64,000 nt of DNA from Paenibacillus sp. PL2-23 (GTDB taxonomy: Bacteria > Bacillota > Bacilli > Paenibacillales > Paenibacillaceae): positions 4,289,501 to 4,353,500 of the forward strand of contig NZ_CP162129.1 in assembly GCF_040834005.1 (NCBI RefSeq), in the 5' to 3' direction. Below the pieces are notes generated by a model that was given only the letters and a program-made list of their open reading frames with translations, made no database searches and was not told the origin of the DNA. Of this stretch, positions 1 through 64,000 are shown one piece after another (position 1 is the stretch's first letter; each line of letters begins with the position of its first letter). The position numbers and the translations under genes were made by a program.

Positions 1-193
1 ATTTGCTCAGGTAGCCATGCGGTCTGCCGGTTACTTGGCAGCGGTTATGCAGGCGAGTCGGCGATGCGTCCCTCGGCAGCTTCTTCAGACCCTCGTAATC
101 CTTGTTTTCCTTCAATTGCTTTCTAATCTCGGCGTAACGGGCAACGGTAGCCTGACGCTTCATTTCTTTGACAACCTTCGATTTCTTAGCCAT
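1..193 (-). CDS. rpsN: 30S ribosomal protein S14, zinc-independent paralogue (3' part outside window)
   Basis: The 64 visible N-terminal residues begin [14 protein letters not shown] and contain [21 protein letters not shown], the conserved S14 core. This N-terminus matches the longer, cysteine-poor S14 form that replaces the zinc-ribbon S14 during zinc starvation in Bacilli (family knowledge). The start is set by GAGGAG upstream of the ATG. The promoter and Zur box just upstream support the zinc-independent assignment. The C-terminus lies beyond base 1, so absence of the CXXC zinc motif could not be checked over the full length. Confidence 0.9.
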
Positions 194-215
194 TAGGATA
201 TAGCTCCTCACATAA

Positions 216-262
216 TAGTAATTATTACGATTAATTATAAGCGCAAATTATCCACATTGCAA
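216..262 (-). promoter_or_regulatory. Sigma-A promoter with Zur box for rpsN
   Basis: On the minus strand TTGCAA (257-262) and TATAAT (234-239) are 17 nt apart. Directly downstream, 216-230 carries the 5-1-5 palindrome GTAATTATTAC, which differs at one position from the B. subtilis Zur consensus TCGTAATNATTACGA. The box covers the expected transcription start, so repression by Zur when zinc is plentiful is inferred. Confidence 0.8.
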
Positions 263-478
263 GTACTGAGCAAGCCGAACTTAGCCCGAATGTCAGTGTC
301 CGGCTACAGCAACAAGATCGCATCAAGAAAGGAGGTATAGGTAAGGGCCCCGATACCGGACAGCACGATCAGACTTGGCGCTTAACAGGATAACTGGAAT
401 ATTGGGGGGGGGCTTCCCGTCACCGTCACTATGTGGTAGCCCTCATTGCACCTTCAGCATGAAATGATATGCGACAAT
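263..478. other. Intergenic stretch without recognised gene
   Basis: Between the rpsN promoter and the terminator of the AraC gene no reading frame with a ribosome site, tRNA-like fold or repeat was recognised. AAGGAGGT occurs near 329 but is not followed by a usable start and frame. Confidence 0.4.
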
Positions 479-519
479 AAAAACCCACCATCGGCCCGGC
501 AGCCTAGGGGTGGGTTTTT
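479..519 (-). terminator. Rho-independent terminator after araC-type gene
   Basis: AAAAACCCACC (479-489) pairs with GGTGGGTTTTT (509-519) across a 19-nt loop. Read on the minus strand it follows the stop of the AraC gene and ends in a U-rich tract. With A and T on both sides it may also work for the opposite strand. Confidence 0.8.
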
Positions 520-531
520 AGTTGCATTTGC

Positions 532-1359
532 TCACTCTTCAATTATCAATCCAGCGCGGTACGCCGTCGGGGACTCTCCCATTGTCTTGCGAAACATCTT
601 GGAGAAGACGAGGGGATCGTCGTAGCCAACAGACCGGGCAATATCGCCAACCGCGAGCTTCGTCGAGACCAGCAAGTCGCAGGCCCGCCTCATCCGGTAA
701 GCAATGAGATGCGCCTGAATACTGCTGCCCATCTCGTCGTGGAATAAGGCGTTCAGATAGCTCCTCTGCAAGCCAATGCTCCGCGCGATGTCTTCTACTG
801 TAAGATGGCTTGCATAATTCGCTTCAATGAGATGAACGACTTGCGCAATGTAGCGCTCCCGCGATTGCGGCACGAGAATGGCGGGCACAGTCGATCCCGT
901 CTCGATGATACCGGACAGCCACTCGTACAGCAGCCCTGTCAGCCTCATAACACGACCGGCCTTCATATAGCTTGTACTCTCCATTCGCTGGATTAAGCCT
1001 TCATAGAAGGCTGCATCTTCTGCGCGGAATACAGGCCGCTCGTTGGACAGCCCTGCCTGGCCAAGCAAAGTCGCCGCTTTGATGCCATCGAAGCCGATCC
1101 AGCAATAACGCCAGGGGCGCACCTCATCCGCCGCGTAGCGGGAAACGGTGCCGGGACTGATCAGGAAGCCTTGTCCCGGACCCAGATGATAGGCATTGCC
1201 CGCAATTTCGAAGTCGCCCTCCCCCTCCAGCACGCAATGAATTTTGTAATAATCCCTTACGCCGGGCCCAACGGTATGATTCGGCGGGCATTGCTCCATG
1301 CCGAATTGAACAAGATGAAGGTCAAGCTGATGCAGGTTAGGGGGCAGAAATTCGATCAT
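532..1359 (-). CDS. AraC-family transcriptional regulator (cupin sensor)
   Basis: A 275-aa protein with an N-terminal cupin-like sugar-sensing half (about 20-130) and a C-terminal double helix-turn-helix (about 170-270). The second recognition region GYDDPLVFSKMFRKTMGESP is the classical AraC signature. The start ATG overlaps the stop of the aldo/keto reductase gene (ATGA) and has AGAGGAGAAGG upstream, so the two genes are translationally coupled. It probably controls its own operon in response to a carbohydrate or a metabolite of the partner reductase. The ligand cannot be read from sequence. Confidence 0.88.
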   Translation of the reverse strand: MIEFLPPNLHQLDLHLVQFGMEQCPPNHTVGPGVRDYYKIHCVLEGEGDFEIAGNAYHLGPGQGFLISPGTVSRYAADEVRPWRYCWIGFDGIKAATLLGQAGLSNERPVFRAEDAAFYEGLIQRMESTSYMKAGRVMRLTGLLYEWLSGIIETGSTVPAILVPQSRERYIAQVVHLIEANYASHLTVEDIARSIGLQRSYLNALFHDEMGSSIQAHLIAYRMRRACDLLVSTKLAVGDIARSVGYDDPLVFSKMFRKTMGESPTAYRAGLIIEE

Positions 1360-2354
1360 CCTTCTCCTCTGGAAATCTCATCGATCAGCCGCAGCTCCTC
1401 GTCCGAGAACGCGAGATTGTCCAGCGTCCTGACGTTCTCCTCAATCTGGCTCACTTTGCTGGCGCCGATCAGAGCGGAGGATACGCCGCCTTCACGAAGC
1501 ACCCAAGCAAGCGCCATCTGCGCCAAGCTTTGGCCCCGCTGCCGGGCAAGCTCGTTCAGCTTCTGCACAATTGCCAGCTTTGACTCTGTGATGCTGTCCT
1601 TGCTGAGGAAGCGGCTATGGCCGGCAGCCCGAGAATCAGCCGGAATGCCGTTCAAATATTTGTTCGTCAGGACACCCTGGGCAAGCGGCACAAATCCGAT
1701 AATGCCGACGCCTTCCTCATTCATGGCGTTATGAAGGCCATCCTCAATCCATCGGTCCAGTATGGAGTAGCTGGCTTGATGAATGAGACACGGCGTGCCT
1801 AGTCGCTTCAGGATGGCAGCGGCCTCGCGGGCCTCCTTTTCCCTGTAGTTGGAGAGTCCCACATAGAGCGCTTTGCCTTGGCGAACGATAAGATCCAGAG
1901 CAGCCATCGTCTCTTCCAGCGGTGTGTTGGGATCTGGACGATGATGATAGAAGATATCCACATAATCGAGCTCCATCCGACGAAGACTCTGGTCGAGGCT
2001 GGCCACAAGATACTTCTTGGAGCCCCAATCGCCGTAAGGCCCCGGCCACATATCATATCCCGCTTTGGTAGAGATCAGCAGCTCATCCCGGTAAGGCGCC
2101 AGGTCCTTCTTCAATATTCGACCGAACGACTCCTCCGCCGAACCGTAAGGCGGTCCGTAGTTATTGGCCAGATCGAAGTGTGTAATACCCGCGTCAAAGG
2201 CCGCCCGTGCGATAGCCCGCCCGTTCTCGAACACATCCTGTCCGCCATAATTGTGCCACAGACCAAGCGATATGGCCGGAAGCTTGATGCCGCTTCTTCC
2301 GCAGCGATTATAGACCATTTGGTTATATCGGCTTTCGTCAGCTGTATATGGCAT
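1356..2354 (-). CDS. Aldo/keto reductase (YghZ/GprA-like)
   Basis: This 332-aa NADPH-dependent oxidoreductase has the AKR catalytic tetrad visible as D61, Y66 (DLANNYG), K97 (STKAGY) and H137/H138 (YHHRPDP). The segment WPGPYGDWGSKKYL and the overall length match the YghZ subfamily, which reduces L-glyceraldehyde 3-phosphate and other aldehydes (family knowledge). A GGAGGG ribosome site precedes the ATG. It is first in a two-gene operon with the AraC regulator downstream. The physiological substrate is not evident; sugar aldehyde detoxification or sugar catabolism are both possible. Confidence 0.88.
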   Translation of the reverse strand: MPYTADESRYNQMVYNRCGRSGIKLPAISLGLWHNYGGQDVFENGRAIARAAFDAGITHFDLANNYGPPYGSAEESFGRILKKDLAPYRDELLISTKAGYDMWPGPYGDWGSKKYLVASLDQSLRRMELDYVDIFYHHRPDPNTPLEETMAALDLIVRQGKALYVGLSNYREKEAREAAAILKRLGTPCLIHQASYSILDRWIEDGLHNAMNEEGVGIIGFVPLAQGVLTNKYLNGIPADSRAAGHSRFLSKDSITESKLAIVQKLNELARQRGQSLAQMALAWVLREGGVSSALIGASKVSQIEENVRTLDNLAFSDEELRLIDEISRGEG

Positions 2355-2489
2355 AATCTCAATCCCTCCGCAACGTTTAGTATCGTATTCCTACGATTTA
2401 TTATGACAACACTCCGGCCAAATTCATATAGCAAGAAGCTCGAACGATATGGCGAAATGCTTGTTACCAAGCTCAGACCCTTCAAGCAA

Positions 2490-3215
2490 TCAATCGATTC
2501 GTCTGAGAAACACTTGCAGCAGCCCTGCCAGCAGAATCGCATGGAGGATAAGCCCGCCGGCGAACCATCCGAAAGAAGCTGCAGGAAATCCGGACATCGA
2601 TGCCAAGTAGCTCTGCGCCGGCCAATAGGAAGGGATCCATAGGCCAACATAAGTCCACGGCTCCGGGACAAAATAAGCGGCGACAGGTCCCAGGAACAAG
2701 ATCCCGCTTGCCTTGGAGAGCGCCAATCCCTCGACTTTATTGGAGGCAAAAGCGGTAAGGAATAAAGCAAGCAAAGGCGCCTCCAGCATAAGCAGCACGA
2801 TGCCGTAGCTGCTGTCCGCCCCTGCATCGGCAATTCCGGAAAACAGAATAAACAATCCGCACATGAGCAGCGTCAGCAAACTGGGCAAAAACAATCGATA
2901 ACGAAAGTAGCCATTGCGCGCTAGCGGGGTCACTCCGAAATAAGCGATCATGTTCTCGTCCCGATCGTCCAGCATCAACAGACCGGCCATCGACCCCAGA
3001 AGCAGCGGGATCACCGTTAACAGAAAAGAAGCAATGAACGCGGCATACGCCGATAACTGAAACCCGTAACGTTGGTCCAGCCAATCGTCAAGCGGCGGAA
3101 ATCCATATTTCACGATGAACAAGAGAACAAGCGGGCCGATCAGACTAGCCATCAGCATCGGGTCGGTAACCATGTTCCGAACATCGTTCATAAGAAGCAT
3201 GCGGTACTTCTTCAT
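2490..3215 (-). CDS. ABC exporter permease subunit
   Basis: A 241-aa integral membrane protein with about six hydrophobic segments. It is the third gene of an ATPase-permease-permease operon and its start overlaps the preceding permease gene by 4 nt. Two short permeases with one ATPase resemble the Rv2686c-Rv2688c type of drug exporter, sometimes named fluoroquinolone export. That substrate name is carried over from family annotation and not supported here. No terminator was recognised between this gene and the aldo/keto reductase gene. Confidence 0.75.
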   Translation of the reverse strand: MKKYRMLLMNDVRNMVTDPMLMASLIGPLVLLFIVKYGFPPLDDWLDQRYGFQLSAYAAFIASFLLTVIPLLLGSMAGLLMLDDRDENMIAYFGVTPLARNGYFRYRLFLPSLLTLLMCGLFILFSGIADAGADSSYGIVLLMLEAPLLALFLTAFASNKVEGLALSKASGILFLGPVAAYFVPEPWTYVGLWIPSYWPAQSYLASMSGFPAASFGWFAGGLILHAILLAGLLQVFLRRID

Positions 3216-3919
3216 CCAAACACGCCCCCATCCCCTAATATTTTACGACTGAAAGACCGCTTTGCCCATACGTAGACGCCGATGTTGCCGAGCAGCAAGA
3301 TGCTGATTGCATATACGACCTCTCCCGCGGTTACGACCGAATAAGAGGAACGCAATAGAATCAGCGACCCCGATGTGGGGATAACGGCGTACGGGCTGGC
3401 TGGACCGATTCCGAAAAAGCCGATTAGAGGCACTATAAAGGGTATGGCGTACAATTGCGACAGCAGAATAAAGCCGTTAATGGATTCCGTCCGGACAACC
3501 ACGCCGATCGATAACCATGTAATCATGCTTGAGGTCAGCACCACGCCAAGGGAGAACAACAGCGGATGATCCGGCATGCCTAGCGAGGACACATGAATCG
3601 CCCAGGCCGCCGACAAGGATAGAATCGATAAGGAAACCGCCTTTGCCGTCATATATTCCCGAAGCCTTAGCGGCGTAACGAACAAGCTCGCATGTATGCC
3701 CTGATCCTTCTCCAGCAGCACAATCCCTCCCGCCAATATCAAACCTACAGCACTGGGATCAGAAAAAGTCAGCAGAAGCGTGATCTTCTCCTTGTACCCG
3801 GCAGGTACGAAATGCAGCAGTAATCCGTATACCGCGCAGATGATGGCATAAACCCAGTAGAAGCCGTGACGAAGCTGGAACCGAATGTCGTATACAATGG
3901 TGAGGAATGTTCTTCTCAT
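3212..3919 (-). CDS. ABC exporter permease subunit
   Basis: A 235-aa membrane protein with roughly six hydrophobic segments, for example residues 15-35 and the C-terminal VVYAISILLLGNIGVYVWA. Its start overlaps the end of the ATPase gene (ATGA) and its own end overlaps the next permease, so the three genes form one tight operon. It likely pairs with its neighbour to form the heterodimeric membrane channel. The substrate is unknown. Confidence 0.75.
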   Translation of the reverse strand: MRRTFLTIVYDIRFQLRHGFYWVYAIICAVYGLLLHFVPAGYKEKITLLLTFSDPSAVGLILAGGIVLLEKDQGIHASLFVTPLRLREYMTAKAVSLSILSLSAAWAIHVSSLGMPDHPLLFSLGVVLTSSMITWLSIGVVVRTESINGFILLSQLYAIPFIVPLIGFFGIGPASPYAVIPTSGSLILLRSSYSVVTAGEVVYAISILLLGNIGVYVWAKRSFSRKILGDGGVFG

Positions 3920-4776
3920 ACCAAGGCTCTCCCCGTGACATCAATAAAAATCTGCTCAAGCGTCGATTCCCGGGAATGCATCGTCTCGATCGGATACTGA
4001 CGAAGCAGCTGTAAGAATCGTTCGTTCTCTCCAATCCCGTCCATTGGGAATTCTTCGGCCAGCAGCCCGCCGCCTCCATCTCGATACTCTACGCAAATTC
4101 GTCTTGCGCCCAATCGAAGCTTCAGCTCTCTGGGAGAATCGATCAGCTTGATCTGACCATCCACGATGAACGCGACACGGTCGCAGAGTTCCTCTGCCGC
4201 CTGCATGTTATGCGTCGTAATAATGATGGTGGTGCCGGACGCCTTCTTCTCCAGAATCAGCTCCTTCATGATCTTGGCATTAACAGGGTCCAGACCCGAC
4301 GTGGGTTCATCCAAGAATAATAGATCGGGACGGTGCATAATGGAACGGCAAAAATTCAGTCTCATCTTCATCCCCTTGGACAGCTCCGACACCTTCTGAT
4401 GCGCCGCTCCTTCCAGACCTACTTTCGCCAGCAGCGACCTCGGTTCTTCTGTTGGTCCTGAGTAGAGCGATTGGAAAAGCTTCAAGTTTTCAAGCACCGT
4501 CAATTTGTGATAAAAGTTAGGAAACTCGAAGGCGACTCCGATTTTTTCATAATAATCTGAATTCACATCCCGGATTTCCTTACCCATTACCTTTGCTTCG
4601 CCTTCGTACTGCTTCAGGGAACCTATTAACAGCTTTTGCATGGTGCTCTTGCCAGCACCAGATGGGCCAAGGAAGCCGAACACTTCCCCTGCCTGGATAG
4701 AAAAGTCGAGTCCCCTCAGCGTTGGAGCAGCGGCTTGGGGATAGGCGAACCGAAGCTGTTTCACTTGAATCATCAT
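3916..4776 (-). CDS. ABC exporter ATP-binding protein
   Basis: In this 286-aa protein Walker A is GPSGAGKS (37-44), the signature is LSKGMKMRL, Walker B is LLFLDEPTSGLDP and the switch histidine is in ITTHNM. A roughly 80-residue C-terminal extension follows the nucleotide-binding domain, as in NatA-like exporters. AAGGAGTG lies upstream of two adjacent ATG codons; the first is used here. It energises the two permeases encoded immediately downstream. Role in drug or peptide efflux is inferred from family only. Confidence 0.85.
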   Translation of the reverse strand: MMIQVKQLRFAYPQAAAPTLRGLDFSIQAGEVFGFLGPSGAGKSTMQKLLIGSLKQYEGEAKVMGKEIRDVNSDYYEKIGVAFEFPNFYHKLTVLENLKLFQSLYSGPTEEPRSLLAKVGLEGAAHQKVSELSKGMKMRLNFCRSIMHRPDLLFLDEPTSGLDPVNAKIMKELILEKKASGTTIIITTHNMQAAEELCDRVAFIVDGQIKLIDSPRELKLRLGARRICVEYRDGGGGLLAEEFPMDGIGENERFLQLLRQYPIETMHSRESTLEQIFIDVTGRALV

Positions 4777-4826
4777 GAATCTTCACTCCTTTGGCGTTAA
4801 CGGCAATGGGCAGCCCGAAAAAAGAC

Positions 4827-4855
4827 AAAAAGGAGCCTGCATTTGAGCAGGCTCC
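4827..4855 (-). terminator. Terminator after solute-binding protein gene
   Basis: Read on the minus strand, GGAGCCTGC and GCAGGCTCC form a 9-bp stem with a 6-nt loop followed by TTTTT. It separates the importer operon from the downstream ABC exporter. Confidence 0.88.
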
Positions 4856-4926
4856 ACCGGTCTTGCACGTTATTTTATTGAGATAAATCGAGTATAGCAT
4901 ATGACCTGCAAAGCAGGGAAGTGCCC

Positions 4927-6489
4927 CTATTGCTTCGCCAAGAATGCGTCAATCTGGCTTTGCAGCTCAGCTTGAATTTTATCCAAGCCTGCTGCTTTCA
5001 GCTGCTTGTTGAGATCGGCGATACCTTTATCCAGATCACTGATCAAGCCGTACTCCAGCGGAATCGCGTAGCGCAGCATGACGTTGCCGACATTGGCCAC
5101 TTCAGACTTCACATTGCTGTTGTCGAAGACGAAGGTTTCGAGCGGATAGTGGTACACATTCGCTTCCCAGCTCTTCACGAGGTCAGACGCTTCCTGAGGG
5201 AACGCTTCGTTCGTCAGATTGAGCGGCGAGTTGAAGTTCCAGTTCGAGAAGCCCGTGAAGTTCTGCTGCTTGTCGGTCGCCGCGAATTTGTCTTCGCCAA
5301 CTGGCGTATAGTGTACGCCGTTAATGCCATACATCATCAGGTCATGAAGCTCTTTGTCGTTCTGGATCAGATCGATGAACATAAGCGAACGCTCGATGTT
5401 TTTGGAGGTCGCATGAATGGACGTTCCGTTCTGAGTCGAGATCGCAACGGATTTTTTCTTGCCTTGGTTAATATCCGCAAGCTTAACCTCGTACGGAGAG
5501 TTTTCCATACGCATCAGAGCCATCAAAGCGCCAAGCGTGCCGCTGTTATGCGTAATGGAAGCCGTTTTGCCCGCTTTGAAGTCCGTTTGATGATCGTTTT
5601 TGCTGTTCAAGACGTTTTTCGACCAGGCGTTGTTGTCTGCCAGATCCTTGTAATAGACGAGCAGGTCCTTGAACTCCGGCGTTTCGTATACGTTGAATAT
5701 TTTGCCCGCCGCATCCGTCAATTGAAAGGCAAACGGCATATCCAGGTCGAACATATTCCATTCGCTCTGCTGCTTGAGCAGGACGCGGTCGAGGTTATGG
5801 AACTTCCAGTCGCCCGTCTCCGGCGTAAATGGCACGACGCCTTTTTCGTTCGCGGCGATAGTCTTCAGATAAGTGGCATAAGACTCAGGGCTATTGATTT
5901 CAGGCAAATTATATTTCGTGCGCAGATCCTCGCGGTACAGGATCAGCTTCTCCACGGACTCCCCGCTATTCTGCGGAACCATGTACAGCTTGCCGTTCAC
6001 CTTCGCTTGATCCCAGCTCACCTGCTGCATCTTCTCCCAGGTTAATGGCGCATAAGTGGACAGCAGCTCATCGGTCAGCTCCAGGAAGCCGCCCTTCAGC
6101 GCTTGGTCGTTGTAGCCAGCCCAGTTCGCGGAGTAGATCAGGTCGAAATCTTCATTCGCCGCCAGCTTCAGCGGATACTTCTGAGCCCAGTCGGACCAGT
6201 CGAGGAATTCGCCTTCCACAGTAGCGTTAATTTTTTCTTTGAGCTTTTTGTTTATTTCCGCGAATACCAGATCGTAATCAACCGGCTTCGGACCAAGGAA
6301 GATCATCTTCAATACCACTTCCTTCGAGGTGTCGATGCCGCCAGTCGATTCGGATGTCTCAGAAGCTCCTGCGGTCGGAGACTCGCTAGTCGAGGACTCC
6401 GTACCTTTGTTGCCGCCGCTGCAAGCCGCCAATACGAAAACCATCATCATCGCAAGAGCTAGCATACTTAATTTCCATTTGTTGAGCAT
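4927..6489 (-). CDS. Extracellular sugar-binding lipoprotein (CUT1, LipO/LplA-like)
   Basis: The 520-aa precursor has a signal peptide ending in the lipobox VLAAC (Cys23), followed by a Gly/Ser/Thr-rich tether and a family 1 solute-binding fold. It would sit on the outer face of the membrane and deliver oligosaccharides to the two permeases encoded just upstream (94-nt gap). A GGGGGAAA ribosome site precedes the ATG. Its place beside a GH53 endo-galactanase and a dedicated sensor pair suggests galacto-oligosaccharides. That is inference; LplA-type proteins bind many sugars. Confidence 0.88.
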   Translation of the reverse strand: MLNKWKLSMLALAMMMVFVLAACSGGNKGTESSTSESPTAGASETSESTGGIDTSKEVVLKMIFLGPKPVDYDLVFAEINKKLKEKINATVEGEFLDWSDWAQKYPLKLAANEDFDLIYSANWAGYNDQALKGGFLELTDELLSTYAPLTWEKMQQVSWDQAKVNGKLYMVPQNSGESVEKLILYREDLRTKYNLPEINSPESYATYLKTIAANEKGVVPFTPETGDWKFHNLDRVLLKQQSEWNMFDLDMPFAFQLTDAAGKIFNVYETPEFKDLLVYYKDLADNNAWSKNVLNSKNDHQTDFKAGKTASITHNSGTLGALMALMRMENSPYEVKLADINQGKKKSVAISTQNGTSIHATSKNIERSLMFIDLIQNDKELHDLMMYGINGVHYTPVGEDKFAATDKQQNFTGFSNWNFNSPLNLTNEAFPQEASDLVKSWEANVYHYPLETFVFDNSNVKSEVANVGNVMLRYAIPLEYGLISDLDKGIADLNKQLKAAGLDKIQAELQSQIDAFLAKQ

Positions 6490-6582
6490 GCCTTATTTCC
6501 CCCTATAATAATTAATGTATGATAATCCGAGGCGAGCCGGCTGCGTCTCCCTGCGGAGGAGCAGCGCGCTTATGCCTTGGGG

Positions 6583-7515
6583 TCATCCTTTTACAGCACC
6601 AATCGTGAGGCCTTTGACAAAATAACGTTGAACCAGCGGATAAGCGAGCAGAATGGGACCGGTCGCGACGACCGTCATCGCCATCTTCAAGCTTTCGGTC
6701 GGAACGGCTGTCGTCACAACGGCCCCCGCGCCCATCATTGCCTTGCGCATGCCGTCCATATTGCCCAGCATCTTGTACAGGTAATACTGGAGCGGCATCA
6801 GCTTCTCGTCCGAGACGAACAGCAGCGCATTATACCAGTCGTTCCAATACGCCAGCGCCAGGAACAAGCCAATCGTTGCAAGCGCCGGCTTGGAGAGCGG
6901 CAGAATAAGCTGGGCATAGATTCGGAAGTCGCCGGCGCCATCAATCTTGGCCGATTCGACGATCGCTTCCGGGATGCTGCTCAGGAACGACTTCATCACG
7001 ATAATGTAGAAGACGTTCAAGAGCATCGGAATGATCAGCGCCAGCACGGTGTCCTTCATCTGCAGGTAATTCACGATAAGCAGATACCAAGGAACTAGCC
7101 CGCCGTTGAACAGCGTCGTGAAGAAAAAGAAAAACGAAAATTTGTTGCGCCACTTGAAGTCCTTGCGGGACAAGGCGTAAGCCGTCATCGAGGTCAGGAA
7201 CAGCCCGAAGAACGTGCCCGCCGCCGTAACGCCTATCGTTACCAGATAAGCATTGACCATCTGGTCGGGATATTTGAACAATATCTTGAACGCTTCCACT
7301 GAGAAATCCAGCGGGATAAACTGATAGCCGTCCATAATGATCTTATCCTCGCTCGTCATGGAAGACGATACGATCAGCACGAAGGGCAGCAGGCAGAGCA
7401 GCGCCAGCATCGTAAGCGCGATATAGCCGATGACCGAAAAGATGGCGCGATCCGTCTGCTTCACTCCCGTAGCTTTCGAGAACGCTGTATCTACATTCAT
7501 ATCCTGTGTACTCAT
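6583..7515 (-). CDS. Carbohydrate ABC permease, LplC/YtcP type
   Basis: A 310-aa protein with six predicted membrane helices. The cytoplasmic EAA loop is visible as ESAKIDGAGDFRIYAQLILPLSKPA, the contact for the ATPase. The C-terminus FVKGLTIGAVKG is typical of LplC-type subunits. An AGGAGG ribosome site lies 7 nt before the ATG. Together with the 7531-8451 permease it forms the channel of a CUT1 importer. No ATPase gene is present in the locus, so a shared MsmX-type ATPase is inferred. Confidence 0.88.
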   Translation of the reverse strand: MSTQDMNVDTAFSKATGVKQTDRAIFSVIGYIALTMLALLCLLPFVLIVSSSMTSEDKIIMDGYQFIPLDFSVEAFKILFKYPDQMVNAYLVTIGVTAAGTFFGLFLTSMTAYALSRKDFKWRNKFSFFFFFTTLFNGGLVPWYLLIVNYLQMKDTVLALIIPMLLNVFYIIVMKSFLSSIPEAIVESAKIDGAGDFRIYAQLILPLSKPALATIGLFLALAYWNDWYNALLFVSDEKLMPLQYYLYKMLGNMDGMRKAMMGAGAVVTTAVPTESLKMAMTVVATGPILLAYPLVQRYFVKGLTIGAVKG

Positions 7516-7530
7516 AATTCTACCTCCTGC

Positions 7531-8451
7531 TTAGAATAACGCTCGATCCCTGTCATACCGGCGAACGGCATAGTTGACGGCCATAATGGTAATGAAGCCA
7601 AGAACGGATTGGAATACCCCGGCAGCGGCCGACATTCCCATATCATTGGACATAATCAAGGAACGGAATACGAAGGTGTCGATAACATCCGTCGAAGAGA
7701 ATAACATGCCGTTGTTGCCGACCATGTTGTAGAACATTCCGAAATCTCCACGGAAGATGTTGCCTACCGCCAGCAGCACCAGAATGATCACCGTCGGGAA
7801 CAGATTCGGGATCGTCACCTTCATGATACGCTGGAAGATGTTCGCTCCGTCGATCTCCGCCGCCTCATACATCTCCGTATCGATGCTCGTGATAGCCGCC
7901 AGATACATGACCGTGCCATAGCCGAGGCTCTTCCAGGCGGATACCAGCACCAGCAGATAAGGCCAATAAGCCGGCGTATTGTAGATATCGACAGGCTCCA
8001 TGCCCAGACCTCGCAGCAGCACGTTTACGGTGCCGATATCGTAGTTCAGCAAATTGTAGGCAATCGCCCCTACAACAACCCATGAGATAAAGTAAGGCAG
8101 GAACAACGCGGATTGAATGATCTTGCGGAACCATTTGCCGCCAACCTCAAACAGCAGAATCGCAGCAACAATCTGCAGGGCGTTATTAATAACAATGAAC
8201 GCTATGTTGTAGAGCGCCGTATTCCGCGTCACCCGGTATGCGTCCCCGGAGTCGAAGAAGAAGCGGAAATTGTCGAATCCGTTCCACGGACTCCCGAATA
8301 CGCCCCCGGCATAATCGTAATGCTTGAAAGCCAGCACGATGCCCCCCATGGGAATGTAGGCAAACAGGACGTAGAACAATACCGCCGGCAGCAGCATGAT
8401 CAATAGAACCTTGTATTGCTTCAGATCTTTCCAGAATGCTTGTAATTTCAT
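7531..8451 (-). CDS. Carbohydrate ABC permease, LplB type
   Basis: A 306-aa six-helix permease with the EAA loop EMYEAAEIDGANIFQRIMKVTIPN. An ATG 15 nt upstream (8466) is in frame, but GGAGGGG ends 6 nt before the ATG at 8451, so the internal start is preferred. It is the first gene of the importer operon; the order LplB-LplC-binding protein is usual in Paenibacillus. The promoter with the 29-bp motif (8474-8541) lies upstream. Confidence 0.88.
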   Translation of the reverse strand: MKLQAFWKDLKQYKVLLIMLLPAVLFYVLFAYIPMGGIVLAFKHYDYAGGVFGSPWNGFDNFRFFFDSGDAYRVTRNTALYNIAFIVINNALQIVAAILLFEVGGKWFRKIIQSALFLPYFISWVVVGAIAYNLLNYDIGTVNVLLRGLGMEPVDIYNTPAYWPYLLVLVSAWKSLGYGTVMYLAAITSIDTEMYEAAEIDGANIFQRIMKVTIPNLFPTVIILVLLAVGNIFRGDFGMFYNMVGNNGMLFSSTDVIDTFVFRSLIMSNDMGMSAAAGVFQSVLGFITIMAVNYAVRRYDRDRALF

Positions 8452-8473
8452 CTCTGTCCCCTCCATGAATCCT

Positions 8474-8541
8474 ATTATACAAGCGGTTTCATTTCGGCAT
8501 AATTCAGCGGTTCAACTAAACCTTATACTAAATCAACGATT
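8474..8541 (-). promoter_or_regulatory. Importer promoter with 29-bp regulator motif
   Basis: On the minus strand a TATAAT box (8474-8479) precedes the lplB-type gene. Plus-strand coordinates 8513-8541 hold a 29-bp motif made of CAACTAAA, CTTATAC and TCAACGA blocks. The same motif (25 of 29 bases) lies upstream of the GH53 gene, with the same 33-nt distance to its -10. The -35 (TTATGC) is poor, which fits activator dependence. The paired CAAC elements about two helical turns apart suggest binding of the adjacent AraC-type response regulator (inference). Confidence 0.72.
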
Positions 8542-8558
8542 CGACAAAAATACAAAAA

Positions 8559-8610
8559 AACCGCTCCTTGCCGTGGGAGGATGTGGACCCCATTGGCGTT
8601 AGGAACGGTT
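8559..8610 (-). terminator. Terminator after response-regulator gene
   Basis: On the minus strand AACCGTTCCT pairs with AGGAGCGGTT across a long loop and is followed by TTTTTTTG. It lies about 25 nt after the stop of the response-regulator gene and ends the sensor/regulator transcript before the importer promoter. Confidence 0.75.
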
Positions 8611-8634
8611 GTTGACTGCCGAGCCGTCAAGCTC

Positions 8635-10200
8635 TCAGATCTTGCGCTTCTTGCGATATTCGCTAGGCGACATGTTCATATAGTCCTTGAATTGCCGGTT
8701 GAAATAAATGATGTTTTTATAGCCGACCTGCGCCGCGATCTCGTACACCTTCTTGGTGGGATCCTCCAGCAGCTGGCAGGCCCGCTGCATCCTGAGCTCG
8801 TTCAGAAAGTCGCTGAACAGCCTGTTCGTCTCCAGCTTGAACAGCTGGCCCAAGTAATTCGGCGTAAAGCCGAAATGCGCGGCCACCTCGCCCAGCGTGA
8901 TCTTGTGCTCCAGACGCTCCTTCACGTAATCGCTGATCTCGGCGATCAGCTTGCGCTTCTGTCTCTGCCGCTTCAGGTACAGCAGCTCGGACAGCTCGAA
9001 GAATCGCCGCCGCAGCCACGAGATAATATCCTGCACCGTCTCGAACTGAAACAGGACAAACGGCTGATGAGCGTCCCAGTTCAATATTTCGTACAGATGC
9101 TCGTTCATCTGGCGCAGATCCGCATGGAGCTTCGACGTGATCCGAATAATGAGATCGTAAATCTCGTTCTTCTGGATATCCCCCGTGAACAGCTGCATCA
9201 GACAATCGTCGATGACCGTCAGATTATACTCCAGCATTGCTTGCAGCATCCTATCGACGATTTCTTCGTGATTGGAGGCGATCTTCTCCTTAGGCTGCCA
9301 CTCCGAAGCATCCTGAATGAGCCTGTTTTTGCCCACCAGCCACTTGATGCTAAGCGCCGCCTGCGCTTGCCGGTACGAATCATGCAGCTTGTCGAACGCA
9401 TGGGTATACGTCCCCATTCCGATCGTTATCGAGAACGAGAAGGTGCGGTTGAACGCCTCAATCAGCTCCGAGAGCAGCGCGGAGAATGAGGCCTCCTGAA
9501 CGGCCGCAAGCACGACGAAATGATGATCATGCGTCGACATGATCGTACCGGCATGCCGCTCCTGCAGATACTCGCGAATGAAGCGAGCCGCATTGTCCAG
9601 CCACAGGCGTCGGTCCTCCTCAGTCGAATGGCGATTCCTCCAGGCGAGATCGTCAATCTCGATAATCGCCACCGCCGTTCCAAGCTGCAGCATCGGTTCA
9701 ATAAAGCCGTGAATATGCGGCTCTATGCCCACTGGCGCCGATTCGTTGAACCAGCGAAGCAGAAGCTCCTGGTTCACGAGCGACATCGTCTCCGTGATGG
9801 AGTGCGCCTGCCTTCTCTCCTGCTCGATCTTTCCGCACAAGCCTTGCAAAGTCTCCTCCAGCTCCCGATCCTCCACGGGCTTCAGCAGATAACCGTAAGC
9901 ATTCAGCTCAATGGCCTTCTTGGCGTAGCCGAACTCTTCGTGACCGCTAATAAAGACGATGTGGACGCCGGGATTCAGCTCCTTGGCCCGCTGGGCGAAC
10001 TCCATGCCGGACATGATGGGCATATTAATATCGGATAATAAAATATCGATTCGCTGCTGCTCCATCACCTTGAGCGCCGCAAAGCCGCTGGATGCCGTCT
10101 GAACGCTCGTGAAGCCTCGGAAGCCTGCCACCCGCCGTCTCAGCCATTCGAGATCGACCGCTTCATCATCCACCAGCAGCACGTTTACTTCATTAAGCAT
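8635..10200 (-). CDS. Response regulator with AraC DNA-binding domain (YesN-like)
   Basis: A 521-aa protein with a receiver domain (1-120; acidic pair D11/D12, phospho-acceptor D57 in LLSD, lysine in YGYLLKP), a long linker, and a C-terminal AraC double HTH ending GYKNIIYFNRQFKDYMNMSPSEYRK. An in-frame start further upstream exists, but AAGGAGA lies before the ATG at 10200, which overlaps the kinase gene by 8 nt. It is the output partner of the kinase encoded upstream and the natural candidate to bind the 29-bp motifs at 8513 and 13627. Confidence 0.9.
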   Translation of the reverse strand: MLNEVNVLLVDDEAVDLEWLRRRVAGFRGFTSVQTASSGFAALKVMEQQRIDILLSDINMPIMSGMEFAQRAKELNPGVHIVFISGHEEFGYAKKAIELNAYGYLLKPVEDRELEETLQGLCGKIEQERRQAHSITETMSLVNQELLLRWFNESAPVGIEPHIHGFIEPMLQLGTAVAIIEIDDLAWRNRHSTEEDRRLWLDNAARFIREYLQERHAGTIMSTHDHHFVVLAAVQEASFSALLSELIEAFNRTFSFSITIGMGTYTHAFDKLHDSYRQAQAALSIKWLVGKNRLIQDASEWQPKEKIASNHEEIVDRMLQAMLEYNLTVIDDCLMQLFTGDIQKNEIYDLIIRITSKLHADLRQMNEHLYEILNWDAHQPFVLFQFETVQDIISWLRRRFFELSELLYLKRQRQKRKLIAEISDYVKERLEHKITLGEVAAHFGFTPNYLGQLFKLETNRLFSDFLNELRMQRACQLLEDPTKKVYEIAAQVGYKNIIYFNRQFKDYMNMSPSEYRKKRKI

Positions 10201-11944
10201 GATTTGGCCTGTCTCCTTCATCTTGGTGAATGGGCATGGGATCGACCGGCAGAACAAGCTGCACGGTCGTTCCTGCGCCGTAGTGGCTGCCGATTTGAAT
10301 GCCGAAATCGCTGCCGTAGCTCAGCTTGACTCGCTCCTCTACGTTTCGCAGGCCATAACCGCCGCTCGGCGCCGCGCTGGCCCGCATCAGACGGAGCGTA
10401 TCGGGCCGCATGCCGATGCCGTTATCGATGATGCTCAGCTCGATTCGATCGCCCGCGCGCCTGCCGACAACCCGGATCGCAATCGTCTCTCCGAACCAGG
10501 CATGCTTGAATATATTTTCGACAAAGGGCTGCAGAATGAGCTTGATGACCGTCACCTGCAGAATCGAAGGATCAATGTCGTAATAGACCTGGAACGTATT
10601 GGCATACTTGACCCGCTGAATGTCCAGATAGGTCCTGACCTGCTCCAGCTCCTTCTCAATGGTGATGTAGACCCGGCCGTCATTGAGCGTAAGCCTGTAA
10701 AACCTGGAAAGCCCGTGCACCATGCGGGTCACCTTCTCGACCTCCCCCATATTGGCCAGGCTGCCGATCGTGGACAGCGTATTGTACAGGAAGTGGGGGT
10801 TGATCTGAGCCTGCAGCACGTCCAGCTCCGCCTGCTTCTTCTGGATGCCCTGCTCATACACATCCCGGATCAGCGTCTGGATGCTTTCGGCCATCTGGTT
10901 GAAGGCATTGGCAATGTACACAAATTCATCATTGCCCTGGAACCCGATCCGCTTGTGGAAGTTGCCCTCCTGGAACGATTGAATGAGCGTCACGATCCGT
11001 TTCATCTTTTTGCCGGACAAGCGGGCGACGAGAAGCCCGATCACCGCCATCACCAGAAAGCTGATCAGACAGACGGCGCCAATCGCTTGCTGCAGACGGC
11101 TGGCGTCCTTGTTCAGATACCGATGGGGCACCCAGGTCTCGATGGCATAGTTGGAGCCTGCGATCGCTTCGCTAATAATCAGATATTCCCCTTCGCGCGT
11201 TTCCTCGCTCACGGTGCCCCGCTCGTACAGCTTGGCCCCGGTTGCTTGGTCCATCAGGCGAAGGGCAATGCCTTGGTCGATCGGGAAGGAATCGAAGCTT
11301 CCCAGCAGCTCGTCAAGCCTGGCGGTTACGCGAATGTAGCCGATGAGCGATTGATCGCCGTTCGAGGCGAACAGCTTGCGGACATACGAGATATGCTCGA
11401 GCTCGCGGTCTGTCTCGATTTGACGCCACATTTTATCCTGATTAAGGGTCTGCATGGCCCTGAGCCAATCCGTATGCGACACGCTGCGGTAAGACAATAC
11501 ATAATAATCGCTGCGGCCGATCGGCTCCGACATGTCGTCGCCCGGGATCTCCAGCATCTCCTCGTTCATCGCATATAACGTCAATCGCAGCTTGTTCCCG
11601 TACAGTTGTAGAGGAGCTTTCATATAAGGCACGATATCGTCCTTCATCTTCAGCATGATCTCCCGCATATCTCCGCTGAACTGGAGCGCGTTCTGGAAGG
11701 TCGTATTGAGGAACAGCATATCGGTCATGCGCGTAATTTCTTCCGTCTGGTACTCCATGTTGCTGCGCGTCTGCTGCAGGGCAGTCCGTATGTTCGTCTC
11801 CGCCATCTCCGTGCGGGACTGCACCAGCATCGTATACGCGATATAGCCGATCAGCAGATCAGTCAGCAGCACCAGGACAAGATACGGAATCATCGTCTTG
11901 TACGTGAAGGGCATGTATTTCCTGCTCGCCAGCCATTTCACCAT
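10193..11944 (-). CDS. Sensor histidine kinase (YesM-like)
   Basis: A 583-aa membrane kinase with a helix near 15-35, a large extracellular sensor loop, a second helix near 285-305, a HAMP linker, the His_kinase motif QINPHFLYNTLSTIG and a C-terminal HATPase domain (DNGIGM, GYGLRNVEERV). It would sense an extracellular sugar and phosphorylate the co-encoded AraC-type regulator. Only 46 nt separate its start from the GH53 gene and no terminator was seen there, so both may share a transcript. AGAGGAGA precedes the ATG. Confidence 0.9.
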   Translation of the reverse strand: MVKWLASRKYMPFTYKTMIPYLVLVLLTDLLIGYIAYTMLVQSRTEMAETNIRTALQQTRSNMEYQTEEITRMTDMLFLNTTFQNALQFSGDMREIMLKMKDDIVPYMKAPLQLYGNKLRLTLYAMNEEMLEIPGDDMSEPIGRSDYYVLSYRSVSHTDWLRAMQTLNQDKMWRQIETDRELEHISYVRKLFASNGDQSLIGYIRVTARLDELLGSFDSFPIDQGIALRLMDQATGAKLYERGTVSEETREGEYLIISEAIAGSNYAIETWVPHRYLNKDASRLQQAIGAVCLISFLVMAVIGLLVARLSGKKMKRIVTLIQSFQEGNFHKRIGFQGNDEFVYIANAFNQMAESIQTLIRDVYEQGIQKKQAELDVLQAQINPHFLYNTLSTIGSLANMGEVEKVTRMVHGLSRFYRLTLNDGRVYITIEKELEQVRTYLDIQRVKYANTFQVYYDIDPSILQVTVIKLILQPFVENIFKHAWFGETIAIRVVGRRAGDRIELSIIDNGIGMRPDTLRLMRASAAPSGGYGLRNVEERVKLSYGSDFGIQIGSHYGAGTTVQLVLPVDPMPIHQDEGDRPNHA

Positions 11945-11990
11945 CGTTGTCTCCTCTTACGATCGCAGTTTGGGTACATGCCCCATTGTA

Positions 11991-13544
11991 TCAATTTTTA
12001 TAAAATTCTACATCATCCGCGTTCATCCAATTGCCCGCGTTGGCGTCGGTCCAGAAGCCGAACTCAGCCTGGCCGTTTGTGACATTAATGTTCGGGATCG
12101 TAATTTGCGTCCATGTGCTCGTCGTCGGGATCGAGACATATTGCTCGGCACCGCCAAAGTTCTTGACGAACATTCGGGCTGTAATGAAGCCGCCGCCGCT
12201 TTTGACCCATGCCTTCATCGTATAGGTGCCGTTCGCCAGCCCCGTCTTGATCTGATACGTGCTCACCTGGTAAGCCGTGCTTCTCCAATGCGACAAGCGG
12301 AAGCTCCCCGTATAGCCGCCTGCCTCCGAATAGTTGGCCGTTGGATTATTGTTGGACCACGTAGACCAGCCGGATGGGTCCTGCGAAGCGGCTCCTCCCG
12401 TCTCGAAGCCAGGGTTCGTAACGAGATTGCTGCCTTGCTGGGAACCGGCTGCGAAGGCATCGAGCGCGGTCGTAAACTTTAACACTTTCGTAGAAACAAC
12501 GCTAGTCGCACCCAGTGGATACTCATCCGGCAGAACGCTGGAATGAGCCGCCGGCTCCCAGTAGAACACACCCGTGCCTTTGCCGTTCGGAACGGCCTTC
12601 ACCGCTTGAATCGTATCGTAGATGGTCCAGTACGAGTCGGTCGGATTGGTCTCAAGGCCGCCTACCTCGACCACCATCACTTCCTTGCTGTAGCGCGCGG
12701 CCATGTCGTTAAGATTCGTCGACAATGCGCCAGTCAGCTGCCAATACGCCTGTCCCTCCCAGTAGGGATAAAACGACATGCCGATCACATCGGTTTTGCC
12801 GCTGTTCGCGAAGAAATTATCGAACCACCATCTGAAGAGCGAATTATCAGTCCCGTGCGCGAGGTGGGAGATGACCTTCGAGGAGGGGCTTACGGCTTTG
12901 ACCGCGTCGTAGCCCTTGTTCAGCAAGGCCGTCAGCTTGGCGAAGTTGTTGGTGCTTCCGCTAGGCAGCAATATGCCGGAATTCATCTCGTTGCCGACCT
13001 GCACCCAGTCCGGATATATATTGTTATTGGCCAGCGTAGTCATCACGTTGTACGTATGGGTGTAAACCGCATTCTGCAGCTGGGTATCGTTGTAGCTGTT
13101 CCATGCGGCCGGCTTGATCTGATGCCCTGGATCGGCAAATACGTCGCTGTAATGGAAGTCCACCATAATGCTCATGCCAAGCGCCTTGGCTCTTTGCGCT
13201 GCCGCAAGCACGCCGGCCGTATCGCTGTATCCCAGCATGGTCATCGTAACGCCGTCCTTCAGCCAATAATAATTGCTGGGCGGATTCACGAATACGCGGA
13301 GACGAACGGAATTAATGCCTTTATCCTTCATCAGCTGAAGCGGATCTGCCGCCTGATTGGCGCTGTTGACAAAGCTGACCCCTTCGTACTCCAGCTACTT
13401 GAGCCAGCCGATATCGGCGCCGTAAGCAAATGCCGGCGCTGCCGAAGCTGTGGGCGCAGGCCCAGCCAGATTGGACAGCACCGTAAATGTAAGCGCCATC
13501 ATTAGCATGTAAAGCGTCATCTTTCGGATTGATTGTTGAATCAT
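11991..13544 (-). pseudogene. GH53 endo-beta-1,4-galactanase with C-terminal CBM, interrupted by in-frame TAG
   Basis: Read from the ATG at 13544 (GGGAGG ribosome site) the frame gives a signal peptide (MIQQSIRKMTLYMLMMALTF, then a PTASAAP-like cleavage region) and the GH53 start YGADIGWLK. It then meets TAG at 13395-13397 (codon 50) and continues in the same frame LEYEGVSFVN. GH53 enzymes commonly have Gln at this place, so a CAG to TAG change is likely. The remaining 467 codons are intact, with acid/base Glu in VQVGNEMNS, nucleophile Glu in VMVVEVGG, and a 145-residue C-terminal beta-sandwich module resembling CBM61/CBM4. Restart at the next ATG (13331) would lose the signal peptide and first beta strand. 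Sequencing error or suppression remain possible. Confidence 0.85.
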
Positions 13545-13587
13545 TATAATACCTCCCGCATGTTTGTTGTGGGTTTGGCCCCTTTCT

Positions 13588-13655
13588 ATTGTAAAATTAG
13601 ACGCGCGCCGCCAATATTGAGCTAAGCAACTAAAACTTATACGAATTCAACGAAT
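13588..13655 (-). promoter_or_regulatory. GH53 promoter with 29-bp regulator motif
   Basis: On the minus strand TACAAT (13588-13593) lies 43 nt before the GH53 ATG. The 29-bp motif at 13627-13655 matches the importer motif at 25 of 29 bases and stands 33 nt from the -10, as in the importer promoter. The motif overlaps the last codons of the upstream germination gene. A good -35 is missing, as expected for an activated promoter. Confidence 0.72.
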
Positions 13656-14729
13656 CCGCCTCGCTGCCGCAACAATTAGCAATAGAAGCGGCAGCATCGT
13701 CTGAACCAACGTGCCGTAGAGGGGAAACACCTCTCTCAAAAAAAGGGACACGCTATGGAAGCCAGGCAGTCCCCAGACGCTCAATATAGCGATAAGCAAG
13801 CCGATAGGCAAGACGATTGGCTTATAATCGGACAGCTTGAGCCACTGTGCCGTGCCCAGTACGATGGCATAGTAGAACACCGATATTTTGACCAGATTGC
13901 TCATCACCCAGGTCGCCATAATAACGGATTCGAAATTCTCGATAAAGCCTGCGATGCTGATATAACGAAAGGCGTTCAAGACCGGGTACACCATCGAAGC
14001 CTCGTCTCCGCCATATAAACAGATGAGCACGAGATTGGTATAAGTGAGTATAGCCATAGTGACAAACACGGACAGGAAGCCCCATCGCCGGCCTTCGCCG
14101 GGCTTGATCAAGAACGGAAGCACAAAAGAAATAACAAAAAACTCGCTGAACCACGCCTGGGGAACATACGCCCCTTGGATAACAGGCGTAATCCCATGCT
14201 CCATAACGGGAAGCAGCTCCTTGGGATCCAAATCCGGATATAGCAGAACGCTGATCGCTACTGGAATGACAAAGGAGATCGCTGTAAAAATAAGCGCGCT
14301 CCTGGCAATGCTCTCTATCCCTCCCCGCACGTTGTAGGCCGCTACAAGAAGCATGGTCGAGATGACCACGATGAGAGGCGTGCGGGGCAGGAACGATTCC
14401 ACAATAAATTCCGCGTATTCACGCACTACAATTCCGTCTACGAGCAAATAAAAGCTCAAAAACACGAGTCCGATGGTTTTTCCGCCAAACCGTCCTGCGA
14501 TTTGCTGGCTGTACTGAATAACGGTCTGTCCAGGGTACAGCTTATGCAGCGCGCTGGCTATATACACCGTGGCGAAGCCAACAAGTGAAGCGATGAACGG
14601 AGACAGCCATGCGTCGATTCCCGCATATTGCGACGTTATCCCTGGAACGATAAGAACCGCCGTGGCAATAATCGTCACATATAGCATAACGGCCATCTGG
14701 AATGCTGATATTTTGCCATGTTCGATCAC
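13647..14729 (-). CDS. Spore germination protein, GerAB/GerXB family permease
   Basis: A 360-aa protein with about ten predicted membrane helices, related to amino-acid permeases and forming the ligand-binding membrane subunit of germinant receptors. The GTG at 14729, preceded by AAGGCAGGCG, gives the family's usual N-terminus (GKISAFQMAVML) and length; the longer frame to 14843 would overlap the small upstream gene. It is the last gene of the ger operon (A, C, small gene, B). The germinant is unknown. Confidence 0.87.
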   Translation of the reverse strand: MIEHGKISAFQMAVMLYVTIIATAVLIVPGITSQYAGIDAWLSPFIASLVGFATVYIASALHKLYPGQTVIQYSQQIAGRFGGKTIGLVFLSFYLLVDGIVVREYAEFIVESFLPRTPLIVVISTMLLVAAYNVRGGIESIARSALIFTAISFVIPVAISVLLYPDLDPKELLPVMEHGITPVIQGAYVPQAWFSEFFVISFVLPFLIKPGEGRRWGFLSVFVTMAILTYTNLVLICLYGGDEASMVYPVLNAFRYISIAGFIENFESVIMATWVMSNLVKISVFYYAIVLGTAQWLKLSDYKPIVLPIGLLIAILSVWGLPGFHSVSLFLREVFPLYGTLVQTMLPLLLLIVAAARRIR

Positions 14730-14743
14730 GATTATCGCCTGCC

Positions 14744-14968
14744 TTATTGGAGTTTGAGCCTGTTGGTCAGCGGCTTGAATATCTGTTCGATAAGTGCTGT
14801 GGGGCCCTGTATATTGGGCAAATCGAGCATGGCAAGCAGCCATCCCATCGTCAGTATGGCCATGAAGGCCGCCTTATCTCTGACGGGCTTGTCCTTCAGC
14901 CTTGGCCACTCGATAGCGATTATACATAGCACAATCAACGTTACGCCTGCAGCCTTTCCCCATCTCAT
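14744..14968 (-). CDS. Small two-helix membrane protein in ger operon
   Basis: A 74-aa protein with two hydrophobic segments (about 7-20 and 33-50) separated by a basic loop (RLKDKPVRDK). Its ATG overlaps the end of the gerC-type gene (4 nt) and it ends 15 nt before the gerB-type start, so it is a genuine operon member. Small extra ger proteins of the GerD/GerW or 2TM type occur in some receptors, but this one is not recognised. A role as accessory subunit of the receptor is inferred from position. Confidence 0.7.
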   Translation of the reverse strand: MRWGKAAGVTLIVLCIIAIEWPRLKDKPVRDKAAFMAILTMGWLLAMLDLPNIQGPTALIEQIFKPLTNRLKLQ

Positions 14969-16155
14969 CTGGCCATCACCTTCTCTTCCTGAACGCCGGC
15001 AGGTCCTGTAATCATGCCGGAGCGTCGAATAAAGACGGTAATATCCAGCGGCACCTCAACCTGGGGAAACTCGGCATCCCAGCGCTCCTTCATTTCCTTC
15101 CATTCCTTCGGGTACTTGCGGTGGAACGCCTCGCCAAAGCCGAATATATCCGCCTTCATCTCTTGCTGCACCTTCTGAAGCGCCAGCTCAATCCTGTCTC
15201 GAATAGCGGCCTTAACGGCTGCCTCCATGCTTGCAATCGCGCCTGGCTCCCCCGGATTCATATCGGTCCCATTCAATACCAGATCACCCTCCGAATCAAT
15301 ACGCATACGGATGCTATAGCGCCCCTCCTCTATAACAGGGATCAAGGTTGTCGACTGCCTGACGGGAAATATAGATACGAATCCCTCTGCTTGATCCGGC
15401 TCAACCGTAATGGTGGCTCTCTCCACTTCATCCCTGATCCACATCACGCCTCTGGTCGCCAGATCCGATAAGGTTCCAATCAGCTTGTCTCCCTTGAATA
15501 CCGCCGAGCCCACAATATACGGGATGGATTGTAGCTTCTGCTCCCCTTCTCGCGGCGGCAAGATATCAATGAATGGCATAATGGCTGCCCCGGCGTCGGC
15601 TTTGACCATCATATTGAAATCCTTCACCGTCACTCTCATGCCCATCCCCAGATTGGAGATTTCATGAATGACCTCGCCTGAATTTCTTTCTAGCGGAGGA
15701 AGCAATTCCAGCACATCCGAAGCTCTTCCCTTGCTGACATACATGTAAGCCCGTTCTCTCGGCTGGGGATAACGAAGCAGGAAGTCCATCTCATCCCGAA
15801 CCCCTTCCTCCGCAATACGTTTACTGTATATAAAAACCGAGCAATGTCCCCAAAATATTTTCCGCGGCAGCTTGATTTGGAGCTTGGAGGCGGCTTCAGC
15901 GATATTCCGGCCGACTCCGGATCTGACAAGGGTCATCGTGCCGGAGCCGGTGGAGCCGCCTCCGCTAGAGCTCCCGCCACCGCTTACCGCGCGCGGAATA
16001 AAAACTTGCACCGACAGCTCGATCTGCTCCCCTTCCTTCTGATCCACGCCAGCCGCGGTAACGATTGCGATATCATTAATTTCCGTACGATCCCAGCATC
16101 CGCTCAGCAGAGGAATCGTCACAACAAGCATGATGGCCATCTTGAGGAGTTTCAC
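14965..16155 (-). CDS. Ger(x)C-family spore germination lipoprotein
   Basis: The 396-aa precursor has lipobox PLLSGC (Cys20) followed by WDRTEINDIAIVTAAGVD, the hallmark N-terminus of GerAC proteins. A glycine/serine-rich loop near residues 57-70 (SGGGSSSGGGSTGSG) is an insertion. The start is GTG with GGAGCGGCGG upstream. The mature protein would sit on the outer face of the spore inner membrane with the A and B subunits. Confidence 0.92.
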   Translation of the reverse strand: MKLLKMAIMLVVTIPLLSGCWDRTEINDIAIVTAAGVDQKEGEQIELSVQVFIPRAVSGGGSSSGGGSTGSGTMTLVRSGVGRNIAEAASKLQIKLPRKIFWGHCSVFIYSKRIAEEGVRDEMDFLLRYPQPRERAYMYVSKGRASDVLELLPPLERNSGEVIHEISNLGMGMRVTVKDFNMMVKADAGAAIMPFIDILPPREGEQKLQSIPYIVGSAVFKGDKLIGTLSDLATRGVMWIRDEVERATITVEPDQAEGFVSIFPVRQSTTLIPVIEEGRYSIRMRIDSEGDLVLNGTDMNPGEPGAIASMEAAVKAAIRDRIELALQKVQQEMKADIFGFGEAFHRKYPKEWKEMKERWDAEFPQVEVPLDITVFIRRSGMITGPAGVQEEKVMAR

Positions 16156-16212
16156 GCTTCCGCCGCTCCTTCTTCATTCTTTTTTTCGGGGCATAATCCG
16201 CATGGCTTGGCT

Positions 16213-17709
16213 CTACCTCCGCGCCTTCATCCTCCACCATGGCGCTCGAATCGCGATATCCTTCATATCGGCTTTCTTGAAGGGAGCGACCGGGGAGAGG
16301 TACGGAACGCCGAACGATCGCAGGTTGCACAAGTGAATAATGATTGTGGTTAGGCCGAGCATCACGCCCAGCAGACCTAACATGCCTGCAAGAATAATAA
16401 TGGGAAAGCGAAGCAGGCGGAAGGAGACGCCCACTGCATAACGCGGGACCATAAAGGAAGCTATCCCCGTAATGGCGACAACGATGACCATCGGCGGAGA
16501 TACGATTCCGGCCTGCACAGCAGCCTGTCCAATAACTAGCGCGCCAACGATGCTGACCGCCGGTCCAATCTGCTTGGGCAGCCTGACTCCCGCCTCGCGC
16601 AGCACCTCAAACGTAACCTCCATAATGAGCGCCTCCACCAGCGCCGGGAAGGGCACGGTTTCTCTAGTGGATGCCATTGTAACGAGCAGAGCGGTCGGCA
16701 CCATTTCCTGATGATAGGTGAGGAGCGACACATATAAGGACGGCAGCAATAATGACAGCGTCGTGAATAGATACCTGAGCCAACGGATCGCGGTGCTGGC
16801 CCAGAAGCGCTGATAATAATCCTCTTGCGATTGAAGCAGGGAGAATAAGGTGGCAGGAACGATCAATACAAACGGGGTTCCTTCTGTAAGAATCGCTATG
16901 CGACCCTCCAGCAGGGCGGCGCAGGCAATATCCGGCCGTTCCGTCGATTGCACCTGCGGGAACGGCGAATACGGATTGTCCTCGATGAATTCCTCAATGT
17001 ATTCGCTCTCTAGAATGGCGTCTATCGAAATACCTGACAAGCGGGTTCGGACATCCTCAACAAGCTTTTTGTCCGCGATCGACTCCATATAAGCAATAAG
17101 CACCTGTGTATCGGTATAATCGCCAATCGTCATCGCTTCCAGCTTCAATGCCGGACTCTTAATAATTCGCCGCAGCTGGGAGGTATTCACTTGCAAGGTT
17201 TCGGAGAAGGCTTCACGCGGACCCCGGACACCCGCTTCCGCCGACGGCTCATCGATGGAGCGCTTCTCCCATTTACACAGACCGAGGGCAATGCCTTGCG
17301 GCGCTCCTTCATACAGGAGCACTGGATTACCCGTAGAGACGGCTCCCGTACAGCCAGCCAGCGTTGTCACTATATCGACCTTGGATAGGGATAATCCATG
17401 GGCGAGCTGCTCGACGGAGCATTCCTCCTCATGCGATAACTGCATGAGAGGACCAAGCACATACTCATTCATTTCTCCCGTATTGCTCAGCCCTTGGATA
17501 TAGACGATTACCGCCTTCGTTCTCCCGCCGATCAAGAAGGAACGAAAGATCACGTCATAGCTGTTGGCGTAGATCGACTGAAGCCGCGCGACATTCCGAT
17601 CCAAGTCCGATGTAAGCGCCTCGTCCAACCCGGCATGGCCAGCATCCGTTTCGCTGCTCCGCCATTTCTGCTGCTTATGGCTCATCCGCTCGCGTCGAAA
17701 CAATGGCAT
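16213..17709 (-). CDS. Spore germination protein, GerAA family
   Basis: This 498-aa protein has a soluble N-terminal half (to about 250) and about five membrane helices in the C-terminal half, the GerAA architecture. Conserved family segments such as IYIQGLSNTGEMNEYVLGPL and NPYSPFPQVQSTERPD are present. GGGAGGG precedes the ATG. It is the first gene of the ger operon and is preceded by a sigma-G-like promoter, so forespore expression is expected. A 57-nt gap separates it from the gerC-type gene. Confidence 0.92.
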   Translation of the reverse strand: MPLFRRERMSHKQQKWRSSETDAGHAGLDEALTSDLDRNVARLQSIYANSYDVIFRSFLIGGRTKAVIVYIQGLSNTGEMNEYVLGPLMQLSHEEECSVEQLAHGLSLSKVDIVTTLAGCTGAVSTGNPVLLYEGAPQGIALGLCKWEKRSIDEPSAEAGVRGPREAFSETLQVNTSQLRRIIKSPALKLEAMTIGDYTDTQVLIAYMESIADKKLVEDVRTRLSGISIDAILESEYIEEFIEDNPYSPFPQVQSTERPDIACAALLEGRIAILTEGTPFVLIVPATLFSLLQSQEDYYQRFWASTAIRWLRYLFTTLSLLLPSLYVSLLTYHQEMVPTALLVTMASTRETVPFPALVEALIMEVTFEVLREAGVRLPKQIGPAVSIVGALVIGQAAVQAGIVSPPMVIVVAITGIASFMVPRYAVGVSFRLLRFPIIILAGMLGLLGVMLGLTTIIIHLCNLRSFGVPYLSPVAPFKKADMKDIAIRAPWWRMKARR

Positions 17710-17734
17710 CGCCCTCCCGGAATAAACTTTACCT

Positions 17735-17765
17735 TATTATGTAATTCATTCTGGGAGGATATTCA
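17735..17765 (-). promoter_or_regulatory. Sigma-G-type promoter of ger operon
   Basis: On the minus strand TGAATA (17760-17765) and CATAATA (17735-17741) are separated by 18 nt. This is close to the B. subtilis sigma-G consensus TGAATA-N17/18-CATACTA. The -10 lies 25 nt before the gerA-type ATG. Confidence 0.75.
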
Positions 17766-17775
17766 TGGCCAAGCT

Positions 17776-18660
17776 CTACTTGCGAAATTGAGAAGGCGTT
17801 ACGCCCTTATAGTTTTTGAACAGCCTTGTAAAATAATTGGGGTTGTCGCAGCCGACTCGGCCCGCTACCTCGGTAATAGTCAAGGTACCGTCCAGCAGCA
17901 GTCGCTCCGCCTCGTTCATCCGGCACAGGTTGACATATTCGATAAATGTCCGTCCCGTCAGCTTCTTGAACATTTTGCAGAAGTGATGCGGGTTCAGATT
18001 GAGGCGCTTGGCTGCGTCCTCTATCGTGATTCGCTCCGCGAAGCGAGCTTCAACATATTGGATCAGCGACTTGAAGCGCTCCCGGTTCTCTATATAGCGG
18101 CTGCTAGCCCGCTCCGGCAATTGCTTCGGGAGGAACGTTCGGGCGAGCAGCGTAACCAGCATGTGCAGCTGCGATTTGATGACAAGCTGATAGGCCGGCT
18201 GCCCCGCCTTAAATTCAGCAATCGCCTGATCCAGAAGCCTGAAATGCTCTAAACAAGAAGGCTCGTGCACCAACGGCTTCACCGGAAACTGCACTCGTCC
18301 TTCCAGATAGGGGCTTACATACTTGGCATGAATGGCGTCATGCACCCAATCGTTGAACAGCGCCCCATTAAATACGATCGAGATAAAAGCGACAACCCCA
18401 TCGCAGGTGCTGTAGCCAACATGCAGACCGCCCGCCGGCACAAGGAGCACGTCGCCTGGCTCGGCCTCATAAGGCTGGCTGTCGATATGAAAGATCGCGC
18501 TTCCCTGCCGCATGACGATGATTTCAAAATGCTCATGCCAGTGGAGGAACAAGATGGATTGTCCAATCTTGACTCCCTTGTGTCGGTTGAAAAAAAACAT
18601 ATAGGGATAACTTTTCTCCGACAGCCGAGTCGCTTCCCGCAGCTCCTTCGGGTACGTCAT
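17776..18660 (-). CDS. AraC-family transcriptional regulator (cupin sensor)
   Basis: A 294-aa protein with an N-terminal cupin (about 25-120, including LFLHWHEHFEIIVMRQGSA, typical of sugar-binding AraC proteins) and a C-terminal double HTH (about 190-290) ending GCDNPNYFTRLFKNYKGVTPSQFRK. It is transcribed divergently from the isomerase/dehydrogenase pair with 124 nt between starts, the usual layout for a local activator. The ligand is likely a sugar or polyol used by those enzymes. Confidence 0.88.
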   Translation of the reverse strand: MTYPKELREATRLSEKSYPYMFFFNRHKGVKIGQSILFLHWHEHFEIIVMRQGSAIFHIDSQPYEAEPGDVLLVPAGGLHVGYSTCDGVVAFISIVFNGALFNDWVHDAIHAKYVSPYLEGRVQFPVKPLVHEPSCLEHFRLLDQAIAEFKAGQPAYQLVIKSQLHMLVTLLARTFLPKQLPERASSRYIENRERFKSLIQYVEARFAERITIEDAAKRLNLNPHHFCKMFKKLTGRTFIEYVNLCRMNEAERLLLDGTLTITEVAGRVGCDNPNYFTRLFKNYKGVTPSQFRK

Positions 18661-18784
18661 TCGTATTCAACTCCCACAATATCGTACTGGTATTGCACAA
18701 GATAAGGCGAGAAAGGCGTATGGGATCCCGCTATACTGAAGGGGATTAAGGATACTGTATACCAATATAGGAGTGATTCTCAAG

Positions 18785-19672
18785 ATGACAGATCAATTGC
18801 GCATTGGAACCCTTATCGGCGGCGGCGATGCCGTTCGCGTCATTCCGCAAATCGCGCAGCACGGCTTTGAATCCTACAGCTTAACCTTCTGGCAGACGAC
18901 AAGCCATATAGATCTTGTTGAAACGGCCAAGCGGGTACGCGAGCTGTCGGAGGAATATGGTTTTATCATCTCGACATTGGGCATCTTCGGCAATCCACTG
19001 ACTGGAGCCGGCAATAATGCCGACACTATTGCAAGCTGGGAGCGTCTAATCGACCATGCACATCTGTTCGGCACGGATATCGTATCCGGATTCACGGGCA
19101 GATTGACAGGCGAATCCATTGACGCCTCCATTCCGCGGTATACGCAAGTATTCGGTGAGCTTGGGAGACGAGCCGCGGACAAAGGGGTCCGGATCGCCTT
19201 CGAGAACTGCGATATGGGCGGTACGTGGACTTCAGGGGATTGGAACATTGCCCACAATCCGACGGCATGGGAGATGATGTTCAATGCCATTCCTTCCGAT
19301 AACATCGGCCTGCAATGGGAGCCCTGCCATCAGATGGTATCCTTGATGGATCCCATTCCGCAGCTGCGCAAGTGGTGCAACAAAGTATTCCACGTTCACG
19401 GCAAGGACGCAACAATCGCCTGGGATATCGTCAAGGAATATGGCATTCACGGTCCCAAGCCGTTCGTCTGGCATCGGACGCCGGGCTTCGGAGACACGAA
19501 CTGGACTGACATCATTACGATATTGCGGCAAGCCAATTATCAAGGCACCATTGATATTGAAGGATGGCATGATCCTGTGTACTGCGGAGAGCTGGAAATG
19601 ACAGGCCAGGTGCATGCCTTGCAATATTTGAAGCGCTGCCGTGGCGGCGATTTTATTCCCAATCCTGTATAA
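18785..19672 (+). CDS. Sugar phosphate isomerase/epimerase-like TIM-barrel protein
   Basis: A 295-aa AP-endonuclease-2/xylose isomerase-like barrel. Likely metal ligands are seen in FENCDMGGTW, QWEPCHQM, VHGKD and the late DIEGWHD motif. A GTG at 18773 is in frame, but AGGAG (18769-18773) points to the ATG at 18785. It precedes a Gfo/Idh/MocA dehydrogenase by 30 nt, a pair common in inositol and keto-sugar pathways. The exact substrate is unknown. Confidence 0.85.
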   Translation: MTDQLRIGTLIGGGDAVRVIPQIAQHGFESYSLTFWQTTSHIDLVETAKRVRELSEEYGFIISTLGIFGNPLTGAGNNADTIASWERLIDHAHLFGTDIVSGFTGRLTGESIDASIPRYTQVFGELGRRAADKGVRIAFENCDMGGTWTSGDWNIAHNPTAWEMMFNAIPSDNIGLQWEPCHQMVSLMDPIPQLRKWCNKVFHVHGKDATIAWDIVKEYGIHGPKPFVWHRTPGFGDTNWTDIITILRQANYQGTIDIEGWHDPVYCGELEMTGQVHALQYLKRCRGGDFIPNPV

Positions 19673-19702
19673 GCCAAGCGCAAATGAGAGGGGAGTTTAT
19701 TA

Positions 19703-20746
19703 GTGACAGCCATATATAAAGTCGTGGTCGCCGGCTGCGGTGTCATGTCAAATCAATGGATTGATTATGCTATGGAGCGATCGGACACCGAGATTGTTGC
19801 ACTCGTCGATATTAAAACGGAATTCGCCGAAGCTATGCGTGAGAAAAAAGGGTTGTCCTGCCCGGTCTTCACCGATGTTGAGCAAGCGATTACAAGCACC
19901 GGGGCCAACATCGTCTTCGATGTGACGATTCCATCCAGTCATTATCAGATCAGCCACACAGCGATGGCGAATGGCTGTCATGTGTTTGGTGAGAAGCCGC
20001 TTGCGGAATCCATGACGGAATGCAACAACATTATCCGAAACTCGGAGCTCACGGGCAAATCCCATGCCGTTATGCAAAATCGCCGCTTCGACCCGCGTAT
20101 TCGCGCCCTTCGGGGGCTTATTGTCGACGGAACGATTGGCAAACCTGGCTTCGCAGGAGCAGACTTCTTCCTCGCTCCTCATTTCGGAGGGTTCCGCGAT
20201 GCGATGGAAAGTCCGCTGTTAATCGATATGGCGATCCATACGTTCGATCAAGCTAGGCTGATTCTGGGCTCGAATCCGGTCTCCGTCTATTGCCAGGAAT
20301 TTAATCCGCCGGGCTCCTGGTACAAAGGGAACGCCGCGGCCATCTGCATCTACGAGATGTCCGACGGCTCGATATTCAATTACCGCGGTTCTTGGTGTGC
20401 GGAAGGCGCGCCTACCACCTGGGAAGCGCAATGGAGAATTACAGGCGAGCATGGCACGGCCATTTGGGACGGCAAGAACGCCCCTTATGCAGAAATCGTG
20501 GCGCCTGGCGACCAGTCTGGCAAGTTCATGCGGGAATTCGTTCGCGTCGAGACAGACCTCAGCCTTTATGAAGGCGCGAGATCAGGCCATGTGGGATGCC
20601 TGGACGAGATGTTCCGCTCTCTCGAAGAGCAGCGCCCTGCGGAAACGGACTGCCGCGACAACCGCTTCAGCATGGCCATGGTGCTGGCCGCACTGGAGAG
20701 CGCGAGATTGAAGCAGAAGGTGGATATCGCTTCGTTTTTGAAATAG
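19703..20746 (+). CDS. Gfo/Idh/MocA-family NAD(P)-dependent oxidoreductase
   Basis: A 347-aa enzyme with an N-terminal Rossmann fold (VVVAGCGVMSNQWIDYA, GxGxxx motif) and the conserved EKPLAES motif carrying the catalytic Lys, followed by a C-terminal alpha/beta domain. Start is GTG with GAGAGGGGAG upstream. It acts on a sugar or cyclitol, probably with the upstream isomerase. The TnpB element begins 24 nt after its stop and splits a palindrome that may have been its transcript end. Confidence 0.88.
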   Translation: MTAIYKVVVAGCGVMSNQWIDYAMERSDTEIVALVDIKTEFAEAMREKKGLSCPVFTDVEQAITSTGANIVFDVTIPSSHYQISHTAMANGCHVFGEKPLAESMTECNNIIRNSELTGKSHAVMQNRRFDPRIRALRGLIVDGTIGKPGFAGADFFLAPHFGGFRDAMESPLLIDMAIHTFDQARLILGSNPVSVYCQEFNPPGSWYKGNAAAICIYEMSDGSIFNYRGSWCAEGAPTTWEAQWRITGEHGTAIWDGKNAPYAEIVAPGDQSGKFMREFVRVETDLSLYEGARSGHVGCLDEMFRSLEEQRPAETDCRDNRFSMAMVLAALESARLKQKVDIASFLK

Positions 20747-20922
20747 GGTGTAAGGGGAAGACCCTTGATGGATCAGAAGTACTGATTCATCAATATCGCC
20801 CAGGATACTCCCGTCTTCTATAAGCGGGGGAGGAATGGGCGTTCGGCGTTAGCCGGAATGATATTTGGTGTGTTCTTGTTCTCCCTACTATGCTAAAATT
20901 AGTATAGCGAGGAGGCGAACGT

Positions 20923-22041
20923 ATGATCGTTACCGTGACGGCGAAAATCAAAATCAAACCGTCAGACAGTCAAATGATGGCCCTGCAACAAACGATGATC
21001 GCTTATCGTCAAGGCTGTAATTTTGTCTCTGCCCTTGTGTTTGAGACGAGCGAGCGCCGGCAGTCTGTCCTGCACCGAATGACGTATCGAACCCTGCGCA
21101 GCGCGATGGGCCTGCGTTCTCAAATGGCTCAGTCGGTATTGAAAACGGTACGGGCTAAATACAAGACCATCTTGAGCAGTGGGCATGCTTGGACTCTCGT
21201 ACAATTTAAGAAGCCGGAATACGATCTCGTCTGGAGACGGGATTACTCGCTAAGCGCAAAGCTATTCTCCGTCAATACGCTGCAAGGCCGCATTAAGATC
21301 CCCTTCGAAGCCAAAGGAATGGAGACCTATTTCGACGGCACATGGACATTCGGTACAGCCAAGCTGGTATGCAAAAAACAGAAGTGGTTTTTGCATATTC
21401 CAGTGTCTAAGGAAATGGCCTCTCCTGAGCTTAAGGAGATTGAACACGTTGCAGGGATTGATCTGGGCATCAACTTTGTAGCTACGGTGTATGACACCGA
21501 GGGGAGAACGCTGTTTTTTCGGGGAAGGGGACTGAAACACAAACGAGCCAACTACCAACGATTGCGTTCCGAGCTGCAACGCAAACAAACGGCTTCGTCC
21601 CGCGGCAGGCTGAAGCAAATCGGAGAACGAGAAAACCGCTGGATGACCGATGTGAACCATCAGGTAAGTAAGGCACTCGTTACCCGATATGGGGCGAATA
21701 CGCTGTTTGTGCTGGAGGATCTGACAGGGATCCGCCGCAGGGCGGAAAAGTCAAAGCTGAAGTATCGGTATGTGACGGTATCGTGGGCGTTCTATCAGCT
21801 GCGTCAGATGGTGACGTATAAGGCGAAGCTTGCAGGATCGATGGTGATAGCCGTGGATCCGAAGCACACTTCGCAAGCGTGTCCCCTATGCCGCCACACG
21901 GCCAAAGAAAACCGGGATAAACGCAGGCATCGCTTTCGTTGCCAGGCATGCGGATATGCAAGCAATGATGACCGGATCGGCGCCATGAATCTCTGTTTGA
22001 AGGGAAAAGAGTACCTTCTTGAAGGTGCAGGCTTAGCATGA
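20923..22041 (+). CDS. tnpB: RNA-guided nuclease TnpB (IS605 OrfB)
   Basis: The 372-aa protein has a complete RuvC triad: D180 (AGIDLGINF), E265 (FVLEDLTGI) and D350 (NDDRIGAMN). A zinc finger carries C320, C323, C340 and C343. All active-site residues are intact, so it may be catalytically competent. Family knowledge: TnpB is guided by an omega RNA from the element's right end and recognises a TAM equal to the left target, here predicted TTGAT. GAGGAGG precedes the ATG. Confidence 0.93.
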   Translation: MIVTVTAKIKIKPSDSQMMALQQTMIAYRQGCNFVSALVFETSERRQSVLHRMTYRTLRSAMGLRSQMAQSVLKTVRAKYKTILSSGHAWTLVQFKKPEYDLVWRRDYSLSAKLFSVNTLQGRIKIPFEAKGMETYFDGTWTFGTAKLVCKKQKWFLHIPVSKEMASPELKEIEHVAGIDLGINFVATVYDTEGRTLFFRGRGLKHKRANYQRLRSELQRKQTASSRGRLKQIGERENRWMTDVNHQVSKALVTRYGANTLFVLEDLTGIRRRAEKSKLKYRYVTVSWAFYQLRQMVTYKAKLAGSMVIAVDPKHTSQACPLCRHTAKENRDKRRHRFRCQACGYASNDDRIGAMNLCLKGKEYLLEGAGLA

Positions 22042-22209
22042 CTAGGCTTGCAGGGCAGCTGTCAATCTGCCCATTGGTAGGCGAAGGCTTACTCGAGGAT
22101 GTAACACCACGTTCTTCGGAACGCCAAAAGATCGGAGTCGCAAGACGTTCGTACGATCGGGTCGTTACAAGCTCCCACTTCAAACGTTAGTTAAGTGGGG
22201 GTCATTGAC
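22042..22209 (+). ncRNA. Putative omega RNA (right-end RNA) scaffold
   Basis: The 168 nt between the tnpB stop and the right cleavage site are structured: a CGTTC-TTCG-GAACG tetraloop hairpin (22110-22123) and the terminal CCCACTT/AAGTGGG stem (22174-22199). In IS605 elements this region, often with the tnpB 3' end, forms the omega RNA, with guide sequence from the flank (here starting at 22210). The 5' end is not visible. Confidence 0.6.
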
Positions 22210-22227
22210 CAAGGGTCTCAACATCTT

Positions 22228-23412
22228 CTAACTGATATAACCTGATTGCCTAAGCAGCTTTACATACTCATGTAACCTATCCTCATAGGCTTGACGATTC
22301 GGGAATGAGAAACCCCAATTATAGATGCCATTAAGTGAAAGAATGTTCTCTTCTAGCTCACCATCTTTAATAAAACAGCCTAAACCGATAGAGAAGTCAT
22401 TATGTTTAAATATAATTTGTAATCGCTTCTCCTTATTCAAATACGACATACATCCACCTTTAAGCGAAAAGTCACTGGAAGTGCGGGAGAAGCCATCTTT
22501 GGCTAGAGTAGAATCGAGCTCAGCATATATTGGCTCTCGGGTAAACTCCTCATATTGTTCAGATTCAATATAATCAATTCCTGCCGAAAGAAAAGCATTT
22601 CGAATATATTCAAGCTGTTTAATAAATGTCTCTCTGTCATGGTAAAATAATATTTGGTGTTCTCCCTCTTTCAGATAAACGACTCGTTGAGGCTGGTATA
22701 CGGATCGAACCGATGCTTCAATTCTATCATGATCTATGTCTACAAGTAGACCAACATGGAAACCATGTCGTTCAGTAAGAAAGGCGAAATCATTTGTGAA
22801 ATAATGTCCGCTCGTTATACTGAAGCCCGCATTTGCTAGAGGTTTTCCGATAATTTGTGCGACTATAGCTTTATCACTTGACTTTGTATTTTTATTCCCA
22901 ACAAATTGTATATCATACTGAGTTTTTTCTGCTTCAGACATATCTGTTAAATCAGCATAGGTAATCCAGGCCAGCAGCGTCAGCCCAAAAGCATTAAGAA
23001 ATAGCTCAAATGGTTCGGAAGGATCCGTACAATCTGTCATATTCAATGCATCATCAATCATTTGGGCTTCCTCTGAATAAGCCTTTAATCGTTCTAGCTG
23101 TAATGTACGGTCGCTTTCGTCAATGATTTCGCCATCATTGGTCAGATATTTGACAACCTCGTGACCGTCTAAGTAGAGTGAATAAGCCCAACCATCGTCT
23201 TCACTAGCTCTTACAAATAACACGGGTACACCCAGAATTCGACTCAGTTCAGATGCGGCAAAAGGATATGCATTCTCATCCCTTAATGTAACTGCATTCC
23301 AACGAGTGTTTGCTTTAAATACGTATGCTTCTAGCATTAACTTCTTTATTTCCTTCGCTACCTTTTTTCCACTTTTTTCATTGATAGCCAGTGACGACGA
23401 CAGACGACTCAC
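22228..23412 (-). CDS. Hypothetical protein, 394 aa
   Basis: Not recognised. The protein has no signal peptide or membrane helix; it is acidic and seems to consist of at least two alpha/beta regions, with VLFVRASEDDGWAYSLYLDG near 65-85 and two later segments with similar phrasing (HFYFTNDFAFLTERHGFHVGLLVDID-like and GGCMSYLNKEKRLQIIFKH-like). This may mean a duplicated fold. The GTG start has a strong AGGAGG. Base composition is more AT-rich than the flanking catabolic genes and it lies between two mobile elements, which suggests transfer. Reads as a real gene because of ribosome site and length. Confidence 0.65.
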   Translation of the reverse strand: MSRLSSSLAINEKSGKKVAKEIKKLMLEAYVFKANTRWNAVTLRDENAYPFAASELSRILGVPVLFVRASEDDGWAYSLYLDGHEVVKYLTNDGEIIDESDRTLQLERLKAYSEEAQMIDDALNMTDCTDPSEPFELFLNAFGLTLLAWITYADLTDMSEAEKTQYDIQFVGNKNTKSSDKAIVAQIIGKPLANAGFSITSGHYFTNDFAFLTERHGFHVGLLVDIDHDRIEASVRSVYQPQRVVYLKEGEHQILFYHDRETFIKQLEYIRNAFLSAGIDYIESEQYEEFTREPIYAELDSTLAKDGFSRTSSDFSLKGGCMSYLNKEKRLQIIFKHNDFSIGLGCFIKDGELEENILSLNGIYNWGFSFPNRQAYEDRLHEYVKLLRQSGYIS

Positions 23413-23442
23413 TTATATGCCTCCTATATAATAAATAGCCTC

Positions 23443-23492
23443 TCGGTATTCGCCGAGGCAGATGGGACAAGGGTTTCCTCGTACCACCAAAC
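23443..23492 (-). promoter_or_regulatory. Possible T-box leader remnant
   Basis: On the minus strand, 23464-23492 reads GGTGGTACGAG, a short A-rich turn, then CTTGTCCC. This resembles the T-box antiterminator (AGGGTGGTACCGCG ... CGTCCC), with ACGAG able to pair with CTTGT. A GCCTCGG/CCGAGAGGC hairpin (about 23438-23459) follows. No stem I or specifier loop was found; the upstream side is occupied by the transposase unit. Confidence 0.35.
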
Positions 23493-23500
23493 TTACTCTC

Positions 23501-23527
23501 CTCCTACTTCGTAGGGGGATTTTTTCA
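23501..23527 (+). terminator. Terminator-like hairpin left of transposase unit
   Basis: CTCCTAC (23501-23507), TTC loop and GTAGGGG (23511-23517) are followed by GATTTTTT. Its orientation would stop plus-strand transcripts entering the transposase gene. Confidence 0.5.
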
Positions 23528-23616
23528 TATAATTCCTTTTTTCATTATGGGAAATATTCTAGGAATATTTGGTCATTTTCTTCGAAAAAGACTTGACAAA
23601 TTCTCCATTTTTCCAA

Positions 23617-23660
23617 AATCGCGTTGTAAGGGTTTGTTTTTTAACCCATTAATCGCGATT
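23617..23660 (+). promoter_or_regulatory. Leader hairpin just upstream of transposase ribosome site
   Basis: AATCGCG (23617-23623) pairs with CGCGATT (23654-23660) and inside it GGGTT (23630-23634) pairs with AACCC (23643-23647). The stem ends directly before GGAGGAC (23661). Such leaders can limit transposase translation from read-through transcripts (inference). Confidence 0.45.
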
Positions 23661-23672
23661 GGAGGACTTCTC

Positions 23673-25145
23673 ATGAAACCTATTTTTGTTCCGCATGCGG
23701 ACTACCAAGGCTTTGTTCTTAAGCAACTTCGTACTCATGTTGGACCCGGTATCGTCATCATCAATAAGGACTGGCCGCTTCTTGCAAAACTATGGATGAC
23801 TGATCTTTCCCCCATCACGACGTTTCTTCGAGACGCTTATTCTGATCGAGGCCCCGAACCTCGAGATCCAGCATCTATGTTTCGATCCTTTCTCTTGTTC
23901 CTCATGACCAACCCTGAAAAGGGATTAACCGAATGTGTGAATGTCTTGAAGCGGACACCTATCTATGCCATACTTTGCGGCTTCGACTTTGACGATCTTC
24001 CTGGCGTCGGGACCTTCTATGATTTCTTCAGGCGCCTCTGGCCTGCGGTAGACAAAAATCTGAAACCGATGAAGCAACCCAAACGCAAGAGTAAACCGAA
24101 GAAAGGGAAGAAAGGAGAGAAAGCACCTACGGCTACACCGGGTAGAGTGAAACGTCTCGTCACATGGATGATGCGTCATGCAGATAAGAGAACAGCCTTG
24201 CCTGCCGATCCCTTATTCGAATTCTTCCAGTCACAGATACTCAGCGTATCGGCGAATCTGGGATTGCTTGGTGATCTTTCAGCGCTCAGTGCTGCCGGTG
24301 ATGGAACACCCATCGTCACCTCTGCCTATCCAAGAAGCAAATCCACTTGCGATTGTTATGCCAAAGGTATGATAGGTTGTAACCATCCTCGTATTTACTC
24401 CCAGCCCGATTGCGACTCGGGCTGGGACAGCGCCAGAGAGAAGTATTATAACGGATACCATCTCTACATGATGTCAGCAGCTGATAGTAAATACGACTTG
24501 CCTTTGTACCCTAGACTGCAGCCTGCTTCCCGGCATGACGCTGTCAGTCTAGTTATGAGTATGATGGAATGCAAGCAACGTTTCAACCTTGGCGTCATCG
24601 ATAAGTTATTGCTTGATGCCGCTCATGATGCTGAGGCGATTTACATGCTTCTGGATCACCAAAACATCGAGCCATTCATCGATCTCAACAACCGTAGCAA
24701 GAAGAATACGGCGACGGAAAGCGACATTCAGATTGCTCCAACAGGTATTCCGATCTGTCCGAAAGGCAACGAAATGAAGCCAAACGGCTTTGACAAATCC
24801 CAGAATCGTCGCAAGTGGAGATGCTCTGTAGCCTGCGGGTGCTCCGATGCCAAATACGGGCGGACGTACCATACATACAGCAGCGATAATCTTCGCCTGT
24901 TCCCCAGAACCGCTCGTGGGTCGGAAAAGTGGAAGTTGATTTACAAACGCCGCACATCCATTGAGCGTTCCAACAAGCGGGAGAAGATCGATTACAAGCT
25001 CGAATCCGGTCGGCACCGCTCGACGATGATGTGGTACATACGCATCTACGCCATTATGATCTGTCAGCACATGGATGCCTGGTATGTGAGCCAGAAAGAT
25101 GAATGGGACAAGCTGAAAGCTACCATTTGCCCTACAGTCGTTTAA
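23673..25145 (+). CDS. DDE-type transposase (IS family not assigned)
   Basis: The 490-aa protein starts at the ATG with GGAGGAC upstream; the longer frame from 23547 lacks a ribosome site. Candidate catalytic residues are Asp in AAGDGTPIV, Asp in LLLDAAHDAEAIY and Glu in RRTSIERSNKREKIDYKLE. A basic stretch (KQPKRKSKPKKGKKGEK, about 157-175) lies in the N-terminal part and a Cys-rich patch (RKWRCSVACGCSD) sits between the second Asp and the Glu. Frame and length appear intact. Terminal inverted repeats could not be defined by eye. Confidence 0.8.
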   Translation: MKPIFVPHADYQGFVLKQLRTHVGPGIVIINKDWPLLAKLWMTDLSPITTFLRDAYSDRGPEPRDPASMFRSFLLFLMTNPEKGLTECVNVLKRTPIYAILCGFDFDDLPGVGTFYDFFRRLWPAVDKNLKPMKQPKRKSKPKKGKKGEKAPTATPGRVKRLVTWMMRHADKRTALPADPLFEFFQSQILSVSANLGLLGDLSALSAAGDGTPIVTSAYPRSKSTCDCYAKGMIGCNHPRIYSQPDCDSGWDSAREKYYNGYHLYMMSAADSKYDLPLYPRLQPASRHDAVSLVMSMMECKQRFNLGVIDKLLLDAAHDAEAIYMLLDHQNIEPFIDLNNRSKKNTATESDIQIAPTGIPICPKGNEMKPNGFDKSQNRRKWRCSVACGCSDAKYGRTYHTYSSDNLRLFPRTARGSEKWKLIYKRRTSIERSNKREKIDYKLESGRHRSTMMWYIRIYAIMICQHMDAWYVSQKDEWDKLKATICPTVV

Positions 25146-25439
25146 TTTTTTTAAAAATGCGATCCGCCTAAATTGGTGAGGTCTGTCTTTTTTTGAAAAC
25201 TGGTTTTCATTATCCATATTTTCCAGAAACAAAACTCTTGTACTCCCGCTTTCTCCTTTTCAGCCAGGCTCTAATTCCGAGAGGCTATATAAAGAAACAT
25301 AGTGTATATGAATACACTATGCTTCTTCGCTGCTGCGTAATCTATCCTTCTGCTAGTTATAAATTCTCCATCACAAGCAATAGTTCCTTGTTCTTCCATA
25401 AAAAATTATAGCAATTGCCGTGCGGTTAACCCCGGCACA
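25146..25439. other. AT-rich stretch with long hairpin
   Basis: No gene was recognised. At 25292-25327 AAGAAACATAGTGTA and TACACTATGCTTCTT form a 15-bp stem with one mismatch and a 6-nt loop, possibly a terminator of the transposase unit. The right boundary of the insertion sequence lies somewhere in this stretch. Confidence 0.5.
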
Positions 25440-26930
25440 TTAATGCAGCCCGCGTACGTTTTGATCGTTAATCAATCGAGCTTTCTCCACGTCACTTAAT
25501 TGCCGGGCTGCTCCCGCTGCTTTCAACTTGCCCTCTTCCACTGCCGGGTCCTGATCTCTGCCGGCCAGTGCCTGTGTCAGACGATTGCGCCAGCGGAGGG
25601 CAAGCTCCGTGTCAGTCTTCGCTCTGTTGCTCAGCTCGTCTGGATCCTCCGCTATATGAAACAACAGCTCCTCGCCATCCTCCTCGAACCAGATATACTT
25701 CCATAGCCCATCTGATATCATGAATGAACGTTGGCCTGCTATGCCGAATTCACCCAGAACATGTTCCCGGACACGGCCGGACGGATTCTTAACCAGCTGG
25801 TTCAGGCTGCGGCCATCCAGGCCTTCCGGGATCGGTACGCCGGCGATGCTCAGACAGGTAGGAAGAATGTCCTGCAAGCCCACCGGCGAATGATTCAGTC
25901 CAGGCAGCCAGTCTTCGCCCATCACCTTCCCAACATCTCCGCGGATCGGCGGGGTAATGATGAATGGAATCGTACAGGCGCCTTTTGTAAAGTTGGACTT
26001 GAACCACAGCCGATGATCCCCCATGTTGTCCCCGTGGTCGGAGGTGAAGATGAACCAGGTGTTGTCCAGCATCCCCTCTTCCCGCAACGTTCCGATGATC
26101 CGGTTCATCGCCCTATCGACATGTGTGATCATGGCATAGAAGGCGAGGCGGGCCAGCTCCGTCTGTCTCGGGGTCATGATATCGCCGCCGTATTGCGCCA
26201 CATTCCTCTGGTGGTACAAGGAATGATCCTCCGCCCAATCCCCCATGACCGGTTTGGGGATCTCATCCCGTTCGTACAGGTACAGATCCTGCATCAACGG
26301 CGTGAGCGGAGGATGCGGCGCCGTAAAGGACGTCCAAAGAAACAGCGGCCGTGTCCAATCACGACGCTTGATCGCTTTGCACGATTCATGTGCCACCCAC
26401 TCTGTGGGGTGCAGATGATCCGGCAGATGCCATGGTGCGATCGAACCATATTCATTGCTGGCGACGCCATGCGCAAACGCTTGTCCGGGATAGCCTTGCT
26501 CTGCCAGCCATTGCTCATAGTCGTCATAGCCGCGTATACGGCCCGAGCCTGCGCCGAACGGCCTTCCCTCCTCACACAGGAGCATGCTGTCAAAGCCATA
26601 ATGACAACGTTCAGGGTAGAGGTGCATTTTACCGACCGCCCGTGTCTCGTACCCCGTATCCCGGAGCAACTGCGGCAGCGTCTGTGTCGTCGGCAATTCA
26701 AAGCCTTCACGGTAACTCGTGATTCCCAATGAATGCCCTTCCAGGCCGGTCATGATAGTGGCGCGTGCAGGAATGCACACCGGTGTTGTGGAATACGCCT
26801 GCGTAAATCGCACCCCGCGCCGCGCCAGAAAATCCATATGCGGGGTGCGAATGACAGGGTGTCCCGCGCACCCCAGCAGATCTCCACGCATCTGATCCGT
26901 TGTAATCAGTACAATATGAGGTTGATTCAT
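25440..26930 (-). CDS. Sulfatase (type I, formylglycine-dependent)
   Basis: A 496-aa cytoplasmic sulfatase with no signal peptide. The maturation motif CIPAR begins at Cys52, the residue converted to formylglycine, and metal-binding acidic residues appear at TTDQMRGD (D12) and FTSDHGDNMGDH. It follows the GH51-like gene by 16 nt at the end of the locus operon. It likely removes sulfate esters from imported sugars. Arylsulfatase, heparan-type or choline-sulfatase specificity cannot be separated by eye; context favours a carbohydrate. Confidence 0.9.
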   Translation of the reverse strand: MNQPHIVLITTDQMRGDLLGCAGHPVIRTPHMDFLARRGVRFTQAYSTTPVCIPARATIMTGLEGHSLGITSYREGFELPTTQTLPQLLRDTGYETRAVGKMHLYPERCHYGFDSMLLCEEGRPFGAGSGRIRGYDDYEQWLAEQGYPGQAFAHGVASNEYGSIAPWHLPDHLHPTEWVAHESCKAIKRRDWTRPLFLWTSFTAPHPPLTPLMQDLYLYERDEIPKPVMGDWAEDHSLYHQRNVAQYGGDIMTPRQTELARLAFYAMITHVDRAMNRIIGTLREEGMLDNTWFIFTSDHGDNMGDHRLWFKSNFTKGACTIPFIITPPIRGDVGKVMGEDWLPGLNHSPVGLQDILPTCLSIAGVPIPEGLDGRSLNQLVKNPSGRVREHVLGEFGIAGQRSFMISDGLWKYIWFEEDGEELLFHIAEDPDELSNRAKTDTELALRWRNRLTQALAGRDQDPAVEEGKLKAAGAARQLSDVEKARLINDQNVRGLH

Positions 26931-26946
26931 GCTGCTTCACTCCCAG

Positions 26947-29295
26947 TTAAGGCGCTATAATTTCCCATTTCAAACTTTCCCAACTGCTATTCCAAGGTCT
27001 GACGATGACATTCGGATCACTGGCCGTGCTCCGCAATACGTATTCATTCGCATCATTGGGCTTGGGGATGATCTTATAATACGTCTTCCCGCCAGACGTC
27101 TCCACCGGGAGGATCTCAAACTTCTGGCTCTCCCAGGCGTTCCATGTCTTCTGGATGACATTCTCCATATCTCCTGTCCCCGCGACCCGAAGAGCCTGAT
27201 TGGAAGCGCTCTGTGGAGTCAGCCTGTAATAGGTTTTGCCGCCGCTTTGTTCCGCTACGCTGATCTCCCACTTCTGTGAGCTGGCTCCTGTATACGCGCT
27301 GGTATTTACATTCGCGTCATCTGCAGTCCCGGTCGAATTCAACGCATATCCGCTGTTTTTATTGATGATTTGTTTGATCCCGGCAATGGTAGAGCTGATC
27401 GGGATCTGAATGCTGACCACGCTCGCTCGCGGGATCGTCACATCAAATGAGCTGGAAGCCGCTACTGTACTTGTACTGATGGAGACCGCATTCGGATTTT
27501 GAGGTGTGTTGGCGGTCAGATATCCTCCACTTCCACTCAGTACTCTGACCGTCGCATTGCCGGTAGGCGTTGCATTCTGCATTTGAATCGTGACCGGTAC
27601 ATCCGTTGTCCTGTCACTGTTGGTAAGCATGACGTAGGCATAATGATCGTCTTTGCTTGCCGCTGCCTGGATATACGTCAAGTTGGACCCGTTATAGATC
27701 GTTCTTGTCGGATTGCCGCTTACCGTGGAAGCGATCCTGTTCGGCCCGAAATAATTCGTGAACATCTGATACACTTTGGCCGATGCCGATTCGACAAAAT
27801 CGGGATACTCGCCTATGATCGGATTGCCGCCAGGACCAACCAGATTATGCTTGGTGGCGGTTTCAAGTCCAATCTCACCCCAGTACATCAGACTTCTTGC
27901 GACGAAGACAGCACCGCCCATATTCTGCTGCGTATACGTAACTCCACCCAATGTGCGCAGATTAAAGATCCCATATTCCGAGACAAAAACATTCATTCGA
28001 GCCTGTCTTGCCGGATCGCCGGTAAACTTGCCACGCACATTGTTAATTTTGTTGTTCACTTCATTTCTGTTCGCATACGGCTGAGTCATATAAAAATCGT
28101 GAAGCTCTTCTACGGTTGCAGCTCCGCTGGCATTGCCATGCGTATAGGGATGCATGACCACACCATCATAATTGGTCGAAGTGCCGATGAGATTGATCGC
28201 CGTATTGGAGTACAAACAACTGTAGATTTGGATCGAAGGATCAACAGCCTTCATGGCAGCCACATACTGTTTGAAGCCATCTCGGGTAGAGGTATAGGTG
28301 ACGGTGATCATTTGTCCGCTCGGAGGGATTTTCCCTTTTACCCCATCGCCGAAGGTGATCTTGCCTGTCTGGTAATCTATAGTATAATGCGCACTATTGG
28401 TACCGCTTCCATTAAAGTTGGCCACTTTGGTCCATGTTCCGCCGTTCACCTTTACCGTTTCAGTGCCGGCGTTTACAGGGGCGTATTTCGCGTATTTTTC
28501 CTGATTGGCCGAGCCATTACTTTCCGCAGCCGAATCTCTCCAATCGTCATAGAGGGCGGCCGTTTGGTCCGTGAATTTCACGGTGTCGCCGTTGACATAC
28601 TTGTCTTCATAGCTCGTTTTACCTGTTTGCGATTGACCGTCAAGCCAATATTTTTGGTTGCTCAAATACATCTCGTTGCCGATTTCAAATACTTTAATGT
28701 TATATGGCAACGGGTGTCCGTTCGCAGCGCGTACTGCCGCCCAATCCGTACCGCCATTGGGATTGCTGCCGTTATTGGGTGCATTCAAATATTCGACCAG
28801 GTCGGCAGCATCGGCGGCGTTTCCGATGCCCATGCCGTACATGAAGGTCATCTTGCCGTCGTTATGCGTTTCTGCGAATCGGGCTGCCTCGTCTACACCA
28901 AAGTTCGTCGGAACGGGTGCTTGGTCTGCGCCGCCGCTTACGTTATTCGCACGGTTGCTGCCGATTGCCCTTTTCCACCAAAAGAGGTTGGCTACTGTAC
29001 CGCCGGGATATCGAAACGCCGTCAAACCAGCGTTATTGTAAGCCGATTCAAATGCCGGATACGCCGTATGGTTGGCCACATCCCACATGCCTTGGCCATG
29101 GTCGTCGAATCTCTGATTGGAGCCGTAAATATCTCTGCTGATGCCGCCGGTGACCTGGGATGGATCAACAGTAATTACGGTGCTTTGCTCTGCGTTCACT
29201 TCGGAAGCGTCGTCTACCATGGTAAAAGCTGCGGTCATGCACAGCGTAAGCAGCAAGGCGATCATTTTTTTGGGTGTAACCCTCATAATGGACAT
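26947..29295 (-). CDS. Secreted GH51-like arabinofuranosidase with ricin-type lectin domain
   Basis: The 782-aa precursor has a signal peptide ending near EVNA. The clan GH-A barrel shows FRYPGG, acid/base Glu in FEIGNEMY and nucleophile Glu in FVSEYGIF. A C-terminal region (about 640-782) contains beta-trefoil-like repeats ending in QKWEI, QKFEI and LKWEI, as in RICIN/CBM13 modules. The ATG at 29295 has GGGAGGA; the longer frame has none. The family is closest to alpha-L-arabinofuranosidase by motif, but GH39/GH30 relatives cannot be excluded. It sits between two sulfatases in one operon. Confidence 0.78.
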   Translation of the reverse strand: MSIMRVTPKKMIALLLTLCMTAAFTMVDDASEVNAEQSTVITVDPSQVTGGISRDIYGSNQRFDDHGQGMWDVANHTAYPAFESAYNNAGLTAFRYPGGTVANLFWWKRAIGSNRANNVSGGADQAPVPTNFGVDEAARFAETHNDGKMTFMYGMGIGNAADAADLVEYLNAPNNGSNPNGGTDWAAVRAANGHPLPYNIKVFEIGNEMYLSNQKYWLDGQSQTGKTSYEDKYVNGDTVKFTDQTAALYDDWRDSAAESNGSANQEKYAKYAPVNAGTETVKVNGGTWTKVANFNGSGTNSAHYTIDYQTGKITFGDGVKGKIPPSGQMITVTYTSTRDGFKQYVAAMKAVDPSIQIYSCLYSNTAINLIGTSTNYDGVVMHPYTHGNASGAATVEELHDFYMTQPYANRNEVNNKINNVRGKFTGDPARQARMNVFVSEYGIFNLRTLGGVTYTQQNMGGAVFVARSLMYWGEIGLETATKHNLVGPGGNPIIGEYPDFVESASAKVYQMFTNYFGPNRIASTVSGNPTRTIYNGSNLTYIQAAASKDDHYAYVMLTNSDRTTDVPVTIQMQNATPTGNATVRVLSGSGGYLTANTPQNPNAVSISTSTVAASSSFDVTIPRASVVSIQIPISSTIAGIKQIINKNSGYALNSTGTADDANVNTSAYTGASSQKWEISVAEQSGGKTYYRLTPQSASNQALRVAGTGDMENVIQKTWNAWESQKFEILPVETSGGKTYYKIIPKPNDANEYVLRSTASDPNVIVRPWNSSWESLKWEIIAP

Positions 29296-29338
29296 TGAAC
29301 ATTCCTCCCTTTCGCGAATGTAATACCAAGCGGCCCCC

Positions 29339-30679
29339 TTATGCATGTATTTCAAATGTGTCTACACGGCGCTGGCCCGACTGGATCGCAGGGGCATCCC
29401 GGACGACAGGTACGGCCTCACCCGCTTCCTCCATCCTTCGCAGCAATCGCGCCTTCAGATGGTCTGCCGTCTTGCGATGGCTTACCATGCCGATGAGGTT
29501 GGTCAGCTCATAGGGATCGGAGAGAAGATCGTACAGGCAATACTCCTCGTACTCGTCCGAGCCCATATCTGCCCAGCCGTCCTTATGCGGGGCATGAACA
29601 CTGTACTTCCATCGCTTGGTTCGGACGGCTCTCTCCACCTGGACTTCACTGATCTGGATGAATACTTCCTCCTGCCAGCCGGACGCCTGTCCTCGAATAC
29701 AAGGCATCAACGATTGCCCTTGCATCGCATCCGGGACCTCGATCCCGCACGCATCCAATAAGGTGGGCGGCAAGTCGATCAGACTGACCAGATTCTCCAT
29801 ATGCCCGCCCCGCCAAAACCCGGGGCCTTGCACGGCAGTCGGTACACGGATGGAGCTGTCATGGCAAGAGCGTTTGTATTCGCCATTGCGCGTCTTGAAG
29901 TGATTGCCGTGATCGGATGTGAACAAGACGATCGTGTCTTGCTCCAGATCCATACTGATCAGAGCGTCCAGTATCCGGCCAAGCGCTTCATCCAGACGCT
30001 TCACCATGCCGTAATAACCTGCGAGGTGTTGGTATACACTGCCCCCCAAGGCTTGCAGATCCGGCGGCGTCCACCCTCCCCGATAGCGTTCTTCGTATCC
30101 TATAGGAGCCGGATAGTCGTCACGATGGTTCTGATGATGGGGCTCCAGATAGGAGACGAACAGGAAGAACGGTTGATCCTTATGGTCATGAATATAACGG
30201 ATGGATGCATCGGTCATGGCGTCTACCCGATAACCTGGCAAGAACACCTCCTGATCGTCGTTGTCATACAGGATGGTGTTGTAGGCGTCAGATACGCTCT
30301 CCAGACAATTTGCACCCAGCCACGCCTCATAGCTGCCTCTGCGCTGCGCCGATACCGGTTCTTGGCCTGCCAAATGCCATTTGCCAATATATCCGGTATG
30401 GTACCCCGCTTTCTTGTAGTAGTGAGCTAAGGTAGGCGTGTCCTCCGGCAGCGCAATCCCGTTGCGATAACAGCCGGTCGTGGTGGCATACATGCCGGAT
30501 TGCAGGCAGGAACGAGCCGGACCGCAGACGGGCTGGCAGCTAAAGGATTGTGCTAGAAATGTCCCGCGCGCCGCCATTCGGTCGAATACCGGGGTCAACC
30601 CCATCGGGTTGCCGTGGGCGCCAGTCGTGTCCCAGCGTTGTTGATCCGTGAAGAAGACGATAACATTGGGCTGCTTCAT
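29339..30679 (-). CDS. Sulfatase (type I, formylglycine-dependent)
   Basis: A 446-aa sulfatase with the motif CGPAR at Cys52, Asp12 in FFTDQQRWD and FTSDHGNH for metal binding. It has no signal peptide, so it probably acts on imported oligosaccharides. TTGGAGGT precedes the ATG. It is separate from the other sulfatase by sequence, not a recent duplicate, and may attack another sulfate position. Maturation needs a formylglycine-generating enzyme or anaerobic maturase, neither present in the window. Confidence 0.9.
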   Translation of the reverse strand: MKQPNVIVFFTDQQRWDTTGAHGNPMGLTPVFDRMAARGTFLAQSFSCQPVCGPARSCLQSGMYATTTGCYRNGIALPEDTPTLAHYYKKAGYHTGYIGKWHLAGQEPVSAQRRGSYEAWLGANCLESVSDAYNTILYDNDDQEVFLPGYRVDAMTDASIRYIHDHKDQPFFLFVSYLEPHHQNHRDDYPAPIGYEERYRGGWTPPDLQALGGSVYQHLAGYYGMVKRLDEALGRILDALISMDLEQDTIVLFTSDHGNHFKTRNGEYKRSCHDSSIRVPTAVQGPGFWRGGHMENLVSLIDLPPTLLDACGIEVPDAMQGQSLMPCIRGQASGWQEEVFIQISEVQVERAVRTKRWKYSVHAPHKDGWADMGSDEYEEYCLYDLLSDPYELTNLIGMVSHRKTADHLKARLLRRMEEAGEAVPVVRDAPAIQSGQRRVDTFEIHA

Positions 30680-30698
30680 GGTTAACCTCCAAAATTTC

Positions 30699-30738
30699 CG
30701 ACGAGAGCACCGGTTATTGCTGCGTGGCGCTCTCGTCG
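30699..30738 (-). promoter_or_regulatory. Intercistronic hairpin after solute-binding protein gene
   Basis: CGACGAGAGC (30699-30708) and GCTCTCGTCG (30729-30738) form a 10-bp stem in the gap between the binding-protein gene and the sulfatase gene. It lacks a T tract. It may stabilise the upstream message so that the binding protein is made in excess (inference). Confidence 0.6.
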
Positions 30739-30750
30739 AAGTAGTTTAAA

Positions 30751-32271
30751 CTATTGATTTTTATAAATGGTCGTCAGCTCTTCCAATATTTGTTCGATGC
30801 CCTCTTTCTTCACGTTCTTCACCAGCTCATCGTACGAATCGATCGGCGATTGACCCAAGATGATTTTGGTGATGGCTTCTCTCGACATTTTGTCGATATC
30901 GGCCATTTTCTTCGCTGCCAGCTCGCTGTTCGCGATCAGCTTTTCTGTATCCACATACATGCCATAGCCTTCGACTGCTTCGAGTGCGCCTTCCAGCACA
31001 GGTACCGGTACCGGCAGCTCATGCTCAAATACGCTGGTCAAGAGCAATCCGGGATTGTAGAGCTTCGACAGTTGATCATCCAGGAATACCAGTTCTCCGT
31101 TCTCTACCTTGTAGGTTACGCCTTCTTGGCCAAGGCTGGTCAGTCTTTGACCTTCTTCGCTGGCAAAGAAGCCTAGTACTTGTGCGGCGCGTTCTTTATC
31201 TTTGGTAGTGTTGCTTACATAATAGTCCAGTTTATATCCCATTTTGGCTCTGTAGTTGTTGTACTTCTCCCCCTGCACCGAAGGCAATACGGCAATATTG
31301 GCTTCCGGGAATTGCGCCGTAATCTTCGTATGGCGCGGCAGGATGAATTGCGGCTGGAATGAGAACACACCTGTTTTCCCTGTAATGAACTTATCCTCTA
31401 CCGAAGCAGGCTTATCGAGCACCCATTCCGGATCCAGCACTTTCTCCGCATTTGCTTTGCTGAACCAGGCCAGCGCTTTCTTCATGCCCTCTATATCAAG
31501 CAGAGAGGATTTCACGGTGCCTTGCTCTTCATCTACATACAGCCCCAGCTTGGCTGGTTTGTTCTGCACGAACATCATCCAGAACGGGTCAGAGTTGTTG
31601 AAATCTTGATTCATCGTAAATCCGAATGTATTGTTCTTGTCGTCGCCGTCCGGGTCGTTCTGGGCAAATGCTTTCAACATCTCAAAGAGCTCATCCGGTG
31701 TGCTAGGTGTGCTCAAACCAAGCTTCTCCACCCAATCGGTACGATAATACAGCGTCAGCGGGGTGATGCCCGCTTTAGGCAAGGTGTAGATCTTGCCGTT
31801 CATCGTCGAATCGATGAACATCCCCGGGTCCAGTTGGCTGAACTCCGGATCATTCTGGACGTAATCATCCAGAGGCACGACGGCTCCATTCTGGATCGCC
31901 TGCGTCAGAAACTTCAGATCATTTGTAAAAAATATATCTGGCGCGTTACCGCCCGCAATCGCTACATTCAGCTTTTCCTGATACGTATTGCGGTCTGCGA
32001 ATTCGAAGTTCAGGTTGACGTTAAACTCTTCCTTGACCCTTTGCGCGATCAAGTCAAAATTTTGTTTTACATATTGATCGGTTGTACCAAACACCATAAA
32101 TCTCATATCAATCAATTCTTTGGTCTGCGCACCTGCTTCCGTTGTTGTATTCGTTGCCGATGGTGCGTTGGTTTCCTTTGTTCCTGTGTTTCCGCCAGTT
32201 CCACCGCTGCAAGCAACCGTGATCATCAGCATAGCGACGATGAGAAGTGATACAAATCCATTGCGTTTCAT
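30751..32271 (-). CDS. Extracellular sugar-binding lipoprotein (CUT1)
   Basis: The 506-aa precursor has a signal peptide with Cys21 in ITVACSGG, followed by a Gly/Thr/Asn-rich tether and a family 1 solute-binding fold. It delivers substrate to the two upstream permeases. GGGAGAGG precedes the ATG. Being encoded in the same run as two sulfatases and a GH51-like enzyme, its ligand is likely a sulfated or arabinose-containing oligosaccharide; this is inferred. Confidence 0.87.
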   Translation of the reverse strand: MKRNGFVSLLIVAMLMITVACSGGTGGNTGTKETNAPSATNTTTEAGAQTKELIDMRFMVFGTTDQYVKQNFDLIAQRVKEEFNVNLNFEFADRNTYQEKLNVAIAGGNAPDIFFTNDLKFLTQAIQNGAVVPLDDYVQNDPEFSQLDPGMFIDSTMNGKIYTLPKAGITPLTLYYRTDWVEKLGLSTPSTPDELFEMLKAFAQNDPDGDDKNNTFGFTMNQDFNNSDPFWMMFVQNKPAKLGLYVDEEQGTVKSSLLDIEGMKKALAWFSKANAEKVLDPEWVLDKPASVEDKFITGKTGVFSFQPQFILPRHTKITAQFPEANIAVLPSVQGEKYNNYRAKMGYKLDYYVSNTTKDKERAAQVLGFFASEEGQRLTSLGQEGVTYKVENGELVFLDDQLSKLYNPGLLLTSVFEHELPVPVPVLEGALEAVEGYGMYVDTEKLIANSELAAKKMADIDKMSREAITKIILGQSPIDSYDELVKNVKKEGIEQILEELTTIYKNQ

Positions 32272-32351
32272 TTTTGACCTCTCCCTTTCATTTTGAACTT
32301 TTCTATTATATTCGCACGGCTCTTATTCTCAGGGTGCGATTATAACCTGTA

Positions 32352-33206
32352 CTAACCTTTAACAGCGCCCAACAGTATGCCTTTTGTGAAGTGTTTCTGC
32401 AGGAAAGGATATACCAATAAGATTGGTACAATCGCATACACCGCTGTAGCCATCCTCATGTTTTTGCCCAGTTGAACCATATCCATCCCGCCGCCGTCCG
32501 CTCCTTGAATCAATAGCTCTCGCAGCAGGACTTGGAGCGTTTTCTTATTCTCGCTGGACAAGTACATAACCGAGTTAAAATAGTCATTCCAGTACTCGAC
32601 GGCATAGAACAATACGATCGTCGCCACAATCGGAGCCGAGACGGGAAGGATGATTCGGAAGAAGATGCCAACATCGGAACAACCGTCGATCTTCGCGGAC
32701 TCGGTCATTTCCTTTGGCAAATTCTCGAAGTATACCTTCATCAGGATTAGATTAAATGCGGCGACGACATGCGGGAATATGACGGACCACAGGCTGTCCA
32801 GCAGATTCAGGTTTTTCATTAATAGATACTGCGGCATGATCCCGGTCTTCAACACCATCGTCATCAGCACCAGAAAGGTCATCATTCTCATGAGCGGAAC
32901 CTCGCGTTGGGCCAGGCCGTATGCCATAGCTGCAGTGACTACCACCGCCAGCGCGGAACCGATAATCGTAATAAACGATGAGTTCAGGAACGCTTGCTGG
33001 ATGCTCCCGTGGTTCCATACTGCTGCATAGGCATCTAGTGTGAACTCCCGGGGAAACAAATGAATCACGCCGGTTTCAGAAGCGATATGCTCCGGTTCCA
33101 GAGAGAGGGTAACAACGTTCATGAACGGAAGGATCGTGATGGCAGATAATAAGATAAAGAATGAGATAATTAACGCATCCACGTACCGACTATCATACTT
33201 GTGCAT
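32352..33206 (-). CDS. Carbohydrate ABC permease, LplC/YtcP type
   Basis: A 284-aa six-helix permease. The EAA loop is MTESAKIDGCSDVGIFFRIILPVS and the C-terminus FTKGILLGAVKG is typical. TAGGAGG precedes the ATG. It ends 80 nt before the binding-protein gene. It pairs with the LplB-type subunit encoded 11 nt upstream. Confidence 0.88.
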   Translation of the reverse strand: MHKYDSRYVDALIISFFILLSAITILPFMNVVTLSLEPEHIASETGVIHLFPREFTLDAYAAVWNHGSIQQAFLNSSFITIIGSALAVVVTAAMAYGLAQREVPLMRMMTFLVLMTMVLKTGIMPQYLLMKNLNLLDSLWSVIFPHVVAAFNLILMKVYFENLPKEMTESAKIDGCSDVGIFFRIILPVSAPIVATIVLFYAVEYWNDYFNSVMYLSSENKKTLQVLLRELLIQGADGGGMDMVQLGKNMRMATAVYAIVPILLVYPFLQKHFTKGILLGAVKG

Positions 33207-33217
33207 GTTCCGGCCTC

Positions 33218-34189
33218 CTATAATACTGATGTACCGCGGACGTATTTCACAAGCCGATTGACCGCAAGCACAAGAATTAACGAGACGATACCATTAAATA
33301 ATCCTGCCGCAGTCGCGAAGGAAAGCTCGCCCCGGTTAATCCCGATTTGATAGACATACGTTCCCAGCGTCTCCGATACATTCGATACGGAGGGATTGTA
33401 CATAACAAACACTTGTTCAAAGATACGAAGAATCTTGCTGACCTTGAGCAGCAATACGACTAATATGGTAGGAATCAGAGAAGGCAGTGTAATATAGATC
33501 ATACGTTGCAGCCGGTTCGCTCCATCCACTCTCGCCGCTTCATATTGGTCTGTGCTAATCCCGACAATAGCAGCAAGATAGATGATACTTTCCCACCCGG
33601 CGTTTTTCCAGATCTCGGAGACGACCAATACCCATCGGAACCACCTGGAGTCTGCCATAAAATAGATCGGATCCATACCAAATACCTGCAACAGCAAATT
33701 GACTACGCCGCCGTTTGGCGACAGCATCGTTACGAACAACCCGCCGATAATGACCCACGACAAGAAATGCGGAAGATAGATCAGTGTCTGTACCGTTCTT
33801 GCGAATAACCGATGTCTTAATTCATTTAACAAGATCGCGATGGCTATGGGAACCCAGAAGCCAAAGCCAATCTGCATCAGGCTGATAATAAAGGTGTTCT
33901 TAAGCGCCTGCAGGAAGTAGGCCGTTTGAAACAGTTCAATGAAATTTTGAAACCCGACCCAAGGGCTATTGTCCAACCCCCCAAACACGTTGAATTCCCG
34001 AAACGCGACTTGAATGTAATAGAACGGAATGTAGTCGAAAAGCAAAACTTGCAAGGTGCCGGGAAGGATCAGGAGATAAAGAAATTTGTTCATTTTAATT
34101 AAGGCCAACCACTTGCTCAACCTTTGTCGGAACCCTGGAGCCGAGTTTGCCTTCCTTTCCAAATTTGCCGGGTCTGTTGTCGAATGCAT
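33218..34189 (-). CDS. Carbohydrate ABC permease, LplB type
   Basis: A 323-aa six-helix permease with EAA loop DQYEAARVDGANRLQRMIYITLPS. The N-terminal 30 residues are polar and cytoplasmic. AAGGAG lies upstream of the ATG. It is first in a six-gene run: permease, permease, binding protein, sulfatase, GH51-like, sulfatase. A promoter with a cre-like site lies 48-76 nt before the start. Confidence 0.88.
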   Translation of the reverse strand: MHSTTDPANLERKANSAPGFRQRLSKWLALIKMNKFLYLLILPGTLQVLLFDYIPFYYIQVAFREFNVFGGLDNSPWVGFQNFIELFQTAYFLQALKNTFIISLMQIGFGFWVPIAIAILLNELRHRLFARTVQTLIYLPHFLSWVIIGGLFVTMLSPNGGVVNLLLQVFGMDPIYFMADSRWFRWVLVVSEIWKNAGWESIIYLAAIVGISTDQYEAARVDGANRLQRMIYITLPSLIPTILVVLLLKVSKILRIFEQVFVMYNPSVSNVSETLGTYVYQIGINRGELSFATAAGLFNGIVSLILVLAVNRLVKYVRGTSVL

Positions 34190-34236
34190 GGTTACGCTCC
34201 TTTGTGCTGTGTTGTGTTACGCGTTCTATATGCCTG

Positions 34237-34303
34237 ACTATACCCACACATTTAAGCGCTTTCAACGCTCCTTTTTTAACAATGTATCGCATTTATTGCT
34301 GAT
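34237..34303 (-). promoter_or_regulatory. Promoter, cre-like operator and upstream box of sulfatase/importer operon
   Basis: On the minus strand TTGAAA (34260-34265) and TATAGT (34237-34242) are 17 nt apart. TGAAAGCGCTTAAA (34251-34264) overlaps the -35 and fits the CcpA cre consensus with one mismatch. The 50-nt block 34254-34303 matches 37 of 50 bases upstream of the regulator gene at 36771-36820, with shared GCGATA and TTAAAAAAG elements likely bound by the AraC-type regulator. Confidence 0.75.
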
Positions 34304-34385
34304 CACACGGTGTTTATCGGGAGATTCGATACAGAAAAGACGCCTTCCGATAAAGGAAAGCGTCTCCTGGTCTTCTGCGATGGAA

Positions 34386-36689
34386 CTATTCCATGGTCAT
34401 CATCTGTCGGTAATCCATGGGGGTGACCATTTCATATTTCTTGAACATTCTGGAGAATTGCTTGTAGTTGTTGTACCCGACCTGCAACGCCACTTGCTCG
34501 ATCGGCAGCGTTGTACTCGACAGCAGTTGCTTCGCCTGCTCCAGCTTGTACTCTGTCAGGTATTCCTTGAAGTTCTTGCCCAGCTCTTCCTTGAAGAGCT
34601 TGCTCAAGTAAGGGTACGACACGGACAACCGATCGGCGATCTCCGTCAAGCTCAGATCCTTCTGGTATTCGTTGCGGATCATATCGAGCGTCTGCTCAAT
34701 GTAACTATTCATCACTGCAGGACTCTCATTTTCGTGCGCGATTTCCTCCAGCATGTGCGCGATCGAATCCGTCGCTTCGTCAATATCTCGGTATTCACTC
34801 TCCAAATGGAGAAATGCCCGGTTGAGCGGGTCGACCCACTTCGTTTTGGCTTGATTGGATTCATTTAAGTATTGGACAACAATCTGAATAATCTGCCGAT
34901 AGAAGAAGGTGAACTCGATCTTGGAATGCAGATTATTTTTTAACATGGATTGTAACTCGCGCAGTATTTTTGCCGCCTGATCATACTTCTTCGCGTACAG
35001 ACTCGCCTTGATGACCTGCGGATAATCGTGGCTCAGCTGTGCCTCCTGCTTGGCCCGGATCAGATCGCGTCCCATAATGACCGAGTTGGCGCCAAGGATG
35101 AACTTGTACTTCATAGCCCACTCCGCATCGTTATAGGACTGGTGTAGCCGATCAAGACCCGCGCAGGGCAGACCTGCTGAGATACAGATCTCCGTGCCGA
35201 TCAGTTCTCTGACCGATACCAGAAACTCTGAGCAGCTATTTTTCAATTGCGCGAGCCATTCATCGGTGTCCTGCTCCTGGGGCATGATGCCGATCCCGAT
35301 CAGCTTATCCGATTGTTCATAGAAGGCATCGAACGTCATCATCAGCTTCATCCGATCCATAAATAACGTGCGCAAGCTGCTCCTCATGGAATCGCCGGCA
35401 TGCGTCTCGTCCTCCCAATCCATCACGGAACGGGCGCCAACTTGAAGGAGAATGACGATATATTGCCCTTGCAGGGGCAATTCGTAGGTTGCCGCCTGAG
35501 CACGGAGTTCCCCCGGTTCAAAGTGCTCGCCGGCAGCCAACCGGAATAAGAAATAGTGCTTCAACTTCGGTATACTGCGTTCCAATTGATGGGACATCTC
35601 GGTAATCTTGCGATTGATAATGCCAATCTCATCCGTACGTAGGAATAAATGCCTCTGCTGGCGCTCATTCAAGGCTTCACCCGACAGCATGCTCTTCAGA
35701 CTGCGAATCGGATTATACAATCCTCTTGCCATCGACAGAGCCAGCACGACGGATACCGTAGTTAAGATGATGATCGCTATCATCATATTGCGGTAGATTG
35801 CCCCGGATTTGTGCTCCAGTTCGTCCGTCGGAACGGCCGCTACATATTTCCACCCATTGAGTCGTGAGCCGGTGAATGATACGATCCAGCTCTCGCCAGG
35901 CCAATCCTCTTTGACGATCGTTACGCCCTCCTGCTCGGATGAGAACAGCTCTCCCATCAGGGCTTCATTGCGAATCAGGATAGAGGGCGTTTGGCGATTC
36001 ATAATCACTTCACCTGCCGAATTAACCATGAAGACAGAGCCCGAACGACGAATATACAGATCCTGTATTAAGGTTGTGAACTCATCGCTGGATAATTGAA
36101 CGACAAAATATCCGGCCAGGCTTTGGGAGGAATTGAAAATGGCTTTAATAAATTGTAAAGGCGGGTGCGGCTCTTCAAATACGCCTTGCTTGCCCGGCTC
36201 AAGCCACAGCCCCTCCGGGTGCTGCTCCAGCTCTTGATAGAACTGCTCATGCCCTTCGAGCAGCGTCTCCTGATTAAACCCGTTCGAGGAGACGAGCATC
36301 TGATTCTCCAGACTATACATGTGAATACCAGAGATGTAAGGCGAGCCCTCCATGATCGACTCGAGCATGTTCATCAGGGTGTCGATCTTCTGTACTTCAT
36401 CATAATCGTCAAGGTCATAGGAATTGGCGACAAAGTGTTGAAGCTGCTGGTTGCGATACAGTTGGTATGTAATGTTCTCCGTATGCCCCATGATCGTGTC
36501 TACTGCTTCTCTTGTCTGCCGCAGCACATCGAGGTTAGACTGCCCCACCTCATCCTCCAGGTTTTGTTTGGATATATTATAATTCAGCACTGTTGCGACG
36601 ACCGTCGGAATAACCATAACGAGAAGAAGAGAAAGAAACAGCTTGACGAAGAGCCCCCACTTCTTGCGAAAGAAATATCCGTATTTCAA
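34386..36689 (-). CDS. Membrane-anchored AraC-family sensor-regulator
   Basis: This 767-aa protein begins with a helix (about 13-34), then an extracellular Cache-like sensor region and a second helix (about 290-312), followed by a HAMP-like linker, a large cytoplasmic region, and an AraC double HTH at the C-terminus (GYNNYKQFSRMFKKYEMVTPMDYRQ). It has no kinase or receiver motifs, so it is a one-component system that could sense sugar outside and bind DNA while membrane-bound. Start is TTG with GAGGGGG. Divergent from the GH2 gene and adjacent to the importer operon, it is their likely activator. Confidence 0.85.
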   Translation of the reverse strand: MKYGYFFRKKWGLFVKLFLSLLLVMVIPTVVATVLNYNISKQNLEDEVGQSNLDVLRQTREAVDTIMGHTENITYQLYRNQQLQHFVANSYDLDDYDEVQKIDTLMNMLESIMEGSPYISGIHMYSLENQMLVSSNGFNQETLLEGHEQFYQELEQHPEGLWLEPGKQGVFEEPHPPLQFIKAIFNSSQSLAGYFVVQLSSDEFTTLIQDLYIRRSGSVFMVNSAGEVIMNRQTPSILIRNEALMGELFSSEQEGVTIVKEDWPGESWIVSFTGSRLNGWKYVAAVPTDELEHKSGAIYRNMMIAIIILTTVSVVLALSMARGLYNPIRSLKSMLSGEALNERQQRHLFLRTDEIGIINRKITEMSHQLERSIPKLKHYFLFRLAAGEHFEPGELRAQAATYELPLQGQYIVILLQVGARSVMDWEDETHAGDSMRSSLRTLFMDRMKLMMTFDAFYEQSDKLIGIGIMPQEQDTDEWLAQLKNSCSEFLVSVRELIGTEICISAGLPCAGLDRLHQSYNDAEWAMKYKFILGANSVIMGRDLIRAKQEAQLSHDYPQVIKASLYAKKYDQAAKILRELQSMLKNNLHSKIEFTFFYRQIIQIVVQYLNESNQAKTKWVDPLNRAFLHLESEYRDIDEATDSIAHMLEEIAHENESPAVMNSYIEQTLDMIRNEYQKDLSLTEIADRLSVSYPYLSKLFKEELGKNFKEYLTEYKLEQAKQLLSSTTLPIEQVALQVGYNNYKQFSRMFKKYEMVTPMDYRQMMTME

Positions 36690-36747
36690 AAATGCGCCCC
36701 CTCATACCTTTGTCTCTATAAGAGTTTTTATTTGATCTAACAATCGT

Positions 36748-36820
36748 ACTATAAAAAAAAACCTTTTGTGAAGCGCTTTCATCACCTCTTTTTTAATTTT
36801 ATATCGCGTTATTTGCTATT
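36748..36820 (-). promoter_or_regulatory. Promoter region of AraC sensor-regulator with cre-like palindrome
   Basis: GAAAGCGCTT (within 36769-36781) forms a cre/LacI-type palindrome and the block 36771-36820 is shared with the importer promoter. TATAGT lies at 36748-36753, 17 nt beyond the palindrome, with a run of eight T residues between them. Here the TTGAAA-type -35 is displaced by 6 nt, so the promoter layout differs from its sister. Confidence 0.6.
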
Positions 36821-36876
36821 ATCTAGTCCCGTGAGTTCCAAGTAAATAAGGGGGCGTTGTATTAAAAAGGGGGGAT

Positions 36877-36905
36877 TGAAAACGCTTACCGCGAAGATTA
36901 TAGTT
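36877..36905 (+). promoter_or_regulatory. GH2 promoter with cre-like site over -35
   Basis: TTGAAA (36877-36882) and TATAGT (36900-36905) are 17 nt apart. TGAAAACGCTTACC (36878-36891) fits the cre consensus with one mismatch. TATTAAAAAGG upstream resembles the TTAAAAAAGG element of the importer operon, so joint control is likely. Confidence 0.75.
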
Positions 36906-36961
36906 TGAAGGGATAACGATGCCTGTTGTTGCCAATTGACCAAAAAAGGAGCTTTCACCTA

Positions 36962-38668
36962 ATGAATCGAACGTTTCATGAGCACTTGATCCGCAAGACA
37001 AGCTTTCTTGATGGGCTATGGGATTTCGTCACCGATCCGGAGTGTGTCGGTATGAACGAGAAATGGTATGCGGACTTTCCTGCACCCGAGCGGAAGCTGT
37101 ATGTGCCTTCCTGCTGGAATAATGAAATGGGACTCTATGATTATCACGGCACAGCCTGGTACCGCACCCGGTTCGAGACGATGCATGACACGCACCTGCG
37201 GCTCATCTGCCATGCGATCATGCACCATGGCGATGTCTATTTGGACGGACAGCACCTGGGCAGCCACTTCGGCGGCTTCACGCCGTTCTCTATTCTCGTG
37301 CCGAGCGTCGCCAAAGGGGTCCACGAGCTGATCATCCGTGTCGACAGCACGGTCGATTGGCAGTCGCTGCCGACCGATATTGCCGATTGGTACTCCTATG
37401 GCGGCATCTTCCGTTCGGTGGAAGTACAGGAGCTTCCAGATGTTTTTATCGAGCACATGACAATTAACTACGAGCTGGACGGAGACGAAGCTGCACTGAA
37501 TATCGACGTAAAGCTGTCCTCTCTCGCTGTCGAAAGAAAAGAAATTTCCTTGGCTGTGAAGTGGGAAGATACGGTGTTCGGGGAGGCACAGGTCACAATC
37601 GAGGCCGGAACTTCGGTATCCCTCCCGTTAGAGGGCAAGCTGCAAGAGATAAAACGATGGCATCTGGGCAAGCCGGAGCTGTACCATTTCTCTGCTTCGA
37701 CCGGAGAAGACGATCTCATTGACCGCATCGGATTCCGTACAATCCAGACGAAGGACGGCAAGATTCTATTGAATGGCGAATCCATCTATCTGCAAGGGGT
37801 CAACCGCCACGAAGAGCATCCCGAATGGGGCTTTGCCGTTCCGCCGAAGCTGATGCTGAAGGATCTGCAAATTCTGAAAGACATGGGCTGCAATTGCGTC
37901 CGCGGCTCTCATTACCCGCAGAGTAAATATTGGCTTGACCTGCTCGACGAGAATGGCTTGGCCTTCTGGGAAGAGATTCCTATGTGGGGCTATTTCATGT
38001 CCCTCGACACGCTGGCCAGTCCCCTGTTCCGCGAACGCGGCGTGATCATGCTTCAAGAGATGATCGAGCGGGATTACCACCATCCCAGCATCCTGTTCTG
38101 GGGTGCCCATAACGAGATTGACACACGATCACAGGAGGCTTACGAAGTAACGGAACTGTTCACCTCCAAGATACGCGAGCTGGACGCTTCGCGTCTCGTC
38201 ATCTATGCAACCACCTTCCCAACCGAGGATATCGTGTTGCCCTTCTTTGATGTGATCGGCATTAACAAATATTATGGATGGTACCAGGGAAGCGTAACGG
38301 GCTTCCGTGACATGCTGGATGAGTACTATAAGCACGCGGAATCGCTCGGAGCCGGAGACCGCCCTGTCATCATGAGCGAATTCGGAGCTGCCGGCATCTA
38401 CGGCGACACGGGCTGGGAGCCTCGTCTGTTCAGCGAAGACTATCAGGCGGAAGTATTGACAGAGGCACTGAACATCTTCCGTAACGATCCTAAGATTGTA
38501 GGCACGTTAATCTGGCAGTTCGCCGATATCCGCGTCGATCTCCGCAGCGACCGCAACTATTTCCGCGACCGTGCCAGAAGCTTCAACAATAAAGGGCTCG
38601 TGAATGAATACCGCAAGCCCAAGCTGGCTTACCGCATCGTGCGTGACTTCTATCGAAGCTTCAGTTAG
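36962..38668 (+). CDS. GH2 family glycosidase (beta-glucuronidase/beta-galactosidase-like)
   Basis: A 568-aa cytoplasmic enzyme with three GH2 parts: sugar-binding jelly roll (1-170), immunoglobulin-like domain (170-265) and TIM barrel (265-568). Acid/base Glu is in FWGAHNEID and nucleophile Glu in VIMSEFGAAG. Length is close to UidA-type beta-glucuronidases and far below LacZ. The ATG at 36962 follows AAGGAG; the longer frame from 36926 lacks one. A beta-galacturonidase or glucuronidase acting on imported oligosaccharide ends is inferred. Confidence 0.85.
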   Translation: MNRTFHEHLIRKTSFLDGLWDFVTDPECVGMNEKWYADFPAPERKLYVPSCWNNEMGLYDYHGTAWYRTRFETMHDTHLRLICHAIMHHGDVYLDGQHLGSHFGGFTPFSILVPSVAKGVHELIIRVDSTVDWQSLPTDIADWYSYGGIFRSVEVQELPDVFIEHMTINYELDGDEAALNIDVKLSSLAVERKEISLAVKWEDTVFGEAQVTIEAGTSVSLPLEGKLQEIKRWHLGKPELYHFSASTGEDDLIDRIGFRTIQTKDGKILLNGESIYLQGVNRHEEHPEWGFAVPPKLMLKDLQILKDMGCNCVRGSHYPQSKYWLDLLDENGLAFWEEIPMWGYFMSLDTLASPLFRERGVIMLQEMIERDYHHPSILFWGAHNEIDTRSQEAYEVTELFTSKIRELDASRLVIYATTFPTEDIVLPFFDVIGINKYYGWYQGSVTGFRDMLDEYYKHAESLGAGDRPVIMSEFGAAGIYGDTGWEPRLFSEDYQAEVLTEALNIFRNDPKIVGTLIWQFADIRVDLRSDRNYFRDRARSFNNKGLVNEYRKPKLAYRIVRDFYRSFS

Positions 38669-38696
38669 CATAGCAAAAGAATCAAGCATCCACGAT

Positions 38697-38725
38697 AAAA
38701 GGAGGGGAATCTTTTGTTCCCCTCC
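38697..38725. terminator. Bidirectional terminator between GH2 and propeller genes
   Basis: GGAGGGGAA (38701-38709) pairs with TTCCCCTCC (38717-38725) with a short TCTTTTG loop; AAAA lies before and TCCTT after. It lies between convergent genes. Confidence 0.75.
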
Positions 38726-38753
38726 TCCTTCGGCCCTTGGCTATGTTACTCAA

Positions 38754-40079
38754 TTAATTTCCATATACATATACGGACCATATGCCTCGAGTATAGTTGT
38801 TAGGATCAACTGATCCGCACTCGCCAAATACAATCTGCACCTTACTCCCGACTGGAGCCCCTTCGATAAAGTCAGTGTAGTTCGCGCGATTTGCACTATT
38901 ATCAAGCGGCATGGTAAAAGAATCTTCTATGCTAAAGCTCGAAGCATTTGTCGTTTTATAAATATGCTTGATTGCAGGATTGCCTGAATCACCTATGATG
39001 ACTCGAAAATCATCCCATAAGGTTCCCATTCTTTCTAAATCTGATAAAGCGGCATTCGTTGTAGAAATCGTGGAGATGGTCCATCCCGTTCCATTCCAAC
39101 TATAAAAATATGACTTTTTACTTCCATCACCCTTAATATTGTAATAACCAAATGCAATGACAGGGTTACCATTACCAATCCAATCGAATGTCCCTCCATA
39201 GACATTATGGGTATCCGCATAGGAACCGCCATTGTCACCAGGCGTTGATGAAAACACTCGCGTCTGAGTAAATTCCGAATAGTTGACAACACCGCCGAGT
39301 GATGAACCGCCAATGGAGCGCATGGTATTCGTGGCTATATCTAGGTAAGCAAAATGCAAATCCTTAGACTGCTTGTCATGCCCATGAGGTCCGCCTGACA
39401 TTTTCCATGACATCAGAATACGATTCCGGTCCTTATCATATTTCACTTCATTCGCGTACACCTCATCAAATCGATTCGGGTCCTGCTTACCGGAATCAAT
39501 AACCGTCACAGGCGAACTCCAGGTGCCTCCGTTATTTGTTGATTTAATATAGCGGAACGTTCTGTACGGGTAGGACACCTCATCATTTTTGGAATAAAAT
39601 ACATAAATATCATTTCCAGCTACAACAGGCATGGGATAGCCATTCTGATCTGTGCTTATGGTTTGCGTTGTCCATGTGCCCGCAATAGAGTTCGGATTTG
39701 GTGCTGTAACGACAAAGGCCTTGGTTGTATGCTGTGCATAATAGATTTGCAGCTTCCCGTTAGGCGCAATAATTAACACAGGGTAATTATGATAGTCCCA
39801 CTTTCCGGTATAACTATTGTCTTTCACCTTCAGGGCAGCTTCCCAGCCTTGAGTAGCATGATTGTAGGCTCTGATATAAATATCCATGTCTGGTCCATTC
39901 CATGCTACATAAGTTTTATTTGACACAGGATCATACAAACCATTTCCCATTGCCCTTGGAGAACCAAAGCTGTGATTGGTTGCGATTTTTGTCAATCCAG
40001 CTGCCTGTGCCACCGTGCCTGTTAGCAGCAATACAGTGATGAGAATGCCTGCGATGCTGAAGATTCTAGCTTTGTTCAT
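38754..40079 (-). CDS. Secreted BNR-type beta-propeller protein, candidate polysaccharide lyase/glycosidase
   Basis: The 441-aa precursor has a clean signal peptide (cleavage near TVAQA-AG). Repeated blades with SYADTHNVYGGTF, KWDYHNYPVLII and SPRAMGNGLYDP resemble the BNR_4-type propellers found in ulvan lyases (PL24/PL25) and the rhamnose-glucuronate enzymes of GH145/PL42. The HNxP-type motif (YHNYP) is typical of that group. Catalytic function is inferred, because non-enzymatic BNR proteins exist. A cre-like site lies upstream and GGGAGG precedes the ATG. Confidence 0.6.
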   Translation of the reverse strand: MNKARIFSIAGILITVLLLTGTVAQAAGLTKIATNHSFGSPRAMGNGLYDPVSNKTYVAWNGPDMDIYIRAYNHATQGWEAALKVKDNSYTGKWDYHNYPVLIIAPNGKLQIYYAQHTTKAFVVTAPNPNSIAGTWTTQTISTDQNGYPMPVVAGNDIYVFYSKNDEVSYPYRTFRYIKSTNNGGTWSSPVTVIDSGKQDPNRFDEVYANEVKYDKDRNRILMSWKMSGGPHGHDKQSKDLHFAYLDIATNTMRSIGGSSLGGVVNYSEFTQTRVFSSTPGDNGGSYADTHNVYGGTFDWIGNGNPVIAFGYYNIKGDGSKKSYFYSWNGTGWTISTISTTNAALSDLERMGTLWDDFRVIIGDSGNPAIKHIYKTTNASSFSIEDSFTMPLDNSANRANYTDFIEGAPVGSKVQIVFGECGSVDPNNYTRGIWSVYVYGN

Positions 40080-40104
40080 AATCGATACCTCCCAAAATGA
40101 TTTT

Positions 40105-40118
40105 TGTAAGCGGTTACG
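40105..40118 (-). promoter_or_regulatory. cre-like site upstream of beta-propeller gene
   Basis: TGTAAGCGGTTACG (plus strand) matches the CcpA cre consensus except for the final base. It lies 26 nt before the start codon and downstream of a weak TTGAAA-type promoter on the minus strand, where a bound repressor would block elongation. Confidence 0.55.
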
Positions 40119-40224
40119 TGATTAGTCTATTACAGTCGTTATATTTCAAACAGGGGCATATTTTATTACCCCTCACTGACCCAACCTAGATATGTTATAG
40201 TTTGATATTATGGGATGGGGGTAA

Positions 40225-41724
40225 ATGATGATCTATGTAACCTTCGCTTTTGTAGCTTTTTCGATCTTGTTTATGTACCGCAATTGGCGGCATGTATCCA
40301 CTCGTTTTTTCAGCGGCCTGATCCTGGGCTGGATTATCTCCATCACTTCTCTCTTAATATATCTAAGCAAATTCAATTACTATTATAATATTATTGCTTA
40401 TACCTTTAACTTCCCACATTCCTTATGGAAATTTTTGTTGTACTGGGAAATTAATCATGATCTAATCATTCGTTTTTTGCACTTTGGCATTCTATTGTTC
40501 ATCTATTCTCTTGTCTGCTTTTCCTTGCTCATATCTCGCGGCCAACATGCAAGGCGTTATAGGCTGCAGGTAACAGCGCTTGCCATTATTCCTGTGATGC
40601 AGCTTATTTATTACGATCCTTCCTTTCAAAAATGGCTGCAAACCTTGATCTTTATTCACTTCCATCAAAACTCATTTATTAAAAATGTGACTACAGGCAT
40701 TGAATTTTTTTTCAAGACAGCTAATATTGTTTACGGGTTAATAGCCATTATTTTATTAGCAATAAATTATATAAAATTGCCTAAAATAAAAATCCTTAAA
40801 AATTATATGCTTTTTACGATTTCCTTCTTAATACCGATCACCATGATTCATTACATAACGTTTTCTTGGGCACCACAAACGCTAGTGAGAAGCACCATTC
40901 TCCATGGTTATTTCAATTACATCATGCCTGATGTAGAATCGTTAATTAAATTTTACCCTTACTTTCCCTATATCGTTTTGCTGTCATTCAGCATTATTAT
41001 TTTATTGATATTCAAGTACAACGCATTAGAAAGCTATTATAAAAATCAAAACCAAACGATCCGCAAAACTATGGATACTGCATCCATGGGTATAAGAGCC
41101 TTCACACACTCTACTAAAAATCATTTACTCGCCATTCGTTCAGAAGCCGAGTACTTATTGGATAAACACAGAGATGATGAAGATAGTGCCTACAGTCTCA
41201 AGCTTATTCTAGACTCATGTAGTGTCAACCTGGAGAATATCGATAAAGCGGCAGACAAGCTAAGAAATATTCATCTAAATATGAAATCAACCTTGCTTTC
41301 CACACCCATTCGCAAGGCTTTATCCAGGGTCCCTTCCAATACGAACGTAGAGATCGATGTGCAGTTTTGCAAGGAAGTGCCGTTTATCTATGCCGATAAT
41401 GAAATATTAAGCGAAGCGCTCTACAATATCATCGACAACAGTCTCCAGGCGGTCCGAGAGCAAGAGTTGGGATTCATTCGGGTCATTGTGGACCGACGGA
41501 ATCAATGGGGCATCATCTCCATTCAAGATAGTGGCCCTGGCATTGATCAGGAAGACATCAATCAAGTGTTTTCTCCTTTCTTTACAACCAAATCCTCTAT
41601 TCATAACTGGGGGATCGGCCTTTCCTTTACCCAAAAGGTCATTCATGCTCATGATGGAAAAATAGTGATGAACAGCGATAAAGGCGCAGGAACAAAAACT
41701 GAAATCTTGCTTCCTATTTTTTAA
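40225..41724 (+). CDS. Sensor histidine kinase with multi-helix membrane sensor
   Basis: In this 499-aa protein residues 1-265 hold about seven membrane helices with no clear extracellular domain. The catalytic half has the H-box FTHSTKNHLL (H295), N-box DNSLQAV, G1 DSGPGID and G2 WGIGLSF. It is followed across the importer operon by a NarL-type regulator on the same strand, the likely partner. The membrane sensor resembles 7TM-type kinases; the signal could be the transported sugar or the transporter itself. The gene is AT-rich. A GGGGG site lies before two adjacent ATGs. Confidence 0.85.
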   Translation: MMIYVTFAFVAFSILFMYRNWRHVSTRFFSGLILGWIISITSLLIYLSKFNYYYNIIAYTFNFPHSLWKFLLYWEINHDLIIRFLHFGILLFIYSLVCFSLLISRGQHARRYRLQVTALAIIPVMQLIYYDPSFQKWLQTLIFIHFHQNSFIKNVTTGIEFFFKTANIVYGLIAIILLAINYIKLPKIKILKNYMLFTISFLIPITMIHYITFSWAPQTLVRSTILHGYFNYIMPDVESLIKFYPYFPYIVLLSFSIIILLIFKYNALESYYKNQNQTIRKTMDTASMGIRAFTHSTKNHLLAIRSEAEYLLDKHRDDEDSAYSLKLILDSCSVNLENIDKAADKLRNIHLNMKSTLLSTPIRKALSRVPSNTNVEIDVQFCKEVPFIYADNEILSEALYNIIDNSLQAVREQELGFIRVIVDRRNQWGIISIQDSGPGIDQEDINQVFSPFFTTKSSIHNWGIGLSFTQKVIHAHDGKIVMNSDKGAGTKTEILLPIF

Positions 41725-41742
41725 CTGGCCAAAAACAACAAA

Positions 41743-41763
41743 TGACTCCTGATTAGGGAGTCA
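41743..41763. terminator. Terminator between kinase and permease genes
   Basis: TGACTCC (41743-41749) and GGAGTCA (41757-41763) form a stem with a 7-nt loop between convergent genes. On the minus strand it is followed by TTTGTTGTTTTTGG. Confidence 0.7.
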
Positions 41764-41773
41764 CTGTGGGGGA

Positions 41774-42619
41774 TTAACCTTTCACGCCTGAAGAGGCGAT
41801 GCCTTCAACAAAATGATCTTGTGCTGCAAAATAAACAATGATCGTCGGGATAATGGCACATACTGAGGCAGCCATTAATTTTCCATATTCTGTATTGTAT
41901 AGAGAATGAAAGTTTTGCATGCCCAATTGAATGGTATAATTCATTTCTGAATTCAACATGATAAGTGGTCCTAGAAAATCATTCCAGGCAGAGATAAAGC
42001 TAAAGATGACTAAGCTTGCAATGGCTGGCCTTGCTAATGGGATAATAATGCGAGAATAGATGCCAAACTCACTAAGCCCATCGATCCTCGCTGCTTCGGA
42101 CAACTCCTCCGGAATGGCTAGGAAAAACTGTCGGAATAGAAACACGCCAAATGGACTAAAGGCGCCTGTCAAAATTAAAGCCCAGTGCGAATCGATTAAT
42201 CCTAATTCCTTCATTAACAAATATTGAGGAATCATCATGACCTGATAAGGAATCATCATCGTAGCGATATAGAGTAAAAACAGCTTATCTCTTTCAGGAA
42301 ACCGCACTCTAGCTAACGCATAGGCAGCTAATGAGCTTGTCAGGACTTGAAGCACGACGACTGAAATCGTGATTTTCACTGTGTTCAGATAGTAGGTTAG
42401 AAATGGAACTTCCGTCCAAACCGCAACATAGTTTTTCCATTGGAACGTTTCAGGAATCCATTGGATAGGGAAACCGAAGATTTCACTATCCGGCTTAAAG
42501 GATGCGGACAACATCCACAGGAAAGGTACAACCATAGTTAATGAAACAAGGGATATCATCACGTACAGTATCGGTTTCTTAATATAATTTTTGAATGGCA
42601 CGCTATAAGATGTTTGCAT
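41774..42619 (-). CDS. Carbohydrate ABC permease, MalG/AraQ type
   Basis: A 281-aa six-helix permease with EAA loop LSEAARIDGLSEFGIYSRIIIPLARPA. The C-terminus FVEGIASSGVKG is typical of the MalG group. It is third in the binding protein-permease-permease operon and pairs with the MalF-type subunit 22 nt upstream. This order differs from the LplB/LplC operons in the window. No ATPase gene is nearby. Confidence 0.9.
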   Translation of the reverse strand: MQTSYSVPFKNYIKKPILYVMISLVSLTMVVPFLWMLSASFKPDSEIFGFPIQWIPETFQWKNYVAVWTEVPFLTYYLNTVKITISVVVLQVLTSSLAAYALARVRFPERDKLFLLYIATMMIPYQVMMIPQYLLMKELGLIDSHWALILTGAFSPFGVFLFRQFFLAIPEELSEAARIDGLSEFGIYSRIIIPLARPAIASLVIFSFISAWNDFLGPLIMLNSEMNYTIQLGMQNFHSLYNTEYGKLMAASVCAIIPTIIVYFAAQDHFVEGIASSGVKG

Positions 42620-42640
42620 CGCTGCTTCACCGTCCTTTCT

Positions 42641-43528
42641 TTAGTTGTCGGCCCATTTTTTTTGCAATCTGAATTGCAGCAATGTAAAGATGAATATGAT
42701 GGCAAACAAGACATAGGAAATAGCTGCGGCATATCCTAATTCAAACCGCTTGAATGCAACATCATAAATGGTATAGACCAACACATTGGTTGAGCGGCCT
42801 GGACCGCCAAGAGTCATAATGTAGATGAGATCAAAGGTCTTGAACGTATTAATCATAGAGATCACCACTGTAAAAAAGATGACTGGCGATAACGATGGAA
42901 TCGTAATTTTGAAAAACTTCGTAACAGCTCCAGCACCATCGATATCAGCTGCTTCATAGAGGTGCTTTGGAATCCCTTGTAAACCGGCTAAATAAATAAT
43001 CATATAATATCCTATGGTTTGCCAAATGCCCACGAGGGCAACGGCTGGCAAAGCCCATGTAGTCGAGGTCAGCCATCCGGGAGGATTCTCTATCCCAATG
43101 GAGTATAAGAAGCTATTGATCGGACCCTTGCTTGGATTGAACAGCAGCTGCCATACCACCGCTACAGCGATTGTCGCTGATATATACGGTAAAAAAACGG
43201 CCGTCCGAAACCATTTCACAGCTCTTATTCCTTTATTCAAGGCTACTGCAATAAGCAAAGACAAAAACAATTTAATCGGCACCGACAGCAGCGTAAACCA
43301 AATAGTATTCCAGAAAGAGATGTTAAAAGCATCATCAGAAAAGAGCCTTATATAATTATCAAATCCAATAAATTTAGGTGGATTAAATCCATTCCAGTCA
43401 ACAAATCCAAGAAAAAAAGAAAAGATAACTGGAATCAAAATAAAAATCAGGTACCCCACTATATTCGGCAATAAAAAGGAATAGGCTATAAGCCGATTTC
43501 GTCTTACTGAACGTTTCTCACTTGACAT
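42641..43528 (-). CDS. Carbohydrate ABC permease, MalF/LacF type
   Basis: A 295-aa six-helix permease with EAA loop HLYEAADIDGAGAVTKFFKITIPSLSP and the motif TLGGPGRSTNVLVYTIYDVAF. An in-frame ATG at 43585 gives 19 more residues, but GGAGGAGTGGG lies directly before the ATG at 43528, the better start. The gene follows the binding-protein gene after a strong hairpin. Confidence 0.9.
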   Translation of the reverse strand: MSSEKRSVRRNRLIAYSFLLPNIVGYLIFILIPVIFSFFLGFVDWNGFNPPKFIGFDNYIRLFSDDAFNISFWNTIWFTLLSVPIKLFLSLLIAVALNKGIRAVKWFRTAVFLPYISATIAVAVVWQLLFNPSKGPINSFLYSIGIENPPGWLTSTTWALPAVALVGIWQTIGYYMIIYLAGLQGIPKHLYEAADIDGAGAVTKFFKITIPSLSPVIFFTVVISMINTFKTFDLIYIMTLGGPGRSTNVLVYTIYDVAFKRFELGYAAAISYVLFAIIFIFTLLQFRLQKKWADN

Positions 43529-43557
43529 GACTCCCACTCCTCCTGCTTGAGAAATAA

Positions 43558-43588
43558 AGATGCCTCTCGATTGATGGAGAGGCATCTT
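43558..43588 (-). promoter_or_regulatory. Intercistronic hairpin after solute-binding protein gene
   Basis: AAGATGCCTCTC and GAGAGGCATCTT form a 12-bp stem immediately after the stop of the binding-protein gene. On the minus strand the T tract is weak, so partial termination or message protection is more likely than full termination. The stem's plus-strand side is followed by CTCTTTTT. Confidence 0.7.
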
Positions 43589-43597
43589 CTCTTTTTA

Positions 43598-44920
43598 TTA
43601 TTGACGATCTGCCCATTCCTTCTTAATGCGTTCAGTAATCTTCTTGATCGTTTCCTCAGAGGATTGTTCACTGACAAGATATAACTCGCCTTCTTGATCA
43701 AATATCGGGAATATCACCGAACGAATGCCTTTAATAATGGGATATTCCGGGTAGACCTTTGCTTCAAGGAAATAATTGAGATGCTCAGGTTTTTTGTCCG
43801 TGCTCGTCGCCAAGTAGATTTCCTTCACTTCATCATTAACATAGCCCGTCATATAACCCTTCGATGCAAAGACTTTAGCACCTGGCTCTGTTACCATGAA
43901 TTGAATAAATGCGAAGGCTTCATCTTGGTGCTTGCTGCGCTGATTAATCATTAAGGATGTCGGAGTGCCAAAGCTTGTATTTGGTGTCACGCCTTCTGGA
44001 TGCGGCAACGGCGCAACATCCCAATCAAAGCTGAGCGAGCCCTCTTCCTCTGCTTTTCTCAACTGCGCCACATGCCAGTCTCCAATAATATTCATTGCGA
44101 TATTTCCTTTTTGGAATGCCGCATTGTAATGAGCGGAAGTGGATTTGGACTCAGCCCAGGACATGATGGAGCCATCTTCCTCTAATGCTTTTCTAAACTC
44201 AAGGGCCTTCTGGAATGGTGTCAGATCGGTATCAATTACAGTGTGTCCCTGCTGCACGGCCATCATTTGAATGGATTGAACCCAATGCTGAATGAAGGCG
44301 CCATATTGCTTGTTCTCACCTTCTCCGGAGGTCATGCTTTTAGCTAAGGCTCTAAATTCATCCCATGTCATATCAGCCGATGGATATGGAACATTGTTTT
44401 GATCGAATAGATTTTTATTATAGTAGAGCATCCAGACGGACTTTCTATACGGCAGTCCATAGCTTTTGCCATTAATCTTCATGCCTTCAAACAGCGGCCC
44501 ATAACCCGCAATATCCACATTGTTAGATTTAATCTGTGCATCTAAATCCTGAAGAATGCCTGTATCAATATAATCCTCCAAGTTTCCGGCAAATACATCA
44601 ATGTCCTCGCCGCTGATCAATTGAAGCTTGAGCTTTTCAATATATTGCTTAATAGGTATCGTTGCAAAATTCACCTTGATATGCGGATAAACCTTCTGGA
44701 ATTCCTCATAGGCTAATTTGAAGGCTTCCTCGTCATCCGGCAGCACAGTAAAATTCAAAGTTACCTCTTCCTTAGGTTGTTCCGGAGTTGCCGTGGCATT
44801 ATTTTTTTCTGCATTTCCTTTTGTGTTTCCGTTTGCATTTCCGCTTGTGTTTCCACAGCCTGTGACGACGATTGCAATAGCCAGCAGTAACACGAGTAAT
44901 ACTGTCGACATTTTTTTCAT
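43598..44920 (-). CDS. Extracellular sugar-binding lipoprotein (CUT1, MalE-like)
   Basis: The 440-aa precursor has a signal peptide ending in VVTGC (Cys22), then a GNxxGN-rich tether and a family 1 solute-binding fold. GGGGGATC lies before the ATG. It is first in its operon and divergent from the response-regulator gene, which fits induction by that regulator. The ligand is unknown. Sequence class differs from the two LplA-type binding proteins in the window. Confidence 0.88.
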   Translation of the reverse strand: MKKMSTVLLVLLLAIAIVVTGCGNTSGNANGNTKGNAEKNNATATPEQPKEEVTLNFTVLPDDEEAFKLAYEEFQKVYPHIKVNFATIPIKQYIEKLKLQLISGEDIDVFAGNLEDYIDTGILQDLDAQIKSNNVDIAGYGPLFEGMKINGKSYGLPYRKSVWMLYYNKNLFDQNNVPYPSADMTWDEFRALAKSMTSGEGENKQYGAFIQHWVQSIQMMAVQQGHTVIDTDLTPFQKALEFRKALEEDGSIMSWAESKSTSAHYNAAFQKGNIAMNIIGDWHVAQLRKAEEEGSLSFDWDVAPLPHPEGVTPNTSFGTPTSLMINQRSKHQDEAFAFIQFMVTEPGAKVFASKGYMTGYVNDEVKEIYLATSTDKKPEHLNYFLEAKVYPEYPIIKGIRSVIFPIFDQEGELYLVSEQSSEETIKKITERIKKEWADRQ

Positions 44921-45150
44921 TGTTCAGATCCCCCTGTACATATATGGTTTGTTTCACAAACTAAATATAAACGATATACTCACACTGCCATAGGCGTAAA
45001 TTTCTTTCCCCCTATATCCTCGCGACATACTTCGACACTCGTTGAGTAATCGCTTAAATCTTGTTATGCTTATCTTCATACGAGATAGCATCATGCATCG
45101 ATGGGGGGGATAATTTATTCCCTATTCATGAATAATGGGGGAGATTAGCA

Positions 45151-45834
45151 TTGAAAAAAATAAGCATCCTGGTTGTTGATGATATGGAGGCTCACCGCAG
45201 ACGATTAGAACGTATCCTCAAGCAGGAACCTGATATGGAGTGTATTGGGGCTGCATCCAATGGTTATGAGGCTGTATCGTTAGCTACTCAAATAAATCCG
45301 GACATTATATTAATGGATATTGAAATGGAGCATCAGTCCGCCGGTATCCAAGCGGCCAAGCAAATTCATGAATCATTGCCGCATATCAAAATGATCATGC
45401 TCACTGTCCACAAGGATGACAATATCGTATTTGCTTCCTTTCAAAGCGGGATTGTTGATTACCTTACAAAAGATGCTTCGCCGTTCGAAATTACTGAAGC
45501 CGTTCGGGAGGCCTACAACGATGTATCCCCGATCCGACCAATCGTAGCAGATAAGATACGTAATGAATTCCAACGACTGAAAAAAACAGAACAAAGCTTG
45601 ATGTATGTCCTTCAAATTATTTCAGATTTGACCAAAAGTGAGCTTCAAATCTTAAGCTTACTTTGCGAAGGAAAGACACGTCGAGAGATCGCAGAAATAC
45701 GTTCCGTTGAACATGATACCATCAAAAAACAAATCAGCTCTCTGCTGAAAAAATTTAATGCAGAGAGTACCCGACAAATGGTGAATGGTATTAATGATTT
45801 GAAAATATTTGAGATTATAAAAAAGATAAAGTAA
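45151..45834 (+). CDS. NarL/LuxR-type response regulator
   Basis: A 227-aa protein with a receiver domain (D10/D11, phospho-acceptor D56 in ILMDIEM, Lys in YLTKDAS) and a C-terminal LuxR-type HTH (LTKSELQILSLLCEGKTRREIAEI, VEHDTIKKQISSLLKKF). The start is TTG with GGGGGAG upstream. It shares the 230-bp divergent region with the binding-protein gene. The kinase encoded at 40225 on the same strand is the probable partner, a split arrangement around the transporter operon. Confidence 0.87.
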   Translation: MKKISILVVDDMEAHRRRLERILKQEPDMECIGAASNGYEAVSLATQINPDIILMDIEMEHQSAGIQAAKQIHESLPHIKMIMLTVHKDDNIVFASFQSGIVDYLTKDASPFEITEAVREAYNDVSPIRPIVADKIRNEFQRLKKTEQSLMYVLQIISDLTKSELQILSLLCEGKTRREIAEIRSVEHDTIKKQISSLLKKFNAESTRQMVNGINDLKIFEIIKKIK

Positions 45835-45853
45835 TGCCCTTCATTTAACAGTA

Positions 45854-45896
45854 AAAAACCCTTGGTGCATCAGAACGCTGATGCACCGAGGGTTTT
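45854..45896. terminator. Bidirectional terminator after response regulator
   Basis: A 19-bp stem with GGTGCATCAG and CTGATGCACC at its heart and a 4-nt AACG loop, flanked by AAAACCC and GGGTTTT. It lies between convergent genes and can end both transcripts. Confidence 0.9.
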
Positions 45897-45916
45897 GTAA
45901 TGTTTCACATTCCCAA

Positions 45917-47236
45917 TCAAATCTTATAAGCCTTCATAGCCTTCCGAATTTCCTTCCAGCTAGGCCGCTTGCCGTACATGAGGACGCCTGTGCGGTAGAT
46001 CTTGGCAGAGATATATACGGCTATATAGATCGCGACGAGCAGCAGACCGATGGAGATGGCAACCTCCCAGAACGGCACGTCGGTGAGGCCCAGGCGAAGC
46101 AGCATAACGAACGGCGAGAACAGCGGAATAAACGATGTGATCTTGACCAGCATGCTGTCCGGCGAGCTCAGGCTGAAGATGGAGATGTAGAAGCCTGCAA
46201 GCGAGATCAGCGTCATAGGCATGGTCGCCTGTCCCAGATCCTCCGTCCGGCTGACGATAGAGCCAACTGCCGCATACAGCGTCGCGAACAGGAAGAAGCC
46301 AGTGAAGAAGAACAGCAAGGCGTAGATCATAAGGCTCGGTTCTATCTTGCTGAGATCGATATCGAAGTTCATTAACGTTTCCTTGTTATGCGGCAGCGTA
46401 ACGTTGACGTACAGCACGATAACATAGACCGCCACCTGGCTCAGCACAACGATGAACATACCGAATATTTTGCCGAACATCTGCTTGAGCGGGGATACGC
46501 TTGTAATAAGAATTTCCATAACACGCGAGCTCTTCTCAGCGGTTACTTCAGCCGCGATCAACTGTCCCGAGGTCATGATCGCCATGAACAGGAATATAAT
46601 CATGACGTAGATGAAGCCCATATTGACGCCTTGCTCTGCAGGCGTTCTGCCCGTTGTGCCGTCCTCCGTCGCCGAGATTTGAACGGATTGAATGTTGATG
46701 GGCGTATTGAGCTGCATCATCTGCTCGGCCGTCAGACCGGCATCCTGCAGCACCGTTGTCATACGAATCGTTTGCAGCGCATTCTGCAGGGTGCTCGTCT
46801 GCGAGAACTCCATGAGCTTCTCCGACTTGTAGGTCATCTCAGGGAAACCATTGTCCGTCATAGCCCCGAAATCGAGGTAGCCCTTAATCTCTTTGTCGGT
46901 GAGCGCTTGCTTCAGCTGCGCTTCATTCGCAGCAGCATCGCCTTTGTCCTGGAATGGCACCAGTTGAACGCTGGCATCCTCCATTTGCTCGAAATAAGCC
47001 TTCAAGCTGTCTCCGGTTCCGGACCCTGCGGCCAGCTCCTCCCGCGACGACTGAATGTAGCCAACACTCGCCGCTTTGTCTCCGTCCTTGTCGAACTGCT
47101 TGATGATATACGGGATGTTGACCCCGATACACATAATGAGGGCGATAACCAAGGTTGTAATAAGAAACGCTTTGCCTTTGACCTTATTGCGAACCGTAAA
47201 GCCTACTACCGTCCAGAAACTATTCATGGCGCTCAC
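45917..47236 (-). CDS. ABC exporter permease, NatB/YhaP type
   Basis: This 439-aa protein has one N-terminal helix (about 22-42), a large extracytoplasmic loop (45-215) and five or six C-terminal helices, the NatB layout. The motif TAEKSSRVMEILITSVSPLKQMFGKI is the conserved cytoplasmic loop of the family. It overlaps the ATPase gene by 17 nt and pairs with it. Sodium efflux is the role known for NatAB, but YhaQP-type pumps have other or unknown substrates. Confidence 0.87.
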   Translation of the reverse strand: MSAMNSFWTVVGFTVRNKVKGKAFLITTLVIALIMCIGVNIPYIIKQFDKDGDKAASVGYIQSSREELAAGSGTGDSLKAYFEQMEDASVQLVPFQDKGDAAANEAQLKQALTDKEIKGYLDFGAMTDNGFPEMTYKSEKLMEFSQTSTLQNALQTIRMTTVLQDAGLTAEQMMQLNTPINIQSVQISATEDGTTGRTPAEQGVNMGFIYVMIIFLFMAIMTSGQLIAAEVTAEKSSRVMEILITSVSPLKQMFGKIFGMFIVVLSQVAVYVIVLYVNVTLPHNKETLMNFDIDLSKIEPSLMIYALLFFFTGFFLFATLYAAVGSIVSRTEDLGQATMPMTLISLAGFYISIFSLSSPDSMLVKITSFIPLFSPFVMLLRLGLTDVPFWEVAISIGLLLVAIYIAVYISAKIYRTGVLMYGKRPSWKEIRKAMKAYKI

Positions 47237-48122
47237 CTACCGTTTTAATAAAGATTTCGTTCAGCGTTGGTTCCTTAATCTCGAATCTCGTAATCGTCGT
47301 CTGGGCCATGGCATGACGCAGAATGTCTCCGCCAACGGCTTCATTCTGAATGCCGATCTCGTACCCGTACTCCTGTGCCTTCACATTCGTTACACCCGTG
47401 ATTTGCTGGAGTCCGGTCACCTCGCCCTCCGTTGCAAGGATAACCCGTTCTCTCGGGTATTGCTTCTTAAGCTCCTTAATATTGCCCTTCAGCACCGTAT
47501 TCGATTTGTGCAGAATTGTAATGTTCCGGCACAGCTCCTCTACGTGCTCCATCCGGTGCGTCGAGAACAGAATGCTTGTGCCGGAATCGCGCAGCTCCTT
47601 GACCGTCGACTTCAACAGCTCAACATTAACGGGATCCAGCCCGCTGAACGCTTCGTCCAGTATGACGATGCTCGGTCTATGATTGACAGCCGCGATGAAT
47701 TGGATCTTCTGCTGGTTGCCCTTCGACAGCTCCTCGACCTTCTTGTTGTAATACTCCGGCACCTCGAACCGCTCCAGCCAACGCTTCAGATTCTGATCGG
47801 CATCCTTCTTCGACATCCCGCGCAGCTGTGACAGATACAGAATCTGATCGCTTACGCGTACCTTCGGGTACAGCCCTCTCTCTTCTGGCAAATAACCCAG
47901 CTTGCTCAGCTGCTCATTGCTGTATGGCTTCCCGTTATACCGAATGGTGCCGCCATCCGGGAAGATCAGACCAAGCACCATACGCATCGTTGTTGTTTTG
48001 CCCGCGCCGTTTGCGCCAAGCAAGCCGTAGATTTCTCCTTCATTCACCTCGAAGCTGATTCCGTTCACCGCCGTTTTATCGGCGTATTGCTTGACTACAT
48101 TTTCGACTATCAATGGTTTCAT
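47220..48122 (-). CDS. ABC exporter ATP-binding protein, NatA/YhaQ type
   Basis: A 300-aa protein with Walker A GANGAGKT, Q-loop GYLPEERGLYPKVRV, signature LSKGNQQKIQF and Walker B IVILDEAFSGLDP, plus a 90-residue C-terminal domain. The LPEERGLY motif is characteristic of this group. GAGGGG lies before the ATG. It is fourth in the GntR-controlled operon and drives the NatB-type permease encoded downstream. Confidence 0.88.
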   Translation of the reverse strand: MKPLIVENVVKQYADKTAVNGISFEVNEGEIYGLLGANGAGKTTTMRMVLGLIFPDGGTIRYNGKPYSNEQLSKLGYLPEERGLYPKVRVSDQILYLSQLRGMSKKDADQNLKRWLERFEVPEYYNKKVEELSKGNQQKIQFIAAVNHRPSIVILDEAFSGLDPVNVELLKSTVKELRDSGTSILFSTHRMEHVEELCRNITILHKSNTVLKGNIKELKKQYPRERVILATEGEVTGLQQITGVTNVKAQEYGYEIGIQNEAVGGDILRHAMAQTTITRFEIKEPTLNEIFIKTVGERHE

Positions 48123-48147
48123 GTCGCGTTTCCCCTCACTATCGGAA

Positions 48148-49065
48148 TTATCGTCTTCCTATGGATTCCTGCTGCAGCAGCGCGCTCATAATTTCATCGA
48201 GCTCCAGCGCCTGCCGGCTTACGATCTGGAGGCCGTTCGCCGCGCACCACGCTTCCGCCTCCAAAGCCTGGCCCGTTGTGATGCGGTATGTCGCGTTTCC
48301 CGCTGTCTCGACTCCACAGCTTCCGGGCATGCCGGCCGCCTGCTGTGCGGTTAATCCCTCTCCCGTGACATACATCGTGAACCAGCTGCTGAACAATTCA
48401 TCCTTCTCATACGTGCCAAGTATTCTCCCCTGCGCCATAAATACGATATAGTCGGCTAATCGTTTCACTTCTTCCACGATATGGGAGGTCATCACAATCG
48501 TCCGGGTGCCCGGCTCCATATAACGATGAAGGATCTCAATCATGGACTTCCATGCAAGAGGATCAAGACCCGACGACGGTTCATCCAGCAAAAGCAGCTC
48601 AGGCGCATGAGACAACGCAATGGCCAGATCAAACTTCCGGCGCATCCCCTTCGACATTTTGCCAAGCACCATATTATCGTTCACCTGCAGCTTCATGAGA
48701 AGGTCCTGATAGCGATTAACGTCCCAGCCTGTGTACCAGAAGCTGTTGAATCTCGCTTTCTCATGCGCGCTCAGCTTATTGTCTTCATACAGCGCTTCCT
48801 CTGGCAGATAGCCGAGCTTTTGCTTGACCACATCATCATCGCCTTGCCCAACGGGATGGTCCAGCAAGGTCACCATACCTTCCGCCGGCTTCTCTAGATC
48901 CAGCGCCATGCGGAACAATGTGCTCTTCCCGCTGCCGTTCGGTCCTACAATCGCCGTGATATACCCTTTGGGAATATCAAGCGTAATCGGCCCCAGCTTG
49001 AAATTCGGCTTGCGCTGCACGATTCCGGAGAACCGGATTGCCGTCTCCTCTTCCCACGCTCCCAT
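48148..49065 (-). CDS. ABC transporter ATP-binding protein, YtrB-like
   Basis: A 305-aa protein with Walker A GPNGSGKS, signature MSKGMRRKFDLA and Walker B LLLLDEPSSGLDP. This and the regulator gene just upstream resemble the YtrA-YtrB pair that responds to cell-wall antibiotics in Bacilli. The likely membrane partner is the permease at 49492-50217, separated by the regulator gene. Start and preceding gene share one base. Confidence 0.86.
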   Translation of the reverse strand: MGAWEEETAIRFSGIVQRKPNFKLGPITLDIPKGYITAIVGPNGSGKSTLFRMALDLEKPAEGMVTLLDHPVGQGDDDVVKQKLGYLPEEALYEDNKLSAHEKARFNSFWYTGWDVNRYQDLLMKLQVNDNMVLGKMSKGMRRKFDLAIALSHAPELLLLDEPSSGLDPLAWKSMIEILHRYMEPGTRTIVMTSHIVEEVKRLADYIVFMAQGRILGTYEKDELFSSWFTMYVTGEGLTAQQAAGMPGSCGVETAGNATYRITTGQALEAEAWCAANGLQIVSRQALELDEIMSALLQQESIGRR

Positions 49066-49466
49066 TACGAATCTCCTCCCGGCTTATAGTGATGGCGAAT
49101 CGCCTCTTGGAACAGCTCCTGCAATTCCGCCTCCGTGCATTGCATCCGCTTGCCCGTTGATACCGCCTGCTCTAATGCATCAATAACCGCAGCATATTTG
49201 TGCCGGTCTCGCTCCTGCTCGCCAACCTTCGCTACGTAAGTGCCCGTTCCTTGCCTGGTCCGGAGCAAGCCCTCGTTCTCCAGGTCGCTGTATACCCGCT
49301 TGACGGTAATGACGCTGCATTTGACGGCTTGCGCCAGCTCTCGAATGGACGGCAGAAGCGCGCCTTCCTCCAGCTGGCCGCTGACAATCAGCGCCCGCAG
49401 CTGCACCTCAATCTGATGATAGAGCGGCTCTGCGCTTTGCTCGTTAATCTGTATAGGCAGCCGCAT
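49065..49466 (-). CDS. GntR-family regulator, YtrA subfamily
   Basis: A 133-aa protein with a winged HTH (about 8-75, including PSIRELAQAVKCSVITVKRVYSDLENEGLL and TRQGTGTYVA) and a short C-terminal dimerisation helix, the YtrA arrangement. A TTG start 24 nt upstream lacks a ribosome site; AGGTGAAGCG precedes the ATG chosen. It likely represses the whole operon through the palindrome at 50292-50321. Confidence 0.88.
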   Translation of the reverse strand: MRLPIQINEQSAEPLYHQIEVQLRALIVSGQLEEGALLPSIRELAQAVKCSVITVKRVYSDLENEGLLRTRQGTGTYVAKVGEQERDRHKYAAVIDALEQAVSTGKRMQCTEAELQELFQEAIRHHYKPGGDS

Positions 49467-49491
49467 CGCTTCACCTGCTTTCGTCGTCAAT

Positions 49492-50217
49492 TTAACTGGT
49501 ATAGCTTCTCATCCGCAATCTCTTCTCCAGCACAGACCGACCAATACCTATAGCGGCTATCGCGGATATCATACCGATGATCGCTAGCCACCATCCACCA
49601 TCTGCCGCCAGCCGGTAGCTTTGGACGAATAAACTGCTTTCCAGCAATAGTACGGTCACAATCATTCCGAACAAGAAGAGGAACGTGATGAGCATACAAA
49701 ACCAGAAATAAAATTTACCGGAGTAGCCGATTTCCACGTAAACATATACGATACTTGCCATAATGGAATAGCCAATCCAGAAAATAGCGAACGGAATGAA
49801 TGCGGCAATTTCGATCTCCGACGTCAACGATTGTCCCGCCAGGAAAAATATAATAAAGAACAGAATAAGGGCGGGAATTAAAATCATGAGCATTGTCAAT
49901 ATTCTTCCTAACACGATTTGATCCACCCGAATCGGCATCGTTCGCCAAGCCGCCAGCTTCTTTGTGTAGGTGTCCGTCTTCCAGTAATTTCCGAAGGTTT
50001 GTGTCGACATTAATCCCAGACAAGGAAGCAGCGACAAAGTGATGAAATCTATCGCCCAATAGACCATTCCAAGGTCTTCTCCTTCCATACCGTCGGCAAA
50101 CATCGGCACAAGAAAGATACAGAGATAGCCGATAAAAATAAGGGTCAAGATATGCTTCCATCGCGTTCTTCTGAGTTCTTCCTTGGCGAGATACCAAGCG
50201 CCTTGCCATGTGGTCAT
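49492..50217 (-). CDS. ABC transporter permease (operon leader gene)
   Basis: A 241-aa membrane protein with about six hydrophobic segments and no recognised signature. It is the first gene of the five-gene operon, with GGGAGGC upstream of the ATG. Position next to the GntR and YtrB-like genes indicates it is the membrane partner of the YtrB-like ATPase. The substrate is unknown. Confidence 0.7.
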   Translation of the reverse strand: MTTWQGAWYLAKEELRRTRWKHILTLIFIGYLCIFLVPMFADGMEGEDLGMVYWAIDFITLSLLPCLGLMSTQTFGNYWKTDTYTKKLAAWRTMPIRVDQIVLGRILTMLMILIPALILFFIIFFLAGQSLTSEIEIAAFIPFAIFWIGYSIMASIVYVYVEIGYSGKFYFWFCMLITFLFLFGMIVTVLLLESSLFVQSYRLAADGGWWLAIIGMISAIAAIGIGRSVLEKRLRMRSYTS

Positions 50218-50291
50218 TCCAGACCGCCTCCCTCTGCTAATCCTTCACCTATTGGTGACAGTCAAATCAGTGTGCATACTGTAATTGTTTG

Positions 50292-50344
50292 TATACTGTA
50301 TATATCTATATACACAGTATATGCACAGCTGGCACCCCTGTCAA
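50292..50344 (-). promoter_or_regulatory. Promoter and GntR operator of double ABC operon
   Basis: On the minus strand TTGACA (50339-50344) and TATACT (50316-50321) are 17 nt apart, an excellent sigma-A promoter. Perfect inverted repeats TATACTGT (50292-50299) and ACAGTATA (50314-50321) overlap the -10 and the start region. Site and layout fit autorepression by the YtrA-type GntR protein. Confidence 0.82.
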
Positions 50345-50374
50345 CAGTCTAACCGATATTTTTCCAAAAAAATA

Positions 50375-50398
50375 AACCGCCCTCTTCCGAGAACGGTT
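50375..50398 (-). terminator. Terminator after ctaM
   Basis: On the minus strand AACCGTTCTC pairs with GAGGGCGGTT (two mismatches) across GGAA and is followed by TATTTTTTT, just after the ctaM stop. It ends the oxidase operon before the promoter of the GntR operon. Confidence 0.75.
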
Positions 50399-50412
50399 AC
50401 TCTCTATTCCAG

Positions 50413-50874
50413 TTATCCAAATATCGCTTCGAACAATGGCTTAGCGTCGGCTGGCGGATATAGCACATACAGAATCAGATATACCGCAACGCCGGTAATC
50501 GCCGTGAAAAACCAGATAATAGACGTGATCCGCCCCAGCTTGCGATGCTTCGCGAATCTCTTGCGATAGCCAAGCACGATTGTCGTGATGCCGAATACGG
50601 CGGCGACAGTAGCCATCACGATGTGGAACAGCAGAAAAGCAAGATAATAAGGCTTCAAGCCATCCGGCCCATTATACGGTGTACTGCCTATAAATATTGT
50701 TCTGGACGCATAGATGATAAAGAACAGCACAGCCGCAATCGCAGCGTACAGCATGACCTTCTGATGCTGCTCCAGCTTGCGCTGTATGGCAAGTCGCCAG
50801 CCGATCGCGACCAGAACGGCGCTAAGCACGATAAAGAAGGTGCTGACCGTTGGCATAATGATATTGATATCCAT
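50413..50874 (-). CDS. ctaM: DUF420 membrane protein, CtaM/YozB family
   Basis: A 153-aa protein with four predicted helices and conserved His/Arg residues (HIVMA, HRKLGRITSIIWFFTAITGVAVYLILY). Family knowledge: CtaM is needed for assembly or copper loading of the aa3/caa3 oxidase. It is the last gene of the oxidase operon, 15 nt after ctaG, with GGAGAGG before the ATG, which supports an oxidase assembly role. Confidence 0.82.
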   Translation of the reverse strand: MDINIIMPTVSTFFIVLSAVLVAIGWRLAIQRKLEQHQKVMLYAAIAAVLFFIIYASRTIFIGSTPYNGPDGLKPYYLAFLLFHIVMATVAAVFGITTIVLGYRKRFAKHRKLGRITSIIWFFTAITGVAVYLILYVLYPPADAKPLFEAIFG

Positions 50875-50889
50875 GTTAATCCTCTCCGA

Positions 50890-51780
50890 TTAAGCAATTT
50901 CAGGATTCGGCAATTCGTCTTCGTGCTCTCGCTTGAACCATTGCTTGAAGATATAAGCGAGGATAATACCGTACATCAGCTCCTGGACCAGCTTCATCAC
51001 AATGCCGCCAAGCTGCTGATCATCCACAATGCCAAGCTTGTTGAAGAACTCCGGTCCACCGAACTGCCCAATCAAGTAGTTGGTATCGCCGGGTATGCAA
51101 TACCCCATGGCCGTCGCCCATACCTGCGGATCGTTATAAGTCGCGTACATGCCCGCATCCGAGAAGATGATCAGCGCGCAAGCAGGCGTCAGCAGCACGC
51201 CGTTAGCGAAGACGTAAGCCATACGCTTCACATCGGACAGCCTGTTCCATTCCGGTACAGGACAAGCAATTTGCCACCACATCATGAATGCTGTCAGGAA
51301 CAATACCGCATAATATACCCGATGCACTGCAAAATTCGTCATCACGTAATCATGTACGATCGGTACATGATAGAGCGAGAACAGCATGTTAAACAACAGC
51401 AAGGTAATAACGGGATGCATAAGGAATCGGAGCTTCCGCCAGAAGGGTGCAGAGAACGCCGCGCGCCACAGAAATGCTGGAATGCCAAGCAGCACCATAG
51501 GCGGAACAATCAAATAAGAGATGGACATATTCACCATATGGAAGGTGAACATCAGATGGCCCAGCAGATTGAAGGGGCCGCCATGACAGAGATAGATGAA
51601 AGCGATCGCGCTGACAAACAGCGTTTTCTGCTTGACGGTCGCCGCGTTCTCTCCAGGAGCATGCTTCTCTCTCCAAGGACCAATCATATAATAATAGAGA
51701 ATAACGACACCTATCATCGCGAATAGAAACATAGGGTTCCACAGCTCGGCGAAGGAGAAGTATTTGGTCAGTTCTAGCAT
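50890..51780 (-). CDS. ctaG: Cytochrome c oxidase assembly factor CtaG
   Basis: A 296-aa polytopic protein of the CtaG_Bacillus type, about seven helices, with the conserved HGGPFNLLGHLMFTFHMVNM region rich in His and Met. It inserts copper into the oxidase (family knowledge). AAGGAGC precedes the ATG. A hairpin terminator upstream separates it from ctaF, so its expression may be partly uncoupled. Confidence 0.88.
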   Translation of the reverse strand: MLELTKYFSFAELWNPMFLFAMIGVVILYYYMIGPWREKHAPGENAATVKQKTLFVSAIAFIYLCHGGPFNLLGHLMFTFHMVNMSISYLIVPPMVLLGIPAFLWRAAFSAPFWRKLRFLMHPVITLLLFNMLFSLYHVPIVHDYVMTNFAVHRVYYAVLFLTAFMMWWQIACPVPEWNRLSDVKRMAYVFANGVLLTPACALIIFSDAGMYATYNDPQVWATAMGYCIPGDTNYLIGQFGGPEFFNKLGIVDDQQLGGIVMKLVQELMYGIILAYIFKQWFKREHEDELPNPEIA

Positions 51781-51827
51781 CCGGGGAAGCTCCTTTCTTC
51801 AAGGGCAAAGCAGGTTTTACAAAAGAA

Positions 51828-51852
51828 GAGGGACCCAAGATCAGGGACCCTC
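51828..51852 (-). terminator. Hairpin after ctaF
   Basis: GAGGGACCC (51828-51836) and GGGACCCTC (51844-51852) pair with a central mismatch and a 7-nt loop. Read on the minus strand TTCTTTTG follows. It may reduce read-through from ctaCDEF into ctaG-ctaM. Confidence 0.65.
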
Positions 51853-51871
51853 CTCTCTTTAGTTATCAGTC

Positions 51872-52189
51872 TTACCACCAAACCCAATATTCAGCCATAA
51901 TAACGGCGGTGAATACAACGAACACACCAGACAAAATGCCGATCAGCGCATAACGATGACCACGATCCTTCATATGCATCCAGAACGCCATCTGAACGAA
52001 TACCTGCAGAACAGCCGTTCCAAGAAGAATGATGTAGATGAAGTCTTTGTTGATCTCGCCGCTAATGACCGTCGCGAAGGCGATGAACGTCAGCAGAATG
52101 GAGAAGATAAAAGCAATAATGTGTTTCTTTGGTCCTTCGACCTTATGACGCTTGGTGTTTTGCTCCGTGGCGTGATGATTGCCAGCCAT
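51872..52189 (-). CDS. ctaF: Cytochrome caa3 oxidase subunit IV
   Basis: A 105-aa protein with three helices and the KHIIAFIFSILLTFIAFATV and FMHMKDRG-like segments of the CyoD/CtaF family. It stabilises the complex. AAAGGTGG lies upstream of the ATG, 4 nt after the ctaE stop. Size and position match B. subtilis ctaF. Confidence 0.9.
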   Translation of the reverse strand: MAGNHHATEQNTKRHKVEGPKKHIIAFIFSILLTFIAFATVISGEINKDFIYIILLGTAVLQVFVQMAFWMHMKDRGHRYALIGILSGVFVVFTAVIMAEYWVWW

Positions 52190-52193
52190 GTCG

Positions 52194-52811
52194 TTAAACC
52201 ACCTTTCCCATCAGGTAGACAACGGTGAAGATGAATACCCAAACAACGTCGATGAAATGCCAGTACATACCGGCTACATATACCTTTGGTGCCGTCACAA
52301 CCGTCAGGCCTTTCTTGGCCAATTGGATGATCAGCAGCGTAATCCACAGAATACCGAACAATACGTGCGCGCCGTGGAAGCCGACCAACGTATAGAAGGA
52401 AGAGCTGAATGCGCTTGTTGTGAAGCCATGGCCTAAGTGCAAGTAATGAACGAACTCGTAAATCTCAAGAGCAAGGAAGCCTGCTCCTAGCACAACCGTA
52501 ATGATAAGCCAATTAATGAGGCTTTTCACCTTGTGCTGGTGCATCGCCTGGATGGCGAACACACTCGTTAAGCTGGATGTCAACAGGATGGCTGTCGCAT
52601 ATGCGACCAGCTTCAGATCGAACAGCTCATTCGGAGCTGGACCATCCAGCACTTGATGGCGAAGGGCCAGGAACGCCGCGAACAGCGTTCCGAACAATAC
52701 GGTCTCACCGCCAAGGAATAACCAGAAGCCTAATATCTTATTACGTCCCTCAAGGGTGGCCTTCTCCGGCTCATGAGGCAAATGTCCTTCTACATGCGTG
52801 TGCGCGCTCAT
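52194..52811 (-). CDS. ctaE: Cytochrome caa3 oxidase subunit III
   Basis: A 205-aa five-helix subunit with the conserved GFHGAHVLFGILW and WHFIDVVWVFIFTVVYLMG segments. It overlaps ctaD by 4 nt (ATGA) and has GGGGGG upstream. Shorter than mitochondrial subunit III because the first two helices are carried by subunit I in this family. Confidence 0.93.
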   Translation of the reverse strand: MSAHTHVEGHLPHEPEKATLEGRNKILGFWLFLGGETVLFGTLFAAFLALRHQVLDGPAPNELFDLKLVAYATAILLTSSLTSVFAIQAMHQHKVKSLINWLIITVVLGAGFLALEIYEFVHYLHLGHGFTTSAFSSSFYTLVGFHGAHVLFGILWITLLIIQLAKKGLTVVTAPKVYVAGMYWHFIDVVWVFIFTVVYLMGKVV

Positions 52812-54703
52812 GCTTTACCCCCCAGATCCCTCTTAATTTCATCTTCTTCGATATGGAAGCCATGATCGTCGATTACGGAACGAAGAAGCATACAGATCAA
52901 TACCATTAGCAAGCCGACGATACCGATTGCATGGCCGACCGTCAGATCCGTTCCCAGGAAATGACCCCAGTCCGGCGCATACATAAAGCCGAAGCCTGCA
53001 ATGAAGAAGCCAAGCCCCATGAAGAAAGGCAGAATCGATGGCGATGGCATATGAATCGGACCAAGCGGCTCAGCAGGCGTCATGCCGCTGTGGCCGTCCT
53101 GCTTTTCTTTCCAATAAGCGTCATAACCGCGAACAAGCGGCGTTTGCGCGAAGTTGTACTCTGGCGGAGGGGAAGGAATTGTCCACTCCAGCGTACGACC
53201 GTCTTCCCAAGGGTCAGCAGGCGCATTCTTCGGCTTCACCGAAGTGACTACTACGTTGATCAGGAAGATGATTGTTCCCAGACCCATCAACAAGGCGCCA
53301 ATTGTACTGATCAGGTTCATTTCGTTAAAGCCAAGTCCGTCCAGGTACTGCCAGATCCTGCGCGGCATACCCATCAAGCCCAGGAAATGCTGTACGAAGA
53401 ACGTCAGATGGAAGCCGATGAAGAAGGTCCAGAAGGTCAATTGAGCAAGGCCTTCGTTCAGAATGCGTCCGAACATCTTAGGCCACCAGTAGTGAACCCC
53501 CGAGAACAGGCCAAGCACCAAGCCGCCGACAATTACATAATGGAAGTGAGCGACGACAAAATAAGAATCATGATATTGGAAGTCCGCAGGCGCAGCTGCC
53601 AGCATAACGCCCGTCACGCCGCCCATTACGAACGTAGGAATAAAGCCTACGGCGAACAGGTTAGGGGATTTGAACGAAATGGAACCGCCCCACATCGTGA
53701 ACAGCCAGTTGAAAATTTTGATACCGGTTGGTACAGCGATCAGCATCGTCGCAATGGAGAACAATGCGTTCGCAACCGGGCCAAGCCCCGTTGTGAACAT
53801 GTGATGCGCCCAAACCATGAAGCCCAGGAAGCCAATCAGAATTGTCGCGAATACCATCGAGCTGTAGCCGAATAGGCGTTTGCGCGAGAATGTGCTGATA
53901 ACCTCAGAGATAATGCCGAATGCCGGCAGGATAAGAATATAAACCTCAGGATGCCCGAAGATCCAGAAAATATGCTCCCACAGTACAGCGTTGCCGCCTG
54001 CGGATGGATCGAAGAAGTTCGCTTCGAACAAACGGTCGAACATAAGCGCCGCCAGACCAACCGTCAAGGCTGGGAAAGCGAACAGAATCAGAGCGGAAGT
54101 GATAAATGCGGACCATGTGAACATCGGCATACGCATGAACGTCATGCCCGGGGCCCTCATATTGATAATCGTGACAAGGAAGTTGATGCCGCCGATCAGT
54201 GTACCGATACCTGCGATCTGCAAGCCCAATACATAATAGTCCATGCCGTGATCATTGCTGTACGTCGAGCCGGCAAGCGGCGCGTATGCTGTCCAGCCTG
54301 CGTCAGGCACATCGCCTACAATCCAGCTAACGTTCAGCAGAATGCCGCCGAACAGAAAGGTCCAGAAGCCAAGCGAGTTGACGAATGGAAACGCAACGTC
54401 GCGCGCGCCGATCTGGAGCGGTATGACCGCATTCATCAAGGCGAAGATAACTGGCATCGCCGCCAAGAAGATCATCGTTGTTCCGTGCATCGTCAGGAGC
54501 TCGTTATATGTATCTGCTCCAACGAAGTCATTTTGCGGCTTCCACAGCTGAATCCGAATTAGAATAGCTTCCAATCCGCCAACCAGGAAGAAGAATCCAC
54601 CCGCAATTAAATACAAAATGCCAATTTTCTTATGGTCAACCGTTGTCAGCCAGTCCATAATGCCGCTGTAACGTTTGACCGCATGCGCATGTGCATGAGC
54701 CAA
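52808..54703 (-). CDS. ctaD: Cytochrome caa3 oxidase subunit I
   Basis: A 631-aa heme-copper oxidase subunit. Heme a His ligands are in HGTTMIF and HFHYVIVGG, the CuB site and cross-linked Tyr in GHPEVYILILPAFG, and the His pair in WAHHMF. The frame extends to 54721, but AAGGAGG (54713-54719) points to the TTG at 54703, giving MAHAHAHAVKRYSG. The C-terminal extension with extra helices is typical of caa3 enzymes. Proton-pumping terminal oxidase of aerobic respiration. Confidence 0.95.
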   Translation of the reverse strand: MAHAHAHAVKRYSGIMDWLTTVDHKKIGILYLIAGGFFFLVGGLEAILIRIQLWKPQNDFVGADTYNELLTMHGTTMIFLAAMPVIFALMNAVIPLQIGARDVAFPFVNSLGFWTFLFGGILLNVSWIVGDVPDAGWTAYAPLAGSTYSNDHGMDYYVLGLQIAGIGTLIGGINFLVTIINMRAPGMTFMRMPMFTWSAFITSALILFAFPALTVGLAALMFDRLFEANFFDPSAGGNAVLWEHIFWIFGHPEVYILILPAFGIISEVISTFSRKRLFGYSSMVFATILIGFLGFMVWAHHMFTTGLGPVANALFSIATMLIAVPTGIKIFNWLFTMWGGSISFKSPNLFAVGFIPTFVMGGVTGVMLAAAPADFQYHDSYFVVAHFHYVIVGGLVLGLFSGVHYWWPKMFGRILNEGLAQLTFWTFFIGFHLTFFVQHFLGLMGMPRRIWQYLDGLGFNEMNLISTIGALLMGLGTIIFLINVVVTSVKPKNAPADPWEDGRTLEWTIPSPPPEYNFAQTPLVRGYDAYWKEKQDGHSGMTPAEPLGPIHMPSPSILPFFMGLGFFIAGFGFMYAPDWGHFLGTDLTVGHAIGIVGLLMVLICMLLRSVIDDHGFHIEEDEIKRDLGGKA

Positions 54704-54736
54704 GGTAGGTACCTCCTTCAATCACTGATGATCTTA

Positions 54737-55795
54737 TTATTGTTCGAAGTCAAGCGTTAGCTCGGACAGATACTGCGCGATACCTTCAATCTCTTCATCG
54801 GTGAGATCGTACTGGTTGGACATCAGGTTGCCTGGCTTAACAGCTTCCGGGTCCTTGATCCACTTGTAGAGGTTGTTATATACGGTATCTTCATGCTCAT
54901 ATTGTTTATCATCAGCTTCCACATTAACGAGAATGCCGGCGACGCTCTCGCGGCTGCCGATACCCGTCAGGTTCGGGAATGCAGGACCACCGAAGGCTCC
55001 TACCGCATGGCAAGTCAGACATTTGCTTTCGAATACTTCTGCGATGGCAGGATCGCTAGGAAGCGCGACTGGCTCCTTGATTGCAGTTGCCCAGCGATCG
55101 AACGAAGCTGGATCAACGGATTTAACCTTGAAGTCCATCAGGCCGTGCGATGGTCCGCAAAGCTCGGCGCACTTACCCAAGTAAACGCCTTCTTTGGGCG
55201 CTGAGAAGTACATATAGTTCGTATTGCCGCCCGGGTTCGTATCAATCTTGCCCGCGAGCGATGGAATCCAGAAGGAATGAAGCACGTCAGCCGTCTTCGC
55301 TTCGATCCAGATCGTCTTGCCTGTTGGAATGACAAGCTCTTGAGCCGTCTTAATGCCCAGCTCCGGGTATTCGAACTCCCACCAGTACTGATGAGAAGTA
55401 ACGATGACTTTAACAGCGTCGGGATCGTTGCTGTAGTCCTTGGCCAGGTTGAATACCGATTGTACCGTTGGCACACCAAGAATGATAAGCAGGATTATCG
55501 GGATAACGGTCCAAACAATCTCCAGCTTATGGCTGCCTTCCACTTGCTTCGGAATGGACTTGTCTCCTTTACGCCTGCGGAAACGGATAATTACATACAA
55601 ACAAATTGCAAATACGACAACAATTACGAGTGACATGATAACAATCGCCGTCACCATGAGATCGAATTGCTCTTCCGCTACTGGTCCCTGGGGATTCAGC
55701 GTAGACAAGTCTTCCCGTCCGCAAGCGGCCAACACTAATGCCATTATGGCCATTAGGGGCGCAAGCCGTTTAAAATATTGCCACCGATTCATCAT
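54737..55795 (-). CDS. ctaC: Cytochrome caa3 oxidase subunit II with cytochrome c domain
   Basis: The 352-aa precursor has lipobox VLAAC (Cys25), two helices, a CuA domain (KCAELCGPSHGLM binding the dinuclear copper) and a C-terminal cytochrome c domain with CLTCH heme motif and Met ligand in KPGNLMSNQ. Fusion to cytochrome c makes it a caa3 enzyme. First gene of the operon. ctaA and ctaB are not in the window, though they are usually adjacent in Bacillus. Confidence 0.95.
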   Translation of the reverse strand: MMNRWQYFKRLAPLMAIMALVLAACGREDLSTLNPQGPVAEEQFDLMVTAIVIMSLVIVVVFAICLYVIIRFRRRKGDKSIPKQVEGSHKLEIVWTVIPIILLIILGVPTVQSVFNLAKDYSNDPDAVKVIVTSHQYWWEFEYPELGIKTAQELVIPTGKTIWIEAKTADVLHSFWIPSLAGKIDTNPGGNTNYMYFSAPKEGVYLGKCAELCGPSHGLMDFKVKSVDPASFDRWATAIKEPVALPSDPAIAEVFESKCLTCHAVGAFGGPAFPNLTGIGSRESVAGILVNVEADDKQYEHEDTVYNNLYKWIKDPEAVKPGNLMSNQYDLTDEEIEGIAQYLSELTLDFEQ

Positions 55796-56174
55796 TAATC
55801 AACCCCACTTTTGACGTTTTCGCAGCTGCCTAAAGTCACGTGGCAAGCGGCTTCGCTGCGTTTCTACAGATGTTGTGACAACTCCTGCAACTTTAAAGCA
55901 CTTTATTAAATATAAAGTTGGGAACCTTATTTGTCAATGTTCCACAGAGAGTTCACAAATTGTTCTCAAACCTGTCAAAATCGCATGTTTTAGCCGTTTT
56001 TCAGCCCTTTTTCTACTGTCAAAATACTCCGCGCACACCCCATGAAGGTTATCTCTCCCTTACATTGTGCACCAATCCCATGGTCGATTATGTATGGGTT
56101 CGGAAACGTATATTTCCCCCTCCGTAATGAACACTAAGGACATCATTTAATCATGAAATGGGGGTCTTGCGGCT
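55796..56174. other. Intergenic region between divergent ctaC and spore lipoprotein genes
   Basis: No gene is recognised in 379 bp. It should carry the promoters of both flanking transcripts, but no convincing sigma-A pair, cre site or sigma-G box was identified by eye. Short AT-rich segments lie near 55900 and 56100. Confidence 0.4.
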
Positions 56175-56903
56175 ATGATGAAACGAATGGCCTTTGTTGC
56201 TCTCTCCGCTGCTATGCTCAGCGTCCTCGCGGGCTGCAATTATGAACAGCTTGTCCAGCAAAGCGACTACGACTATGGAAGCCGGAAGCCCGGCGATCCC
56301 AAGACGGTTGGTCCTGTCGCTTACGGCAACGTCACGGGCAACGAGCACCATCACCAAAATGCCTTTTTTGAATATAGCTCCGCTCTTTCCAACAAGGTCA
56401 CCTCGCTTAACGGCGTCGCCTCGGCTATCGTCATGCTTACGGACAAGAACGCTTATGCCGCCATTCTTCTTGACTGGACGGCAGTAGGCACGACTAGCTC
56501 AGGAGGCACCGAGGAGCAGAACAATACTGGCTCTAACGCCGGCGTATTCAACGCCGATACAGGCAGTCCTTATTCCGACGGCCGTCTCCTGGCGACGCCT
56601 TACAATTCCTTCTTCACGGTCAACGATCATCACAATCTGTCTCATGAGCTCAAGCAGACCATTGCAACCTTGATTCGCGAAAGCCTGCCTGCCGTTCAAG
56701 AGGTGCATATCTCGGCGAATATGGAGCTCAACAATTATTTTACGGAATTCGCCAAGGAAGCATGGGGCGGACGCTCTCTCACTCCATGGATCGGGAAGTT
56801 CAACGAAGTGGTGCAATATCACTTTGACGGCGGCAAGGTGATGCCCCTGCAGATTACGATGCCTGGACAGAATGTGCCCAACGAATATCAGATGCGCCGC
56901 TGA
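56175..56903 (+). CDS. YhcN/YlaJ-family sporulation lipoprotein
   Basis: The 242-aa precursor has lipobox VLAGC (Cys21). The region SNKVTSLNGVASAIVMLTDKNAYAAILLDW is the conserved YhcN/YlaJ segment. Family members are inner-membrane spore or sporulation lipoproteins with roles in germination. A Ser/Thr/Asn-rich insert (about 103-135) is extra. GGGGGT lies before two adjacent ATGs. Confidence 0.82.
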   Translation: MMKRMAFVALSAAMLSVLAGCNYEQLVQQSDYDYGSRKPGDPKTVGPVAYGNVTGNEHHHQNAFFEYSSALSNKVTSLNGVASAIVMLTDKNAYAAILLDWTAVGTTSSGGTEEQNNTGSNAGVFNADTGSPYSDGRLLATPYNSFFTVNDHHNLSHELKQTIATLIRESLPAVQEVHISANMELNNYFTEFAKEAWGGRSLTPWIGKFNEVVQYHFDGGKVMPLQITMPGQNVPNEYQMRR

Positions 56904-56942
56904 CAAAAATTATCTCTTCCTATATATATACAGTTCAGAACG

Positions 56943-56976
56943 GCAGACTCCGGCTTTGCAGCACGCTGGAGTCTGC
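56943..56976. terminator. Hairpin between convergent lipoprotein and YetF-like genes
   Basis: GCAGACTCC (56943-56951) and GGAGTCTGC (56968-56976) form a 9-bp perfect stem. There is no strong T tract, so efficiency is uncertain. Confidence 0.6.
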
Positions 56977-56992
56977 TATTGCCGCTGCAGGG

Positions 56993-57877
56993 CTAGTGCT
57001 CGCGTACCGAGGGTGAACGCTTCTCCGTCTGGATCGCCTCCGTCCCTTGGCGCAAATGAAATTGCGCGCTCCGATACAGCTTGCGGTCGCTTTCGTTCTG
57101 CGCCAGCCTCTCCAAGCGCCTCAGCTCCTCCTGCATCTGGTTGGTCAGCGTCATGACCTTGTCCTTGGCGTTCGACTTCTTCTCCATAGAGACATTGCGC
57201 CCGTCTATCGTTTGGAAGGAGACACTGCCGTCGCTGCCCAGCTGGGACAGGAATATCTCCTCCAGCCTAAGCTTATGCCGCTGAAGCTCATGCTCCAGCC
57301 ACTTCTCGTCCTTGCCCGCCAGCTGAAGCTCATCATGAATCACCTGGCCGTCCATAACAATCGTATGAGGCGGTCCCTCATGCCCCATTCTCCAACCTAG
57401 CATGTCCGGGGTGATGGGCTGAAATTGCTTTTTGAGCTGTATATTCAGCTCTCCGCTGGATTCCATGACAGCAAACTCTACATCAGCTACCCGGTAGACA
57501 TCCTTTTTGCGAAGCTGCTCCAGAAGCTCGTCCAGCGTTAATCTCTCCTTGTGCAGCTTATCCTTGAACAGCCTGCCATCGCGGATGAGGACTGTTCCCT
57601 TGCCATCGATGAAATTCCGCACCTTCTTGCTTTTCATCGTCCAATACTCGATGCCGACGGATACCACTACCCATACGGCCAGAGACACAATACCCAAATA
57701 CCACATATTCTCCAAATCGAGCGAGACATACGCGGCAATGTTGCCGATCGATATACCTGTAATATATTCGAACATCGACAGCTCCGATATTTGCCGCTTG
57801 CCCAGCGCCTTGGTCAGCAGGAACAATATAACAACAGCGGCAAGCGTCCTCCATATAATCTGAAACATCTCCGGCAT
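56993..57877 (-). CDS. YetF/DUF421-family membrane protein
   Basis: A 294-aa protein with three N-terminal helices (to about 75) then a cytoplasmic alpha/beta domain with GKGTVLIRDGRLFKDKLHKERLTLDELLEQLRKKDV, characteristic of DUF421/YetF. The C-terminal 100 residues are a charged helical extension. The frame reaches 57925, but AAAGGGTGAG lies before the ATG at 57877. Family members in Bacillus affect germination (SpoVA/YetF) and others are of unknown function. Confidence 0.82.
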   Translation of the reverse strand: MPEMFQIIWRTLAAVVILFLLTKALGKRQISELSMFEYITGISIGNIAAYVSLDLENMWYLGIVSLAVWVVVSVGIEYWTMKSKKVRNFIDGKGTVLIRDGRLFKDKLHKERLTLDELLEQLRKKDVYRVADVEFAVMESSGELNIQLKKQFQPITPDMLGWRMGHEGPPHTIVMDGQVIHDELQLAGKDEKWLEHELQRHKLRLEEIFLSQLGSDGSVSFQTIDGRNVSMEKKSNAKDKVMTLTNQMQEELRRLERLAQNESDRKLYRSAQFHLRQGTEAIQTEKRSPSVREH

Positions 57878-58243
57878 GCTCTCACCCTTTCCCTTACTAG
57901 CATGTCCCAAGAAAAGGGCAGACATGCAGGGCTTGCATTCGGACCACTAATATGATATGGTTATAAGAATGTTATATTTAACCCCCTAATATCCCCCAGT
58001 TAGATTCAAAGATTCCCTCTGATTTTGATTTCTTGACTGACCATTCCGAACTCATGTTTCACAAACGTATTCTGATTCACACTGGCGCGGTCATCGGAGC
58101 CGCAAGGATGGAAGAGAGGTAGGGCTTCCGTTGTTTTAGGATGTTTTGGGCACAAATCGCAGCTTAGCTTACATGTTGTTTGCAATTCATGCGGGGATTA
58201 CACACTGGTCCATAGAGGACACAGTCCGGTTAAATATATAATA
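57878..58243. other. Intergenic region without recognised gene
   Basis: This stretch holds the leader of the YetF-like gene on one side and the terminator of the copper operon on the other. No open frame with a ribosome site, tRNA or repeat was identified. Confidence 0.4.
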
Positions 58244-58292
58244 AGGGCTGCTCGTCCGCCAACGTCTCAGACGTTGACGGCTGGGCAGCCCT
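58244..58292 (-). terminator. Terminator of csoR-copZ operon
   Basis: On the minus strand AGGGCTGC pairs with GCAGCCCT and an inner CAACGTCTGAGACGTTG stem extends the fold. It is followed by TTATTATATATTT, just after the stop of the lipoprotein gene. Confidence 0.8.
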
Positions 58293-58300
58293 GTCCAATT

Positions 58301-59236
58301 TTATGATGAAATACGAACGGTGAACGGCACTACAAATGTCTCGCCGTTTCGCTTGAATTGCCCCCAGATTCGATACAGTCCAGGCTCTGGGAAGGCGGTC
58401 GCGAATCGGGCTACGGGTCCACGAGCCTGCTCATGAACGGGATGCACATGCAAATAATGCTCCAGATCCTCGTCGATCACAACCACATGGCCGATCGCTC
58501 CCAAATACGGCTCCAGATCGTTCAGCTCCGCTTTGGTGACGGCATCCCTCAGGGTGAAGGCAAGCTCGGTGTCCTCACCAGCCTTCATGCTCGACAGCTC
58601 CAGCTCCACCTCTACACCTTGCTCCTCCCGAAGAAGCTTCTCATCCGGCGACAACGGCTGCGATTGCTCATTCCCCTCAAGCTTGACAGTGGCCGCTGCT
58701 GTCATCTGAGCGTGTCCAGCGGGGATGAAATCCGCGAACAGCTTGTAGATCCCGCTGCTTGGCAGCGTCATCTGCTGTGTAAAGGTGTCGCCTGAGCCGC
58801 TTGCGCGAAGGGGATGAACGTGATAGAACTCGCTCAAATCGTCGCGAACGACAATAAGATGCATCTCCTTCTCATGTCCCAGCTCGAAGCTCTCGACCCG
58901 CTTGCCGCTTGCGTCGGTCACGCTCATATGAATGGCAACCTCTTCTCCTGGGGCGGGATTTGCCGGCTCGAAGCGCCAATCCATAACGATGCCGCTGTCC
59001 GCTTCATCGCCATGCTGGCTGTGAGCCCCGCCTGTCTCGTGCCCCGCATGCTCGTTCGGGGTGACGGACGGCTGCGCTTCCGTGACCGGCCCTTTGGTTG
59101 CAGCGGTTCCCCCGCCATGACCTTCATGTCCTTCATGCCCGCCGCTGCCGCCGCCGCACCCGCTTAATCCCATAGTGAGCAAGGAGGCGAGAAGCGCTGA
59201 CATCAGCAAGCGTCTCTTGCTTCTATCCGACAACAT
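58301..59236 (-). CDS. Secreted His-rich lipoprotein with duplicated HxHP domain
   Basis: The 311-aa precursor has a signal peptide with lipobox GLSGC (Cys27), then a His-rich stretch (HEGHEGHGGG, HAGHETGGAHSQHG) and two related domains, about 75-185 and 195-311. Each carries a DDLSEFYHVHP or DEDLEHYLHVHP motif and a PGLYRIW-type strand. It overlaps copZ by 14 nt. Copper or other metal binding outside the membrane is inferred from the His motifs and operon. The gene family is not firmly recognised; it recalls FixH/YtkA-like cupredoxin-fold domains. Confidence 0.72.
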   Translation of the reverse strand: MLSDRSKRRLLMSALLASLLTMGLSGCGGGSGGHEGHEGHGGGTAATKGPVTEAQPSVTPNEHAGHETGGAHSQHGDEADSGIVMDWRFEPANPAPGEEVAIHMSVTDASGKRVESFELGHEKEMHLIVVRDDLSEFYHVHPLRASGSGDTFTQQMTLPSSGIYKLFADFIPAGHAQMTAAATVKLEGNEQSQPLSPDEKLLREEQGVEVELELSSMKAGEDTELAFTLRDAVTKAELNDLEPYLGAIGHVVVIDEDLEHYLHVHPVHEQARGPVARFATAFPEPGLYRIWGQFKRNGETFVVPFTVRISS

Positions 59237-59426
59237 CATAGCCCTGATCCTCAATCGCCGCTTTAATCGCGTCAAGCGTCAAGCTGGACTCGTCGTATTC
59301 GACCGCCACCTTCTTGCCCGCCAGATCAACCTTGCCACTCGCCCCGATCTGCTCCAGTGCCTTCTCAACTGCGCCCACGCAGTGACCGCAGCTCATGCCT
59401 TCTACCTTCAGAATTGTTCCTGCCAT
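59223..59426 (-). CDS. copZ: Copper chaperone CopZ
   Basis: A 67-aa single heavy-metal-associated domain with MSCGHC (Cys13, Cys16) and the betaalphabetabetaalphabeta length. GAGAGGGG precedes the ATG. It binds Cu(I) in the cytoplasm and hands it to a pump or to CsoR. Its usual partner copA is not next to it; the next gene is a secreted lipoprotein. Confidence 0.92.
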   Translation of the reverse strand: MAGTILKVEGMSCGHCVGAVEKALEQIGASGKVDLAGKKVAVEYDESSLTLDAIKAAIEDQGYDVVG

Positions 59427-59458
59427 TCGTAATTGCCCCTCTCATTCCCTTGGATGTA

Positions 59459-59818
59459 TTACTTCATTAGCTTGTTAATCGTATACAGCAGCTCGTCTAC
59501 AACCTCGTCTTCGCCAGCTTGAATTCTCTCCATGACGCAGGTTTTCAGATGGCCCTCCAGCAGCAGCTTCGCCACCCCGTTAAGCGCCGATTGCGCGGCA
59601 GCGATCTGCGTCAGCACATCGTCGCAATAGGTGTCCTTCTCGATCATGCCTTTAATGCCGCGAATCTGACCTTCAATACGGTTAAGGCGTGAGGTCAAGC
59701 TGGATTTCATTCCATCGGAATGATGGCTCCTTCTGACGGTATCTTCTGTATGGCAGCAAGCCTCCGCACCCGACTCGCTCTCCGCTGTCTGTTGATTGTT
59801 CTGATCGTTTATTATCAT
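59459..59818 (-). CDS. csoR: Copper-sensing repressor CsoR
   Basis: A 119-aa helical tetramer-forming repressor. The Cu(I) ligands C65, H90 and C94 have the canonical Cys-x24-His-x3-Cys spacing. An N-terminal extension of 40 residues (with CC at 21-22) precedes the first helix. TTGGAGG lies before the ATG. It derepresses when Cu(I) binds; the operator is at 59868-59886. Confidence 0.93.
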   Translation of the reverse strand: MIINDQNNQQTAESESGAEACCHTEDTVRRSHHSDGMKSSLTSRLNRIEGQIRGIKGMIEKDTYCDDVLTQIAAAQSALNGVAKLLLEGHLKTCVMERIQAGEDEVVDELLYTINKLMK

Positions 59819-59860
59819 TCTTATATACCTCCAAGGGGTATTAGCTATTGCAATACCGTC

Positions 59861-59890
59861 ATCTTATCATACCCCTATTGGGTATGTAAA
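59861..59890 (-). promoter_or_regulatory. csoR promoter with CsoR operator in spacer
   Basis: On the minus strand TTTACA (59885-59890) and TAAGAT (59861-59866) are 18 nt apart. Between them CATACCC and GGGTATG (59868-59886) form the palindromic site expected for CsoR. A further GGTATT/AATACC repeat lies at 59837-59856. Confidence 0.82.
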
Positions 59891-60088
59891 GCGCCATGAA
59901 TAAGCAGCTTATCTCTATTCAAATGGGACTAGGACAATGGAATATTTTGTGATACGATCATTCCAGATCAGATCATGAGTAATACGATTCTCTTTCTCCA
60001 CCCTAAGCCGCAAGCCCCGTTGACACTCCCGTAACACAAGGAAGCTATATTGGTTGTTGCATGTACAATTGGAGAGGAAGTGCTACTA

Positions 60089-60835
60089 TTGGCGCAATTC
60101 ATCAACTTTGCCCATCGGGGCGCAAGCGCTTATTGCCCGGAAAATACGATGGCCGCCTTCCGCAAGGCGCTTGAGCTTGGAGCAACTGGAATCGAAACCG
60201 ATGTGCAGCGAACGGCGGACGGAAGGCTTGTTCTTATTCATGATGAATCGCTGGCCAGAACGACCGGCGACGAGCGTCTCGTTCAGCAAGTGAACGCGGA
60301 GGACCTGGCACAGCTTGATGCGGGAAGCTGGTTCGATCCTTCATTTGCCAATGAACGTGTACCTGCGCTGGAGGAGCTTCTAGAGCTAGGCCGACAACAT
60401 CAGCTCGTTCTGAACTTGGAACTGAAGAACGGAATTGTACCCTACCCCGGCATGGAGGCGGAGGTCATCCGCGCGGTTCGCAGCTTCGACATGAGCCAGC
60501 AAGTGATTATATCAAGCTTCAATCATTATTCACTTGCGCTTTGCAAGGTGCTGGCGCCCGACATACGAACCGGCGTCCTCTATATGGAGGGTTTATATCA
60601 GCCTTGGAATTATGCGAATACCGTGGGCGCGGACTCGCTTCACGCGTTCAAATACGCGATATTGCCGGAATGGGTAGAGGAAGCGGCGGCACAAGGCATC
60701 GCTTATCATCCCTTTACGGTCAACGATGAGGCCGAGATGGAGAGACTGCTCTCCTATGGCGTTTCGGGGATCATTACGGATTATCCCGATCGCTTGCGTG
60801 AAGTCTTGAGCCGGAAGGGAGCAAGCGCGACGTGA
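60089..60835 (+). CDS. Glycerophosphodiester phosphodiesterase
   Basis: A 248-aa GDPD-type TIM barrel with HRG (FAHRGASAYCPENT), catalytic pair Glu-Thr-Asp (IETDVQ) and His in VLIHDESLART. The C-terminus ends GVSGIITDYPDRLREVLSR, typical of the family. It releases glycerol 3-phosphate from phospholipid head groups. The TTG at 60089 has GGAGAGGA 10 nt upstream; the frame from 60050 lacks one. It overlaps the MFS gene by 4 nt, so the product may be linked to uptake. Confidence 0.87.
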   Translation: MAQFINFAHRGASAYCPENTMAAFRKALELGATGIETDVQRTADGRLVLIHDESLARTTGDERLVQQVNAEDLAQLDAGSWFDPSFANERVPALEELLELGRQHQLVLNLELKNGIVPYPGMEAEVIRAVRSFDMSQQVIISSFNHYSLALCKVLAPDIRTGVLYMEGLYQPWNYANTVGADSLHAFKYAILPEWVEEAAAQGIAYHPFTVNDEAEMERLLSYGVSGIITDYPDRLREVLSRKGASAT

Positions 60836-62037
60836 ACAGAACCTGGCTGCTTGGTCTGGGCTTCTTCAGTATTAGCATTACGTGGGCGTTGTACAACGCA
60901 TTTGTCCCATTTTTCCTGGAGGATTATATCGCTAGTGTTGGTATGATTGCGTTCCTGATGACTCTCGACAATTATTTTGCTATATTCCTGCAGCCCCTCA
61001 TCGGCAGAATCAGCGACCGCACGAACACCCGGTTCGGGAGGCGAATGCCCTTCCTGCTCATCGGCATGCCGCTGGCCGCCCTGTTCGGAGCGCTTATTCC
61101 TTGGCATAACGGACTGCTGCTGCTCATCTTGTTTATGGTGCTGATGAACCTGTCCATGAGCATCTATCGTTCACCAACGGTTGCGCTGATGCCTGACATT
61201 ACGCAGCCCCACCAACGGACGCGAGCCAACGGCATTATCAACTTTATGGGCGGCGTTGGCTCCATTATTGCATTCGGCGCGGGTTCTATCCTGTACGACC
61301 AGCATAAGTCACTGCCATTCCTGACCTCATCCATTTTGACCATCGCCTGCTTAGCTATACTTCTTGTGGTCATTCGGGAGAAGCGGCATGCTATCTCGTA
61401 CGCTCCGGCAGATGGCTACAAGCTGCGCTCCTTCCGCCGTGAGTGGACGAAGCCAACCCTCTTCTTATTGGCGGCCATCTTCTTCTGGTTTTTCTCCTAT
61501 CAGGGCATCGAGGCTCTCTTCACCCTATACGGCAAAAACCATCTCGGCCTGAAGGAATCCGAAGCCTCCTTTTCGCTTGCTTTTTTCTCTCTCGCCTTTG
61601 TTGCAATGGCCATCCCAAGCGGACTGCTAGGGAATCGGTACGGCAAAAAGCCCGTCATTATGACCGGCATCATTGGTCTTATTCTAATCTTCTCAAGCAT
61701 CACATTTATCGATACCCTGCTTGGCTTGCGCATTCTGCTGATCATCGGCGGCATCTTCTGGGCGCTTATCAACATTAACTCTTACCCGTTTATCGTGGCG
61801 CTGGGTCCAGAAAGCAGCATAGGAACAAGGACAGGCATCTATTACATCGCCTCGTCGCTTGCCGCCGTCGCCTCGCCGCCGTTAATGGGCATGCTGATTG
61901 ACGGCTTTGATTATGCGATTCTATTCCCGGTTGCGGCGGGAGGCATGGTGCTGGCGCTGCTGTTCCTTCTTGGCGTGAAGGACAGAGGGGTATCGGTTCA
62001 GTCCAACGATCCTATGGCTGCCTCGCTGGATCCATAA
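60832..62037 (+). CDS. Major facilitator superfamily transporter (SLC45-like)
   Basis: A 401-aa protein with 12 predicted helices. The cytoplasmic loop GRISDRTNTRFGRRMPFL is the typical MFS signature between helices 2 and 3. Related proteins move sugars or sugar phosphates. Start is GTG overlapping the GDPD stop (GTGA), so the two are translationally coupled. The substrate is not evident; a polyol or glycerol-containing compound is plausible. Confidence 0.82.
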   Translation: MNRTWLLGLGFFSISITWALYNAFVPFFLEDYIASVGMIAFLMTLDNYFAIFLQPLIGRISDRTNTRFGRRMPFLLIGMPLAALFGALIPWHNGLLLLILFMVLMNLSMSIYRSPTVALMPDITQPHQRTRANGIINFMGGVGSIIAFGAGSILYDQHKSLPFLTSSILTIACLAILLVVIREKRHAISYAPADGYKLRSFRREWTKPTLFLLAAIFFWFFSYQGIEALFTLYGKNHLGLKESEASFSLAFFSLAFVAMAIPSGLLGNRYGKKPVIMTGIIGLILIFSSITFIDTLLGLRILLIIGGIFWALININSYPFIVALGPESSIGTRTGIYYIASSLAAVASPPLMGMLIDGFDYAILFPVAAGGMVLALLFLLGVKDRGVSVQSNDPMAASLDP

Positions 62038-62046
62038 AGGCAAGAA

Positions 62047-62097
62047 GGGCTGCGGCCCATCACCAGCAGGTGGGGGACCGCAGCCCATTCTGTTTTT
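62047..62097 (+). terminator. Terminator after MFS gene
   Basis: GGGCTGCGG (62047-62055) and CCGCAGCCC (62078-62086) form a 9-bp stem followed by ATTCTGTTTTT. It overlaps the last codons of the convergent yitT-like gene. Confidence 0.82.
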
Positions 62098-62968
62098 AAT
62101 GGATGCTACTTTTGCTGAAGTTGCCGCCCATGACGTCGGATACATGCTCAACAGCGATAAATGCCCTTTCGTCGATGGCATGCACTATGCTCTTCAGCTT
62201 GGCCAGCTCCAGACGGGATACGACGCAATAAATAACCTGCGTTTCATCTCCGGAATAGCCGCCCTTCGCCTGAAGCAGCGTTGTGCCTCGTCCCAGACGG
62301 TCCATAATCGCCTGCGATATTTCATCATACTCCTTGGAGATAATCGTCACCGACTTGGATTCCTCGAGACCTTCCACCACAATGTCGATCACCTTGATCG
62401 CGATATAATAGGTCACCATGGAATACATGGCGGATGACCACTCGAACACAAATCCCGCGATGAGGAAGATGATAACGTTGAACAGCATAATAATTTGGCC
62501 TACGGCCATACGAAGCTTTTTGGATATCAGAATGGATATGATCTCGATCCCGTCCAGCGCTCCGCCATAACGAATCACAAGCCCCACGCCCGCTCCCAGA
62601 ATCATGCCGCCGAACAATACCGCCAGCAGCTTGTCGTCGGGAAACGCCTCTACATGGTGCAGCAGCGCCGTCGTAATCGACATAATCGTAATGCCGTACA
62701 AGGTGGATATAGCGAACGTCTTGCCAAGTTGCTTGTAGCCCAGCACAAGAAACGGCACGTTAAGAATAAATAAGTACACGCTGAGCGGCAGGGGCGTGAG
62801 CTCAGACAGCATGATAGAGATACCGGCGATGCCGCCGTCGATGATGCTGAACGGAACAAGAAACAGCTCCAGCGCAACACCCATCAGAATCGATCCGATC
62901 GTAATAAATATGGTCCGGATTGCGATTTCGGTAAAGGTTAGTTTTTTATGTTCTTTCAACTGAGCCAA
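62096..62968 (-). CDS. YitT/DUF2179-family membrane protein
   Basis: A 290-aa protein with five or six helices then a soluble DUF2179 domain (about 205-290, including TTLLQAKGGYSGDETQVIYCVVSR). Start is TTG with GGGAGGAG. YitT-type proteins are widespread in Firmicutes and their function is unknown. The predicted product lies in the inner membrane. Confidence 0.85.
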   Translation of the reverse strand: MAQLKEHKKLTFTEIAIRTIFITIGSILMGVALELFLVPFSIIDGGIAGISIMLSELTPLPLSVYLFILNVPFLVLGYKQLGKTFAISTLYGITIMSITTALLHHVEAFPDDKLLAVLFGGMILGAGVGLVIRYGGALDGIEIISILISKKLRMAVGQIIMLFNVIIFLIAGFVFEWSSAMYSMVTYYIAIKVIDIVVEGLEESKSVTIISKEYDEISQAIMDRLGRGTTLLQAKGGYSGDETQVIYCVVSRLELAKLKSIVHAIDERAFIAVEHVSDVMGGNFSKSSIH

Positions 62969-62998
62969 GGATCGTGCTCCTCCCGCTTCCTAATCATT

Positions 62999-63277
62999 TT
63001 AGTCGATATAGCCAGCCAAGCCCTTCTCTGTCAAATAGTCCATCTCCAGCTCCAGAATGTGCTCCACCTCTGGCTCATGCAGACGGATATCCTTTTTGCT
63101 TAATATGTAATCCACCAAATCGTCGATGTCGATATCGACTTCCCCATTCTCGTCGGCCTTGGCTTTGCCGATGAACTCCTGCTCGTAGCGCAGCACCAGG
63201 CCAATTACGACTGGCTCCTGCTTGGATTCCTCCGCGATATAAGCTAGAAGCTCCTGCTCGTTAATCCCTTCACTCAT
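62999..63277 (-). CDS. Small acidic hypothetical protein
   Basis: A 92-aa acidic protein with no helix long enough for membrane insertion. No domain is recognised. Ribosome site AAAGGGG precedes the ATG, and the gene ends 31 nt before the yitT-like start on the same strand. Possible cotranscription with yitT. Function unknown. Confidence 0.6.
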   Translation of the reverse strand: MSEGINEQELLAYIAEESKQEPVVIGLVLRYEQEFIGKAKADENGEVDIDIDDLVDYILSKKDIRLHEPEVEHILELEMDYLTEKGLAGYID

Positions 63278-63516
63278 TCCTCAACGGCCCCTTTCGTCTT
63301 GTCCATCCTTTTATTATACACGGAAGTGGCACGCGACAAAAACGTCACTTTTACGTGCTGCTGCCACCTGCAGCCTTATAGCATTAAAACAAGCTTAACC
63401 AAACTCATGAATCAGCGCTCCAGCCCTGTCTATGCATCTTTATCTCTGATAGCCACACATGGGGCTGCTCAGCCCTCTCTATGCTCGATAGCCACAAATC
63501 TAACTCCCTCTATCCA
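63278..63516. other. Intergenic stretch with degenerate copies of the tandem repeat phrase
   Basis: No gene is recognised. The phrase GATAGCCACA recurs near 63450 and 63488, each time after CAGCCCT or CTCTATGCTC, like the junction region of the following 102-bp units. This suggests older, eroded repeat units. Confidence 0.45.
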
Positions 63517-63757
63517 ATAGCCACACGTCAGATCGTTGTTGAAGTAACTTCCTCTGTTTGGGCTGCGATAGCGATTCCTCATGTCGTTATGGTGCCGCAA
63601 CAGCCCTCACTATGCCCAATAGCCACACGTCAGATCGTTGTTGAAGTAATTTCCTCTGTTTGGGCTGCGATAGCGATTCCTCATGTCGTTATAATGCCGC
63701 AACAGCCCTCTCTAGCCCCGATAGCCACACGTCAGATCGTTGTTGAAGTAATTTGCT
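63517..63757. repeat. 102-bp tandem direct repeat, about 2.4 copies
   Basis: Two full units start at 63517 and 63619, and a partial third at 63721. Each begins ATAGCCACACGTCAGATCG and the period is 102 bp. Differences between units are few. A 92-aa frame across them (IVVEVxSSVWAAIAIPHVV repeats) reflects the 102-base period being a multiple of three and has no ribosome site, so a coding role is not supported. Confidence 0.8.
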
Positions 63758-63920
63758 GATTCTGGAGATAATCATCCATTCGCATATTCCATACTGCACG
63801 AATAGCACACAGTCGTCCATAGAATAACGCAGCTCCTCCAGATCATGTTGCAAATTTTTCAGAACCGCAACTGGTTTGGAATTACATAATAGGGGTCATG
63901 ATTAAAATAACGCTGACAAT

Positions 63921-64000
63921 AAAGTAGGGAAACCACTCTCATGGCTTCCCCCTTATCGAACCGTACGTGCCCTACTAAGGCATACGGCTCACCAACGTGT
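63921..64000 (-). mobile_element. 3' end of group II intron (domains V and VI)
   Basis: On the minus strand 63958-63990 reads GAGCCGTATGCC, a short TTAGTAG loop, then GGCACGTACGGTTC. This is the domain V hairpin with its GAGC...GTTC closure, 33 nt long. Downstream, 63922-63957 folds as a domain VI-like stem (GGGAAGCC/GGTTTCCC). The intron enters from the right edge; its reverse transcriptase gene lies outside the window. The exact 3' junction near 63920 is uncertain. Confidence 0.8.

What the first reader, a model, noticed from the sequence alone, without database searches (positions are those of the whole stretch)
8513..13655. Conserved 29-bp motif at identical spacing in two promoters of the galactan locus
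The motifs at 8513-8541 and 13627-13655 agree at 25 of 29 bases. Each lies exactly 33 nt upstream of its predicted -10 (TATAAT and TACAAT on the minus strand), and both promoters have poor -35 boxes. The flanking genes are an importer and a GH53 enzyme, and a YesN-type AraC response regulator is encoded between them. A direct-activation operator for that regulator is the simplest reading.
Basis: partly seen in the sequence, partly recalled or inferred. Interest (0 to 1): 0.72.

Follow-up and report, generated by a model that had tools for sequence, protein, structure and literature searches.

The report
Operator for a galactan-import regulator
Two copies of a short DNA element in front of a sugar importer and a galactan-cutting enzyme are very probably landing sites where a neighbouring sensor-controlled regulator switches these genes on; the same element, at the same distance from the promoter, recurs in related bacteria that carry that regulator.

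Summary
In detail: 25/29 identity, 33 nt from TATAAT and TACAAT, poor -35 boxes. The reading as an operator of the neighbouring YesN-type response regulator (RR) is strongly supported by comparative genomics; nothing was tested biochemically. A matrix built from relatives scores the two sites 42.5 and 36.5; next best in the window 5.1. In 51 congeneric genomes the pattern has 29 sites, reversed control 0. In 14 genomes not used to define it, 6 of 6 with an RR ortholog have it, 0 of 8 without. Over 392 genomes of the order, 58 of 60 with the strict motif carry an RR ortholog; 20 of 20 hand-picked RR carriers lacking the strict motif (of 57) have a variant before permease B, 33-34 nt from a -10. 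The conserved block is about 40 bp, not 29. Operators also precede GH53 genes, or an importer, on other contigs or 764 kb from the RR gene, implying action in trans. Here the second operator probably drives GH53-HK-RR (autoregulation), but the GH53 frame has a TAG at codon 50. Known kind of system; new motif and regulon.

The parts
8502..8541 (-). Operator 1 (importer): 29-bp block 8513-8541 plus conserved extension to 8502; half-sites CGTTGA and AGTTG 21 bp apart
8474..8479 (-). -10 element TATAAT, 33 nt downstream of the 29-bp block
13616..13655 (-). Operator 2 (GH53): 29-bp block 13627-13655 plus extension with the conserved T, C and AAT
13588..13593 (-). -10 element TACAAT, 33 nt downstream of the 29-bp block
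8635..10257 (-). YesN-type response regulator (receiver, GGDEF-like PF17853, AraC HTH_18); many relatives align only from about residue 20-25, so the true start is probably nearer 10200
10193..11944 (-). YesM-type sensor histidine kinase (HAMP, His_kinase PF06580, HATPase_c)
7531..8466 (-). ABC importer permease B; likely start ATG at 8451 given the -10 position (inference)
6583..7515 (-). ABC importer permease C
4927..6489 (-). Solute-binding protein (SBP_bac_1 + DUF3502)
11991..13544 (-). GH53 frame with signal-peptide-like start, interrupted by TAG at codon 50 (13395-13397)
8553..8610 (-). Predicted intrinsic terminator of the RR transcript, between RR and operator 1 (limits read by eye)
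   Evidence: the 95-nt stretch folds at -32.9 kcal/mol, z -3.05, long stem followed by a T run; not listed by the consensus scan, which allows loops of at most 8

Best explanation
Each site is an activating operator of the YesN-type response regulator encoded between them. The inferred sequence: a galacto-oligosaccharide cue activates the YesM-type kinase; the RR is phosphorylated; its AraC-type domains bind two half-sites 21 bp apart, the proximal one reaching to 22 bp from the -10 and abutting the weak -35; RNA polymerase is thereby recruited to the importer promoter and, in this strain, to the GH53 promoter. Shown: the motif, its rigid spacing, its extension, its co-occurrence with the RR, its position at importer and GH53 promoters, including sites not linked to the RR gene. 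Inferred: binding, phosphorylation, ligand, and the sign of control.
For: (1) Specificity: own genome 2 sites; next window score 5.1 against 42.5 and 36.5; order-wide 61 exact sites in 60 of 392 genomes, reversed control 0. (2) Co-occurrence with the RR: of the 37 genomes of this genus, 21 of 24 RR-positive (at least 50% identity) and 0 of 13 RR-negative have the pattern; in G007 and G014 the matching copy is the GH53 one, their importer copies being variants, and the 3 misses (G004, G012, G031) have variants at the importer. Held-out genomes 6/6 versus 0/8 (Fisher p 3.3e-4). In the order, 58 of 60 strict-motif genomes have an RR of at least 50% identity, against 57 of 332 without the strict motif; 20 of 20 hand-picked genomes of those 57 carry a variant operator before permease B, 33 or 34 nt from a -10. 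(3) Geometry: 39 of 42 pattern rows (38 of 40 distinct sites) at 33 or 34 nt; 29 of 29 further loci have their best -10-like hexamer at 33 nt. (4) Conservation at positions left free by the search pattern (A-27, T-26, T+2, C+6, AAT+9 to +11), with flanks at 0.17 and spacer at 0.20 bits. (5) Moves with targets: operator-importer-HK-RR order in G049; GH53 operators in G007, G064, G014, G269, G306 and an importer copy without a local RR in G007. (6) The RR has no close paralog in its genome (next by score 26% identity, 135 bits), and 29 other own-genome loci matching all or part of it lack the motif (best 6.6). (7) GH42, GH2, GH35 and GH53 genes near the cassette in relatives fit galactoside import.
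Against: No binding, expression or ligand data. Relatives are not independent, so Fisher values overstate. HK, RR and importer co-occur, so another co-inherited regulator is not formally excluded. The motif is not exclusive to this RR clade: cassettes with RRs of about 42-44% identity (G016, G068, G037, G008) have closely similar elements, so G016, counted as RR-negative, has a one-mismatch site. The GH53 operator in G014 (CGTAGA type) differs from its importer operator (CGGTGA type) although one RR ortholog was seen. Proposed residue-base covariation in the recognition helix failed. Only 3 of 30 GH53 loci fetched have their own operator. G041 (RR 65%) and the second cassette of G001 (RR 55%) score about 0 with the matrix, though degenerate elements lie 33 and 34 nt from a TATAAT there. 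In G269 no operator was found in the 6.3 kb fetched around the RR, which lies near a contig end.
Confidence: 0.88

Rival explanations
1. The element is the operator of another regulator that is inherited together with this cassette (an unlinked AraC-type or other factor), not of the RR.
For: The genome has many proteins with AraC-type or receiver domains (165 full or partial matches to the RR), and HK, RR and importer travel together, so co-occurrence alone cannot single out the RR.
Against: Adjacency to the RR gene in most genomes read; 21-bp direct repeat, as expected for two AraC-type domains; permeases of 62% and 59% identity in the RR-negative genomes G028 and G016 lack it.
Confidence: 0.07
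2. The RR binds here but represses.
For: Sign of control cannot be read from sequence alone.
Against: The site lies upstream of a poor -35 in fixed phase, the layout of activators; the C. bescii study places sites of three of five AraC-type two-component systems upstream of promoters and infers activation (PMC8579813, section 19); R. cellulolyticum CuaR, also AraC-type, recognises the region upstream of its importer gene and probably activates (PMC5663094, passages).
Confidence: 0.04
3. The element acts as RNA (attenuator, leader or processing site).
For: Lies in the intergenic region after the RR gene.
Against: It lies upstream of the -10, after a predicted terminator; RNA folding of both copies is no better than shuffles (z 0.21 and -0.68).
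Confidence: 0.01
4. The GH53 copy is a non-functional relic, since the enzyme frame is interrupted.
For: TAG at codon 50 in a one-contig genome.
Against: Operator 2 keeps the core and extension positions and scores 36.5; it may still serve HK-RR, which begins 46 nt after GH53 with no strong terminator between.
Confidence: 0.25

Closest known systems
AraC-family response regulators in Firmicutes polysaccharide loci (CuaSR, XydSR of Ruminiclostridium cellulolyticum; two-component regulators of Caldicellulosiruptor bescii)
   Same: HK plus AraC-type RR controlling sugar genes; CuaR recognises the region upstream of its importer gene; gel shifts with truncated XydR at target regions; tandem-repeat sites upstream of promoters for three of five C. 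bescii systems (passages and one section).
   Different: The passages read give no operator resembling this one; here the motif, its 33-nt phase and its spread over an order are resolved, without experiment.
AggR-dependent promoters of E. coli (AraC family)
   Same: Binding site at fixed distance from the -10, 22 bp optimal (PMC6392122, passages); here the conserved block ends 22 bp before the -10.
   Different: A single AggR site is enough there; here two half-sites 21 bp apart; the regulator here is a response regulator.
AraC at pBAD (araI1-I2)
   Same: Direct-repeat half-sites 21 bp apart abutting the -35 (recalled, no call).
   Different: Sugar binds AraC itself (recalled); here signalling is through a kinase.
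Bacillus subtilis gan operon with GanR
   Same: Plant-polysaccharide (galactan) operon ganSPQAB (PMC5472308, search listing only).
   Different: GanR is a LacI-type repressor (recalled); here a two-component activator.

Membership tests
YesMN-type two-component system | Receiver plus AraC-type HTH in the RR | tested here: met
   PF00072 2.3e-24, PF12833 2.1e-20, with PF17853; a solved YesN DNA-binding domain, 3lsg, matches at 1.5e-11
YesMN-type two-component system | Partner His_kinase/HAMP sensor encoded next door | tested here: met
   PF06580 1.4e-24, PF00672 1.6e-07; overlapping ORFs
YesMN-type two-component system | Phosphotransfer from HK to RR | not testable with these tools
   needs biochemistry
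AraC-type activating operator | Two direct-repeat half-sites about 21 bp apart | tested here: met
   CGTTG/AGTTG at 21 bp in both window sites and in relatives; the second conserved element of each half (GTAT; C..AAT) is not repeated in sequence
AraC-type activating operator | Fixed phase to the -10, next to a weak -35 | tested here: met
   33-34 nt in 39 of 42 rows, 33 nt in 29 of 29; poor -35 (and by eye)
AraC-type activating operator | Bound by the regulator; transcription depends on it | not testable with these tools
   no binding or expression data
Galactan utilisation regulon | Galactan or beta-galactoside enzymes linked to the importer | tested here: inconclusive
   GH42, GH2, GH35 and GH53 near the cassette in several relatives; but 5 of 33 RR-carrying genomes (G012, G021, G041, G057, G071) have no GH53 at E<=1e-20; the second cassette of G001 sits beside an alpha-rhamnosidase-type gene

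The most novel reading that the evidence does not exclude
This is a portable operator of about 40 bp for one clade of YesN-type RRs that has been placed repeatedly, sometimes far from the regulator gene, in front of new targets: GH53 in six genomes, a second solute-binding gene, a second importer, and the regulator's own gene in two other genera. In this strain its placement before GH53-HK-RR has turned a one-promoter circuit into a self-amplifying one, kept although the enzyme frame is interrupted.
Probability: 0.45. Interest if true: 0.55.

Novelty: new member of a known kind. Interest (0 to 1): 0.45.

Why it matters
YesN-like and AraC-like proteins are very numerous in these genomes, and their operators are rarely defined; the XydR paper of 2013 states that no consensus binding site for the AraC/XylS family could be identified (passage), and a pneumococcal survey found no clear repeat for its YesN (PMC11034029, section 17). 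Here one RR clade can be tied to a precise operator, with a rule (about 40 bp, 33-34 nt from the 29-bp block to the -10) that predicts its targets genome-wide and is easy to test. It also gives a natural series of operator variants paired with RR sequences.

Tried and rejected
One search used wrong gap lengths (0 hits) and was replaced. Searches translated GH53 in the wrong frame; one search is right. One search failed on its domain pattern; one search replaced it. Recognition-helix covariation (residue aligned by eye with MarA Arg46, contact recalled): Gln goes with CGTTGA (or a degenerate form in G041, G004), Thr/Ser with CGTAGA, Phe with CGGTGA in G014 and G031, but His goes with CGTTGA in G057 and G065 and with CGTAGA in G023, G062 and G064, and Phe with CGTTGA in G037; rejected as a code. 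Promoter and terminator consensus scans were near shuffle level (11 against 8.5 and 11 against 8.9). GH53 homologs in Bacillus suaedae (73%, L126) and Vibrio sinensis (68%, L127) have no operator in the 13 kb fetched around each (best 13 and 12 of 17 fixed positions). Paper searches for a prior description of this motif listed none that I recognised from titles and abstract starts; only open-licence papers are covered.

RR-negative congeners have no permease B homolog above 62% identity among the matches listed, so a clean test of importer ortholog without RR was not available.
Full report
OBSERVATION. With up to three mismatches the pattern occurs twice in the window and 0 times in 100 shuffles, and twice in the 5,484,239-base genome (reversed control 1). 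Ungapped direct pairs of 25/29 or better in the window number 6, against 0 in each of three Markov sequences; the other pairs are a tandem array near 63.5 kb and two unexamined pairs. Inside the motif lies a 21-bp direct repeat, CGTTG and AGTTG.

SURROUNDINGS. On the minus strand the order is spore-germination permease gene, operator 2, GH53, histidine kinase, YesN-type RR, terminator-like hairpin, operator 1, permease B, permease C, solute-binding protein. GH53 and HK are 46 nt apart with no strong terminator. The GH53 frame starts at 13544 and has a TAG at codon 50 (13395-13397), flagged also; the B. suaedae homolog has Gln there.

RELATIVES. RR orthologs of at least 50% identity were found in 23 of 36 congeners and in 3 of 23 other genomes of the order (G041, G057, G049). 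I fetched 33 loci. In the 27 with an RR of at least 50% (L033-L058, L062) HK, RR, permease B, permease C and solute-binding protein form one cassette, in G049 with the importer first; the other 6 are more distant. A match of at least 21/29 lies just before permease B in most; loci with no match at that level anywhere were L044, L061, L062 and L063. L044 shows a degenerate element exactly 33 nt from TATAAT, L062 one at 34, L063 one at 32 from TATCAT; L061 none. Spacing over 42 pattern rows was 33 nt in 33, 34 in 6, 27 in 2, 31 in 1 (the -10 was taken as the best TATAAT match between 26 and 40, ties to 33). Two sites are listed twice (L048/L090, L065/L089), so 38 of 40 distinct sites are at 33 or 34; the one at 31 (L047) may be a chance match.

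TESTS. A 29-column matrix from 22 distinct importer promoters, window excluded, gives the window sites 42.5 and 36.5, next best 5.1. In 51 congeneric genomes the pattern CGTWGA-n4-GTAT-n4-TTT-n-GTWG has 29 sites in 27 genomes, reversed control 0. Of the 37 genomes of this genus, 21 of 24 RR-positive and 0 of 13 RR-negative have it; the pattern was shaped on some of them, and in G007 and G014 the matching copy is at GH53, not at the importer. The 14 remaining genomes were held out: 6 of 6 RR-positive, 0 of 8 RR-negative, each of the six sites just 3' of the RR gene. In 392 genomes of the order, 61 exact CGTTGA sites occur in 60 genomes, control 0, and only the window's genome has two. Of these 60, 58 have an RR with at least 50% identity; G037 has one of 43%; G166 has HK and RR-like segments (61-62%) beside the site. 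29 loci not seen before were read: all 29 have their best -10-like hexamer at 33 nt; 25 have RR before and permease B after (in L213 the permease is only 36% identical), 4 have a solute-binding gene after. Of the 57 RR-positive genomes without the strict motif I hand-picked 20: all 20 have a variant operator (matrix 25 or more) before permease B, 33 nt (14) or 34 nt (6) from a hexamer matching TATAAT at 5 or 6 of 6.

EXTENT. In 51 anchored promoters chosen for a -10 at 33 nt, mean information is 0.17 bits upstream, 1.58 in the motif, 0.98 at +1 to +14, 0.20 in the spacer. The search expression fixed part of the motif and the -10, but A-27, T-26, T+2, C+6 and AAT+9 to +11 were free and are conserved. 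So the operator is about 40 bp and ends 22 bp before the -10, the distance reported as optimal for AggR.

TARGETS. Operators before GH53 genes: the window; G007, G064 and G014 (3 of the 30 GH53 loci fetched), with the enzyme frame opening 69-176 nt after the block; G269 and G306. In G007 and G064 they lie near the importer; in G014 and G269 on another contig than the RR, in G306 764 kb from it. In G007 a second importer copy with GH53 genes and no RR in the 14 kb fetched has an operator too (L268). Four genomes have one before an extra solute-binding gene (the full cassette was read in two of the four). In six of the 20 sampled loci (five of genus g21, one of g18) a second match lies between HK and RR, with a weak -10-like hexamer (4 of 6) at 33 nt, suggesting autoregulation. 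27 of the 30 GH53 loci have none of their own, though in several genomes GH53 follows the importer genes. Five of 33 RR-carrying genomes had no GH53, so galactan is probably not the only source of the imported sugar; GH42, GH2 and GH35 neighbours point to beta-galactosides.

MECHANISM. The best reading is direct activation by the phosphorylated RR from a site abutting a weak -35. Binding, phosphorylation, ligand and sign are inferred. In this strain operator 2 would also raise HK-RR expression. Why the interrupted GH53 keeps its promoter is open: recent loss, sequencing error or use by HK-RR.

LITERATURE. Comparable two-component systems are known. No listing in my searches described this motif; open-licence papers only.

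Noticed in passing
13395-13397: In-frame TAG at codon 50 of the GH53 gene in a one-contig genome; a 73% homolog in Bacillus suaedae has Gln there.
   Followed up: partly
13588-13593; L164, L171, L177, L261, L263: Five of the six operator-controlled GH53 promoters (window, G007, G064, G269, G306) have TACAAT as -10, G014 has TATAAT; importer promoters mostly have TATAAT.
   Followed up: partly
L241, L243, L244, L245, L246, L252: A second operator-like match between HK and RR genes, 33 nt before a weak -10, suggesting RR autoregulation in those lineages.
   Followed up: partly
L078, L187: G014's GH53 operator (CGTAGA type) differs from its importer operator (CGGTGA type) with one RR ortholog seen; possibly acquired from another lineage.
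   Followed up: no
L062, L063, L121, L064: Paralogous HK-RR-importer cassettes have related but altered elements (20-bp repeat, or CGTGGA...GTTT), one beside an alpha-rhamnosidase-type gene: a possible series of operator specificities.
   Followed up: partly
63504-63743: Direct repeats at a period of 102 nt near the window end.
   Followed up: no
7399-7427 and 11819-11847: Another direct pair of 26/29 identity, inside the permease C and histidine kinase ORFs by coordinates.
   Followed up: no
20923-22041: ORF resembling an IS200/IS605-type TnpB protein (judged by eye).
   Followed up: no
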